A stretch of DNA of 40,515 nt from a virus, in IMG/VR virus record IMGVR_UViG_3300043395_002208, positions 1 through 40,515 of that record. One strand, given 5' to 3'. How positions within the stretch are numbered: position 1 is the first letter of the stretch; each line of letters opens with the position of its first letter. Position numbers and translations under genes: made by a program. This document shows, one piece after another, positions 1-40,515 of the stretch. A model generated the notes under the pieces. That model did no database searches. It had not been told where the DNA came from and worked only from the letters and a program-made list of their open reading frames with translations.

Positions 1-587
1 ACAGCGCGGAGCTCCGAGGCATAGCGATAGCAAGGCCTGTCTGGAAGGCTCGCGTGATGGCGAGCAGTCCGCATGCGCTTCCACAACGGCACCTCCTCAT
101 CCACCGCTACCCTTTCTCCGACAGAGCCCGGCCCTCTGACCTCGGTCACGGCCTCTGCTTCTACGACGCCCTCCACTGCCTTCCGCAGGATCTCCAGCTG
201 CTCTGCCGTGAACTGCTGACCAGGGCTGGCGGTTTCGATGATTTCCAGCGCTTGATCCCTGTCGCTCGACGGCTTGGGGCGCCATGACGGGGTGTGCAGC
301 CAGGGCCAGTCGCCTCGGTGTGCTGAGCTGCTATTCCAGCCGAGCACGCACCAGTCGGTGCCATCGGAGAAATACAGCACGTCACCATCTGGGTCGCCGT
401 CCGCCTCAGTCGGCCTCCGGTCCGTGATCGGCTCGGGCCACTGGTGCGGGCGCTGCTGTAGGGCCCACTCGGCGGCGCGTTGGGCGACAGTCCGGAGCAA
501 GTAAGCATCTGAGTATGGCTTACCCGAGTTTTCAACATCAGCAACCCAGCGAGCGACAAGCTCATTTGGCGGCTTGATTTCAGTCAT
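1..587 (-). CDS. Early phage protein of unknown function, C-terminus cut by window edge
   Basis: The frame is open from an ATG at 587 to the left edge, giving 195 visible residues with no stop. I do not recognise the family. A central segment has an aromatic pattern, DGTDWCVLGW followed by GDWPWLHTPSWRP, that looks like a real folded domain, and the C-terminal part is acidic and helical. Its ATG shares a base with the stop of the upstream gene (TGATG), which implies translational coupling. It is the last visible gene of a leftward early operon. A different minus-strand frame here is also open but reads as Ser/Arg-rich low complexity. Confidence 0.65.
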   Translation of the reverse strand, partial: MTEIKPPNELVARWVADVENSGKPYSDAYLLRTVAQRAAEWALQQRPHQWPEPITDRRPTEADGDPDGDVLYFSDGTDWCVLGWNSSSAHRGDWPWLHTPSWRPKPSSDRDQALEIIETASPGQQFTAEQLEILRKAVEGVVEAEAVTEVRGPGSVGERVAVDEEVPLWKRMRTARHHASLPDRPCYRYASELRA

Positions 588-796
588 CACACTTCCTCCG
601 CAGGTGCAAGAGCCAGAAAGTCATCCTTGAAAGCTGGCTTAATGTGTGACTCCATCAAGTCAGGGAGTTGATGCGTCCAAACCGGATGACCCAGTCGTTG
701 CTCAATCTCTCTGTGCAGCTTGTCAAATGGACAGATGAGCACGCCGGTGTAGCCGGAGACTATGACGGCTTGGTCAAGAGTGAGAGGGCTGGTCAT
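587..796 (-). CDS. Small phage protein resembling DUF7736
   Basis: This 69-residue protein has the pattern of a small phage family that I recall as DUF7736: an N-terminal LDQAVIVSGYTGVLICPF, then an H..IEQRLGHPVWTHQ segment and a hydrophobic C-terminal end. The molecular role of that family is not known to me. The start overlaps the upstream stop as ATGA and its own stop overlaps the downstream ATG, so it lies inside a coupled operon. The family name is from memory and was not checked; the coding call itself is firm. Confidence 0.75.
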   Translation of the reverse strand: MTSPLTLDQAVIVSGYTGVLICPFDKLHREIEQRLGHPVWTHQLPDLMESHIKPAFKDDFLALAPAEEV

Positions 797-1053
797 GTCG
801 GCTCCAGTGTCGAATGAATAGCCTCCAGCGCCGTCCGCAGCTGCGCGTGTTGACGGCCTGGTGGTAGTTGGTCACGCCATGCGGCGATGCTGACCAGAAG
901 CTCGCGCTGGCGATCGGCACGGCCTTGGTTGTAGGCGGCGCGGGTGATCGTGTCGCGGGAAAGCTCCGCTTCGAGCTCCTGCGCTGCGGCTTCGATCTGC
1001 GCTGAGAGGCGCTGGCGGATGCTCACCAACGCGTCAGGCACTGGAGTTGTCAT
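793..1053 (-). CDS. Small helical early protein, unknown
   Basis: An 86-residue protein beginning MTTPVPDALVSIRQRLSAQI. It is rich in Ala, Glu, Gln and Arg and predicted by eye to be almost entirely helical, perhaps a coiled coil. I chose the ATG at 1053 because it overlaps the upstream stop as ATGA; a GTG five codons earlier is also in frame. Function is unknown. It belongs to the leftward operon starting at 2127. Confidence 0.65.
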   Translation of the reverse strand: MTTPVPDALVSIRQRLSAQIEAAAQELEAELSRDTITRAAYNQGRADRQRELLVSIAAWRDQLPPGRQHAQLRTALEAIHSTLEPT

Positions 1054-1259
1054 CGCTTCACCCTCCACGCATCAGCCACCAGCCGCGGCAGGTCGTGACT
1101 CGCAACGAAGAACACCAGTCGGATCGTCCTGACTGACTCTTTAAGCCCGGCCACTGCCGCCAGCGCAAAGGCCAATGTGACCAGCCCCAGCGTGATCACC
1201 GGCGTGGCAACGACCAACACCAGCCGGCGGAGATGAGTGTTGCGGATTTGACCGATCAT
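1050..1259 (-). CDS. Small membrane protein
   Basis: A 69-residue protein with a basic N-terminus (QIRNTHLRR) followed by a long hydrophobic stretch at about residues 13-38, enough for one long or two short membrane spans, and then a basic C-terminal tail. Both ends overlap neighbouring genes by four bases (ATGA). Small membrane proteins of this kind are common in early phage operons, but nothing here identifies a function. Confidence 0.65.
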   Translation of the reverse strand: MIGQIRNTHLRRLVLVVATPVITLGLVTLAFALAAVAGLKESVRTIRLVFFVASHDLPRLVADAWRVKR

Positions 1260-1489
1260 GCGACCTCCGAGCGAGCGTCAAGGGCGGCTTCAACAGCACG
1301 CAGGACGTGATCAGGCACCGTCGGCCGTCGGGGCTGCCACTCGCCGCGGACACGCCAGGCGTAGACGGTGAACGCCTTCACGGTTCCGGCGGTCTTGCGG
1401 AACTCCACCAGCGGGTTCGGCCCGTCGGTGCGGATGCCGGCCGCCCAGGTGATCCCCTGGTGCGTGTCGGCGTAGAGGTGCCGGGTCAT
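1256..1489 (-). CDS. Small hypothetical protein
   Basis: A 77-residue soluble-looking protein (MTRHLYADTHQGITWAAGIR at its start) with a Trp-rich middle (VYAWRVRGEWQPRRP) and an Ala-rich C-terminal helix. The ATG shares one base with the stop of the upstream gene (TGATG), and the stop overlaps the next start, so it is co-translated with its neighbours. I do not recognise it. Confidence 0.65.
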   Translation of the reverse strand: MTRHLYADTHQGITWAAGIRTDGPNPLVEFRKTAGTVKAFTVYAWRVRGEWQPRRPTVPDHVLRAVEAALDARSEVA

Positions 1490-2127
1490 CAGCGGAACAG
1501 CGAGGGGTTGCTGTACCGGGCCCAGGACTGGGCGGTCTCGTCTGTGAGATCCCCCTCTGACTCGGAGTCCTCATCAGGTCCGCCGTTGCGGTAGGCCTTC
1601 AGCCGCTCGCCAGCCTCTGCCCGCTTCGCGCGCTCCTGATCGGTCAGGAACTGGTCTTCGGCCGATCCCTCGCAGGGCTTGAGGAGCATCCAGACGCCTC
1701 TGACCTCGGCGATCGGGTAGTCGACTTCGTAGCCGCCACCACGGATTTCGACCGCCTTGGTGAAGTTGGGGTTGCGGCGGACGATCTGCAGGAAGACGGC
1801 CCGGCGGGTTGTGTAGAAGTTCACCAGGCCCTCGGTGTGGTTGACCTGGACCGTGGACTCCTGGATGTTCCAGGCCCGAGTCGTTTGCCCCAGAAACGCA
1901 TCCGGGAAGGCGCCTGCGGGCGCTTCTGCGGGGGAGAGGGGCTGAGCGGGGTCGGAGGCGCTTTCCAGGGCCGTTTCCTTGGTCGCCAGCGCGACCGGGC
2001 CATCAGGCTCGCGATCCAGACCGCCATCGGGCGCCCAGAAGCCCAGGAAGGCCGCTCCGGGGTCGTCTGCGGGGGTTGATGCGGCCAGGGGCGCCGGAGG
2101 CGCCTTGGTGGGGCGTGTGTGGTCCAT
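1489..2127 (-). CDS. First gene of the leftward early operon, unknown function
   Basis: A 212-residue protein. I start it at the ATG at 2127 because the reading frame upstream runs into the promoter and repeat region and loses protein-like composition. Residues 1-85 are Pro/Ala/Asp-rich and probably disordered. Residues about 86-160 look folded, with aromatic and hydrophobic patterning (VNFYTTRRAVFLQIVRRNPN, then RGVWMLLKPCEGSAEDQFLT). The C-terminus is acidic. Function is unknown. A promoter and a dyad operator lie within 75 bp upstream. Confidence 0.65.
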   Translation of the reverse strand: MDHTRPTKAPPAPLAASTPADDPGAAFLGFWAPDGGLDREPDGPVALATKETALESASDPAQPLSPAEAPAGAFPDAFLGQTTRAWNIQESTVQVNHTEGLVNFYTTRRAVFLQIVRRNPNFTKAVEIRGGGYEVDYPIAEVRGVWMLLKPCEGSAEDQFLTDQERAKRAEAGERLKAYRNGGPDEDSESEGDLTDETAQSWARYSNPSLFR

Positions 2128-2149
2128 GTCGGGGTTGCAGTCGGGTCGT

Positions 2150-2165
2150 GGTCGCGAGTGCGACC
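2150..2165. promoter_or_regulatory. Dyad operator-like site, GGTCGC-GAGT-GCGACC
   Basis: A perfect 6-bp inverted repeat with a 4-bp spacer, ending 23 bp before the ATG of the first gene of the leftward operon. It falls at the expected transcription start of the promoter next to it, a position where a bound protein would block initiation. The same half-sites recur at 5461, 7242 and 17398. The function is inferred from position and repetition. Confidence 0.6.
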
Positions 2166-2171
2166 GCTTTG

Positions 2172-2200
2172 AGCGTAGGCGGCCTGTAACCCAGTGGCAA
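2172..2200 (-). promoter_or_regulatory. Leftward promoter TTGCCA-N17-TACGCT
   Basis: On the minus strand a TTGCCA box and a TACGCT box are separated by 17 bp, about 45 bp upstream of the first gene of the leftward operon. The boxes are moderate matches to the sigma-70 consensus. The arrangement resembles TTGCCA-N18-TAGGCT before recT. The adjacent operator-like dyad supports it. Confidence 0.5.
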
Positions 2201-2370
2201 GTAGGGGAACTGAGCGGGGGTCGGCCGGGAGGGCCGCTGTTGGACCCGGTGTCTACGCCGTCTACGCCCTGTCTACAAGGGGTGTAGACACTCAGATCGG
2301 CTGCGCCGGAGTGGGTCTGCCCCTCTTGTCTACGTTGTCTACATCTAAAAAGAAGAACACTCTCACTCTT

Positions 2371-2427
2371 GCGCACGCCCGCGCGTGCACGCGCGCATCG
2401 CGTACGCGCGCACATGCACGTGTGTGA
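2371..2427. other. Alternating purine-pyrimidine tract inside the repeat region
   Basis: About 57 bp dominated by CG, CA and TG steps (for example GCGCGTGCACGCGCGCAT), following an A/G-rich stretch at 2346-2358. Such sequence can adopt left-handed DNA under supercoiling. It separates two subclusters of the GTCTAC repeats. No protein-like frame uses it convincingly. Confidence 0.5.
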
Positions 2428-2542
2428 GCCCCCTGCGGCGGTCGGGAGCGTAGACGCGTAGACAATCGCTGAGATCCTTTGTGCCGCAAGCGATCTGACC
2501 GTCTACAGGGGGTGTAGACAGGCTGGAGGGGTGTAGACACGC

Positions 2543-2568
2543 AAAAAAAGCCGCAGACTGGCTGCGGC
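2543..2568 (-). terminator. Rho-independent terminator after the primase operon
   Basis: On the minus strand a perfect 7-bp stem GCCGCAG/CTGCGGC with a 5-base loop is followed by seven T residues. It lies about 50 bp downstream of the primase stop, within the GTCTAC repeat cluster, and would stop leftward transcription before the next operon's own promoter. Confidence 0.8.
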
Positions 2569-2620
2569 GGAAAGGATCTGACCGTCTACAGGGGGTGTAG
2601 ACGGGGCTCTGTCTACAGGC

Positions 2621-5275
2621 TCAGGCCTGATCGAGCGTGGTGAGGGGCACGGCGGTAGCGCGTGCGTTGGAGGTGTGGCCGGCGAAGCGTGTGGGCTGTG
2701 TCTTGCGTGCGCCCTGTAGACGCCGAAGGACGGTGGGCCAGCAATCCGCCCAGGGGGTGTCGGCAAGGATGCGGCGGATCCCGATGGCGTTGTTGTGGAT
2801 GACCAGGCAGAGGTCACCGTCGACGGATTCGACCTTGAGGCCGGCGCGGCCGAGGTGAGCGCGTGCCTGGCCCTGGCTGATCTCCATGGAGGTGGTGGCG
2901 CTGGCGGGGCTTGCGAGATCGATCAGCTCGCTGACGGTGCGGTTGTAGCCGTTGCCGCGGTCGCCTTCGACGCGGATCTGGTGCTGGAGGAGGGTCTGGA
3001 TGCAGCGCTGCTCATCGGGCAGTTCTGTGGCCTCGCGGTAGGGTTCCCAATCGTTTTCATCGATGAGCTTGTAGGCGTCATTGATGGTTGCTTGTTGGCT
3101 GTTCATCAACGACCAGGCGCCGGCCAAGAGTGTGCCGTACTGGTCACCTTGACGCTGTGAGTCGAAGCGATCGGCGGCAGCGCGACGGAATACGGCGAGG
3201 GATTGGCGAATGACGGGGATGAGATGAACGGAACGAATGAGGAGACGATGACCGGCTTCTGTAGTGATGATGTCGGTGAGGTCGCGATCGAGGTTGTTCC
3301 AGTGGGCGATGCGATCAGCCTTGGGGAGGTGGTTGGGGTTGCGGAGTGTGAGTTGAGCGAAGCGGCTCTGATCGGCGCCTTGTTTGAGTGCGGTGCTGAT
3401 AGAGCAGAGGAGGAACATGGAGCGGATGGTGAAGCGCTGAGCAGCACCATCGGCGCCGCCCTTGCCGATCACGCCACGGCCGGAGCTTGAGGCGACGCGT
3501 GCGAGAGCGAGGATGTTCTGAATGCGTGTGCGATCTGATTTCTCGTTGGATTCGGCCTCGTCAAAGACGACCGGGAGGGCATCGGCGCGGAGCTCTTGGC
3601 GGATGAAAGCCTCGGTGGTGTTGCCCTCGGGCCAGATGGCCATGCTGTCGAGGAGAGTGCCGAGAAAGCGATCGAGGATGGCGGACTTGCCGGAGCCGGC
3701 GGAGGCTGTGAGCCAGGCGTGTGGGCGCCAGGCGAGGGCCCCGCAGATGGGTGCGAGAGCGGTCCAGCCGGCGAGGAGGAGTCCTGAGGCGGGAACTTCC
3801 CAGTGGAAGCGGGATGCGATGTCGAGGATCTCGGCGCCGTCCTGATCGGAGAGTGGCGTGAGGCTGTCCGGGATGTCGATGGATGCGAGGCGCTGGTAGG
3901 AGAAGCGGGACGGCGGTGGAGCCATGACGCTGTGGGGTGTGCCGTCAACGATGAGGCGATCACCGAGGTGCAGGACGGAACGGCCTTGATCCCACCAGGC
4001 GCCACGGCCGCGGATGCGATCAGGGGAGTAGATGCCGACCTGTGCCTGCTGTGCGAAGAGGTCAGAAGCCGCAGCAGCCCAGTTGGCGCCGGACTTGGCG
4101 GGGTAGATGGTCTCCCAGTAGGCGAGGGGCGCGACGGCAAGGAGGTTGGTGCCGGTGTGCGAGGCGCGTGAGAGCCTGAGCACCTGCCCGGTGTTATTGG
4201 GCTGGTAGTAGTAGGAGTCCCCGTCAAAGCCGAGACAGGTGAAGGGTGCGTCGGAGGGGATGGGGCGTGATGGCGCTGGCTCCGGATCGGGCTCGGGCTC
4301 GGGCCCGGGTTCCGGTGCTGCGGGGAGGGTGATGGGATCGGAGCGGTGCGCCTGCGCGTGAGCGGAGAGCTGCTCGGTGGTCCAGTCGGTGGCATCAGCG
4401 AGGTCCCAGCCCGGGGGTGCGTCGGCTGGTGGTTGGATGATGCGGACCTGTGCGGCGCCGTGGGTGAGGAGGATGGGCGCGAGCTTGGCCATGGCCTCGC
4501 GGCCGGGGTCGTCGTTGTCGGGCCAGAGGATGATGCGGCGGCCGGCAAGGGGTGACCAGTCGACGCGGTGGATGGCCTTGGAGCCGTTGGGCCAGGCGAT
4601 GCAGACGACGGTGGGTAGGAGTGCGGCGGCGGCGTCAGCGGACTTCTCGCCCTCGGTGATGAGGACGGTGGCGTCGGGCTTGGCGGCGAGGAGGTGGAGG
4701 TTGTAGAGGGGCCGCGGTGCGGGCCACTCGGAGGTGAAGGGGTCCTTGCGGGAGGGTCGATGCCAGCGGCCGTCGAGCCAGGTGCGGTGGAGAAAGAACT
4801 TGCGGCCGTTGGCGAGGTTGCAGCGCTGGATCCAGAAGAGCTGCTCGCCGGCGGCGTTGCGGTAGCACCACTGGGCGACGGCGCCATCGAGGGTTGGCGG
4901 TGTGGCGTCTGGTGGCGGGGTTTCGGGGATGCGTGCCGGGCGCTTGGGGGTGGTGGAGGGTGTGGCGGGCACGGCGGGTGTGAGGCCGAGGTGTGCTTCG
5001 ACGGCTGAGGCGGCTTCGCGGTAGGAGAAGCCGCGGATGCGCATGAGGAGCCCAATGCCGGTGCCGCCACCACCGGTGCCGTCACGGCCGCCGCAGTGGG
5101 AGCAGAACCAGGAGCCAGGGCCGTCGTCACCGTCCCAGCGGTAGCGGTCGGTGCCGCCGCAGTTGGGGCAGGGCTGGTGGCGATTGGTGAGCTGGTCGGG
5201 CGTGAGGCCAGCGAGGGCCATGAGCAGCTGAGGCCAACGACCGTCAGCGGCTTCGAGCGATCGGGAAGGAGCCAT
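2621..5275 (-). CDS. P4-type primase-helicase for phage replication
   Basis: An 884-residue protein that should prime and unwind DNA at the phage origin. A zinc finger uses Cys36, Cys39, Cys58 and Cys61 (CPNCGG ... WFCSHCGG), as in P4-alpha-type primases. A TOPRIM-like catalytic domain follows: TEGEKSADA near 207-215 and the acidic WPDNDDPGR near 251-259. A Pro/Glu linker at about 318-338 separates this from the helicase half, with a Walker A motif ASAGSGKS at 524-531 and a Walker B-like LPVVFDEAE at 567-575. The ATG overlaps the stop of the RHH gene by one base, so the two are coupled. The downstream terminator and the GTCTAC cluster fit a replication module. The helicase class (SF3 or AAA+) was not resolved. 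Confidence 0.9.
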   Translation of the reverse strand: MAPSRSLEAADGRWPQLLMALAGLTPDQLTNRHQPCPNCGGTDRYRWDGDDGPGSWFCSHCGGRDGTGGGGTGIGLLMRIRGFSYREAASAVEAHLGLTPAVPATPSTTPKRPARIPETPPPDATPPTLDGAVAQWCYRNAAGEQLFWIQRCNLANGRKFFLHRTWLDGRWHRPSRKDPFTSEWPAPRPLYNLHLLAAKPDATVLITEGEKSADAAAALLPTVVCIAWPNGSKAIHRVDWSPLAGRRIILWPDNDDPGREAMAKLAPILLTHGAAQVRIIQPPADAPPGWDLADATDWTTEQLSAHAQAHRSDPITLPAAPEPGPEPEPDPEPAPSRPIPSDAPFTCLGFDGDSYYYQPNNTGQVLRLSRASHTGTNLLAVAPLAYWETIYPAKSGANWAAAASDLFAQQAQVGIYSPDRIRGRGAWWDQGRSVLHLGDRLIVDGTPHSVMAPPPSRFSYQRLASIDIPDSLTPLSDQDGAEILDIASRFHWEVPASGLLLAGWTALAPICGALAWRPHAWLTASAGSGKSAILDRFLGTLLDSMAIWPEGNTTEAFIRQELRADALPVVFDEAESNEKSDRTRIQNILALARVASSSGRGVIGKGGADGAAQRFTIRSMFLLCSISTALKQGADQSRFAQLTLRNPNHLPKADRIAHWNNLDRDLTDIITTEAGHRLLIRSVHLIPVIRQSLAVFRRAAADRFDSQRQGDQYGTLLAGAWSLMNSQQATINDAYKLIDENDWEPYREATELPDEQRCIQTLLQHQIRVEGDRGNGYNRTVSELIDLASPASATTSMEISQGQARAHLGRAGLKVESVDGDLCLVIHNNAIGIRRILADTPWADCWPTVLRRLQGARKTQPTRFAGHTSNARATAVPLTTLDQA

Positions 5276-5451
5276 CAGGCGTTGCGGTCTGCGGCGTCGG
5301 CCTGCATGGCGCGGGCGATGAGGGTGCGAGCGAAGGCGCTGCGGGACATGAGGCCTGCGGCCTGTGCGTCGAGCCAGGCGACCTGCTCGGGTGGGAGGTC
5401 GAGGGTGATGAAGCTGCGGCGCTTGGCGGTAGCGGCCGGAGGTGAGGCCAT
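5275..5451 (-). CDS. Ribbon-helix-helix DNA-binding protein (Arc/CopG-like)
   Basis: A 58-residue protein with the layout of an RHH dimer: a short strand RRSFITLDLP at residues 11-20, then helix A (PEQVAWLDAQAAG) and helix B (SRSAFARTLIARAMQ). RHH proteins usually repress their own promoters by binding short dyads. The ATG at 5451 is preferred; an in-frame GTG at 5478 would place extra residues inside the operator. It is the first gene of the leftward primase operon and lies beside a dense inverted-repeat region, so autoregulation is likely. The target is inferred, not shown. Confidence 0.8.
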   Translation of the reverse strand: MASPPAATAKRRSFITLDLPPEQVAWLDAQAAGLMSRSAFARTLIARAMQADAADRNA

Positions 5452-5458
5452 TGCGATT

Positions 5459-5488
5459 GTGGTCACGATTGCGACCACGCTAGCGTGG
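5459..5488. promoter_or_regulatory. Overlapping palindromes in the divergent rhh/helicase promoter
   Basis: Three elements overlap in 30 bp between divergent starts at 5451 and 5514. GTGGTC and GACCAC form a dyad with 8 bp between them (5459-5478). Inside it, GGTCACGATTGCGACC (5461-5476) belongs to the 16-bp operator family seen elsewhere. CCACGCTAGCGTGG (5475-5488) is a perfect 14-bp palindrome. CGATTG also recurs 13 bp apart (5454, 5467). The leftward and rightward replication genes could both be controlled from here. Confidence 0.65.
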
Positions 5489-5513
5489 GTGCTGCAGACC
5501 GCTACCGGATCGC

Positions 5514-6911
5514 GTGACGATTGAGCTCCGCCCGTATCAGCTGGAGGCCGTTGCCGGGGTGCGGGATGCCTATGGGCGCGGCCGCCGGCGGGTGCTGTTC
5601 GTGATGCCGACCGGCAGCGGCAAGACCACGGTCTTCAGCTACATCACCAACGGTGCGGCGGCAAAGGGCAACCGGGTGCTGCTGCTGGTGCATCGAGTGG
5701 AGCTGCTGGACCAGGCCAGCGCGCGGCTGCTACAGATGGGCGTGCGGCATGGGCTGATCGCCGCGGGGCGAAGCATGAACCTGGCGGCGCCGGTGCAGCT
5801 GGCATCAGTGCAGACGCTGGCGCGGCGGTTGCATCATCTGCCGCCGGATCACTTCCAGCTGGTGATCGTGGACGAGGCGCACCATGCCACGGCCGGAACC
5901 TGGCGCAACACGCTGGGCCACTTCAGCCATGCCCGGGTGCTGGGCGTAACAGCCACTGCGGTGCGGACTGATGGCCGTGGGCTTGGGGAGATGTTCGACG
6001 AGATGGTTCTGGGCCCCAGTTCAGCGTGGCTGACGGATCAGGGGTATCTGGCGCCGTCGCGGGTGTTCGCGCCACCGATCGGGTTCTCGGCCAAGGGTCT
6101 GCGGAAGCGAATGGGCGACTTTGACATGAAGCAGGCCAGCGAGGAACTGGGCGGCCGGAGCATCATGGGCGACGCGGTGAGCCACTACCGACGGCACCTG
6201 AGCGGGCAGACGGCGATTGCGTTCTGCTGCAGCGTGGCGCATGCCGAAGCGGTCGCTGAAGCGTTCCGGGGGCAGGGAGTGAGCGCCGCGAGCATCGACG
6301 GCACGATGGACGCCGTGACGCGGCGTGGGCTGATCGAGGCCTTAGGCCGCGGTGAGTTGAAGGTGCTGACGAGCTGCAGCTTGATCGGCGAGGGAGTGGA
6401 CGTGCCGAGCGTGGCGGGCTGCATTTTGCTGCGGCCAACGCAGAGCCTGAGCCTGCATCTGCAGATGATCGGCCGGTGTTTGCGGCCGCAGGACGGCAAG
6501 ACGGCGGTGATCCTGGATCACGTGGGCAACATTCAGCGACTGGGCCATCACCTGGACGATCAGGACTGGACGCTGGAGGGAGTGAAGAAGAAGGAGAAGG
6601 AGAAGGCGCCGAGCGTGAAGGTGTGCCCGCGGTGCTTTGCGGCGATGAGCTCACAGGCGAGCCGCTGCGGGGAATGCGGGCATGAGTTTGTGGTGGAGAA
6701 GCGGCAGCTGGTGACGGTGGCTGGGGAACTGCAGGAGGTGGACCGCCAGGCGCTGGCCCGGGCCCGGAAGCGAGAGCAGGGGAGCGCGCAGACGCTGGAG
6801 CAGCTGATCCAGGTGGGCCATGAGCGTGGGATGAAGAACCCACGCGGGTGGGCGCGTCATGTGCTGGCGGCGCGGCAGGCGAAGGGTCGGTTTGAGAGGG
6901 CCTACGCATGA
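5514..6911 (+). CDS. Superfamily 2 DEAD/DEAH-box helicase with zinc ribbon
   Basis: A 465-residue helicase. Visible motifs are the Q-like RPYQ at 6-9, Walker A GSGKT at 34-38, DEAH at 120-123, VTAT at 145-148 and motif VI QMIGRCLRP at 317-325. Four cysteines at 371, 374, 385 and 388 form a zinc ribbon after the helicase core, and the C-terminal 75 residues are basic. The start is a GTG. It opens the rightward replication operon and overlaps the nuclease gene by four bases. The likely job is unwinding DNA during replication or recombination, as for similar phage helicases placed next to VRR-NUC nucleases. Confidence 0.9.
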   Translation: MTIELRPYQLEAVAGVRDAYGRGRRRVLFVMPTGSGKTTVFSYITNGAAAKGNRVLLLVHRVELLDQASARLLQMGVRHGLIAAGRSMNLAAPVQLASVQTLARRLHHLPPDHFQLVIVDEAHHATAGTWRNTLGHFSHARVLGVTATAVRTDGRGLGEMFDEMVLGPSSAWLTDQGYLAPSRVFAPPIGFSAKGLRKRMGDFDMKQASEELGGRSIMGDAVSHYRRHLSGQTAIAFCCSVAHAEAVAEAFRGQGVSAASIDGTMDAVTRRGLIEALGRGELKVLTSCSLIGEGVDVPSVAGCILLRPTQSLSLHLQMIGRCLRPQDGKTAVILDHVGNIQRLGHHLDDQDWTLEGVKKKEKEKAPSVKVCPRCFAAMSSQASRCGECGHEFVVEKRQLVTVAGELQEVDRQALARARKREQGSAQTLEQLIQVGHERGMKNPRGWARHVLAARQAKGRFERAYA

Positions 6912-7255
6912 CCGAACAGCAGACCCAGCAAGCCATCCGCCTGCAGCTGTCCCGCGGTCCGGTGAGGCTGTGGAGGAACAACACGGGGACGCTGCTGGAC
7001 CGCCAGGGGCGGCCGGTGCAGTTCGGGCTGTGCAAGGGGAGCTCGGACCTGATCGGGCTCCGGACCGTGACCGTGACGCCGGAGATGGTGGGGCAGAAGC
7101 TGGCGGTGTTTGCCGCGGTGGAGGTGAAAGCCCCCAATGGGCGTGTGACGCCTGAGCAGACGGCGTTCATCGAGACCGTCCGTGGGATGGGCGGCCTGGC
7201 GGGGGTGGCCCGGTCTGTGGAGGATGCGGCTGGGGTGCTGCGGTTGCAATCCTGA
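6908..7255 (+). CDS. VRR-NUC domain nuclease
   Basis: A 115-residue stand-alone VRR-NUC nuclease of the PD-(D/E)XK fold. The core is KGSSDLIG followed by the FAAVEVKAPNGRVTPEQ strand, giving the Asp and the Glu-x-Lys of the active site, with a C-terminal helix (TAFIETVRGMGGLAGVA). In phages this domain is found next to helicases and is thought to process branched or structured DNA. The ATG overlaps the helicase stop (ATGA), so both come from one transcript. The last codons overlap the next promoter region. Confidence 0.9.
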   Translation: MTEQQTQQAIRLQLSRGPVRLWRNNTGTLLDRQGRPVQFGLCKGSSDLIGLRTVTVTPEMVGQKLAVFAAVEVKAPNGRVTPEQTAFIETVRGMGGLAGVARSVEDAAGVLRLQS

Positions 7256-7273
7256 CCACAACCCGTCTATGAT
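7242..7273 (+). promoter_or_regulatory. Promoter TTGCAA-N18-TATGAT with overlapping operator
   Basis: TTGCAA at 7244-7249 and a near-consensus TATGAT at 7268-7273 are 18 bp apart, about 24 bp before the second RHH gene. The 16-bp motif GGTTGCAATCCTGACC (7242-7257) covers the -35 box, where a bound repressor would exclude polymerase. The element lies across the end of the nuclease gene and would drive rhh, ssb and sigma independently of the upstream helicase. Confidence 0.6.
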
Positions 7274-7296
7274 CCGATCATGCGCCAGACCACCCG

Positions 7297-7473
7297 ATGA
7301 CGCTCCGCTCTGACGGCCGGCGCTTGATCCAGCTGACGATGCGGCCGGATCTCTACGCCCAGATCCAGTCCCACTGCAGGGATCTGGACATGCCCATCAC
7401 CGTGTGGGCCCGAGAGCTGATCCGGCGCGAGCTGGCGCAGCCGACCATCCATCCATCGCAATCCCGACCCTGA
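7297..7473 (+). CDS. Second ribbon-helix-helix protein
   Basis: A 58-residue protein with strand RRLIQLTMRP at residues 8-17, helix A (DLYAQIQSHCRDL) and helix B (PITVWARELIRRELA), the Arc/CopG layout. It is clearly related in design to the RHH protein at 5275-5451 but not close in sequence. The stop overlaps the ssb ATG as TGATG. Operator-like motifs flank it on both sides (7242 and 7454, the latter inside its final codons). It may be an autoregulator of the ssb-sigma unit. Confidence 0.7.
   Translation: MTLRSDGRRLIQLTMRPDLYAQIQSHCRDLDMPITVWARELIRRELAQPTIHPSQSRP
7454..7469. promoter_or_regulatory. Operator-family motif at the ssb start
   Basis: CATCGCAATCCCGACC matches 14 of 16 positions of the motif seen before recT and in the 5.5-kb divergent region. 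It ends three bases before the ssb ATG and lies inside the last codons of the RHH gene. A protein bound here could act as a roadblock, or the site could be an RNA-level element. Its role is inferred from similarity alone. Confidence 0.4.
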
Positions 7474-7916
7474 TGGCGAATACTTCTGACCTGATCGCGG
7501 CGATCATCCGATCGGCGCAGTTCACGATCGTGGGCCGCGTCGCCCGTGATCCAGAGGCCCGGTACTTCCAGTCCGGCACGTGCAAGACGCAGATCAACCT
7601 GGCTGTCAACCGCCCTGGTGCGAAGAAGGACGACGGCAGCCAGCCGGATTGGTTCAAGGCTGAGCTCTGGGGCGAGGACGCCGAAGCCGCGGTGAACGAG
7701 CTGCGGAAAGGCGACCTGGTGAGCGTGACCGGGCGGATCGCCACCGAGAGCTGGACCACCCGTGAGGGTGAGCAGCGGACCGACCTGGTGATCAAGGCGC
7801 AGGAGTGGGGTCTGGTGGGCGGGAACGCTGCCCCAAAACCGGCCGCTGGTGAGGCGCCGGCTGCAGCGGCTCCAGCCCCTGCCCCGAGCTACGCCAACGA
7901 CGCGCTTTCCTTCTGA
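7473..7916 (+). CDS. ssb: Single-stranded DNA-binding protein
   Basis: A 147-residue SSB. The OB-fold is recognisable from FTIVGRVARDPEARYFQSG through NLAVNR, DWFKAELWGEDAEAA and KGDLVSVTGRIATESWTTRE. A Pro/Ala linker at about 118-140 leads to the tail NDALSF, a weaker version of the acidic tip (DDDIPF-like) that host SSBs use to recruit partners. The ATG at 7473 is the first that leaves the OB-fold intact and overlaps the upstream stop. It should coat single-stranded DNA during replication and RecT-mediated annealing. Confidence 0.9.
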   Translation: MANTSDLIAAIIRSAQFTIVGRVARDPEARYFQSGTCKTQINLAVNRPGAKKDDGSQPDWFKAELWGEDAEAAVNELRKGDLVSVTGRIATESWTTREGEQRTDLVIKAQEWGLVGGNAAPKPAAGEAPAAAAPAPAPSYANDALSF

Positions 7917-7924
7917 GGCAGCCA

Positions 7925-8773
7925 ATGAGCACCGACACCCTCGGCGACTACCTCAGCGCCACACGGCGCTATCCGCTCCTGACCACGACGCAGGAGATCG
8001 AGCTCGGCCGGCAGGTGCAGGCGATGCAGGCCATCAAGGCCTCGGGCCGCACTGACCTCACCCGGGCCGAGAAGCGGGCCATGAGGCTCGGACAACGCGC
8101 CGCGCAGCGGATGATCTGCTCCAACCTGCGGCTGGTGGTGAGCGTCGCCAAGCGCTACGCCAGGATGTGCCAGAGCCTGGAGCTGATGGATTGCATCAGC
8201 CTCGGCAACATCGGCCTCGCCCGTGCGGTTGAGACGTTTGATCCAGCCAGCGGGTACAAGTTCTCCACCTTCGCCTATTGGTGGATCCGGCAGAACATCA
8301 TGCGCGGGATGATGGATTCGGACCGGATGATCCGTGTGCCGATCCATCAGTACGAGAAGGCGAACAAGCTGCGGAGGATTCTGCGGGAACAGCCTCATCT
8401 GTCGATCGAGGAAGCCGTCAAGTTGATCGGCACCACGGTTGAGGATGTGCGGCGTGTGGCGACGGTGTGGAACAACACCTCGCTGGACGTTGAGGCCGTC
8501 GACGGCCTGCCACTGCTGACGTTGGTGCCTGATGAGGGCCCGAGCGTGGAGGAGCGCGCGGAGATGACCGATGCAGCGGAGAAGCTGCAGGACCTGCTGG
8601 GCTACCTGGAGGAAGGTCAGCGTGAAATGCTGGAGCTGCGTTACGGGCTGAGGGGCGAGCCGCAGACGTTCGCGCAGATCGGCAAGGGCCGCGGCTGCAC
8701 CAGGCAGGCGGTACAGCAGCAGATCGACCGCGCGCTGCGGCGGGTGAAGTTGTTGGCGGGGGTGGCGGCATGA
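7925..8773 (+). CDS. Phage-encoded RpoD-family (group 2-like) sigma factor
   Basis: A 282-residue sigma-70 family protein. Region 1.2 (DTLGDYLSATRRYPLLTTTQ) has the style of cyanobacterial factors. Region 2 carries SNLRLVVSVAKRYA, then GNIGLARAVETFDPASGYKF and STFAYWWIRQNIMRGMM, the core-binding and -10 recognition helices. Region 4 ends with FAQIGKGRGCTRQAVQQQID, the -35 recognition HTH. It lacks the long region 1.1 of a primary sigma. In region 2.2 the usual QEG before the GxIGL helix is replaced by SLG. It probably redirects host RNA polymerase to phage genes. It sits between ssb and the SNF2-like helicase, overlapping the latter by four bases. Confidence 0.9.
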   Translation: MSTDTLGDYLSATRRYPLLTTTQEIELGRQVQAMQAIKASGRTDLTRAEKRAMRLGQRAAQRMICSNLRLVVSVAKRYARMCQSLELMDCISLGNIGLARAVETFDPASGYKFSTFAYWWIRQNIMRGMMDSDRMIRVPIHQYEKANKLRRILREQPHLSIEEAVKLIGTTVEDVRRVATVWNNTSLDVEAVDGLPLLTLVPDEGPSVEERAEMTDAAEKLQDLLGYLEEGQREMLELRYGLRGEPQTFAQIGKGRGCTRQAVQQQIDRALRRVKLLAGVAA

Positions 8774-10185
8774 CTAGCTCCTACTCTCGGTTTCTCACCA
8801 GGAAGACGCACGAAGGGGCCGCCCACGGGTTTGAGCCAGTTTGGATGCCGCCCAACCTTTTTGACTTTCAGAGGTCGCTGGTTGAGTGGGCCGTGCGAAA
8901 GGGCCGCGCCGCGATCTTCGCGGACTGTGGCCTGGGGAAGACGGCCATGCAGCTCACTTGGGCTGAGAACGTCACCCGACACACTTTCAGGCCCGTACTC
9001 ATCTTGACTCCGCTGGCAGTTGCGGCCCAGACAATCCGTGAGGCTGAGAAATTCGGAATCACGGTCGGTCGCAGTGCTGACGGGTCCGTTCCGGCGCCCA
9101 TCACCATCACCAACTACGAGCGACTGGAGCATTTCCGGCCCTCGGACTTTGCTGGTGTGGTCTGCGACGAATCCAGCATCCTCAAGAGCTTTGACGGGGC
9201 CCGCCGCAATGAGATCACCAATTTCATGCGAAAGGTCCCCTACCGGCTGCTGGCTACTGCCACCGCCGCTCCGAACGACTTCATCGAACTTGGCACCAGC
9301 TCTGAAGCTCTTGGCTACATGGGGCACATGGACATGCTGGCCAGGTTCTTCAAGAACGACCAGAACAACCTCACCAGCCGGCGCATGTACGGAGAGGCAC
9401 CCAAATGGCGCTTCAAAGGCCATGCCGAGCGGCCGTTCTGGCAATGGGTCACCAGCTGGGCCAGGGCCTGCCGCACTCCCTCGGATCTTGGCTTTGAGGA
9501 TGGCCGCTTCATCCTCCCGCCACTTCAGGAGACAGACCACCTGATCAGTACGGACACCGTGCCCGAGGGGATGCTGTTCTCCATGCCCGCAACCGACCTG
9601 CGGGAGCAACGGGCAGAAAAAAAGCGCACGGTCCGCGAACGATGCGAACAGGTGGCCGCCATGGTCAACCACACAGGCCAGCCCGCACTGGTCTGGTGCC
9701 ACCTGAACGAAGAGGGCGACCTACTGCAAGAGCTGATCCCTGATGCGATCCAGGTTGCTGGTTCTGATCGGGACGAGGTGAAAGAGCGTCGGTTGATCGA
9801 CTTTGCCGAGGGCCGCGCCAGGGTGCTGATCACGAAGCCAAAAATCGGGGCGTGGGGCCTGAACTTTCAGCACTGCAACCACGTCACCTACTTTCCGAGC
9901 CACAGCTTTGAGCAGTATTACCAGTCTGTCCGGCGCTGCTGGCGGTTTGGTCAGTCTCGCCCTGTCACGGTTGACATTGTGCTCACTGAAGGTGAGCGGC
10001 GAATCATGGAGAACCTGCAACGCAAGCGGCACCAGGCCGAGCAGATGTTCTCCAACCTTGTAGCTGAGATGAGTCACTCCCTCTCGATCCAGAAAAATCC
10101 CTACCCAACCACCGCAATTAAGGTCCCGTCATGGATGTCATCACCGACCGTTACGCCATCTATCATGGCGACTGCATCAATGTGA
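8770..10185 (+). CDS. SNF2/DEAD-like helicase paired with a methyltransferase
   Basis: A 471-residue superfamily 2 ATPase. Motifs are Walker A CGLGKT at 53-58, the Walker B variant CDESS at 132-136, TATAAP near 163-168 and motif VI QSVRRCWRFGQ at 385-395. The DESS box and the RCWRFGQ ending are typical of SNF2-like translocases rather than DEAH replicative helicases. The 3' end overlaps the methyltransferase gene by 55 bp in another frame, a strong sign of linked function. DNA modification with remodelling, or counter-defence, are possible roles. No nuclease motif is present, so a complete restriction enzyme is not supported. Confidence 0.85.
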   Translation: MTSSYSRFLTRKTHEGAAHGFEPVWMPPNLFDFQRSLVEWAVRKGRAAIFADCGLGKTAMQLTWAENVTRHTFRPVLILTPLAVAAQTIREAEKFGITVGRSADGSVPAPITITNYERLEHFRPSDFAGVVCDESSILKSFDGARRNEITNFMRKVPYRLLATATAAPNDFIELGTSSEALGYMGHMDMLARFFKNDQNNLTSRRMYGEAPKWRFKGHAERPFWQWVTSWARACRTPSDLGFEDGRFILPPLQETDHLISTDTVPEGMLFSMPATDLREQRAEKKRTVRERCEQVAAMVNHTGQPALVWCHLNEEGDLLQELIPDAIQVAGSDRDEVKERRLIDFAEGRARVLITKPKIGAWGLNFQHCNHVTYFPSHSFEQYYQSVRRCWRFGQSRPVTVDIVLTEGERRIMENLQRKRHQAEQMFSNLVAEMSHSLSIQKNPYPTTAIKVPSWMSSPTVTPSIMATASM

Positions 10186-11099
10186 TGCACGGACTGCCGT
10201 CCGAGAGCATTCACTTTTCGATCTACTCGCCGCCGTTCGCTGGGCTGTACGTTTACAGCTCTAACGAGCGGGACATCTCAAACTGCTCTGACTACGATCA
10301 GTTCTTCCAGCATTACGGCTTTGTTGTGTCAGAGCTTCACCGCTTGACGCTGCCTGGCCGGCTCACTGCGGTTCATTGCACCGACATCCCGACTGGCAAC
10401 AGCGGCCAGGATGCCCTGATGGATCTACCGGGTAAGATCATCGCTCTCCATGAGAGCTTGGGCTGGCACTATGTTGCCCGGCACACAATTTGGAAGGAGC
10501 CGCTCTGGGTTCGGAACCGGACCATGGTGAAGAATCTGGCTCACAAGACCATCGTCGACGATGCCGCCTATGCCGGTGTTGCCTCAGCCGATTACCTGCT
10601 GGTGTTTCGCCGCAGCGGGGAGAATCCAATCCCCATTGCCAACCCCACGGGACTGGATCACTACGCTGGGGAATGCCCTATCCCAGCTGAGCTTCACCGC
10701 TACAAAGGATGGAAGGGCAAGCAAACTGAGAACCGGTTTAGTCATTGGATCTGGCGTCGCTACGCCTCTTCGATCTGGGACGACATCAACATGGGCCGTG
10801 TGCTGCCGTTCCGGGATTCAAAAGATCCCGACGATGAGAAGCACGTCCACCCTCTCCAGCTTGACGTGATTGACCGTGCCATCTGCCTCCGGTCAAATCC
10901 CGGCGAGACGGTGCTAACCCCGTTCATGGGCGTTGGCAGCGAGGTCTATGGCGCTGTTCAGCTGGGTCGCCGTGCCATTGGTATCGAGCTGAAAGAGTCG
11001 TATTTCAGACAAGCGATCAAGAACATGGAGATCGCTGTGGAAGACACCAGACAGCCAGACCAGGGAGACCTGTTTGATCTTGGAGGTGATTTCGAGTGA
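10131..11099 (+). CDS. DNA N4-cytosine/N6-adenine methyltransferase, beta class
   Basis: A 322-residue methyltransferase. The catalytic motif IV SPPF is at 33-36 and the AdoMet-binding FMGVGS motif at 265-270, so catalysis precedes cofactor binding as in the beta class. HPLQLDVIDRAI at 240-251 is the expected helix upstream of motif I. SPP(F/Y) is more usual for N4-cytosine enzymes, whereas DPPY marks N6-adenine enzymes. The C-terminus ends with an acidic GDLFDL tail. It overlaps the SNF2-like helicase and the following small gene. It probably protects phage DNA from host restriction or marks it for the helicase partner; the target sequence is unknown. Confidence 0.9.
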   Translation: MDVITDRYAIYHGDCINVMHGLPSESIHFSIYSPPFAGLYVYSSNERDISNCSDYDQFFQHYGFVVSELHRLTLPGRLTAVHCTDIPTGNSGQDALMDLPGKIIALHESLGWHYVARHTIWKEPLWVRNRTMVKNLAHKTIVDDAAYAGVASADYLLVFRRSGENPIPIANPTGLDHYAGECPIPAELHRYKGWKGKQTENRFSHWIWRRYASSIWDDINMGRVLPFRDSKDPDDEKHVHPLQLDVIDRAICLRSNPGETVLTPFMGVGSEVYGAVQLGRRAIGIELKESYFRQAIKNMEIAVEDTRQPDQGDLFDLGGDFE

Positions 11100-11266
11100 C
11101 CACCAACAGTCTCAATCCCGATCGCAACTCCCCGGAGGTGTGGACGCACCTCCAGGAGCTGCACAGGTTCCACCCGCCGGCGGTGCCTGCAATGCCCACG
11201 CCGTTTGAGCTCCCGGACGGAACGTTTGACGCCAAGTCGTATCTCGAGTGGTTGAACCGGAAATGA
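11096..11266 (+). CDS. Small hypothetical protein
   Basis: A 56-residue protein from a GTG start (MTTNSLNPDRNSPEVWTHLQ) to a tail DAKSYLEWLNRK. The GTG overlaps the methyltransferase stop (GTGA) and the stop overlaps the next ATG (ATGA), so the gene is embedded in the operon. No family is recognised. An imperfect copy of the operator motif (AGTCTCAATCCCGATC, 11108-11123) lies in its first codons, perhaps by chance. Confidence 0.6.
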   Translation: MTTNSLNPDRNSPEVWTHLQELHRFHPPAVPAMPTPFELPDGTFDAKSYLEWLNRK

Positions 11267-11730
11267 CCCGCCACCGCCACGGCAAGGGCTCCTGCAACCC
11301 CAACGCACGGTGGACTGAGGCCATCGTGCGCGAGATGCGAGAGCTGCACCTGATCCAGCGGCTGAGCATCCGCCAGATCGCTGCCAGGTTCCAGACCTAC
11401 AACGCCAACGTATCGAAGATCGTCCGGTGGATCGACTGGGCGCACTGCGATCACGACCTCCGTGATCTCCCGCGGCCCACGTTGGTCGCTGTGCCCCCGC
11501 GACCGCCGATCAGCCCCGAGGAGGAGGCTCGCCGGCGGCAACGGAGGCGTGAACGGCAGCGCGAGTACAGCCGCAACTGGCGGCGGCGGCATCAGACGCA
11601 GACCTGCAGCCGCTGCGTCCACTGGATCGCCACCGGTGGCCGCTGCGGCCTGGAGTACCCGGAGGCGGGCATGTCCCGGGGGACGTTTGCCCGGGACTGC
11701 CCGGCCTATGTGGTGCAGGGGGTGGCCTGA
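11263..11730 (+). CDS. HTH and zinc-binding protein
   Basis: A 155-residue basic protein. Residues about 15-50 form a helix-turn-helix of the kind found in phage HNH-associated proteins (IVREMRELHLIQRLSIRQIA, then NVSKIVRWIDW). A very Arg-rich stretch (EEARRRQRRRERQREYSRN) follows. The C-terminal third has a CSRC...C...C pattern that should bind zinc (CSRCVHW, GGRCGLEYPEAG, ARDCPAY). DNA binding is likely; the target is unknown. It ends the rightward replication operon, 17 bp before the convergent recombinase stop. Confidence 0.65.
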   Translation: MTRHRHGKGSCNPNARWTEAIVREMRELHLIQRLSIRQIAARFQTYNANVSKIVRWIDWAHCDHDLRDLPRPTLVAVPPRPPISPEEEARRRQRRRERQREYSRNWRRRHQTQTCSRCVHWIATGGRCGLEYPEAGMSRGTFARDCPAYVVQGVA

Positions 11731-11747
11731 TGGACGCTCGGACCGCC

Positions 11748-13025
11748 CTACGCCAGATCGCCCTGCAGGCCCTGGCGAATCCTGATCTCGACCTCAGCGG
11801 GGTTCCCGACGTAGAGGATCTCGCCCACGAACTCCAGAAGGACAGCCCGCAGCTGAACGTCGGTGGCGGTCTCGAGCGCACCGGGCACCGCAAACAACGC
11901 CGCAAGCCGGCCCGCCTCGATGCCTGATGGCCGGGCAGGTTCCATCAACTTCAGTTCCAGCTCATCAATGCTGCGATCCAGCCCCGGCACACCCTGCGAC
12001 TGCAGCTGGCGGAGCTGATCCAGCTGCTGCTGCCACTGCGCAGCTTCGGGATTGATCGTTGGCGCCGCCGCACTGGCTGCCACGCGGCCGAGACCATGGC
12101 TGGCATGTCGCAGGGCTTCGACTGCCTGAGCTCGCACCTTCCACTCGGCGATGCCGCGGCTGTACCACTGGCAGGAAACCGCAGTGCATTTCAGCCGTGG
12201 GTGCTTGCGGCCCAGACTGCCGTAGTGCATCCAGCTGCCGCAGGCCTGGCAGCGCACCATGCCCGAGAACAGCCGGATGGTCCGCGGGGCCCTGCCCTTG
12301 CCGCTGCGTCGCCTGTTGCGGTGCTCCATCGCCCGGCGCCATTCATCCCAAGTGATCAGCGGCTCCACGGCGTTGGCTTTGCCGCTGATGACGCCTCTGA
12401 GCATGGGGTGCTCGATCCAGTCGTAGAGGCCCTGAGCGCTCCACTGCCGGCTGTGCTGGCGGATCACCGCAACGGCGTTCATCTCTGCGGCGACCATCTG
12501 ATCCCAGAGCAGCCGCGCATCTGCCCAGTGCTCGGGGTGCGGGACCACCTGGCTGCCGTCGTACAGGTAGCCGTAGGGGACCTTGGCGCAGGCGTAGTGG
12601 CCTGCGGCTTTGCGGCGATCGAGGCCGTTCTTGATGTTGATGCTCTTGATCTGCGAATCGACCTCGTTGACGGTGGCCATCACGCCGGTCATGAGCCGCG
12701 CCGCGGGGTCGGAGATGTCGCCAGGTGTACCGTCGAGGAACCGCACGACCACGCCACGGCGGGCACAGATCCGCAAGAACTGGACGTCCTCACCGCGGCG
12801 CGAGAGGCGCGATTGTGAGATGGCGACGACCTCGCGGGCATGGCCTGAGGCAACCAAGGCCTGCAGCTCGTCCCACCCGGGCCGGCGGCCGCCATCCTTG
12901 AATGCAGAGGCCCGCTCGCGGATCACCCGGTCACAGCCCGCCGCCAGGAGTTGCTGCACCTGGGCTTCGATGCTCAGGTCTTGGTCGGCCTGATCGGTGG
13001 AAACCCTGGCGTAGCCGACGATCAC
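11748..13025 (-). CDS. Large serine recombinase (putative phage integrase)
   Basis: A 425-residue serine recombinase, the likely enzyme for integration and excision. From a GTG at 13025 the N-terminal resolvase domain begins IVGYARVSTDQ with catalytic Ser9; SQSRLSRRGED carries the conserved arginines. A recombinase domain follows (KVPYGYLYDG ... LRGVISGKA). A zinc ribbon uses CQAC and LKCTAVSC. The C-terminal third is helical. The size and domain order fit a large serine integrase; it also resembles the cyanobacterial XisF group. The frame continues upstream of 13025 without protein-like composition, so the start is a choice. It is the only leftward gene between 5.5 and 15.2 kb. Confidence 0.88.
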   Translation of the reverse strand: MIVGYARVSTDQADQDLSIEAQVQQLLAAGCDRVIRERASAFKDGGRRPGWDELQALVASGHAREVVAISQSRLSRRGEDVQFLRICARRGVVVRFLDGTPGDISDPAARLMTGVMATVNEVDSQIKSINIKNGLDRRKAAGHYACAKVPYGYLYDGSQVVPHPEHWADARLLWDQMVAAEMNAVAVIRQHSRQWSAQGLYDWIEHPMLRGVISGKANAVEPLITWDEWRRAMEHRNRRRSGKGRAPRTIRLFSGMVRCQACGSWMHYGSLGRKHPRLKCTAVSCQWYSRGIAEWKVRAQAVEALRHASHGLGRVAASAAAPTINPEAAQWQQQLDQLRQLQSQGVPGLDRSIDELELKLMEPARPSGIEAGRLAALFAVPGALETATDVQLRAVLLEFVGEILYVGNPAEVEIRIRQGLQGDLA

Positions 13026-13058
13026 GGGCGAATGGGCAACACTGATCGGCAGGGTAGC

Positions 13059-13111
13059 TAGCGCAGCCTCTCGGTCGAGAAGTTGCGCTAATGACGCACC
13101 CTGTGTATGGT
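13059..13111. promoter_or_regulatory. Inverted repeats and rightward promoter between integrase and HTH gene
   Basis: TAGCGCA (13059-13065) and TGCGCTA (13084-13090) form a 7-bp inverted repeat. TGCG-CTAATGA-CGCA (13084-13098) is a second dyad overlapping it. On the plus strand TTGCGC (13083-13088) and TATGGT (13106-13111) are 17 bp apart, so the dyads would cover the -35 box. This is the natural place for a switch between the leftward recombinase and the rightward HTH gene, and attP may also lie nearby. Confidence 0.5.
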
Positions 13112-13117
13112 GGGAGA

Positions 13118-13302
13118 GCGCCGCAGGAAGCGGGCGCCAGAACCTGGAGAACTGAATAGGGATCAGGCCCCGCCCGGGGCCCAGTCCACTGGGGCCATGT
13201 CCTGCAGCGCCTGGAAGCGATGGCGCGCGGGACACCCGTACACCCGGTTGCAGGCCTTGGAAGGCCTCCCGGAAACCGCCCCGCAAGAGGGGCAGAGGAA
13301 AC
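13118..13302 (+). other. Structured leader with competing hairpins
   Basis: No convincing gene occupies these 185 bp. GGCCCC-GCCC-GGGGCC (13166-13181) and CCCAGT-CC-ACTGGG (13180-13193, extendable to 13196) overlap, so they cannot both form. Two further hairpins follow: AGGCCTT/AAGGCCT (13252-13267) and GCCCC-GCAAGA-GGGGC (13278-13293). The last ends just before the AGAGGAAAC ribosome-binding region of the gene at 13303. The set suggests an RNA leader that controls that gene; part of it could instead be attP. Confidence 0.4.
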
Positions 13303-13830
13303 ATGGACTACACGATCAATCCCGCGGCCGCTCAGGTCGTGGATGCGCTGTTCGCTGCCGCTGAAGCGGTCGAGCAGTTCCCCGGGCAGGCAGCCCGCAC
13401 CGCCAAGCGGTGGGCGCCGAAGGTCCAGGCAGTGGTTGAGCAGATCGACTGGGCTGAGGTGGCCACGATCGTCGGCCACGGGCTGCTGGCCCTGATGGTG
13501 CTCACCTACGAGCTGGGTCGTGCGCTCGGCACTGTGGTGCATCGCGCCAACGACTGGCTGGCGCCGCGGTGGGCTGGGCTCTGGGTTCGCCCCGAGGCGC
13601 CTGATGCTGAGCCCGCCCGGGTGGTGCTGCTGCTGCCCCCGGCGCCGGCACCGCTGGCCCTGCTGGGTCCGGCTGTAGCCCCGGCTCCTGAAGCGCCGAC
13701 CACGCTGGCCGACCCGATCGCTACAGCCCTGGTGCTCATCGCCCAGGGGACCAGCATCCGGGCCGCCGCCAGGCAGCTGGGCATTGCCCGGACGACCCTG
13801 CGGCGCCGGCTGCAGGAGGTGGCGGCCTGA
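13303..13830 (+). CDS. HTH protein with hydrophobic segment
   Basis: A 175-residue protein. Residues about 45-75 include a hydrophobic helix (IVGHGLLALMVLTYELGRAL) that may span or touch a membrane, then a Pro/Ala-rich linker. The C-terminus is a Fis- or resolvase-like helix-turn-helix, TSIRAAARQLGIARTTLRRR. A DNA-binding role is likely, but the target is unknown. GAGG seven bases before the ATG is a fair ribosome-binding site. It is divergent from the recombinase and could be a directionality or control factor, though it is larger than typical ones. Confidence 0.65.
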   Translation: MDYTINPAAAQVVDALFAAAEAVEQFPGQAARTAKRWAPKVQAVVEQIDWAEVATIVGHGLLALMVLTYELGRALGTVVHRANDWLAPRWAGLWVRPEAPDAEPARVVLLLPPAPAPLALLGPAVAPAPEAPTTLADPIATALVLIAQGTSIRAAARQLGIARTTLRRRLQEVAA

Positions 13831-13838
13831 TGCCACGG

Positions 13839-13854
13839 GGGGGCTTCGGCCCCC
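13839..13854. terminator. GC hairpin after the HTH gene
   Basis: GGGGGC-TTCG-GCCCCC forms a very stable stem with a TTCG tetraloop eight bases after the HTH gene stop. There is no T tract, so termination would be weak or would need help. It marks the end of that transcription unit and the start of a 310-bp stretch without a firm gene. Confidence 0.45.
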
Positions 13855-13901
13855 TCCACCGGCGTACCTGCACTACCCACAGATGTGCAGCGACTGCCGG
13901 T

Positions 13902-13917
13902 AATCGCGATCCCGACC
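13902..13917. promoter_or_regulatory. Operator-family motif AATCGCGATCCCGACC
   Basis: Matches 13 of 16 positions of the phage operator-like consensus. It lies in the intergenic stretch before the small gene at 14154 and the KilA-N gene. No clear promoter boxes were found around it. It is included because the motif is otherwise concentrated at early gene starts. Confidence 0.4.
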
Positions 13918-13923
13918 ACGACC

Positions 13924-13956
13924 CCCAATCAAGGAACCTCCAGTAGCCTGATTGGG
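13924..13956. repeat. 8-bp inverted repeat CCCAATCA/TGATTGGG
   Basis: A perfect 8-bp inverted repeat with a 17-bp loop directly follows the operator-like motif. A second inverted repeat, GCCTCC/GGAGGC, lies near 14025-14048, and a single GTAGAC hexamer is at 14020-14025. The rest of 13831-14153 shows TTGACA at 14064-14069 without a good -10 box and no gene I can support. Confidence 0.45.
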
Positions 13957-14153
13957 CCGGGTCGGCGCGGATAAAACACCAGTCCCTGACTGGGAAGAAG
14001 CGCAGGGGTGGGGGTGCCTGTAGACGCCTCCTGAAACCTCATCGGAGGCCCGGTTGAAACATGGTTGACAGATCGCGGCGCGTGTGATCAGCATTGAGTC
14101 ACTCGGTGGCGACGCCGAGGGATCTACAGGCCCGCCTTGAGCGGGAGCTACTC

Positions 14154-14342
14154 ATGAGCACCATGTGCCCACCTGCCGGCGTGCCCGGCGGATCCCCTTT
14201 TGCCAACCGCTACGAGCGGCTGATGTGGGAACTCGGTTTCCCGGTGACGTTTGAGACCCGGGAGGAACTGGAAGCGGCGATCGCCGAGATCCAGGACCGG
14301 CCGGAGTTTCGCGGCGTGACCATCTCCGTGACGGAGGCCTGA
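14154..14342 (+). CDS. Small hypothetical protein
   Basis: A 62-residue protein with a central YERLMWELGFPVTFETREEL and a C-terminal half that looks like an alpha/beta fold. The ATG at 14154 is preferred because CGGGAG lies eight bases upstream; a TTG at 14094 would add 20 residues. It precedes the KilA-N gene by three bases and is probably co-expressed. Function unknown. Confidence 0.6.
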   Translation: MSTMCPPAGVPGGSPFANRYERLMWELGFPVTFETREELEAAIAEIQDRPEFRGVTISVTEA

Positions 14343-14345
14343 TCC

Positions 14346-15179
14346 ATGGGCGCCATCACCACCTGCCGCCAGTGCGGCATGAGCTTCAACCCCAACCACC
14401 ACCTCACCCGGTACTGCGGCCACCGGTGCCGCACCGAGGCGCAGCAGGCCCGCCAGCAAGCGCCGTCCGCTGCGCTGGAGGTTCGGCAGTGGGAAGGCCA
14501 CGCGATCCAGCGGCGCCGCGGCGACGGGTTCGTCAACGCGACGGCCATGTGCCAGGCGACCGGCCGTGAGTGGTTCACCTACGCACGGGCAGCCCGGACC
14601 GGCGAATACATCGCAGCGCTGGAGCGGGCTCTTGGGTCACCGCAAAATCGCGGTGACCTCATCCAGGTGATCACCACGGGCCCGAACCACCTCCGCGGCA
14701 CCTGGGTGCATCCCCGCCTGGCGGTTGACCTCGCCCGCTGGTGCCGGCCGGCGTTCGCCGTGTGGATGGACGGCTGGCTGCTGGAGCAGCTCGGCGCACC
14801 GGAGCCCAAGCCGGCCCCGGCGCCGAAGCCCCGCCAGCGGAAGTCCGCCTATGAGCTCCACAAGCTCGATGGTGAGAACGTCCTGCCGCCCCACTACTGG
14901 CATCACTGGGATTTGATCTCAGAGGAAGAGCGCCAGGCGCGGACGATCTTGATGATCCTCCGCACTCGGGAGGCCCCTACCGAGGGACTGACCCGGGCGC
15001 TGGGGGCATCGGCCTACCTGCTCCGCCACCTCGCGATGGAGGCGGTGGACGCTGGCCTCCAGACCCATCACAGCAACCGCCAGCAGACCTGGTCCTGGTT
15101 GCACGACCTCTCCGGATCCCTGGAGTTTGCCCAGCTGGCAGTGGCCACCGCACAGCAGAAGCTGCTGAGGCAGGGCTGA
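14346..15179 (+). CDS. KilA-N domain DNA-binding protein with zinc finger
   Basis: A 277-residue protein. Cys7, Cys10, Cys24 and Cys28 (CRQC ... YCGHRC) make an N-terminal zinc finger. Residues about 46-150 are a KilA-N domain: GDGFVNATAMCQATGREWFT, then GTWVHPRLAVDLARWCRPAF and a WMDGWLLEQ end. KilA-N proteins of phages and large DNA viruses bind DNA and often act as regulators or antirepressors. A Pro/Lys linker leads to a helical C-terminal region of unknown role. Placement in the early control region fits an antirepressor-like role, which is inference. Confidence 0.85.
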   Translation: MGAITTCRQCGMSFNPNHHLTRYCGHRCRTEAQQARQQAPSAALEVRQWEGHAIQRRRGDGFVNATAMCQATGREWFTYARAARTGEYIAALERALGSPQNRGDLIQVITTGPNHLRGTWVHPRLAVDLARWCRPAFAVWMDGWLLEQLGAPEPKPAPAPKPRQRKSAYELHKLDGENVLPPHYWHHWDLISEEERQARTILMILRTREAPTEGLTRALGASAYLLRHLAMEAVDAGLQTHHSNRQQTWSWLHDLSGSLEFAQLAVATAQQKLLRQG

Positions 15180-15186
15180 GGCCATG

Positions 15187-15213
15187 GGCCCCGCGGCGTT
15201 GAGCAGCGGGGCC
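15187..15213. terminator. Bidirectional hairpin between convergent genes
   Basis: GGCCCCGC (15187-15194) pairs perfectly with GCGGGGCC (15206-15213) across an 11-base loop. It fills most of the 40-bp gap between the KilA-N stop and the convergent leftward gene. T residues after the stem are few on both strands, so strength is uncertain, but the placement is right for a shared terminator. Confidence 0.6.
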
Positions 15214-15219
15214 TGACTC

Positions 15220-15579
15220 TCATTTCACCGGCTGGCGCATTGCCTCCCGAAGGTGCCACAGGCACAAGCTGCCGTGGCTGCAGACCGGGATCCATCGCCC
15301 ATTGACGACGACCGGCCCTTGAGCAGGCGTCGCCGGCTGCTTGTCTCCGATCTTCCCTGGCTCGCAGTAGCGACGCGCCACGTCCAGGGCGTACTCGATG
15401 AAGGGTGCCTCATTGGACACCGCTGCAGCCGACTGGGCCTTGATGCAGATGTCGTTGGCGGGAGCACCGCCACGGATCTGGGTTTCCAGCGCCGCCTTCC
15501 ACTCCCGTTCGTTGGTCCCAGCCGCTGCAGCTGGAACGATGGCCGCCAGTCCGGCCACCAAGAGCACCGCCCGGATCAC
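15220..15579 (-). CDS. Secreted or lipid-side small protein with signal peptide
   Basis: A 119-residue protein that starts with a clear signal peptide (MIRAVLLVAGLAAIVPAAAA, cleavage plausible after AAA). The mature part has five cysteines (ICIKA, RRYCE, PVCSHGSLCLW plus flanks) and looks like a small periplasmic domain. The GTG start overlaps the upstream stop (GTGA). It is leftward, against the surrounding rightward genes, so it has its own promoter. Phage proteins with this placement sometimes act in lysogens at the cell envelope, for example in superinfection exclusion. No family is recognised. Confidence 0.65.
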   Translation of the reverse strand: MIRAVLLVAGLAAIVPAAAAGTNEREWKAALETQIRGGAPANDICIKAQSAAAVSNEAPFIEYALDVARRYCEPGKIGDKQPATPAQGPVVVNGRWIPVCSHGSLCLWHLREAMRQPVK

Positions 15580-15740
15580 TGCGCCACCTCCCCGTCCTGT
15601 TCCAGGATTGACTCACTGGGCGGCTTGAGCCGGCCGTGGCCCACCCCGTCAGCCCCGCGGCCGGCCTCAATGTTGTCCAGCGTCTCGAACGCCTTCTCGG
15701 CGCACTCGGCCAGCACCGACAGGTCCAGGTCGATCTTCAC
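15576..15740 (-). CDS. Small protein upstream of the signal-peptide gene
   Basis: A 54-residue protein from a GTG start (MKIDLDLSVLAECAEKAFET) with an acidic C-terminus (SESILEQDGEVAQ). Its stop overlaps the next GTG, making a two-gene leftward unit. No family is recognised. Upstream, two TTGACG boxes repeat 8 bp apart, which may include the promoter. Confidence 0.55.
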   Translation of the reverse strand: MKIDLDLSVLAECAEKAFETLDNIEAGRGADGVGHGRLKPPSESILEQDGEVAQ

Positions 15741-15753
15741 GCCATAGCCTCAA

Positions 15754-15767
15754 CGTCAACACGTCAA
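15754..15767 (-). repeat. Direct TTGACG repeat before the leftward two-gene unit
   Basis: On the minus strand TTGACG occurs twice with 2 bp between copies, 14 bp upstream of the GTG at 15740. Each copy is a good -35 box; TATGGC follows the first at a short 15-bp spacing, so the promoter call is tentative. The repeat could also bind a regulator. Confidence 0.4.
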
Positions 15768-15832
15768 GGTAGCGAGACTGAAAATGGGCACGGTCTGGGT
15801 CGTTATCATGACCGGTGTTTGCTGCGTTCTGC

Positions 15833-16192
15833 ATGGCTGCGTTGACTGGAGAAGAGCTGTTGGCGAAGGTCGAGGCTCTCAAGGCTGAGGGTGCCAACAA
15901 AACCCGACTGGCACGGGAGACCGGCTACGTCAGCCTCAAATCTGATGGCGGCGAGCGTGTGAACTTCACCGGGTTCTACGAAGCGCTGCTCCAGGCTCAG
16001 GGCACGCTGGCTGCAGGCCCCGCCAAGCCTGTGGGTCGTGGCAAGCCCCTGAGCTATCGGGTCACCGCTCTCAAGGGCTCGGGTAATGCCGTCATCAACG
16101 GCCGCTATCTCGAGCAGATCGGCGTCACCGAGGGCCAGGCGGTGGAGATCCACGTCGGCCGCGGACGCCTCACTCTGGTGCCGGCTGCCTGA
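15833..16192 (+). CDS. cyAbrB-type transition-state regulator carried by phage
   Basis: A 119-residue protein with the two-part layout of cyanobacterial AbrB (cyAbrB) proteins. The N-terminal part is LTGEELLAKVEALK, then ARETGYVSLKSDGGERVNFT and GFYEALLQAQG, close to the host pattern as I recall it. The C-terminal swapped-hairpin DNA-binding part runs from LSYRVTALKGSGNAVINGRY to VEIHVGRGRLTLVP. cyAbrB proteins are confined to cyanobacteria and tune carbon, nitrogen and phage-like genes. The ATG at 15833 is preferred; a GTG at 15815 is in frame. TATCAT at 15804-15809 may be a -10 box. The gene ends at a strong terminator and is therefore a single-gene unit. Confidence 0.88.
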   Translation: MAALTGEELLAKVEALKAEGANKTRLARETGYVSLKSDGGERVNFTGFYEALLQAQGTLAAGPAKPVGRGKPLSYRVTALKGSGNAVINGRYLEQIGVTEGQAVEIHVGRGRLTLVPAA

Positions 16193-16199
16193 CGGTCCG

Positions 16200-16258
16200 G
16201 GTCGGGATTATGATGATCCCGTCGGGCCTGCAACGCTTCGACGGTCGGGATTCAGGGG
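16200..16258. promoter_or_regulatory. Two operator half-sites after the cyAbrB gene
   Basis: GGTCGGGATT occurs at 16200 and again at 16243; each is an exact 10-base part of the reverse-complement consensus GGTCGGGATTGCGACC, followed by unrelated bases. Between them ATGATCCCGTC is a partial inverse copy. They flank the region in front of the putative HTH gene at 16374. Confidence 0.4.
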
Positions 16259-16276
16259 CCAATGCGGCCCCTTTTT
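16255..16276 (+). terminator. Rho-independent terminator of the cyAbrB gene
   Basis: GGGGCC (16255-16260) and GGCCCC (16266-16271) form a stem with the loop AATGC, followed at once by five T residues. It ends the cyAbrB transcript 60 bp after the stop codon and isolates it from the next gene. Confidence 0.85.
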
Positions 16277-16287
16277 CATGCGGTATC

Positions 16288-16323
16288 GTGATTGCGGCCG
16301 ATCTGATCGGGATCGGCAATCAC
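16288..16323. promoter_or_regulatory. Long imperfect inverted repeat before the HTH-like gene
   Basis: GTGATTGCGGCCGATC and GATCGGCAATCAC form a 13-bp dyad with a small bulge. It lies 50 bp upstream of the ATG at 16374. It contains fragments of the operator family (GATTGCGGCC, GATCGGGAT). It may be an operator for the adjacent regulator or an RNA hairpin in its leader. Confidence 0.45.
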
Positions 16324-16373
16324 CATTCAAACCGAACTAGCTGAGAATGACGAGGCGCTCCAGGCTGAAACCT

Positions 16374-17120
16374 ATGGAGAACTCCGATCAGCTGAGCATC
16401 CCTGAGCAGCGTCTACAGCAGGGCCTCGCCACGTTCACCCGCGCATTCAGACAGCTGATTGCCCGCAACGGCTGCAGCAACGACCTACTTGAGAAGCTGG
16501 CCGCCTGGGCAGCACCAGACCAGGCTTCATGGCTGTCCGGCAGCCAGATCAGCATGCTGCGCAACGGCCAGTTCATGCGGCCCGGGCCCAAGATTTTCGA
16601 CCAACTGGGGCAGCTGAATCTGGCGCTGGCCTGGTACTCCGGTTGTGACCGCGGCGACGCGGCGGCGATGCGTGACCGGCAGCTGGGCAAGCCGCCCGTC
16701 AAGCCGTGGGAGCCCGAGGATGGGCCGTTCTGGTTGGCGCACCCGGTCACCGACTGCCCGCTCAATGCCGGGGACTTCCTCATGGTCTGGCTGGGTCGGC
16801 TGCAGCCCGCAGGGCTGGAACTGCAACCGACGGCCGAGGGTGCCGCCAGCCTGAGCCGCTGGCTGAGCCGGTACTGCCAGCAGTGGTGCGCCGATCGAGG
16901 CAAGCTGCTGGCCGATGGGCTGCCGGAACTGCTGGCCGCCTACCCGTCAAAGGCTCCGGACCGGCTGAGCAAGCTCAAGCTGGTCGTCTGCGGCCTGGAC
17001 ACCTACGGGGTGGACGACCTGGCCACGGAGCTGGTTGATCTGCGCGCCATGGCCCAGACCCTCGACGGCGGCGACGGGACTGAGTTCCCCCCACTGCTGG
17101 CCGCAGCCACGGCGGAATAG
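16374..17120 (+). CDS. Putative HTH regulator, possible repressor
   Basis: A 248-residue protein of no family that I recognise. Residues about 30-75 could form an XRE-like helix-turn-helix, with WLSGSQISMLRNGQFMRPGP resembling the turn and recognition helix. The rest is Leu/Ala/Trp-rich and helical and may serve for oligomerisation. The ATG at 16374 gives a cleaner start than an upstream in-frame ATG at 16347. Its position between a terminator with operator half-sites and the recT operator region would suit a phage repressor. The regulator call is inference. Confidence 0.6.
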   Translation: MENSDQLSIPEQRLQQGLATFTRAFRQLIARNGCSNDLLEKLAAWAAPDQASWLSGSQISMLRNGQFMRPGPKIFDQLGQLNLALAWYSGCDRGDAAAMRDRQLGKPPVKPWEPEDGPFWLAHPVTDCPLNAGDFLMVWLGRLQPAGLELQPTAEGAASLSRWLSRYCQQWCADRGKLLADGLPELLAAYPSKAPDRLSKLKLVVCGLDTYGVDDLATELVDLRAMAQTLDGGDGTEFPPLLAAATAE

Positions 17121-17264
17121 GTCGTAGACGGCATCGGCGTCGACCAGGGTGCCGTCTGAAGCCTGAAGGTGGAGGGGGATCGTGCCCCCCAAGAGGTAGC
17201 GAATACCCGGAATGGAGCGGTAGAGGAGTGTCCGTTCTTGTGCGTTCTCAGGGATAAGGATCAC
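16947..17264 (-). CDS. Antisense small ORF, doubtful
   Basis: A 105-residue minus-strand frame begins MILIPENAQERTLLYRSIPG and continues LLGGTIPLHLQASDGTLVDA, which looks protein-like. After about 48 residues it runs antisense through the end of the 16374 gene and becomes low in information. It may be the surviving start of a gene truncated by rearrangement, or a chance frame. Confidence 0.3.
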   Translation of the reverse strand: MILIPENAQERTLLYRSIPGIRYLLGGTIPLHLQASDGTLVDADAVYDLFRRGCGQQWGELSPVAAVEGLGHGAQINQLRGQVVHPVGVQAADDQLELAQPVRSL

Positions 17265-17314
17265 GGTCAGATTGTGAGTCGCGGAACATTAAGGCAACTT
17301 GAAGGCGGCCCGTA

Positions 17315-17326
17315 GCCCCCCCCCCC
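17315..17326. repeat. Run of twelve C residues
   Basis: A C12 homopolymer lies in the 331-bp gap between the HTH-like gene and recT. Such a tract is prone to slippage and to sequencing error. It is not inside a supported gene and sits about 40 bp upstream of the recT promoter boxes. Confidence 0.7.
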
Positions 17327-17367
17327 ATTTGTGTCGGTTTGTATCGGGGGCAGTAGCCGCCGCCAGC

Positions 17368-17413
17368 TTGCCACACGGTCGCGATCCGGACTAGGCTGGT
17401 CGCAATCCCGATC
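17368..17413 (+). promoter_or_regulatory. recT promoter with two operator sites
   Basis: TTGCCA (17368-17373) and TAGGCT (17392-17397) are 18 bp apart. GGTCGCGATCCGGACT (17377-17392) fills the spacer and GGTCGCAATCCCGATC (17398-17413) covers the expected transcription start. The two 16-bp sites begin 21 bp apart, two helical turns, so they face the same side of the DNA. This is the layout of a cooperatively repressed promoter. The ATG of recT follows 38 bp later. Confidence 0.6.
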
Positions 17414-17451
17414 AGGGATTCCCGCAACTTTTCCCGACCAACCCACAGCCA

Positions 17452-18651
17452 ATGGCCCGAACAGCCCCCGCGCCGTCCCGGAACGGCGCCATCCAACAGG
17501 TTCAGACCCGGCAGGCATCCGGCGGCCTGCAGCGCAGCAGCGGCACCACCCAGGGCGGCACGATCGAAGCACTGCTCCGCACGCCGGCGATCAAGGAGCA
17601 GATCGCCCTGGCACTGCCGAAGCACTTGGACCCCGACCGCCTGCTCCGGATCGCCCTCACGGAGATCCGCCGCAACCCCAAGCTGGCCGAGTGCAGCCAG
17701 GCCAGCCTCCTCGGCGCATTGTTCCAGTGCGCGCAGCTGGGTCTGGAGATCGGCGGCAGCCTCGGGCAGTCCTACCTGGTGCCCTACGGCCGCGAGGTCC
17801 AGTTTCAGCTGGGCTACCGCGGGATGATCGACCTCGCGATGCGCTCCGGCCAGGTGGCGAGCATCGAGGCCCGGGCGGTCTACGAGGGCGATGAGTTCCA
17901 CTGCCAGTTCGGCCTTCACAGCGATCTCAGCCACACGCCGGACTGGAACAACGCGGACCGGACGGACCCGAAGCGGCTGACGTTCGCCTATGCGGTGGCG
18001 CACCTTCGGGACAGCGACCGTCCGCAGTTCGTGGTGATGAGCCGCGCCGAGATCGAAGGGATCCGCAAGCGCTCGAAGAGCGGCTCCAGCGGGCCCTGGG
18101 TGACGGACTACGAGGCGATGGCGCTGGCGAAGGTCACCAAGCGCCTGTTCAAGTGGCTGCCGATCAGCATCGAGCTCGCCCGGGCCGTTGCTGCTGACGA
18201 TGCCGCGGATGCTGGCCTGAAGCAGGAGACGGGCATTGATCACCTCCTGCCCCAGGAAGCCCCCGCCCCTGCCGCTGAGGCGGTGGAGACCGTGACTGTG
18301 GTGGCCGAGCCCGAGCCTGCCCCTGCAGCCCCGCCGGCACCGATCAGCCAGGAGCAGCTGGAGACCGTGATCGGCGCCATGGAGAAGCGTCTTGGTGCCG
18401 TCGGCGCTGAGGCGTTCGTCACCGAGGTCTGCAGCGCCCTCCAAGTGCCCGACCTGAGCCAGATCCCGGCCGACGCCTTCTCCAGCGTGATGAAGGCCCT
18501 TGGCGACGACAATGCCGTCGCCGCCTGGGGTGAGGGCAAGAGCCGGCAGGGTGCCCAGCTGGTTTCCCCCGAGCGGATCCAGGAGCTCCTCAGCGAGCCC
18601 CAGCCGGAGACGCCGATCGCACCCGACACGCTGCCCGGGTTCGATGACTGA
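17452..18651 (+). CDS. recT: RecT family single-strand annealing protein
   Basis: A 399-residue RecT/RecT-like annealing protein. The conserved core runs from LDPDRLLRIALTEIRRNPKL through QCAQLGLEIGG, GQSYLVPYGREVQFQLGYRG, the DLAMRSGQV segment and WVTDYEAMALAKVTKRLFKW. It loads on single-stranded DNA and anneals complementary strands with its partner exonuclease. Residues after about 265 form an Ala/Pro/Glu-rich linker and an extra helical domain, longer than in typical RecT proteins, ending in the acidic TLPGFDD. Its promoter has two operator-like sites. The small gene at 18644 overlaps its end. Confidence 0.92.
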   Translation: MARTAPAPSRNGAIQQVQTRQASGGLQRSSGTTQGGTIEALLRTPAIKEQIALALPKHLDPDRLLRIALTEIRRNPKLAECSQASLLGALFQCAQLGLEIGGSLGQSYLVPYGREVQFQLGYRGMIDLAMRSGQVASIEARAVYEGDEFHCQFGLHSDLSHTPDWNNADRTDPKRLTFAYAVAHLRDSDRPQFVVMSRAEIEGIRKRSKSGSSGPWVTDYEAMALAKVTKRLFKWLPISIELARAVAADDAADAGLKQETGIDHLLPQEAPAPAAEAVETVTVVAEPEPAPAAPPAPISQEQLETVIGAMEKRLGAVGAEAFVTEVCSALQVPDLSQIPADAFSSVMKALGDDNAVAAWGEGKSRQGAQLVSPERIQELLSEPQPETPIAPDTLPGFDD

Positions 18652-18811
18652 CCTCCTTCAGCGCGCGCAGGATTGCGCCAACGCCACCGGCCGCCCGTGG
18701 TGGGTGGCCCAGATGCCCGACGGCCGCATCCTCACCACCCCCAACCTGGGGCATGTGGCGGGGTATCAGCAGCTGCAGAAGGTTCCGCCCAAGAAGGAGA
18801 TTGGATCATGA
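18644..18811 (+). CDS. Small hypothetical protein
   Basis: A 55-residue protein (MTDLLQRAQDCANATGRPWW at its start, ending KKEIGS). The ATG lies eight bases inside the end of recT, and the stop overlaps the next ATG. A Trp-Trp pair and a PDGRILTTPN turn suggest a small folded protein. No family recognised. Confidence 0.55.
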   Translation: MTDLLQRAQDCANATGRPWWVAQMPDGRILTTPNLGHVAGYQQLQKVPPKKEIGS

Positions 18812-19167
18812 GCGGATTTCAGTTCTCCATCAAAGACGTTATGGAGATTGCGGAACGCAAGGTTGGGATTGAAGGCTGGAGCGCGTACAGATGGGAATCC
18901 GTAGGCGAGGACTCACTTGTCACCGGGTCTATTCCTGATGGCACGTATCGGTCTGGCCCACGCAAGGGCAGGCCGCGTCGCAAAGGGCCAGGAGATCGCG
19001 TTGTGGTTGCCAAGCCTGAGATGGAAGCAACAGCGGCGGCTTTTGAGGATTCCACTGGCCGTTGCTGGAACTGCAAAGGTGATGGCCGGGTTGTGACCGG
19101 CTTCAACAAGGAAGGGACCACCTACCAGCGGTGTTCTCGATGCTCCGGTACGGGGGATGCCCCATGA
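18808..19167 (+). CDS. Small zinc-finger protein with DnaJ-like CXXCXGXG motifs
   Basis: A 119-residue protein. The first part is alpha/beta (FSIKDVMEIAERKVGIEGWS), then a basic Gly/Arg patch. The C-terminus has two motifs, CWNCKGDG and CSRCSGTG, spaced as in one DnaJ-type zinc finger. Such single fingers are common in phage and bacterial small proteins and mainly stabilise the fold. It is in the recT operon between two overlapping genes. Function unknown. Confidence 0.65.
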   Translation: MSGFQFSIKDVMEIAERKVGIEGWSAYRWESVGEDSLVTGSIPDGTYRSGPRKGRPRRKGPGDRVVVAKPEMEATAAAFEDSTGRCWNCKGDGRVVTGFNKEGTTYQRCSRCSGTGDAP

Positions 19168-19751
19168 CCCGCACTGAACTCCTCCCCCTCGAAGGCCACT
19201 GGGTCCGCTGGAACGGCCTCGTCGACACCTGGCAGCACCGCTCCAATGGCGACGTGGACCTCTGCATCCGGGCCGTCAAGCTCTGGCCCTGGACCTTCTC
19301 CGAGCCGCTGGACAGCCACAAGCCGCCGCAGCGCACCGAACACCTCTGGCTCCGGTGCCCGGCGGAGTTCGCCGCAACGCTCCAGATCGAGCGGCTGCAG
19401 CCGGCGAACGGAATCGGCCGCGTCGGCTGGTATCGCCGCGCCGACGGCACCACGGATCTTGGCGTCAGGCCGCAGATCCTCACCAACGCCGGCCAGCTGC
19501 AGGAGCAGGTCATGGACCGCATCCGCCACGGCGAGTGGCAGCGTGCGATCGACCAGATCGACCAGTACCTCGCCAAACACCGCGAGGGCTCCAGCGTGCT
19601 CTGCGCGCCGAACATGTCCCCCGAGCAGATCGTCACCGACCTGCAGTGGACCCGCCAGCTGGCGGTGGACAACCTCGCCAGACTCGCCAAGGCCTCACGC
19701 CGGCAGCGTTGCCGCGCACCGGGCCGTTTTCGTGACCTCTTGCACTCTTGA
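19164..19751 (+). CDS. Hypothetical protein of the recombination operon
   Basis: A 195-residue protein. The N-terminal half is beta-rich with many Trp residues (HWVRWNGLVDTWQHR, AVKLWPWTFSEPLD). The C-terminal half is helical and includes MDRIRHGEWQRAIDQIDQYL, ending in a basic tail. No family is recognised. The ATG overlaps the upstream stop (ATGA). The gene lies between recT and the exonuclease, so a role in DNA recombination or replication is possible but unsupported. Confidence 0.6.
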   Translation: MTRTELLPLEGHWVRWNGLVDTWQHRSNGDVDLCIRAVKLWPWTFSEPLDSHKPPQRTEHLWLRCPAEFAATLQIERLQPANGIGRVGWYRRADGTTDLGVRPQILTNAGQLQEQVMDRIRHGEWQRAIDQIDQYLAKHREGSSVLCAPNMSPEQIVTDLQWTRQLAVDNLARLAKASRRQRCRAPGRFRDLLHS

Positions 19752-19753
19752 TC

Positions 19754-19909
19754 GTGACCCAGACCAGCGGTAGCCTTAACCCACAGCCGCAGCGGATCAC
19801 CGCCGGCGGCCGTGAGTACCTGATCATCGCCGGACGGCGGGTGCCCCTGAGCCCGCGGCCCGAGCACTATCCCGACCTGTTGCCCCGTGAACTCGCTCTC
19901 CGTCTCTGA
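19754..19909 (+). CDS. Very small hypothetical protein
   Basis: A 51-residue protein from a GTG two bases after the preceding stop (MTQTSGSLNPQPQRITAGGR) to LLPRELALRL. It has a compact beta-like centre (REYLIIAGRRVPLSP). The 3' end overlaps the next GTG start by 23 bases in another frame. Family unknown. Confidence 0.5.
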   Translation: MTQTSGSLNPQPQRITAGGREYLIIAGRRVPLSPRPEHYPDLLPRELALRL

Positions 19910-20039
19910 TCGCCTGCTGACGGTCGCAGTCCTGACCGTGACCCTGGCAGTGCTGGCGCTCTCCGGCCGCTCTGAGCGGCAGCTGGAGGCGTCCTGCTCC
20001 ACCTACTCCCCGACCGCCCGGGCCTGCGCCCGGTTCTGA
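19887..20039 (+). CDS. Very small membrane protein
   Basis: A 50-residue protein from a GTG start with one hydrophobic helix at about residues 8-27 (RLLTVAVLTVTLAVLALSG), then a short soluble tail with two Cys. It would be anchored in the inner membrane. It ends two bases before the exonuclease ATG. A copy of the operator motif (GGTCGCAGTCCTGACC, 19922-19937) falls inside the membrane-helix codons. Confidence 0.5.
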   Translation: MNSLSVSDRLLTVAVLTVTLAVLALSGRSERQLEASCSTYSPTARACARF

Positions 20040-20041
20040 CC

Positions 20042-21103
20042 ATGACAGCGACACTCGCACCGACTGATCGCTCAAGCCTTGTCCACTGCGATGAGGAAGG
20101 CGTCTACAGCGTTGGCAGCGTGCTGGCGGCGCTTGAACTCACCGACGACCCCCAGGCGCTCCCGCTGCTCCCCCGCGAGGCCTACGACGACCTCGCCGCC
20201 TGGAACGCTTCCCTGCTGAAGCTGGCCGTCACCCGGACGCCGGCGCACGCATGGGCCGCCTACCGCGACCCCAACCGGCCGCCGCAACTCTCCAGCCCTC
20301 AGTTTCTCATCGGCAGCGCCTTCCACGCGATGCTCCTCGAGCCCGAGGACTGGGAGCGCCAGTTCACCGCCGTCCCGCCCGATGCGCCGAAGCGGCCCAC
20401 CGAGACCCAGCTGACCAGCGGCGAGAGCTCCAAGCCCGGCACCAAGGCCCGCGACGCCTGGGAAGATGCCCAGGCCCGCAAGGCCTGGTGGGACGCCTTT
20501 GACGCCCGCACCGCCGGCGCCACGGTCCTCGCCCCCGGCGACTACGACATGGCCCTCGCCATGCGTGATGCCGTCCTGGCGCACCCGGGCCTGGCGCCGC
20601 TGTTCACGCCGGAGCACCGGCAGCTGAACGAACTCACGCTGACGTGGTTCGACGACGCCACCGGTCACCGGTGCAAGGTGCGGCTCGATGCGCTGCGGTT
20701 CAACGGCTCCGAGCTCCGGGTGCTGGACCCCAAGTCGGCCGCAGACGCCGGGCCCGAGCCGTTCGGGAAGTCCGCCGCCAGCTTCGGCTACCTCATCCAA
20801 GGCGCGTTCTACGCCGATGCCGTGGACCACTGCCGCGGTGCCATCGCGGATCTGCTGGGCGCCGACCTGGCTGACGTGCCGGTGGTGTTCGAGTTCGTCG
20901 CGATCGAGAAGGCCTACCCGTTCCTGATCGGCCGCTACCACCTCACCGAGGAACAGCGCCTCACCGGCAGGCTGCTCTACCGCCGTGGACTAGATCTCGT
21001 CACCACCGCCCAGGAGCTGGACTACTGGCCCGGGTACGACTCCGCGCCGGTGCCGCTGCAGCTGCCGGGTTGGTATGAGCGGCTGGTGGAGGGGGTGGCA
21101 TGA
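20042..21103 (+). CDS. PD-(D/E)XK exonuclease, RecE/RecB-like, partner of RecT
   Basis: A 353-residue nuclease. An N-terminal FLIGSAFHAMLLEPEDWE segment is the conserved helix of phage exonucleases with a putative exodeoxyribonuclease VIII-like domain (DUF3799 style). The catalytic core is TGHRCKVRLDAL followed by ELRVLDPKSAADA, giving the Asp and the D-x-K. AASFGYLIQGAFYADAV is the QxxxY-like helix of lambda-type and RecB-type nucleases. It should resect double-stranded ends to give the strand that RecT anneals. It shares the operon with RecT, with four small genes between them, and overlaps the next ATG. Confidence 0.85.
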   Translation: MTATLAPTDRSSLVHCDEEGVYSVGSVLAALELTDDPQALPLLPREAYDDLAAWNASLLKLAVTRTPAHAWAAYRDPNRPPQLSSPQFLIGSAFHAMLLEPEDWERQFTAVPPDAPKRPTETQLTSGESSKPGTKARDAWEDAQARKAWWDAFDARTAGATVLAPGDYDMALAMRDAVLAHPGLAPLFTPEHRQLNELTLTWFDDATGHRCKVRLDALRFNGSELRVLDPKSAADAGPEPFGKSAASFGYLIQGAFYADAVDHCRGAIADLLGADLADVPVVFEFVAIEKAYPFLIGRYHLTEEQRLTGRLLYRRGLDLVTTAQELDYWPGYDSAPVPLQLPGWYERLVEGVA

Positions 21104-21396
21104 CCGGGCACTCCATCGCCAAGCTGCAGGGCTGCATCGAGGCCCTGCGCGACGACCCGGACGACCACAAGGACTTCGAGGACTACGACGACGGCTGGAA
21201 GGACGCTTGCAACGCCGTGCTGGAGGTGTTGAGCAGGGAGCATGACCAGTCCTCGCTGGTTGAGCGGCTACCGGAGCTGCGGGGCAGGTTTGAGCGGATC
21301 CTGAACATTGCTCGCTGCCACAGCCGCCGCACTGTGGGCAACATCGAGCTGGCCGACCGGCTCATTGATGCCGTTGTGGCTTGGGCCGATGGCTGA
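21100..21396 (+). CDS. Small acidic helical protein
   Basis: A 98-residue protein with an acidic centre (DDPDDHKDFEDYDDGWKDAC) and helical ends. The ATG overlaps the exonuclease stop (ATGA). Similar small acidic proteins are common after phage exonucleases, some of them mimicking DNA, but no motif settles a role. Confidence 0.55.
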   Translation: MTGHSIAKLQGCIEALRDDPDDHKDFEDYDDGWKDACNAVLEVLSREHDQSSLVERLPELRGRFERILNIARCHSRRTVGNIELADRLIDAVVAWADG

Positions 21397-21547
21397 TCAC
21401 TGCGTCCTGGACTACTCCGTTCAGCCACCGGTCCTGCGCTGCCTTCACTGCAACGACACCGCACCATTCACCCTTCCTGCGCCGATCTCCGCCGCTGTGC
21501 GCCAGACACGCGCCTTCTCACGTCAGCACCGCAACTGTCAGCCATGA
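21389..21547 (+). CDS. Very small protein with CXXC pair
   Basis: A 52-residue protein (MADHCVLDYSVQPPVLRCLH) with a CLHC motif and a final Cys near the C-terminus (QHRNCQP), together a plausible single zinc site. This resembles small cyanobacterial and actinobacterial phage proteins that carry a C..C-X2-C..H..C pattern. The ATG overlaps the previous gene by eight bases and the stop overlaps the next ATG. Confidence 0.5.
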   Translation: MADHCVLDYSVQPPVLRCLHCNDTAPFTLPAPISAAVRQTRAFSRQHRNCQP

Positions 21548-21870
21548 CCCATCCAAACCATGCCACACCTTTGCAGTGGGAAGGAGTGAGAAAGCGGGCC
21601 CGAGACGGCTCCGTGACTGATCGCTTCCTTGTGGAACTGCTTGACCGGATCCATGATCTGGAAGCCAACTCCAAACCATCGCCAAATCCTGGCCAAATTA
21701 GGAGTTTGCAGGCGCAGCCCACCGGCCTGGTGGAGTCAGTGCGCCACGCGATCGACTCCACCAGCGTCGTGCAGGAGCCCCGGGCAGCCATCCGCGCTGT
21801 TGCCGCCTGGTTGCGATATACCCGTTTTCCCTGGGCCGCCGACCACATCGAGAAGGAGCTGACCCGATGA
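21544..21870 (+). CDS. Small hypothetical protein
   Basis: A 108-residue helical protein. It has an N-terminal VTDRFLVELLDRIHDLEANS, which may form a short coiled coil, and a C-terminal EPRAAIRAVAAWLRYTRFPW. Codon use is a little less GC-rich than in its neighbours. Overlaps ATGA on both sides place it in the same transcript. Function unknown. Confidence 0.55.
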   Translation: MTHPNHATPLQWEGVRKRARDGSVTDRFLVELLDRIHDLEANSKPSPNPGQIRSLQAQPTGLVESVRHAIDSTSVVQEPRAAIRAVAAWLRYTRFPWAADHIEKELTR

Positions 21871-22022
21871 CCCGCCCGCAACTCCCCCGCCTTGACCGCG
21901 GCGCGCCCGTGCGGCTGGTGCCGGTCGCTCACCTCCGCCGGCTGCATCAGCTGCTGGCGGCCACCGTGGTGCTGCAAACCCTGCAGCTGATCACCACCCT
22001 CCTCAGGCTCCGCCATGGCTGA
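21867..22022 (+). CDS. Very small hydrophobic protein
   Basis: A 51-residue protein with a basic N-terminal half and a Leu-rich helix (LHQLLAATVVLQTLQLITTL), possibly a membrane segment. The start overlaps the preceding stop, and the last eight bases overlap the next ATG. No family recognised. Confidence 0.45.
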   Translation: MTRPQLPRLDRGAPVRLVPVAHLRRLHQLLAATVVLQTLQLITTLLRLRHG

Positions 22023-22155
22023 CCCCCAGGTGATCCGCCTGCCGGATGGAGCCATCCGCGTCATCGTCAACGGCCGCACCTCGACGGTCCACTCGGAGCA
22101 CCTCGTCCCGGGCCGGATCGCGGAGCTCATGCGGCTGCCACCTCGGGAACCCTGA
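22015..22155 (+). CDS. Very small hypothetical protein
   Basis: A 46-residue beta-rich protein (VIRLPDGAIRVIVNGRTSTV, then HSEHLVPGRIAELM). It ends REP-stop over the sequence GGGAACCCTGA, which recurs at several gene boundaries in this phage. Function unknown. Confidence 0.45.
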   Translation: MADPQVIRLPDGAIRVIVNGRTSTVHSEHLVPGRIAELMRLPPREP

Positions 22156-22158
22156 GCC

Positions 22159-22398
22159 ATGGACCTTGACGCCTTGGCCCAGATCCACGCCAACCGCTGC
22201 AACGACGCGGCTGGCTACGCCACCTCCACACACTCAGGGGTGGCCGCCGTGCTCCAGGAGATCGCCGATGAGGCCCGTCTCCTGGCCGCACGCACCCCGG
22301 AGGTCTACGACAACCGCCTCCTGTTCCAGTTCGCCGCCGGGCTGGACAAGCTCGCCCGGCCGGTGGTCACCAAGCGGGCTACTCGGGCGGTGAACTGA
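22159..22398 (+). CDS. Small hypothetical protein
   Basis: A 79-residue helical protein (MDLDALAQIHANRCNDAAGY; then AVLQEIADEARLLAARTPEV). The GGGAACCCTGAG motif lies two bases before its ATG. It is spaced by a few bases from both neighbours in the rightward small-gene array. No family recognised. Confidence 0.5.
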   Translation: MDLDALAQIHANRCNDAAGYATSTHSGVAAVLQEIADEARLLAARTPEVYDNRLLFQFAAGLDKLARPVVTKRATRAVN

Positions 22399-22400
22399 CC

Positions 22401-22601
22401 ATGGAGTACCCGACGATCACCGTGATTGAGGGGCCCGACGGGCAGCGGCAGTATCGGGTGGAGGCGCTGGGCTACAGCGTCACCCATCCGCAGCCGTGGC
22501 AGGCCGAGGCCATGTTCCAGCAGCTTGCCGTTGCCCGCGGCATCCAGCTGCCGCCCGACTGGTATCGGGAACAGCTGGGGTTCAGGAGCCGACCAGCATG
22601 A
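22401..22601 (+). CDS. Small hypothetical protein
   Basis: A 66-residue protein that begins as a beta-hairpin (YPTITVIEGPDGQRQYRVEA) and ends as a helix (WQAEAMFQQLAVARGIQLP). The size and composition fit a single compact domain. The stop overlaps the next ATG. Family unknown. Confidence 0.5.
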   Translation: MEYPTITVIEGPDGQRQYRVEALGYSVTHPQPWQAEAMFQQLAVARGIQLPPDWYREQLGFRSRPA

Positions 22602-22747
22602 CCCGCGCCGACTGGGAGAACGTCGCCCGCTGCGCCAGGGCCCGCTACGCCGCGGTCCTTGCCAGCCCTCGATGGGCGCACACCTGGCGCGATGCGTGGG
22701 AGAGCTGGCAGGCGGCCCTGGAACTCAGCGGCCGCTGCCCCTTCTGA
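22598..22747 (+). CDS. Very small protein, last gene of the rightward array
   Basis: A 49-residue helical protein with many Trp and Arg residues (MTRADWENVARCARARYAAV, then HTWRDAWESWQAALEL). Its TGA directly abuts the stop of the convergent endolysin gene, so there is no intergenic terminator between the early and late strands. Confidence 0.5.
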   Translation: MTRADWENVARCARARYAAVLASPRWAHTWRDAWESWQAALELSGRCPF

Positions 22748-24022
22748 TCACCGGCTGACCTGCAGCATCCACCCGCTCTTGGGCCCGTCCACCAGCCAGC
22801 GCGGCCCCCAGTTCTTCCGCGAGTACCGCTGCCCCTTCCCGTCCAGGTTCGCCAGGTAGCCGCCGTTCACAAGATCCGCCTCGCCGTTCGCGTCGTGCAT
22901 CACCACTAAGTCTTTGGTGAGGTCCACCGCCAGACTCCAGTGCCCGCCCCCAGTCGGCCGTGATGCAGGCCCGTGGTGAAGCCAGCCCACCGGCACCGGG
23001 ATCCCCGCCGCCAGCTGGCGCTCCATCGTGCTCCAGTCGCCGTTGGTGATGAACCGCGCCGCGATGCCCATGCTGTTGAGCAGCTTCACGTGGGCCTGCG
23101 GATCCGTGGTCGAGCCACCCATTGCCCGCAGCTTCTTCAGGTAGGCATCATCCCCCTGCGGCCCGGGGAAGCTGCCGGGCTTGAGGAACTCCGCGAGCAT
23201 TGCGCAGGTGCTGGAGAAGCACATCTCGTCTGCAGCGCTGCTGTCGTGCGCGCCGGCGAGGGCGGAATCGGTCTGGCGGAAGTACCGCACCGGCAGCGGC
23301 CGCTGGACTGGCTGCTGCGCCGGCAGTCGGAGCTGGGGCAACGTCCGCCCGGCCATCCCAGCCCGGGCTGCCTTGAGCGCGCTTTGCACCTTGGCGACCT
23401 TCGCCGTGGCCTTGTTGCCGGCCGAGTCGCCGTCGTAGGCGCCCTTGCCGTTGGCCATTGGAATCGAGGCCCATTCCAGCGCAAGCTGCTCTTGGGCAGC
23501 TTCCAGGCTCACGTCTTTCCCCTGCAGGTAGTCCCTCAACAGGGGCCGCTTGCCGCCCAGCAGCAGAGCTACCGCCAGCCAGTCCTGCGTCTCGGGGCTG
23601 AACACGTCGGAGGATCGGAACCCGGCGGCCTCCACGGCCATGCGCAGGGTCGCCGGAATGAACTGGTAGCGGCCGACCGCAAAAAGAGTCCCCTCGGACT
23701 GCAGCTTCTGCACCGCGCCGATCGTCAACCGCTCAAGACCGGGCCACCCTGCCGGCGTGTCGCCAGCCTTACCGCGGTTCACGCTGTCGTAGTCGCCCTC
23801 CCCGGCCGCGATCAGATCCAGGAGAGGCTTTACCGCGGCAAAGGGGTTCGGGGCCGGGGCCGCCGCCGGGCTCCCTTCACTGCGCCACGCCTCGGTGAAC
23901 AGGCGCCGCTGCTCATCTGTCAGCGACTGGTCGAGTGCCGTGAGGGCCGCCAGCTGATGCGGTGTGAGCTTCCCCCGCTTCGCAGCTTCCTCCGCCGCAC
24001 CGCGCACCGTCGCGAACGCCAT
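22748..24022 (-). CDS. Modular endolysin: lysozyme-like domain plus C39-like peptidase
   Basis: A 424-residue lysis protein. After a helical start (LTPHQLAALTALDQSLTDEQ) a lysozyme-like domain runs from about 65 to 200. It contains LLDLIAAGEGDYDSVNRG, in which Glu74 could be catalytic, and VGRYQFIPATLRMAV. A Pro/Gln linker at 230-245 leads to a cysteine-peptidase-like domain: DEMCFSSTCAML with Cys268 or Cys273 as nucleophile, GGGHWSLAVDL with His361, and MHDANG with Asp377. Two activities could cut glycan and peptide bonds of the peptidoglycan. The ATG at 24022 is used; a TTG at 24034 with a GAGG upstream is the alternative. Two small membrane genes lie just upstream, forming a lysis cassette. 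Confidence 0.8.
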   Translation of the reverse strand: MAFATVRGAAEEAAKRGKLTPHQLAALTALDQSLTDEQRRLFTEAWRSEGSPAAAPAPNPFAAVKPLLDLIAAGEGDYDSVNRGKAGDTPAGWPGLERLTIGAVQKLQSEGTLFAVGRYQFIPATLRMAVEAAGFRSSDVFSPETQDWLAVALLLGGKRPLLRDYLQGKDVSLEAAQEQLALEWASIPMANGKGAYDGDSAGNKATAKVAKVQSALKAARAGMAGRTLPQLRLPAQQPVQRPLPVRYFRQTDSALAGAHDSSAADEMCFSSTCAMLAEFLKPGSFPGPQGDDAYLKKLRAMGGSTTDPQAHVKLLNSMGIAARFITNGDWSTMERQLAAGIPVPVGWLHHGPASRPTGGGHWSLAVDLTKDLVVMHDANGEADLVNGGYLANLDGKGQRYSRKNWGPRWLVDGPKSGWMLQVSR

Positions 24023-24040
24023 GACCCGATCCAACTGGCC

Positions 24041-24316
24041 TCAGGGTTCCCGCAACGCACGCCGCAACGGCATCGCCACGCCGGCCATCAACTGCCGCTG
24101 CTGCGTCGTCGCCGGATGGCCCTGCAGCTGACAAAGCGCCCGCCCGAGACACCGGTCCATCTGCTGCGGCGAGCACGTCCCAACGCACGGCCCGACCTTG
24201 CGCAGCACGCCGCCGAGATGGGGCAACAGCAGCGGATCGCGCAGCAGCACCAGGGCAACCGCGGCGACCGTGCCCGGGATCATCGCCGTGGCCTTCCACC
24301 ACTGGCGGGCCGTCAT
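24041..24316 (-). CDS. Small membrane protein of the lysis cassette, holin candidate
   Basis: A 91-residue protein with an N-terminal hydrophobic helix (TAMIPGTVAAVALVLL), a second weak one and a basic C-terminal tail ending RREP-like (RRALREP). It has several Cys in the middle (PCVGTCSPQQMDRCLGRALC), unusual for a holin. It overlaps the upstream gene (ATGA) and precedes the endolysin gene. Holin function is inferred from context only. Confidence 0.55.
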   Translation of the reverse strand: MTARQWWKATAMIPGTVAAVALVLLRDPLLLPHLGGVLRKVGPCVGTCSPQQMDRCLGRALCQLQGHPATTQQRQLMAGVAMPLRRALREP

Positions 24317-24579
24317 TTGTTCAGCTGAAGACGGAGGATGTCGCGCTCCTGCCGTGTGTCGGACTTCTCGAGGAGGTCCACCCGCTGGCCGATGCGTGTG
24401 AGCTCTGATCGTGCCAGTTCCTGGTTCCTGATGATCTGCGCCTGGCTCTGCGGGAGCGTGAAGGCCATGTAGCCGACACCTCCGAGGATGCCGAGGATGC
24501 TGGAGCCGATCAGCAGGCCCGAGACGTTGGTCAGCACCACGCTCCAGTTGACCAGGGCTGTTTCGTCAGGTGGAGACAC
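24313..24579 (-). CDS. Membrane-anchored coiled-coil protein, spanin- or holin-like
   Basis: An 88-residue protein from a GTG start. A hydrophobic segment at about residues 16-44 (LTNVSGLLIGSSILGILGGV) is followed by a charged coiled coil (QELARSELTRIGQRVDLLEK). One membrane helix plus a coiled coil recalls i-spanins and some class II holins. Overlap with the next gene and closeness to the endolysin support a lysis role. Confidence 0.55.
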   Translation of the reverse strand: MSPPDETALVNWSVVLTNVSGLLIGSSILGILGGVGYMAFTLPQSQAQIIRNQELARSELTRIGQRVDLLEKSDTRQERDILRLQLNK

Positions 24580-24595
24580 GGAGCAGTGGATCGCG

Positions 24596-24964
24596 ATGCC
24601 TCATGGTTCCCGCCCGGGGAACCCTGCTGGCAACCGCGCCGCCGCCATGGCACTGCCCGTCGTGATTGCCTGGGCTGAGGCTGCGCTGATCCAGTTCGAG
24701 AACCATCCGGAACTGCGGTGGGGTTTCCGGTTTGAGCTGATCGAAGGCGGCTCAGGGTTCTACAGCCAGGAGCGGCTCTACGGCTTCTGCGGCTACCTGG
24801 CGGAGGGTAACGACCGCGGGGAGTTCCGGACCAGCGCCGGCCGCGATCCGGAGATCATGTCCGTCGGCGACACCGCGCCGGAACTGCTGGAGCCCTACGT
24901 GGACGAGATCCGCGCCGGGCACGCCGAGCAGATGCAGCGGCTGGGGTTCGTGATCAACGGGTGA
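24596..24964 (+). CDS. Rightward small gene inside the leftward late region
   Basis: A 122-residue protein that opposes the late genes. From MALPVVIAWAEAALIQFENH on it looks like a real domain (LRWGFRFELIEGGSGFYSQE, then FCGYLAEGNDRGEFR). It may start at 24596 or at the internal ATG 24647; the first codons hold the palindrome GGTTCCC-GCCCG-GGGAACC. The region would otherwise be empty on the minus strand, which supports the call. It overlaps the convergent gene by 11 bases. No family recognised. Confidence 0.55.
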   Translation: MPHGSRPGNPAGNRAAAMALPVVIAWAEAALIQFENHPELRWGFRFELIEGGSGFYSQERLYGFCGYLAEGNDRGEFRTSAGRDPEIMSVGDTAPELLEPYVDEIRAGHAEQMQRLGFVING

Positions 24965-25241
24965 AGCGGCCGTTGGGGGCCCGACGGCGCCCGCGGCCAG
25001 TGGTGGTCTCCAGCAGCGCCGCCACGGGCGACTGGGCCAAGAGGCCGCCGATGCCCAGCCCCGAAGCCCGGAGGTCAGCGGCGAGGGAGTCCCACGCCGG
25101 TTGGCATTGATCAGCACCGGTTGCCCGGAGCTCGCACAGACCAACGCGCACCGCACCGGAGATGGCCAGTGACGCCGCGGCGCCGACGATGATGATGCCG
25201 ATCGGTGTGAGCCCATTGAACGTGGGCGAGACGCTGGCCAT
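24954..25241 (-). CDS. Small membrane protein, second holin candidate
   Basis: A 95-residue protein with a hydrophobic helix at about residues 13-33 (IGIIIVGAAASLAISGAVRV), two Cys, and a basic C-terminus (GRGRRRAPNGRFTR). One membrane helix and a charged tail fit a small holin or membrane accessory factor. It lies between the repeat-rich fibre-like gene and the lysis genes. Confidence 0.55.
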   Translation of the reverse strand: MASVSPTFNGLTPIGIIIVGAAASLAISGAVRVGLCELRATGADQCQPAWDSLAADLRASGLGIGGLLAQSPVAALLETTTGRGRRRAPNGRFTR

Positions 25242-25288
25242 GGTCCTGCGGCGGCAGTGCTATGGCAGGGTTCCCGACACGCTCTGGA

Positions 25289-27220
25289 TCAGGCGAACAG
25301 CACCACGAAGCGGCGACGGATCACTTGACCGCTGGCGGTCCCGCTGAGCGACAACGGAACGATTGAGTTGCCGGCGACCATCACCCCGGCGGTGGCGCTT
25401 CCACCGAGCGACAGGCCAACAACAGCGCCACCAGCCACCACCACTGCGCCGGCAGCGGCCCCCCCGATTGAGAGCGTGACCGAGCTGGTGCCCTGGATCG
25501 CAAGAGCAGTGACGCTGCCGCTAGCACTGCCGCCGATCCCGAGCACGCCAGAGCTGCTGCCCGTGATGGCCACCACGCCGGCAGCAGATCCGCCCATGGG
25601 CAGGTCGGCCGTGCTGGCCCCTTGGACCGGGGCCGCCCCGGTGGCGGTGCCAGTCAGCGACAGCGCAGCAGCGCTGGTGCCCGCGACGGCCGCAGCGCCA
25701 GCAGCGGAGCCGCCCAAGTCCAGAATCTGACTGCTGGCCCCGCTGACCTGAACCGTGCCGGCCGCCGTGCCCGTGATCGCCAGGGCTTGGCTGCTGCTGC
25801 CGGTGACGCGGACAGATCCCGAAGCGCTGCCGGTCAGGCTCAGGATCCCGGAGCTGGCGCCGACCACCGCCACTGCACCAGTGGCACTGCCCGGCAGCGC
25901 CAGGGACTGGCTGGAGGTCCCTGCGATCCCGACCGCACCGGCCGCCGCACCGCTGAGCGCTAGGGACTGGCTACTGGCGCCCTGGATCAGCCCACTGCTG
26001 ACCGTGCCGGTCGCTGTGCCGCTGAGGCTGAGGGAGGCCGAACTGGAACCGACCACGGCCACCGCGCCGGCTGCGCTGCTAGTCAGGCCAAGGGCCTGGT
26101 TGCTGGTGCCGCTGACGTCAACTGCCCCGGTGGCGGTGCCGCCCAGGCTGAGCGTGCTGGAACTGGCTCCGGCCACGGCAACAGCGCCAGCCGCCGAGCC
26201 GGACAGCGCGAGCGTGGCGGTGCTGGAGCCAGTCACGGCCACAGCCCCAGCCGCGCTGCCGTTCAGGGTTAGAGCCTGGCTGCTGGCGCCACTGACTCGA
26301 ACCGTGCCGGCGGCTGTGCCCGTCAGGCTCAGCGCGCCAGAGCTTGCGCCAGTCACCAGCACCGCACCGGCCGCGCTGCCGCCCAGGCTCAGCGACCCGG
26401 AACTGGCGCCCGCCACCGCCACGGCCCCGGCCGCGCTGCCCGTGAGGGCCAGGGCTTGGCTACTGGCGCCAGCGACCGCCACCGCTCCCGCGGCGCTGGA
26501 GGCTCCTAAGGCAAGGGTCGCAGAGCTGTCGCCGGTGATCGAGGCCGCGCCGCTGACCGTGCCTGCTGCGCTGCCCGTCAGTGCCAGCGTTTGATCGCTA
26601 GCGCCGTTGACAGTGACAGCGGCCGTTGCCGTGCCGGTGATTGCCAGGGTCTGGGTGCTGGCACCCACCAGCGCCACTGCACCAGCCGCGGTGCCGCCCA
26701 GAGCGAGGGCCCCGGCACTGGCGCCGGAAACGGACACGGTGCCCGCCGCCGTGCCGGCCAAGGCCAGGGTGCTGCTGCTGGTGCCGCTGACGGCCACGGT
26801 GCCGGCCGCAGAGCCGGCCAGGGCCAGGGCGCCCGAGCTGGCGCCAACCACGGCCACGCCGCCGGCCGCGCTACCGCCTAGGGCGAGCGTGCCCGCGCTG
26901 GCTCCGGCGACTGCCACATCGCCGTCCGCTGAGCCGCCCAGCCCGAATGTCGCGGAACTGGTGCCTGCTACAGAGACATTGCCGGCCGCGTCACCGCTCA
27001 GCGCGAGGGTGGCCGAGCTGGTGCCAGTGATGGCGCCCAGTCCACCAACCGTGCCATCGGCAGAGCCGCTGATCGAGAGCGTGGCCGAACTGGTGCCGAC
27101 AACCGGCGAGACACCGATCAGGCCGTCGAACGCGATTGCCCGCAGGATGCTGCTGCGGCGGGCGCTCAGTGCCGCCGAGATCGAGGACGTCTTGCCCCAG
27201 CGGAATACGCGACGTGCCAC
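25289..27220 (-). CDS. Repetitive Gly/Ala/Ser-rich fibre-like structural protein
   Basis: A 643-residue protein made almost wholly of 29 tandem 20-residue units with a consensus near VAGASSxxLALxGSAAGAVA. The regular alternation of small and hydrophobic residues suggests a beta-solenoid or a stacked-strand rod. A 39-residue N-terminal region (MARRVFRWGKTSSISAALSA at its start) would anchor it to the particle, and RRRFVVLFA ends it. It probably forms a long thin fibre or surface appendage. The start is a GTG three bases after the upstream gene. An adhesin-like decoration is the alternative. It has no enzyme motif. Confidence 0.75.
   Translation of the reverse strand: MARRVFRWGKTSSISAALSARRSSILRAIAFDGLIGVSPVVGTSSATLSISGSADGTVGGLGAITGTSSATLALSGDAAGNVSVAGTSSATFGLGGSADGDVAVAGASAGTLALGGSAAGGVAVVGASSGALALAGSAAGTVAVSGTSSSTLALAGTAAGTVSVSGASAGALALGGTAAGAVALVGASTQTLAITGTATAAVTVNGASDQTLALTGSAAGTVSGAASITGDSSATLALGASSAAGAVAVAGASSQALALTGSAAGAVAVAGASSGSLSLGGSAAGAVLVTGASSGALSLTGTAAGTVRVSGASSQALTLNGSAAGAVAVTGSSTATLALSGSAAGAVAVAGASSSTLSLGGTATGAVDVSGTSNQALGLTSSAAGAVAVVGSSSASLSLSGTATGTVSSGLIQGASSQSLALSGAAAGAVGIAGTSSQSLALPGSATGAVAVVGASSGILSLTGSASGSVRVTGSSSQALAITGTAAGTVQVSGASSQILDLGGSAAGAAAVAGTSAAALSLTGTATGAAPVQGASTADLPMGGSAAGVVAITGSSSGVLGIGGSASGSVTALAIQGTSSVTLSIGGAAAGAVVVAGGAVVGLSLGGSATAGVMVAGNSIVPLSLSGTASGQVIRRRFVVLFA
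25319..27103 (-). repeat. 29 tandem 60-bp coding repeats
   Basis: The unit is 20 codons. Units 1, 9, 18 and 26 are longer by 3 or 4 residues (ending GLGA, SGAAS, SSGL, TALA) and the unit after each begins with Ile rather than Val. Spacing is thus 8, 9 and 8 units, a higher-order period. Unit 10 has one extra residue. The repeats are degenerate at the DNA level, so the protein pattern is under selection. Confidence 0.9.
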
Positions 27221-27223
27221 GGG

Positions 27224-28039
27224 TTAGCCCTCCGCTATCTCAGCCATCAGGTTGATGGTGTGGTTGGTTGCGAGCGATCCAAAGAAGCCCGCCAGCATCA
27301 ATGCCGAGGTGTCGAACACCCGGGGTAGTCCAGTCAGTTCAGGCCCGAAGATCGTGGGCGTCTTCGCCTCCACCCGAGCGCCCCAGATGCGCCGCAAGAA
27401 CATGGGCGTCACCTGGCCGCCGGGGTTGCCGCCCGCGGTGACCGTGTAGCCGTCCATCAACCGAGCGCCATAGTCCCCGGCGTTCCAGGGCACCCGGAGC
27501 AGCTGGCCTGCGTTGCTGTTCGGCACGGTTACAGCGGCGCTGGTTTCCACGGCATTGTTGTCCTGGTCCCGGTAGTTGATGGTCACGCTGCCGGTGGCGA
27601 CCGTGGCGCTGTTCTGCCAGACCCACATCTCGACCTCCTCCCAGGCCGGCGTGACGCCATCGCTGCGCAGCGGCAGGCGGCCGGAGAAGTCCGGTTGCGA
27701 GCCAAGCGTTACCGGCGTTGAGCTTGCATTGGGAATCGCTGTAGCGCCAGCCCAGAACAGCACATCGAACAGCACTAGCGACACGGGCAGGTCTGACATT
27801 GCTTCGACCCGCGAGAGGTAGCCCCTGTTTGATCCCTGAAAGGCGTCAATCGCAGGGAACCCCGTGGTGGCATCCGTTGGCACAACTCCGGTGGTGGTGT
27901 TGCCAGGCGGCGCCCCAGCGGCAGGGAACCCCGCGATGGCGAGGCTTGTAGAGAGCGTGCCGGGCGGGCTGACCACCTTGCTGAACTGGATCTGATGCTT
28001 CCGTGCTCCGATCAGCTGCTCGAAGCTGGTGATCGCCAC
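27224..28039 (-). CDS. Structural protein, duplicate copy A
   Basis: A 271-residue beta-rich protein beginning MAITSFEQLIGARKHQIQFS from a GTG. Shared blocks with the next upstream gene include TTGVVPTDATTGFP, QGSNRGYLSRVEA, TPAWEEVEMWVW, NYRDQDNNA, LRVPWNAGDYGA and MAEIAEG at the end. The family is unknown to me. Position in the late operon downstream of the capsid gene points to a virion protein, perhaps part of a fibre or tail tip. Confidence 0.65.
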   Translation of the reverse strand: MAITSFEQLIGARKHQIQFSKVVSPPGTLSTSLAIAGFPAAGAPPGNTTTGVVPTDATTGFPAIDAFQGSNRGYLSRVEAMSDLPVSLVLFDVLFWAGATAIPNASSTPVTLGSQPDFSGRLPLRSDGVTPAWEEVEMWVWQNSATVATGSVTINYRDQDNNAVETSAAVTVPNSNAGQLLRVPWNAGDYGARLMDGYTVTAGGNPGGQVTPMFLRRIWGARVEAKTPTIFGPELTGLPRVFDTSALMLAGFFGSLATNHTINLMAEIAEG

Positions 28040-28042
28040 AGT

Positions 28043-28867
28043 TCAGCCCTCCGCAATCTCAATGACAACGCTGGGAGTGGATGTGGACGTTGACTCAGGC
28101 AGGCACATCAGCATGAGCGCCGAGTTGTCAAATACCTGGGCTAGGCCGGTCATGTCTGGGCCCCAAGTCTTGTAGGTGTTGGCTTCCACCCGGCCGGCCC
28201 AAAGGCGCCGCAGGAACATAGCCGTCACGGCGCCTGTGGCGCTGGTGGCACCGTTGACGAGGTAGCCATTCATCAGCTGGGCGCCATAATCGCCCGCGTT
28301 CCATGGCACCCGCAGGACGCGGTTGACGGCAACGCCGTTGGTGCTGACCGTGGCGCTGCTTTCGGCCGTGTTGTTGTCCTGGTCCCGATAGCTCATCTGG
28401 AACGTGTGAGCATGGGCCGAGCCGGCAGTGCTCAGCCACACCCACATCTCTACCTCTTCCCATGCCGGGGTGGTTCCGTCAGAGCGAAACGGCAGGCGGC
28501 CAGAAAAGCTGGGCTGTGAGCCGAGGGTGATCGTGGTTGTGCCGCTGGTGGGGATGGTGGTCGGGCCAGCCCAGAACAGCAGGTCGAACAGGGCCAGGGT
28601 CTGGTTGACCGGCGAGAACGCCTCCACCCGCGACAGGTAGCCCTTGTTGCTGCCCTGGAAGTTCTGGATCACCGGAAAGCCGGTGGTGGCGTCCGTGGGC
28701 ACCAGGCCGGTGGTGGTGTTGGCCGGCGCCGCCCCGGCGCCAGGGAACCCAGCCGCGGCAAACGTCGTGGCCCAGTTGCCGGCCGTGGTGGTCACGGCCG
28801 CCGTCTTGCTGATTTGGACGTGCTGTTTGTACGCCCCAATCAGCTGCTCAAAGCTGGTGATCGCCAT
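28043..28867 (-). CDS. Structural protein, duplicate copy B
   Basis: A 274-residue paralogue of the gene directly downstream, at roughly half identity by eye and collinear from MAITSFEQLIGA to EIAEG. It is three bases away from its copy. Differences cluster in the N-terminal 25 residues, the segment around AHAHTFQM and the last 20 residues, as if surface loops diverged after duplication. Two related subunits may form a heteromeric ring or two kinds of the same part. Confidence 0.65.
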   Translation of the reverse strand: MAITSFEQLIGAYKQHVQISKTAAVTTTAGNWATTFAAAGFPGAGAAPANTTTGLVPTDATTGFPVIQNFQGSNKGYLSRVEAFSPVNQTLALFDLLFWAGPTTIPTSGTTTITLGSQPSFSGRLPFRSDGTTPAWEEVEMWVWLSTAGSAHAHTFQMSYRDQDNNTAESSATVSTNGVAVNRVLRVPWNAGDYGAQLMNGYLVNGATSATGAVTAMFLRRLWAGRVEANTYKTWGPDMTGLAQVFDNSALMLMCLPESTSTSTPSVVIEIAEG

Positions 28868-28870
28868 GGA

Positions 28871-29260
28871 TCAAGCCGCCGGCATGGTGCGGGTCCAGCT
28901 GGTCACGGTCACGGTCTGGCCTGAGGCGATGCTCACGTTGTCGAGGGTCAGGTCGCCGCCGCCTCCCGTGGCGGTGATGGTCCCCTCCTCAATGTCGGTG
29001 CCGTTCGTCAGCCGGTAGTGGCCGGCGGTGCCGGTGCCGGATGCCGCAACGGTCCAGCTGCCGTTCAGCGTCACCTGGCCGGAACCGCTGGTGAGCGGGG
29101 TTGTGGGCAGCGTGATCGTCGCCAGGGCGCTGCCACCAGCAGCACTACCCACGCCAGCGGGGGAACCGGTGCGGATCACCAGGGAGGCGCCAGCGGGGAA
29201 CGCTGCCACGTAGGCATCGCGGAACCGATTGCGGGTAACAGTGGAGTGCTGGATAGCCAT
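28871..29260 (-). CDS. Small beta-rich structural protein
   Basis: A 129-residue protein, MAIQHSTVTRNRFRDAYVAA at its start, with Gly/Thr-rich beta strands (NGSWTVAASGTGTAGHYRLT, then TITATGGGGDLTLDNVSIAS). It resembles small phage structural proteins that carry an immunoglobulin- or jelly-roll-like fold, but no family is recognised. It is next to the duplicated structural genes. Confidence 0.6.
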   Translation of the reverse strand: MAIQHSTVTRNRFRDAYVAAFPAGASLVIRTGSPAGVGSAAGGSALATITLPTTPLTSGSGQVTLNGSWTVAASGTGTAGHYRLTNGTDIEEGTITATGGGGDLTLDNVSIASGQTVTVTSWTRTMPAA

Positions 29261-29292
29261 TGTTCTGTCAGGTGGGTGGAGTTGGGATAGAA

Positions 29293-29814
29293 CTAGGTGG
29301 CGAGCGTCATACTCACCTCCTCGACGGTTCCAGTTACGTCGGTGACGACGAGCCACACGAACCGCCCGGCAGGGATCGGCATGTTCTGGACCGTGACCGC
29401 CTGGCCGGTGGTGCTGTTGGTGAGGGTGATCGGTGCTGTAGCCAGTGTTCCCGCAGCGGAGCGATCAGCGGCATACCGAAGCTCGACCGCCACGCTGGGG
29501 GAGTCGCCACGGACCAGACCGCGCACCTGGGCCAGGGTTACCGGCTCCTCGGTGTAGAAGATCGTGAAGGCGTCCCCGGGCCGTGGGTAGGGCACGGTGA
29601 TGGCACGGGGCAGGCCAGGCTCTCCGGGCTCGCCCCGCAGGCTGGCCAGCCATTCGGCCTCGGTGCCGCTGAACCCCTCGGCCACCGCCACGTCGTAGGC
29701 GCTCAGGCCCTGCGGCCCAGGCACCAGCACCCGGACGGTCTTGACCCCGCCATCGCGCGTGACCGTGACCGTGGGCCGGATCACACCGGCAAGATTGATG
29801 ACGGGCTCGGTCAC
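29293..29814 (-). CDS. Tail-fibre-like protein with collagen-like segment
   Basis: A 173-residue protein. Residues about 31-63 carry the frequent tail-fibre motif GPQGLSAYDVAVAEGFSGTE with AEWLASLRGEPGEPG, a short collagen-like helix flanked by the SAYD.A...GF.GTE.EWL module seen in many phage fibres. The rest is beta-rich. It starts with GTG overlapping the upstream stop (GTGA). It may link or trimerise a receptor-binding fibre. Confidence 0.75.
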   Translation of the reverse strand: MTEPVINLAGVIRPTVTVTRDGGVKTVRVLVPGPQGLSAYDVAVAEGFSGTEAEWLASLRGEPGEPGLPRAITVPYPRPGDAFTIFYTEEPVTLAQVRGLVRGDSPSVAVELRYAADRSAAGTLATAPITLTNSTTGQAVTVQNMPIPAGRFVWLVVTDVTGTVEEVSMTLAT

Positions 29815-30155
29815 GCTTCGACCTCCGTCACCCGCTCATCAAGCTCCGCCGGGCCCGACAGCCAGTGATCGCGGGTGCCATCGGCGTTCACCACCAGCAG
29901 ATCCCAGACGCCGCCTTTCCGCACCTCTCGGGTCGTCGTCCAGTCAGCCGAGATCGCCACGGTGAGCAGCGGCGAAACCTCAAGCACCTCGACGTCCAGC
30001 TCAAACAGGAGCGTGCCCCGCTTGGCGTTGTTCCACACCTGAGCCAGCACCGTCTTGCCGGTGCCGGCGAACGGCAGCTCAATCACCTCCCGCAGCGTTG
30101 CCCGCTGCGGAACCACCAGCGTGTACTCAGCGGGAACGACGGTGGAGACGGTCAT
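29811..30155 (-). CDS. Small beta-rich structural protein next to the collagen-like fibre
   Basis: A 114-residue protein (MTVSTVVPAEYTLVVPQRAT, then EVIELPFAGTGKTVLAQVWN) with the pattern of an all-beta domain and a C-terminal charged end (SGPAELDERVTEVEA). In phages such proteins are often baseplate- or fibre-attached and are coupled to a collagen-like neighbour, as here. The ATG overlaps the upstream stop. Confidence 0.6.
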   Translation of the reverse strand: MTVSTVVPAEYTLVVPQRATLREVIELPFAGTGKTVLAQVWNNAKRGTLLFELDVEVLEVSPLLTVAISADWTTTREVRKGGVWDLLVVNADGTRDHWLSGPAELDERVTEVEA

Positions 30156-30388
30156 GCCTCAGGATTCCCCTCCCACGCCTCATCCACCGCCGGCGTTGCA
30201 GGGTCATCGGCGCGGAACGTCCCGTCTGCCTCATGGGCCCGCTTCCGCTTCAGCGGTTTCCGCGCGGGCGGTTCATCGGTGATCACCACCGGCAGCACTT
30301 CACCGGCGGGGCCCGGCAGTCCCACATCCCACCCGGGGTGCGCCTCAGGCACCGTGCCAGGGCAGAAGCTGATCAGTTGCAGAGCCAT
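30152..30388 (-). CDS. Small hypothetical late protein
   Basis: A 78-residue protein (MALQLISFCPGTVPEAHPGW) with a Pro/Glu-rich centre and a basic stretch RKPLKRKRAH before an acidic end. The ATG at 30388 or a GTG one codon earlier may be the start. It follows a hairpin terminator of the gene upstream. Unknown role. Confidence 0.5.
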   Translation of the reverse strand: MALQLISFCPGTVPEAHPGWDVGLPGPAGEVLPVVITDEPPARKPLKRKRAHEADGTFRADDPATPAVDEAWEGNPEA

Positions 30389-30409
30389 CACGGTCTCCAG
30401 AAATGGGAA

Positions 30410-30429
30410 GGCCCCGCCGAAGCAGGGCC
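30410..30429 (-). terminator. Terminator-like hairpin after the capsid-linked gene
   Basis: On the minus strand GGCCCTGC-TTCG-GCGGGGCC forms an 8-bp stem (one G-U pair) followed by TTCCCATTT. It lies about 15 bp past the stop of the gene at 30445. The T tract is weak, so read-through into the fibre genes is likely. Confidence 0.55.
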
Positions 30430-30444
30430 CAGAGTGCGCTGACC

Positions 30445-31137
30445 TCAGGCGGCCAGCTGGAAGTGGACCACGTTGCCGCTGCCGGCAGGGGCCGCCACGC
30501 CGTTGGTGACGGTGCCGGTCGCCGCAGCGCTGGCCACGTTGGTGTTGGTGCGGGCGTAGCTGATCGTGGTCGCATCCACCGCGGTGATGGTGAAGGTGCC
30601 GTTGAAGACAGCGTTGGAGCTGTTCACGGTCACGCTCTCGCCCACCTGGAGGGTGTGAGCGCCGACGGTCACGGTCGCCACGTTGGAGGTGAGGGCCACG
30701 TTGCTGATGGTCAGATCACCGCTGCCGGGGATCAGCTTCAGCGCCGTCACACGCACGTCGCCGGTGATGGCGGGGGATGCGGCGGCCTTCACCAGGGCCT
30801 CGAGCTGAGCGCCGGAGACGGCGATCTCAGTGGACTTCTTGCCGTTGAAGGCAATGATGCCCACCGTGGCGTAGCCAGTGGGGTTGGCGTCACCGATGGC
30901 ACCACCAAGGGGCACGTGGGCCGCCTTGATGATGTAGCCACCGGCGGAGTTGGCGGCGCCGCCAGAGGCGACGAACTTCACCACGTCGGCGGTGTTGAGC
31001 TTCACCGGCAGCAGGCGAGTGCCAGCGGTGCGGGTCTCGGCGGCGGAGCCTTCACCGGCGCGGACAGAGCCGACCAGGACAGACTCTCGATCGAGTGCGT
31101 AGGCCTTGCGGGCATCGAGCCCAGTAGCGCGAGTCAT
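30445..31137 (-). CDS. Capsid-adjacent structural protein with FNGTF domain
   Basis: A 230-residue protein directly after the major capsid gene. The N-terminal half may be a head-decoration or major tail-type fold (LDARKAYALDRESVLVGSVR, RLLPVKLNTADVVKFVASG). The C-terminal half holds a small domain, VGAHTLQVGESVTVNSSNAV with FNGTFTITAVDATTISYA, also found in the protein at 34707. Decoration protein is the favoured reading by position; a major tail protein is an alternative. Confidence 0.6.
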   Translation of the reverse strand: MTRATGLDARKAYALDRESVLVGSVRAGEGSAAETRTAGTRLLPVKLNTADVVKFVASGGAANSAGGYIIKAAHVPLGGAIGDANPTGYATVGIIAFNGKKSTEIAVSGAQLEALVKAAASPAITGDVRVTALKLIPGSGDLTISNVALTSNVATVTVGAHTLQVGESVTVNSSNAVFNGTFTITAVDATTISYARTNTNVASAAATGTVTNGVAAPAGSGNVVHFQLAA

Positions 31138-31166
31138 GGGAAATCAGGCGATGGGACGAGGTGAAA

Positions 31167-32111
31167 TCAGGCGATGATCGCGCTGTTCTCGATGTTGTAG
31201 AGGCGGGCAGCGGCGCGGGTGTTCTCGATCACGATCGAGATGTGCCACTTGATGCGGGTGAGGAACGTGGGGGTCACGTGCATCTCGCCCACGTCATAGA
31301 CGCTGAGGCCGTACTGACCGTTTGCCTTGCCTTGCAGGCCGCTCACCAGACCATCACCGAAGGCGACGGCGTAGATGGAGGCGGTGCTGCCGGTCTCGTT
31401 GAAGGCCTGCACATCCTCACGGTTGTTGTTCACGTCCGTGGCGATGATGCGGGACTCGCCGTAGTAGGCGACCTGCTTGCCGAACTCATCGGGGCGGAAG
31501 TTGATGTTGCCGCCGATGGAAGAGTCACGGGCAGCGGCCCAGAAGCGGCGGCGGATGCTCTTGGGCACCACCAGCACTTTCTCAGAAGCAGGAGCATCCA
31601 CAGCGTCCAGCAGCTCATCCACAGCGGCGAGGCTGAGGCCGGTGCCGGTGCCGAGGCTGCCGCCGTTGGAGATCGCCTGGCTGGAGCCGATGTTCAGGCG
31701 GGTGGCCAGACCATCAAACTCACGCTGGTTGGAGCCAGCGGCGTTGCCGTTGATGAAGGTGTGCTCGAACCGCATCCGAATGGCGCGGGTGGCCATCTCC
31801 ACCTGGCGGCGGTGGGCCTTGGGACCGTAGAGGTCGATTTTGCTGGAGTCGGTCTTGATGTCCTTGCCGAACACCTTCAGGATCTCGGCCTGAGTGCGGA
31901 CCTGACCGAGGCTGTCGTCCTGCGCCTCATCCAGCAGACGGAACTGCGCATCGGGCAGCTCGTCCTCTTGTGCATAGGCGTAGGCGCCACCTTCGACGTT
32001 CTGCCAGGTGACGAGGCGGGTCAGCTCGGAGGTGTTGAGCTCGGCAATGACGGCCAGCTCACCGGGATCGGTGCGGAGCCGGGCCTGTTCAAAAAGGGTC
32101 AGCGATGCCAT
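31167..32111 (-). CDS. Major capsid protein (HK97-fold candidate)
   Basis: A 314-residue protein with the layout of phage major capsid proteins. It has an N-terminal arm (MASLTLFEQARLRTDPGELA), a helical spine near 90-125 (AHRRQVEMATRAIRMRFEHT), VLVVPKSIRRRFWAAARDSS, a GESRIIATDV strand and the A-domain-like end KWHISIVIENTRAAARLYNI. It follows the scaffold gene in transcription order but is separated from it by a terminator. The HK97 fold is inferred. Confidence 0.75.
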   Translation of the reverse strand: MASLTLFEQARLRTDPGELAVIAELNTSELTRLVTWQNVEGGAYAYAQEDELPDAQFRLLDEAQDDSLGQVRTQAEILKVFGKDIKTDSSKIDLYGPKAHRRQVEMATRAIRMRFEHTFINGNAAGSNQREFDGLATRLNIGSSQAISNGGSLGTGTGLSLAAVDELLDAVDAPASEKVLVVPKSIRRRFWAAARDSSIGGNINFRPDEFGKQVAYYGESRIIATDVNNNREDVQAFNETGSTASIYAVAFGDGLVSGLQGKANGQYGLSVYDVGEMHVTPTFLTRIKWHISIVIENTRAAARLYNIENSAIIA

Positions 32112-32178
32112 GGGAGTGTCACGGAAGGATGGAAGTCACTGCCGCACTGCCGTGGAATCGCTCCATCGGGTGGACATG

Positions 32179-32221
32179 AAAAAAGCGGGCATCCGGTGGA
32201 GTCGCTCCACTGGTTGCCCGC
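32179..32221 (-). terminator. Strong terminator between scaffold and capsid genes
   Basis: On the minus strand GCGGGCA (32215-32221) pairs with TGCCCGC (32185-32191), enclosing an inner stem GTGGAG/CTCCAC with a 3-base loop (32196-32210). Six T residues follow (32179-32184). This is a textbook intrinsic terminator placed in front of the capsid gene. The 65 bp between it and the capsid ATG carries GTGGAATCGCTCCA, an imperfect copy of the inner stem. A separate capsid promoter must lie in this gap or read-through must occur. Confidence 0.85.
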
Positions 32222-32242
32222 AGTGTTCCCTGTTGCCCTAGA

Positions 32243-33016
32243 TCACCCGCCCCACTTGGCGTCGAACAGCTGGGACTTGCTCATGTTCTGAAAGTCCTGG
32301 CCGCGCACACCGCGGACGCCGTTGCTGCTGGTGGTGCCGGATCCTTCGCCGTACTCGCCTTGGAATAGGGCGCCGATGACGGGGCTTGTGGAGGCAAGGC
32401 CCTTCATCCAGGCGATCGGATCGACCCGGCTGCCCTTGTCGTCAAGCACGGGGTCGCCTTGAGCGTCGACGACAAACACCTTGCCGGAGGTCTCATCCAG
32501 TCGGAGGTGGCGACGGCCCTTGGCGGCCATGAAGGTCTCGAAGTAGGTGAGGCCTTCCTCATCACCCCCGGAGCGACCCTTTGCGGCGGAGAAAATCTCC
32601 CGGGCGGCGGTGGTGGTCTGGAGCTCCAGGCGAGCGCTGCGCTCTCGCTCGGCTTCGGCCATGGCCTTTGCCACCGCCTCACCGTGCTTCTGTTCCAGCC
32701 GCAGCTTCTCCGCTTCGGTGAGGGCCTCCCGCTCACGCAGCTGCCGCTCCAGCTCCTCGGCCTTGGTAGTGGCCTGCTGGTAGACCTTGGGATCGAGACC
32801 TTCGACGGCCTTGAGCCGGCGCTCTGCTGCCTTCAGCTCAGCCCGCAGCTTCTGGAGGGTTTTCTTGCCGGCATCCCCCAGGCCGTCGTCATCACCGCTG
32901 CCGCCGTCGCCGGTGCCGCCGTCATCAGATCCGCCACCGCCGCCGTCGCCATCATCACCGGGCTCGACGGTGGGGTAGAGGGCTCGGATTAGCTCCTCGA
33001 AGTGCTTGGTTTTCAT
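32243..33016 (-). CDS. Scaffold protein
   Basis: A 257-residue protein typical of phage scaffolds. It has an acidic Gly/Asp-rich segment at about residues 20-48 and a long charged coiled coil at about 50-140 (LQKLRAELKAAERRLKAVEG, then AEELERQLREREALTEAEKL). The C-terminal basic end includes SKSQLFDAKWGG, a possible capsid-binding tip. Scaffolds guide capsid assembly and leave before DNA entry. It overlaps the upstream small gene (ATGA). Confidence 0.8.
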   Translation of the reverse strand: MKTKHFEELIRALYPTVEPGDDGDGGGGGSDDGGTGDGGSGDDDGLGDAGKKTLQKLRAELKAAERRLKAVEGLDPKVYQQATTKAEELERQLREREALTEAEKLRLEQKHGEAVAKAMAEAERERSARLELQTTTAAREIFSAAKGRSGGDEEGLTYFETFMAAKGRRHLRLDETSGKVFVVDAQGDPVLDDKGSRVDPIAWMKGLASTSPVIGALFQGEYGEGSGTTSSNGVRGVRGQDFQNMSKSQLFDAKWGG

Positions 33017-33168
33017 GTGCCACCGGCATCGCGCCGGGTTAGGGGCTTCTCAGGGTTCCCCGTTGGCTTCGACTTCCTCTTGGCCATGGCGATCCGGTTG
33101 GCGGCCTGGCGCAGCGCGACGGCCTCCAAGAGATCTTCCAGCTGTGGTGAGGTGTCGGGGGCGGTCAT
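33013..33168 (-). CDS. Very small late protein
   Basis: A 51-residue protein: an acidic helix (SPQLEDLLEAVALRQAANRI) and a basic tail (MAKRKSKPTGNPEKPLTRRD). Both ends overlap neighbours as ATGA, so it is part of one coupled transcript between the tail protein and scaffold. Its codons contain the boundary motif GGGAACCCTGAG. Function unknown. Confidence 0.55.
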   Translation of the reverse strand: MTAPDTSPQLEDLLEAVALRQAANRIAMAKRKSKPTGNPEKPLTRRDAGGT

Positions 33169-34703
33169 GGGCTCAGATCCGCAGCGGTGAAGCCCAGCTC
33201 CAGCAGCTTGGCGCGGCAGTAGGACGGCTTTTCCCAGTCCCAGGCAACCAGAAGCTGGTTTGAGAACCCGCCGGATGGTGTTGGCGGTGCAGACCTGAGC
33301 AACTTGCCCTCGTTGCGCCAGGGCAGCTCACTACCGAGAGATCCTGACGAGTAGCTGGGGGGTGTTGTCGTGAGCGATGAGAACGCAATTCGGCCCGCCT
33401 CAATATCGCAGACGACCGGCCCTTTGCAGCTGTAGATCCATTTGCTCGGCAGACTCACCGACCCGGAATAGCTCGCCTGATCTGCGGCTGGTGTCGTAGG
33501 GCTGGCTGATGAGCTGACGGGATTCTGAATCGCCGTGAACACGCCAGGCGTCCACGATTGGGCGCTGATGGTGTCGGTCGTCAGGCCATAGCTCTTGAAC
33601 GGAGAGAGAACCTTGGCCGGTGGCACCACCTTGGTGTTCAGCGACACGGTGAGCGTTTCCCCGCCGCCAATGAAAGTCTGATACGGATTGGTGCGTTGGC
33701 CGGCAGGCTTGCCCGTAACTGTCTGGCTCTGAGTGGTCGTGCCGCTGCCAGTCGCTGCGGGCGTGAGTTCGCTCATCAGAGCACTCAGAGCCGCTGGCAT
33801 CGTGATTTCTCGAATCTTGCCGTGGCCAACGACAAAGCACTTCTCGGTAGTTGAGACGAATGGCGTCGCCTGGCTACCGGCTCCGGTCTGCGTGACCGTG
33901 TAGACCCCTTCCCAGTAAGCGCGAGATTCATCACCGCTACACCCGCTAGAACCTCCGTCAAAGTAGGTGGTATAAAGCGTTTCCTCTAGGTCGGATTGAT
34001 AGCGGCGCATGATCCATTTTTGATCAATCAGCACATCGGCGTGCCTTCTCCTGGCTAGGATGAACACTTCCTTGGAGATCGGCAGGACGACCCACGCACC
34101 GGTGTCGTTGCCAGAGAACACCCCGAAGATGTATTTCTCGTAGTAATACCTTGATCCTTGTGAACTCCAGTACACGAACGAGTCATAGTATTCAGTGGGG
34201 CCTGAATAGCAGGGTGGATCCCTTGGGTCGCGAAGCGGGCCGGCCGAAAACGCAACGGAGTAGGGCCCTAATAGGTTGATTCTGTTGCTTGGACCAGTGT
34301 TGAAATAAGGAGCGGTTGGGTTTCCTAGCTCGCTGACTTGACTGCTTTCAGCAGGCACTGCCGGCCCAATGTCAGTCGGTGCATTAGGAATCGTTGGCTC
34401 AGCCCATTGGATGTAGGACTTGCCGTTGCCGGAATAGACCCGGTAGACCGTCTCCGTGGTGTTGCTCGAAACGGTCTGGATCAGGCCCACCCCCAGCTTG
34501 CCGCCCGTCGGCGATGCTGCGGGCTCCGGTCGTCTGTAACCCAGGTCAGGGCCCTTCTGGATCTGCCGCGTTGATGCCGGAGGCTTGGGGCTGGGCGCAT
34601 CCTTGCCCCGCTGGTTCCGTCTGCGGCGGTTGCCGAGGATTCGATTCTTGACCCGCTCCAGGATGTCCCACGGTGTGGGCTCCAGCTCAACGAAGATCCC
34701 CAT
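33165..34703 (-). CDS. Large tail-region protein, unknown
   Basis: A 512-residue protein with a basic N-terminus (LERVKNRILGNRRRRNQRGK), then a long Ser/Tyr/Gly-rich beta region with Cys pairs (GGSSGCSGDESRAYW, STTEKCFVVGHG, YSCKGPVVCDIEAG). The base composition of the middle is visibly less GC-rich than its neighbours and more irregular, suggesting recent exchange. It may be a tail tip or fibre protein. No family recognised. Confidence 0.6.
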   Translation of the reverse strand: MGIFVELEPTPWDILERVKNRILGNRRRRNQRGKDAPSPKPPASTRQIQKGPDLGYRRPEPAASPTGGKLGVGLIQTVSSNTTETVYRVYSGNGKSYIQWAEPTIPNAPTDIGPAVPAESSQVSELGNPTAPYFNTGPSNRINLLGPYSVAFSAGPLRDPRDPPCYSGPTEYYDSFVYWSSQGSRYYYEKYIFGVFSGNDTGAWVVLPISKEVFILARRRHADVLIDQKWIMRRYQSDLEETLYTTYFDGGSSGCSGDESRAYWEGVYTVTQTGAGSQATPFVSTTEKCFVVGHGKIREITMPAALSALMSELTPAATGSGTTTQSQTVTGKPAGQRTNPYQTFIGGGETLTVSLNTKVVPPAKVLSPFKSYGLTTDTISAQSWTPGVFTAIQNPVSSSASPTTPAADQASYSGSVSLPSKWIYSCKGPVVCDIEAGRIAFSSLTTTPPSYSSGSLGSELPWRNEGKLLRSAPPTPSGGFSNQLLVAWDWEKPSYCRAKLLELGFTAADLSP

Positions 34704-34706
34704 GGC

Positions 34707-35348
34707 TCACGCGTTGTCTTGGCCCAGCAAGATGGTGCCCGCTCGGGATTGACCCGCCGCCAGCGTGATCGCCGGGCTGTAGGCCTTGATGCTGTGCAAG
34801 TAGGTCTCTGGCACCGATCGCACCGCAGTCCCGGTCTGCGCTGCCGGCGTGATCGTGGCGCCGGCCAGTGCGAACTGGAATGAATCCCATCCGGGCACTG
34901 CCGTGATGGTGAAGGTGCCGTTGAATGCAGTCTCTGCCGAGCCCGCGATTGTCACCACGTTCCCCACCGAGAATCCATGGGGCGCACTGGTCGTGATCGT
35001 CGCCGTGCCGCCGGTCCGGCCTGCAGTGGCCAGGTTGGCAATGATCCGTCGGCTGAGCAGCAGGGCCCGGTGGGTGAACGTGAAGCCAGCCCCGGAGGCG
35101 AGGAAGTTCCAGTCGATGGTGGGCTGCTGCCACCGGCCTGCCGTGCCGTTGTAGCTGCCAGCCGCCACGACACCCGTCAGCGCTGCATAGCCGCCGCCGG
35201 AGCACTCCAGCGCCTGCCAAGCCGTGGCCGTTGAGGCCTCTGTGAGGCTGCTGGTGGGGTCATTGGCGAGGAACACCTTGTAGCCCCAACCCTCGTAACA
35301 GAGCTTCCCCTGGCGCTCCAGTTCCTTGGGAGTGATGACAGCGGGCAT
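34707..35348 (-). CDS. Tail-region structural protein with FNGTF domain
   Basis: A 213-residue protein (MPAVITPKELERQGKLCYEG) whose first 110 residues look like a beta-barrel of a tail component (RWQQPTIDWNFLASGAGFTF). An insert at about 120-180 (APHGFSVGNVVTIAG, FNGTFTITAVPGWDSFQFAL) is the same small domain as in the capsid-adjacent protein at 30445. The core may be a tail terminator or major tail protein; evidence is limited to composition and place. Confidence 0.55.
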   Translation of the reverse strand: MPAVITPKELERQGKLCYEGWGYKVFLANDPTSSLTEASTATAWQALECSGGGYAALTGVVAAGSYNGTAGRWQQPTIDWNFLASGAGFTFTHRALLLSRRIIANLATAGRTGGTATITTSAPHGFSVGNVVTIAGSAETAFNGTFTITAVPGWDSFQFALAGATITPAAQTGTAVRSVPETYLHSIKAYSPAITLAAGQSRAGTILLGQDNA

Positions 35349-35380
35349 CAGCGGGCCGTTGGGCTACGGCTCAGGTTTCC

Positions 35381-37927
35381 CTAGGCCGGTGGCGGCGATG
35401 CCTTGTACGGGTGATCACTGGGCAGCAGCGATTGGAGGTTCCACTTATGCGCGGCATAGCCCTGCAGCTTCTGTCGGTTTCCAAGCGTCACGGCAGTATT
35501 GAGGAACCCGACCTCCGCCACGTCCATTTCTTGGAAGATGGAAGAAAGCATGTTGCGCCCAACGTCCAGCGAACCGGTCAGCAACTCGGTATCTCCGCTG
35601 GTGGCTGTCACTGCAGTGCCGCCATTGATGTCCAATGCAATCGAGCCGGCGCCATGAGTGAACGTGACAACCGTCCAGGCGTTGTCCGAACCGATGATCT
35701 CAGTTGCGCTTGTTTCGTCACCATCCCAGTTGTAACCTTGCACTTGTGTTGAAGACGCGCCAGTCGGCGCTTTGGCGACCAAGCCGAAGTATTGGCCTTG
35801 GTCCATCAGAATGGCTTTGTTTTCGTAGGCCAGTCCTGACCCAACTCCAGCTGAGCGGACTCGAACTACAGCAAAGACCGTGAACGCTGAGGCGCTGATG
35901 TAGTTGCTAAGGGCTGAGCCGGTCAAAAAGTCATCAGTTCCATCGAACGTGACGACGTTGAGGGAGTTGAGCGTGGCCGAGGCATAGGCCGGACGGCTGC
36001 CAGCAGTGCCCTGCGTCAGGTGCCGAGCATTGCCGCTGCGATCGTTCCACTGGCTGACGGTGCCGGAGCTGAGCGTGAAGTCCCCGGACTGGCTGGCGTC
36101 GTACCAGGCAGAGAGCGTCAGCGACGACGGCTGCCAGCTGCTGACCGCTTCCGAATCCACCACCACCGCCACTCCCAGCAGCGCCTCCGTTCCTTCGTTC
36201 ACCGGCGCGAGGGAATAGGGCACCTCGAGCTCAACCATGAACGATCGAGCGATCAGCTCCTCACGCTCGCGCAGGGTGTAGGGCGCCGCCACGTACGACG
36301 GGGTGGTGGAGAGTGGGTAGGTGTCGCTGCCGTTGGTCGGTAGCAGGTTCCAGATCGCCCCTGGCTGGTTCGGGTCAAACCCAGTTGGCGTCGGGATCGT
36401 GTTCGCTGGCGTCGGAGTGCTGTTCACCGTCGGGGCCCCTACCACCGGCAACGCGTTGAGGTCCACCACGGCCGGCACCCATGGCGTCACCGTCTCTCCG
36501 CTGATCCGACCCACCACGCCGGCGTAGATGCCATCGCAGGAGACCACCAGCTGCTGGCTGTCCCATTCCCAGCTGCAGCCATCCGCCAGGTACTGCACCT
36601 CCAGCCCGCCAGCACGGACGGTGTAGGGCGCCAGTGGCCTTGTCGGCAGCTGCCACACCTCTAGGACGATGTTCGCCCCGTAGGCGTGGCCGTAGCGCAG
36701 GGCGTTCTCCAGTTCCGCCAACGCCAGGGCTTGCTCATCCGCGCCGCCCGGCACCAGCCAGTCATCAAGGTTGCCGTCACCATCCGGCACCGTGATGATC
36801 ACGTCGTCGTTGGGGTAGGGCAGGATGATCTCATCACCCGGCACTCCATCATTCGGGTTGGGATCCAGGTTGGAGTCAGGCGTGCTGCCGTAGTTGTTGT
36901 CTGTGGGAATCCAGTCGGTTCCGTCCCACTGGTATTCGTCACCGGTGATCGGATCGATGTAGATGTCGTCCATATCCGGCAGGTCGGGTGGATCCGTCGT
37001 GATCGGCACCCAGTCGTCACCGTTCCAGATGCTGTCGTTGCCGTCGAGGTCCGTCCAGGTGGTGCCGGGCAGCGGATCGGCGGGTGGTGTGGCGGATGGA
37101 TCGGTGCCGGTGAATCCGTCGTTGGGCGGCAGGCCAAAGTCGAAGCCAGCAGTGACGGACTGGCTGCCGTTGCCGGCGTCGTTGAGGTTGTTCCTGGTGT
37201 TGGACTGATCCGATGGCCGCGTCTCCGGCTTGGTCTCGCGGCTGGTGGTGATCTGCACCGTGGTCCCGTCGCAGCGGAACTGGAACATTTCAACCAGGAG
37301 TGCGATCAGGTCATCAACGCTCTCAACGTCCTTGGCGCGTGCTGCCGCCAGCTGCGAACCCTCCTGCATCCGACCCCAGCAAAGGTAAGGAGTGGTGAGC
37401 CGCTTGGCGATGCCTTCCTCTGGGCGGTTCTGATACTCCGTGACCATCATCCCTGCTGGGATCAGGGCATCGTTGAGCACCAATGGCGTGCCGTTGACTA
37501 CAAACTCCTGAATCCCGACCTTGCCGGCGAGATCCATCTCGGAGAGGTACTCGGTGGCAATCTCCCGCAGGATCTCGGGTCCATCCTTGCCGATCTTGTA
37601 CTCACTGATCGTGACCGTCCGCGCCACCGACACAGCAAACCCGTTGGGCGTGATGCCGTTCTCCAGATACGACTTGCACAGCGCCGGGTTGACGGCCGCC
37701 AAAACGGAGTAGTTGTCGCTGATCTTCTCGACCACCACCTCGGACGACTTCTGCTCACCGGTGGCGGGGTCGGTGTAGTAGATCGTGGCGTAGCGTGTGG
37801 TTACAACTGAACGGGGGACGTACCCCACCACCAGCTCTGCATTGCCACCGCCCGGCGCCTTGTAGGCCACCACCGCCCTGGTCGGCGGCGAGATCGTCTC
37901 GTCAATGTCAAAGTCAGGACGTGACAT
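35381..37927 (-). CDS. Large tail protein with C-terminal LamG/concanavalin-like domain
   Basis: An 848-residue protein. The N-terminal 280 residues look like a baseplate or tail-hub part. Residues about 290-400 are an acidic Asp/Pro/Trp-rich linker with two similar short repeats (NDSIWNGDDWVPI and GDEYQWDGTDWIPT). The C-terminal 215 residues are a lectin-like LamG fold: LTLSAWYDASQSGDFTLSSG, VSQWNDRSGNARHLTQ, VVTFDGTDDFLTG and MDVAEVGFLNTAV. Such domains bind surface glycans, so this is a good candidate for the host-recognition protein. Confidence 0.75.
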   Translation of the reverse strand: MSRPDFDIDETISPPTRAVVAYKAPGGGNAELVVGYVPRSVVTTRYATIYYTDPATGEQKSSEVVVEKISDNYSVLAAVNPALCKSYLENGITPNGFAVSVARTVTISEYKIGKDGPEILREIATEYLSEMDLAGKVGIQEFVVNGTPLVLNDALIPAGMMVTEYQNRPEEGIAKRLTTPYLCWGRMQEGSQLAAARAKDVESVDDLIALLVEMFQFRCDGTTVQITTSRETKPETRPSDQSNTRNNLNDAGNGSQSVTAGFDFGLPPNDGFTGTDPSATPPADPLPGTTWTDLDGNDSIWNGDDWVPITTDPPDLPDMDDIYIDPITGDEYQWDGTDWIPTDNNYGSTPDSNLDPNPNDGVPGDEIILPYPNDDVIITVPDGDGNLDDWLVPGGADEQALALAELENALRYGHAYGANIVLEVWQLPTRPLAPYTVRAGGLEVQYLADGCSWEWDSQQLVVSCDGIYAGVVGRISGETVTPWVPAVVDLNALPVVGAPTVNSTPTPANTIPTPTGFDPNQPGAIWNLLPTNGSDTYPLSTTPSYVAAPYTLREREELIARSFMVELEVPYSLAPVNEGTEALLGVAVVVDSEAVSSWQPSSLTLSAWYDASQSGDFTLSSGTVSQWNDRSGNARHLTQGTAGSRPAYASATLNSLNVVTFDGTDDFLTGSALSNYISASAFTVFAVVRVRSAGVGSGLAYENKAILMDQGQYFGLVAKAPTGASSTQVQGYNWDGDETSATEIIGSDNAWTVVTFTHGAGSIALDINGGTAVTATSGDTELLTGSLDVGRNMLSSIFQEMDVAEVGFLNTAVTLGNRQKLQGYAAHKWNLQSLLPSDHPYKASPPPA

Positions 37928-38763
37928 CAGTTCTCAGCCCCCTTGCCCGGGTACTCGCTGCCGATCTGGCCCAGCCACCGCGGCATCAGGCCGACCCCGG
38001 CATCAATCGCCTCCGTCGGCGCCGTGTAGGTCATGGCATCGCCCCGAGTGCCAGACGCCACCACAGCGTCGTACCGCACCGTCACCGTCTCTGCGCCGGC
38101 TTCACTGCCGTTGATGGGCGACAGATCGATGATATAGCGCTTATCGAATACGGGCCCACCGCCGCCGCGGAGTTGGATTTTCTTCACCATCAACTGATCG
38201 CCAGGCGTCGGATACCCAACGCAGCAGTGACTCTTGAGCAGATCGGCCAGCACGCTCACGTAGCCATCGCTCATTGAAACCTTCTCCCGCAGGATGTTTC
38301 CCTTCAGCTGATACGACCCCGGCGCGATCGTCACCCCGAGCCCCGCGGCACATTCCTCCAGCAGCTTCTGCGCTGGGATGCTCGCCGTGGCAGATTCCTT
38401 CTGCGTCTCGTCCAGGGCCTGATACCAGCTGCCGGCCGCTGCCTCTGCCGTCACCGGTCGAGTCCCGACCCGGTTCGCCAGCAGCGTGAACCGGCAGCCC
38501 ACCTTCACCGTCGTCGTCCGACCGTAGGGAGTGGTGCTGGCTGAGAGCACGTAGAGCCGCACCGGGAACCTTGTCAGGCCACCGCGCCAGGCGTAGGCCA
38601 GCTCTGCCCTGGTGCCGCGGGGCGGGGCCTTGATGCCGATCAGCTCAAACTCGCCAGAGTGCCTGAGCAGCCAGGCATCCTTCACATGATCGCGGCTGAC
38701 ACCGCCAGGGAGCATGGGCCCGAGGCTGCAGACCATCCGGCCGCGGGGATCAATGATCCTCAT
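37927..38763 (-). CDS. Tail or baseplate protein
   Basis: A 278-residue protein (MRIIDPRGRMVCSLGPMLPG). Its pattern, including WLLRHSGEFELIGIKAPP, SIPAQKLLEECAAGLGVTIA and SDGYVSVLADLLKSHCCVGY, resembles phage hub proteins that join tail tube and baseplate, but the link is weak. Both ends overlap neighbours (ATGA, TGATG). It is downstream of the tape-measure gene, where distal tail and hub proteins usually sit. Confidence 0.6.
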   Translation of the reverse strand: MRIIDPRGRMVCSLGPMLPGGVSRDHVKDAWLLRHSGEFELIGIKAPPRGTRAELAYAWRGGLTRFPVRLYVLSASTTPYGRTTTVKVGCRFTLLANRVGTRPVTAEAAAGSWYQALDETQKESATASIPAQKLLEECAAGLGVTIAPGSYQLKGNILREKVSMSDGYVSVLADLLKSHCCVGYPTPGDQLMVKKIQLRGGGGPVFDKRYIIDLSPINGSEAGAETVTVRYDAVVASGTRGDAMTYTAPTEAIDAGVGLMPRWLGQIGSEYPGKGAEN

Positions 38764-39488
38764 GGCATCTGCCTCAGGTCGACGTTGATCAGGTAGCGCA
38801 CCTGTTCACCGACCCGCTCCTTGGTCATCGTCGGCGGCGAGACCGGGAACCAGTCACCGGAGACGGGAGTGGCGGCGATTGTGGTGCGGTACCACGTCTT
38901 GATCGTTCCCCATGCCGTGTCGCTGACGGTGTACCCGCGGATCTGCAGCAGGTCACGCACCTCCAGCGGCCCGCGGATCACGTCCACGCCGCCGGCGCTG
39001 GGCTCTGCGCTCGGGCCATCGGAGAACGCCTCCGGCTGCTCCAGCAGGGTGAGGGTGACGCCGGCCAGGGTGTAGGTGCCGTAGGTGAGCTCGACGTCCC
39101 GGCCGCGCTCCTCCTGCACCTGTGCTGCAGCCAGAGCCTGCGTCGCGTCGATGAGGGTGAAGCTGCATCGGTACTTCGACCCGACCCTTGGGGTGGCCGG
39201 CGCCGAAGCGAACCAGCAGGGCACCTCCGTCCAGGTCTGGCCCGCAGCAGCGCCGGAGAATGCCACCGTGGTGCCGATGCTGCCACTGCTGAGGGCATCG
39301 GGCTCTGCGGCCTTGGCTGCAGCCCAGGCCGCAAACAGCGATTGGATGGCGGTGCAGTCTGCCGGGCCGATGATCCCGTCGATTTCGAACTGCCGCGCGA
39401 CGATGCCGGCCCTGACGTCCACCTCGTCCCAAGACTGGGGGAGGACGACGAGGCGGTCAAAGGTGGTCTCGTCGAGAGTGACCGGCAT
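38760..39488 (-). CDS. Tail protein downstream of the tape measure
   Basis: A 242-residue protein (MPVTLDETTFDRLVVLPQSW) with beta-rich segments (YRCSFTLIDATQALAAAQVQ, VELTYGTYTLAGVTLTLLEQ). It has the position of a distal tail protein. The ATG is two bases after the motif GGGAAACCTGAG, which follows the tape-measure stop at once. No firm family. Confidence 0.6.
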   Translation of the reverse strand: MPVTLDETTFDRLVVLPQSWDEVDVRAGIVARQFEIDGIIGPADCTAIQSLFAAWAAAKAAEPDALSSGSIGTTVAFSGAAAGQTWTEVPCWFASAPATPRVGSKYRCSFTLIDATQALAAAQVQEERGRDVELTYGTYTLAGVTLTLLEQPEAFSDGPSAEPSAGGVDVIRGPLEVRDLLQIRGYTVSDTAWGTIKTWYRTTIAATPVSGDWFPVSPPTMTKERVGEQVRYLINVDLRQMP

Positions 39489-39502
39489 GCCTCAGGTTTC
39501 CC

Positions 39503-40515
39503 TCAGGTCAGCCCGCCGAGCATGTCCATCAACCGGCGGTGGCGGCCGTTGCCACGCTCGACGACGTGGACATCCCAGTCCTTCTGCCGCAGCTGGGCCA
39601 CCTCTGTCGCCAGCACGGCGATGGCACGCTCCAGTCGGGCAGTGCCGGACTCGCCGCGGCGCACCGGGACACCCATGCCGCGGATCCTGCGGGAGCCGCT
39701 CTTGCCCTGGCCGGCGCCGGGCCCGCCGGGGAGGATCCCCTCTGCCTGCAGTCGCGACGTCATCGCCGCCGGCAGCACCAAGCCCTTTGACGGTGCCGTC
39801 CAGAGGCTGTTGGCGGATCGTTGGATCAGGCTCAGCTGGCCGCTGGCGCTCAGGAATGCCTCTTGACCCAGGCTGCGACCGCCCGGGCCGTCATTGATCC
39901 GGTAGCGGCCGCCAGCCTGCACCGGGCCACCAGTCCAGCGGGCATCAGGCAGGCCTGACGCTGCAGCCAGCCAGCCGTAGAGCGCCTGCGCTTCCCGAGT
40001 CGCGCCGCGCATGTTCGCCCGCAGATCACTGGCGCCATCAGCCGCGGCGCCGGTGACGTCATCAATGCCGGTCTGCGCGAACTGCCCCGCAGAGTCGGCC
40101 GCCGAGAGCAGGGAGTTGCCGATGCCGGCGTAGGAGCCGATGGAGCTGCGGCCGTAGAGGCCGATCGCCTTCGCTCCACCAGCTGCGGAGTTCAGGCCGC
40201 TGTTCACCGAGTTGATCTGGCCCCGGACCTGATTGAGGATCTGGTCGGAGCTCTGCATCCGGTCCCGAAACGACTTGGTGGAGTTGGACCACTCATTCAG
40301 GGACGTGGCCCCACGGCCGAGAATCTCCACCAGTGGCCTGCCGGTTGCAGCAGACGCCGCCAATGCAGCCTTGTAGGTGGAGGCATAGGTGGCGGCCTGC
40401 GCTTCGTTGCGGGCTTTCTCGCGGCCGGCTTCGGCGATCTGCCGTTCCAGGGGCTGAATCCTGTTGAGCAGGCTGAGATCCTGGTTTGCAATTCCAAGTT
40501 TGGCCTTGGCCAGCT
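39503..40515 (-). CDS. Tape-measure-like protein, N-terminus beyond window
   Basis: The frame is open to the right edge, with 337 visible residues (visible start LAKAKLGIANQDLSLLNRIQ). The first 40 residues are an Ala/Glu/Arg coiled coil. The middle is Ala/Ser/Gly-rich (SVNSGLNSAAGGAKAIGLYG, then SLLSAADSAGQFAQTG) and the end is basic. This is what the C-terminal part of a tail tape-measure protein looks like. A true length cannot be given. It is the first gene of the visible late region. Confidence 0.6.
   Translation of the reverse strand, partial: LAKAKLGIANQDLSLLNRIQPLERQIAEAGREKARNEAQAATYASTYKAALAASAATGRPLVEILGRGATSLNEWSNSTKSFRDRMQSSDQILNQVRGQINSVNSGLNSAAGGAKAIGLYGRSSIGSYAGIGNSLLSAADSAGQFAQTGIDDVTGAAADGASDLRANMRGATREAQALYGWLAAASGLPDARWTGGPVQAGGRYRINDGPGGRSLGQEAFLSASGQLSLIQRSANSLWTAPSKGLVLPAAMTSRLQAEGILPGGPGAGQGKSGSRRIRGMGVPVRRGESGTARLERAIAVLATEVAQLRQKDWDVHVVERGNGRHRRLMDMLGGLT

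Follow-up and report, generated by a model that had tools for sequence, protein, structure and literature searches.

In SaPIs, the C-terminal domain of the Rep protein recognises iterons that lie directly downstream of its own gene (PMC7581432), and PICI origins comprise an AT-rich region flanked by two sets of iterons (PMC6092414). P4 alpha likewise has a cognate ori (PMC6092414). In PLE, a satellite of a Vibrio phage, the origin iterons and the specificity of the initiator RepA vary together, as a swappable module (PMC8263062), and TcpK reads tandem nine-base boxes mainly by means of a β-wing (PMC6137059). Here we describe an array of short repeats beside a primase-helicase gene in a phage sequence of 40,515 nt (IMG/VR record IMGVR_UViG_3300043395_002208, positions 1–40,515; the whole of this stretch is hereafter ‘the window’). 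The array (2251–2616) is very probably a phage replication origin that is read by the C-terminal winged helix of the adjacent primase-helicase.

Results

The hexamer GTCTAC or its complement GTAGAC occurs in 14 exact copies within 366 bp (2251–2616), where base composition predicts about 0.13 (P about 3e-24 for 14 copies), bearing out a sequence-only reading of this DNA that had put the chance expectation below one. Non-coding throughout, the block follows immediately on the 3′ side of the primase-helicase gene (2621–5275, minus strand), between the stop codon of that gene and the next likely start codon (~2126, minus strand); its placement at the replicase gene in the same reading stands. A count over the whole phage sequence, proposed there as a check, gave 25 copies in the window, whereas dinucleotide shuffles averaged 5.3; one extra copy, at 2716, falls within the 3′ end of the primase gene, and no other hexamer is as densely clustered anywhere in the window. 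A dyad scan recovered the three GTCTACA-N5-TGTAGAC dyads of identical spacing that had been described (2271–2289, 2501–2519 and 2584–2602), with no match in controls, and the second and third of these lie, again as described, in identical copies of a 28-bp direct repeat (2492–2519 and 2575–2602) that are 83 bp apart. Within the array, and 3′ of the primase gene, is a hairpin with a T-run that resembles an intrinsic terminator (2550–2568, minus strand). To our knowledge, the GTCTAC word belongs to no named system.

When the dyad scan alone was run over viral contigs it returned 99 stretches, about the level expected by chance for 14 fixed bases, and the density of the array alone separates true arrays. 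The array had no DNA similarity to phage records, as is to be expected if the words diverge. An RNA element was considered as the identity of the array and set aside; Rfam gave only two sub-threshold microRNA matches, to a tract of alternating purines and pyrimidines (described below), and these were taken as chance. In this linear virus contig, which may be incomplete, GC skew had neither a minimum nor a maximum of use at the array. Elsewhere in the window, ARAGORN called a tRNA-Val (GAC) at 26282–26358 (minus strand), inside an Ala/Gly/Ser-rich repeat ORF (25289–27220, minus strand), probably because repetitive coding DNA there folds in this way by chance.

The window primase is related to PHROG 35358, and two profile scans of viral contigs, together with earlier scans, yielded 108 usable members. 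GTCTAC clusters are apparently missing from close relatives (47–70% identical), in which the DNA 3′ of the stop codon comprises dense arrays of other words. With an array taken as six or more copies of a single hexamer within 420 bp after the primase stop, arrays were found in 61/68 non-redundant relatives, compared with 49/2575 control windows (1.9%). Weak arrays were seen in five relatives (L105, L117, L118, L268 and L270), and two distant relatives (L119 and L120) had no array after the primase stop. Words followed lineage: TGTAGACA in the window, and CGTAACA, CGTTACA, CGTGAGA, CCTAAC, CCTCAC, CGCAACA, CGGGACA, CGGTACA, CGTAAGA, CGTCAGA and CGTGACA in others. The window's word, in the same layout of facing pairs, was also present at two primase loci (L168 and L176) and at the 3′ end of VapE-type genes (L011, L028, L165, L178 and L192), which were so named from sequence and not from a scan of a family library; in close relatives of L028 the words are different. 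In 58 cases the primase stop codon lay inside a copy of the word (TAA in CGTAACA, TGA in CGTGAGA), meaning that the array starts within the primase gene. As to the host, the primase of Synechococcus WH 7803 phage S-H1 (MK105819) is 60% identical to that of the window, which points to a cyanobacterium.

Site positions in relatives were near-constant regardless of the word. Two tandem pairs (7–9 bp step) face one another ~100 bp apart, and beyond them comes an opposite site ~44 bp on, followed by steps of ~12, 10 and 9 bp. The window fits this shared geometry, with pairs at 2450/2458 and 2328/2337 and then sites at 2284, 2271, 2260 and 2251. Its inner pair on the far side consists of two GTCTAC copies 9 bp apart (2328–2342, plus strand), and the pair on the primase side, facing it, of two GTAGAC copies 8 bp apart (2450–2463, minus strand); the core between the two (2343–2449) spans 113 bp site to site. 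By duplex stability, the weakest stretch of the core (CTAAAAAGAAGAACACTCTC, 2345–2364) is a candidate DNA unwinding element, only 1% of control windows being as weak. In 94% of 71 loci the weak stretch of the core ranked in the weakest 10% of control windows; its median distance from one inner pair was 6 bp. The core also holds a tract rich in alternating purines and pyrimidines (2371–2427, longest run 28) that is prone to form Z-DNA; such a run was in the top 10% of controls in 72% of relatives, and a role for Z-DNA here is possible. Each half of the array has, in addition, an imperfect inverted repeat between word sites (CAGAYC..TGCGGCGCAG..GGATCTG, ~2300–2330 and ~2467–2497), with similar inverted repeats in relatives, and these repeats may act in priming, as hairpins, or as a second site for a protein.

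The product of the primase-helicase gene, the proposed initiator, comprises a Zn ribbon, a DnaG-type TOPRIM domain, an MCM-like AAA+ domain and a C-terminal winged helix, and the last three were recovered in a full-length structural model (pLDDT 85) as a DnaG-like TOPRIM fold, an MCM-like AAA+ core and a winged helix at the C-terminus. The best Foldseek match of the full model was SCCmec Cch (5dgk_A, E 6.8e-9; VIA Z 13.1 over 426 residues). For 43 members, the matches listed at E 0.1 did not include Pfam DUF927, despite the fold match to Cch. The proposed reader of the word is the winged-helix domain (residues 740–884; 2624–3058, minus strand), for which the model of the domain alone (pLDDT 92) had TcpK (Z 5.3), SaPIBov1 Rep (5.2) and Cch (3.4) among its best matches, all of them modest scores. 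Foldseek with this domain alone gave no match at E 0.001, and a sequence profile search of the PDB gave nothing convincing.

Variation in the word was mirrored in this domain. Over the full set of protein columns, excess mutual information with the word (13 word classes, ungrouped) peaked at 861, 875 and 863, of which 863 ranks third and all of which are within the last 25 residues (numbered with the start Met as residue 1). A copy of the word overlaps column 861 in 18 loci and column 875 in 29, so that part of the signal of these two columns is not at the level of the protein; the codon of residue 863, unlike these, never falls in a word copy, making it the cleanest signal. This residue, an arginine in the window (codon 2687–2689, minus strand), is placed by the model where the first wing strand ends. 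It was R in 77/78 loci with ..ACA words (the other having H), Y in 15/15 loci with ..AGA words and W in 15/15 loci with CCT.. words, and so fitted the word class in 107/108 loci. On a tree built from residues 1–760 only, word class underwent seven changes, residue 863 eight and the pair eight. All seven changes of word class coincided with a change at 863, which was the best column in the protein, and the single extra change observed compares with a minimum of four in 1558 simulated independent characters, the three word classes used here having been grouped after residue 863 had been seen.

Three close pairs were found in which the C-terminal domain and the array differ as one block. The VapE-type pair L271 and L273 is ~97% identical over most of the protein, but the last ~60–90 residues and ~350 bp of the array differ, with the word changing from GTAGACA to GTCAACA, and identity is back to nearly 100% in the next gene. 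The other two pairs belong to the window's own family: L248 and L249 share ~92% identity before the block, 30–70% within it and ~90% after it, and L239 and L221 have a similar block, the far end of which is less clear. A mosaic was seen in L112 and L217, with GTGAGA in the primase-side half and GTTACA in the far half; this looks like a recombinant with its break in the core. Such a mosaic origin is a natural test of the need for both halves.

The same loci bear on whether the array is an origin of which only one half, for example the primase-proximal one, is essential, the other being bound by a host factor or serving in copy-number control. This arrangement, which is compatible with an origin read by the winged helix, gains from the fact that L112 and L217 have kept the matching word in the primase-side half only, and from the presence of two related words in L249-type loci. 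Since both halves share the word and the fixed spacing in nearly all other loci, we think it rather unlikely.

On its far side the array was flanked by different genes in different relatives (tail-like, RHH-like or unknown), the primase 3′ end being the only constant neighbour. This is relevant to the suggestion that the array is not an origin at all but a regulatory or partition site of another phage protein, such as a repressor or the small RHH protein encoded just upstream of the primase (5275–5478), dyads and tandem sites being typical of regulators and of centromere-like sites. An RHH relative was found in only 24/108 loci (some loci being short of upstream sequence), whereas the array is near-universal, and a site of this kind fits poorly with differing far-side genes and with a word that covaries with the C-terminus of the primase. 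We therefore judge it highly improbable, and disfavour the RHH protein, which the sequence-only reading had offered as an alternative binder. A packaging (pac/cos) or recombination (attP) site can be given almost no credence: a terminase-like gene does seem to lie beyond the array in a few relatives (as read from ORF translations) and the phage encodes a large serine recombinase, but the recombinase is 9 kb from the array, other relatives have tail-like, RHH-like or unknown genes beyond it with only the primase 3′ end constant, and neither kind of site would be expected to covary with the primase wing. The best-supported reading of the array is the one first put forward as a candidate, a replication origin beside the replicase, its place and geometry being conserved and its word covarying with the primase C-terminus.

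Discussion

The features that suggest how this origin might work are all read from sequence, namely an array whose place and geometry are conserved, its weak core, a residue (863) that covaries with the word, and block differences between close pairs. In the mechanism that we propose, the C-terminal winged helix would bind the GTCTAC words, probably via its β-wing, and two facing complexes would assemble on the inward-facing tandem pairs, as a double hexamer. The weak stretch between the pairs would then melt, each strand would receive an MCM-like AAA+ ring, and synthesis would be started in both directions by the fused TOPRIM primase, making initiation bidirectional. Because the domain that is proposed to read the word is encoded at the 3′ end of the gene, beside the sites, domain and array could be exchanged as one cassette, and such exchange would enable ~12 sites to change word together. 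It is conceivable, if on balance somewhat doubtful, that single wing residues (863 and its neighbours) set the word, that word and reader move as a cassette, and that private words blind the origins of co-infecting relatives.

In both the window and the SaPI/PICI Rep-ori module, which is that of staphylococcal and Gram-negative phage-inducible islands, iterons lie directly 3′ of the rep (pri-rep) gene, as do the arrays of 61/68 relatives, and two iteron sets surround an easily melted segment. In SaPI/PICI it is the C-terminal domain of the helicase that recognises the iterons, to which the window domain may be likened by the SaPIBov1 Rep fold and by covariation; an AAA+ helicase with a C-terminal winged helix, as in initiators of this type, is what structure prediction gives for the window protein. 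The differences are that the window phage has head and tail genes of its own (it encodes major head, scaffold, virion and endolysin proteins, whereas a PICI is a satellite that lacks a full set of virion genes), that its primase part is of the TOPRIM/DnaG type by domain and fold and not of the AEP type of the SaPI primase, and that many words occur within one protein family, with a wing residue that tracks them. On the strength of this comparison with known systems, we regard the Rep-ori of the window as SaPI/PICI-like and as working in the manner of that module, although it belongs to a full phage, not itself a PICI, with a primase of the DnaG type. Our verdict is accordingly of an iteron origin of the SaPI/PICI-Rep type in cyanophages, a known kind of module in a new variant.

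Other systems share individual features with the window. SCCmec Cch is the best full-length structural match to the primase-helicase, but the solved Cch chain (519 residues) is without a fused TOPRIM primase. TcpK, which acts on the oriT of plasmid pCW3, is a winged helix and heads the fold matches to the C-terminal domain (Z 5.3), but it is a conjugation accessory protein and not a replication initiator, and a shared fold is no proof of the same mode of reading. In PLE, origin iterons and RepA specificity vary together, a feature that the window's family would share, although RepA is a RepA_N initiator with N-terminal DNA binding and three semi-palindromic iterons of ~30 bp. P4-like systems, with iterons next to a primase-helicase, had been named as the precedent by the sequence-only reading. 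P4 alpha is a primase-helicase that recognises iterons; its origin layout, with type I iterons and two separated sites (ori and crr), is different from that of the window. The closer precedents are SaPI/PICI Rep-ori and SCCmec Cch, where the iterons come straight after the helicase gene and its C-terminal domain reads them (PMC7581432, PMC6092414). Streptococcus thermophilus phages, too, reportedly have an origin beside the primase gene.

An origin of this kind would extend the SaPI/PICI type to tailed cyanophages. The family amounts to a natural record of initiator–origin co-evolution across about a hundred related phages, and to a large natural series of initiator–origin pairs in which the spacing is fixed but the word changes and, with it, one residue. 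It thereby becomes testable how an initiator and ~12 identical sites can change specificity jointly, and the domain-plus-array blocks offer an answer. For uncultured phages, it would also become possible to predict origin, initiator and likely incompatibility group from sequence.

At the distant TOPRIM-primase loci L129, L131, L136 and L140, dense arrays were found ~1.5–2 kb after the TOPRIM match, built of the words GGAACA, AGGTGGAC, AGGGCACC and TGCCAA, suggesting that the pattern may extend beyond the family of the window primase.
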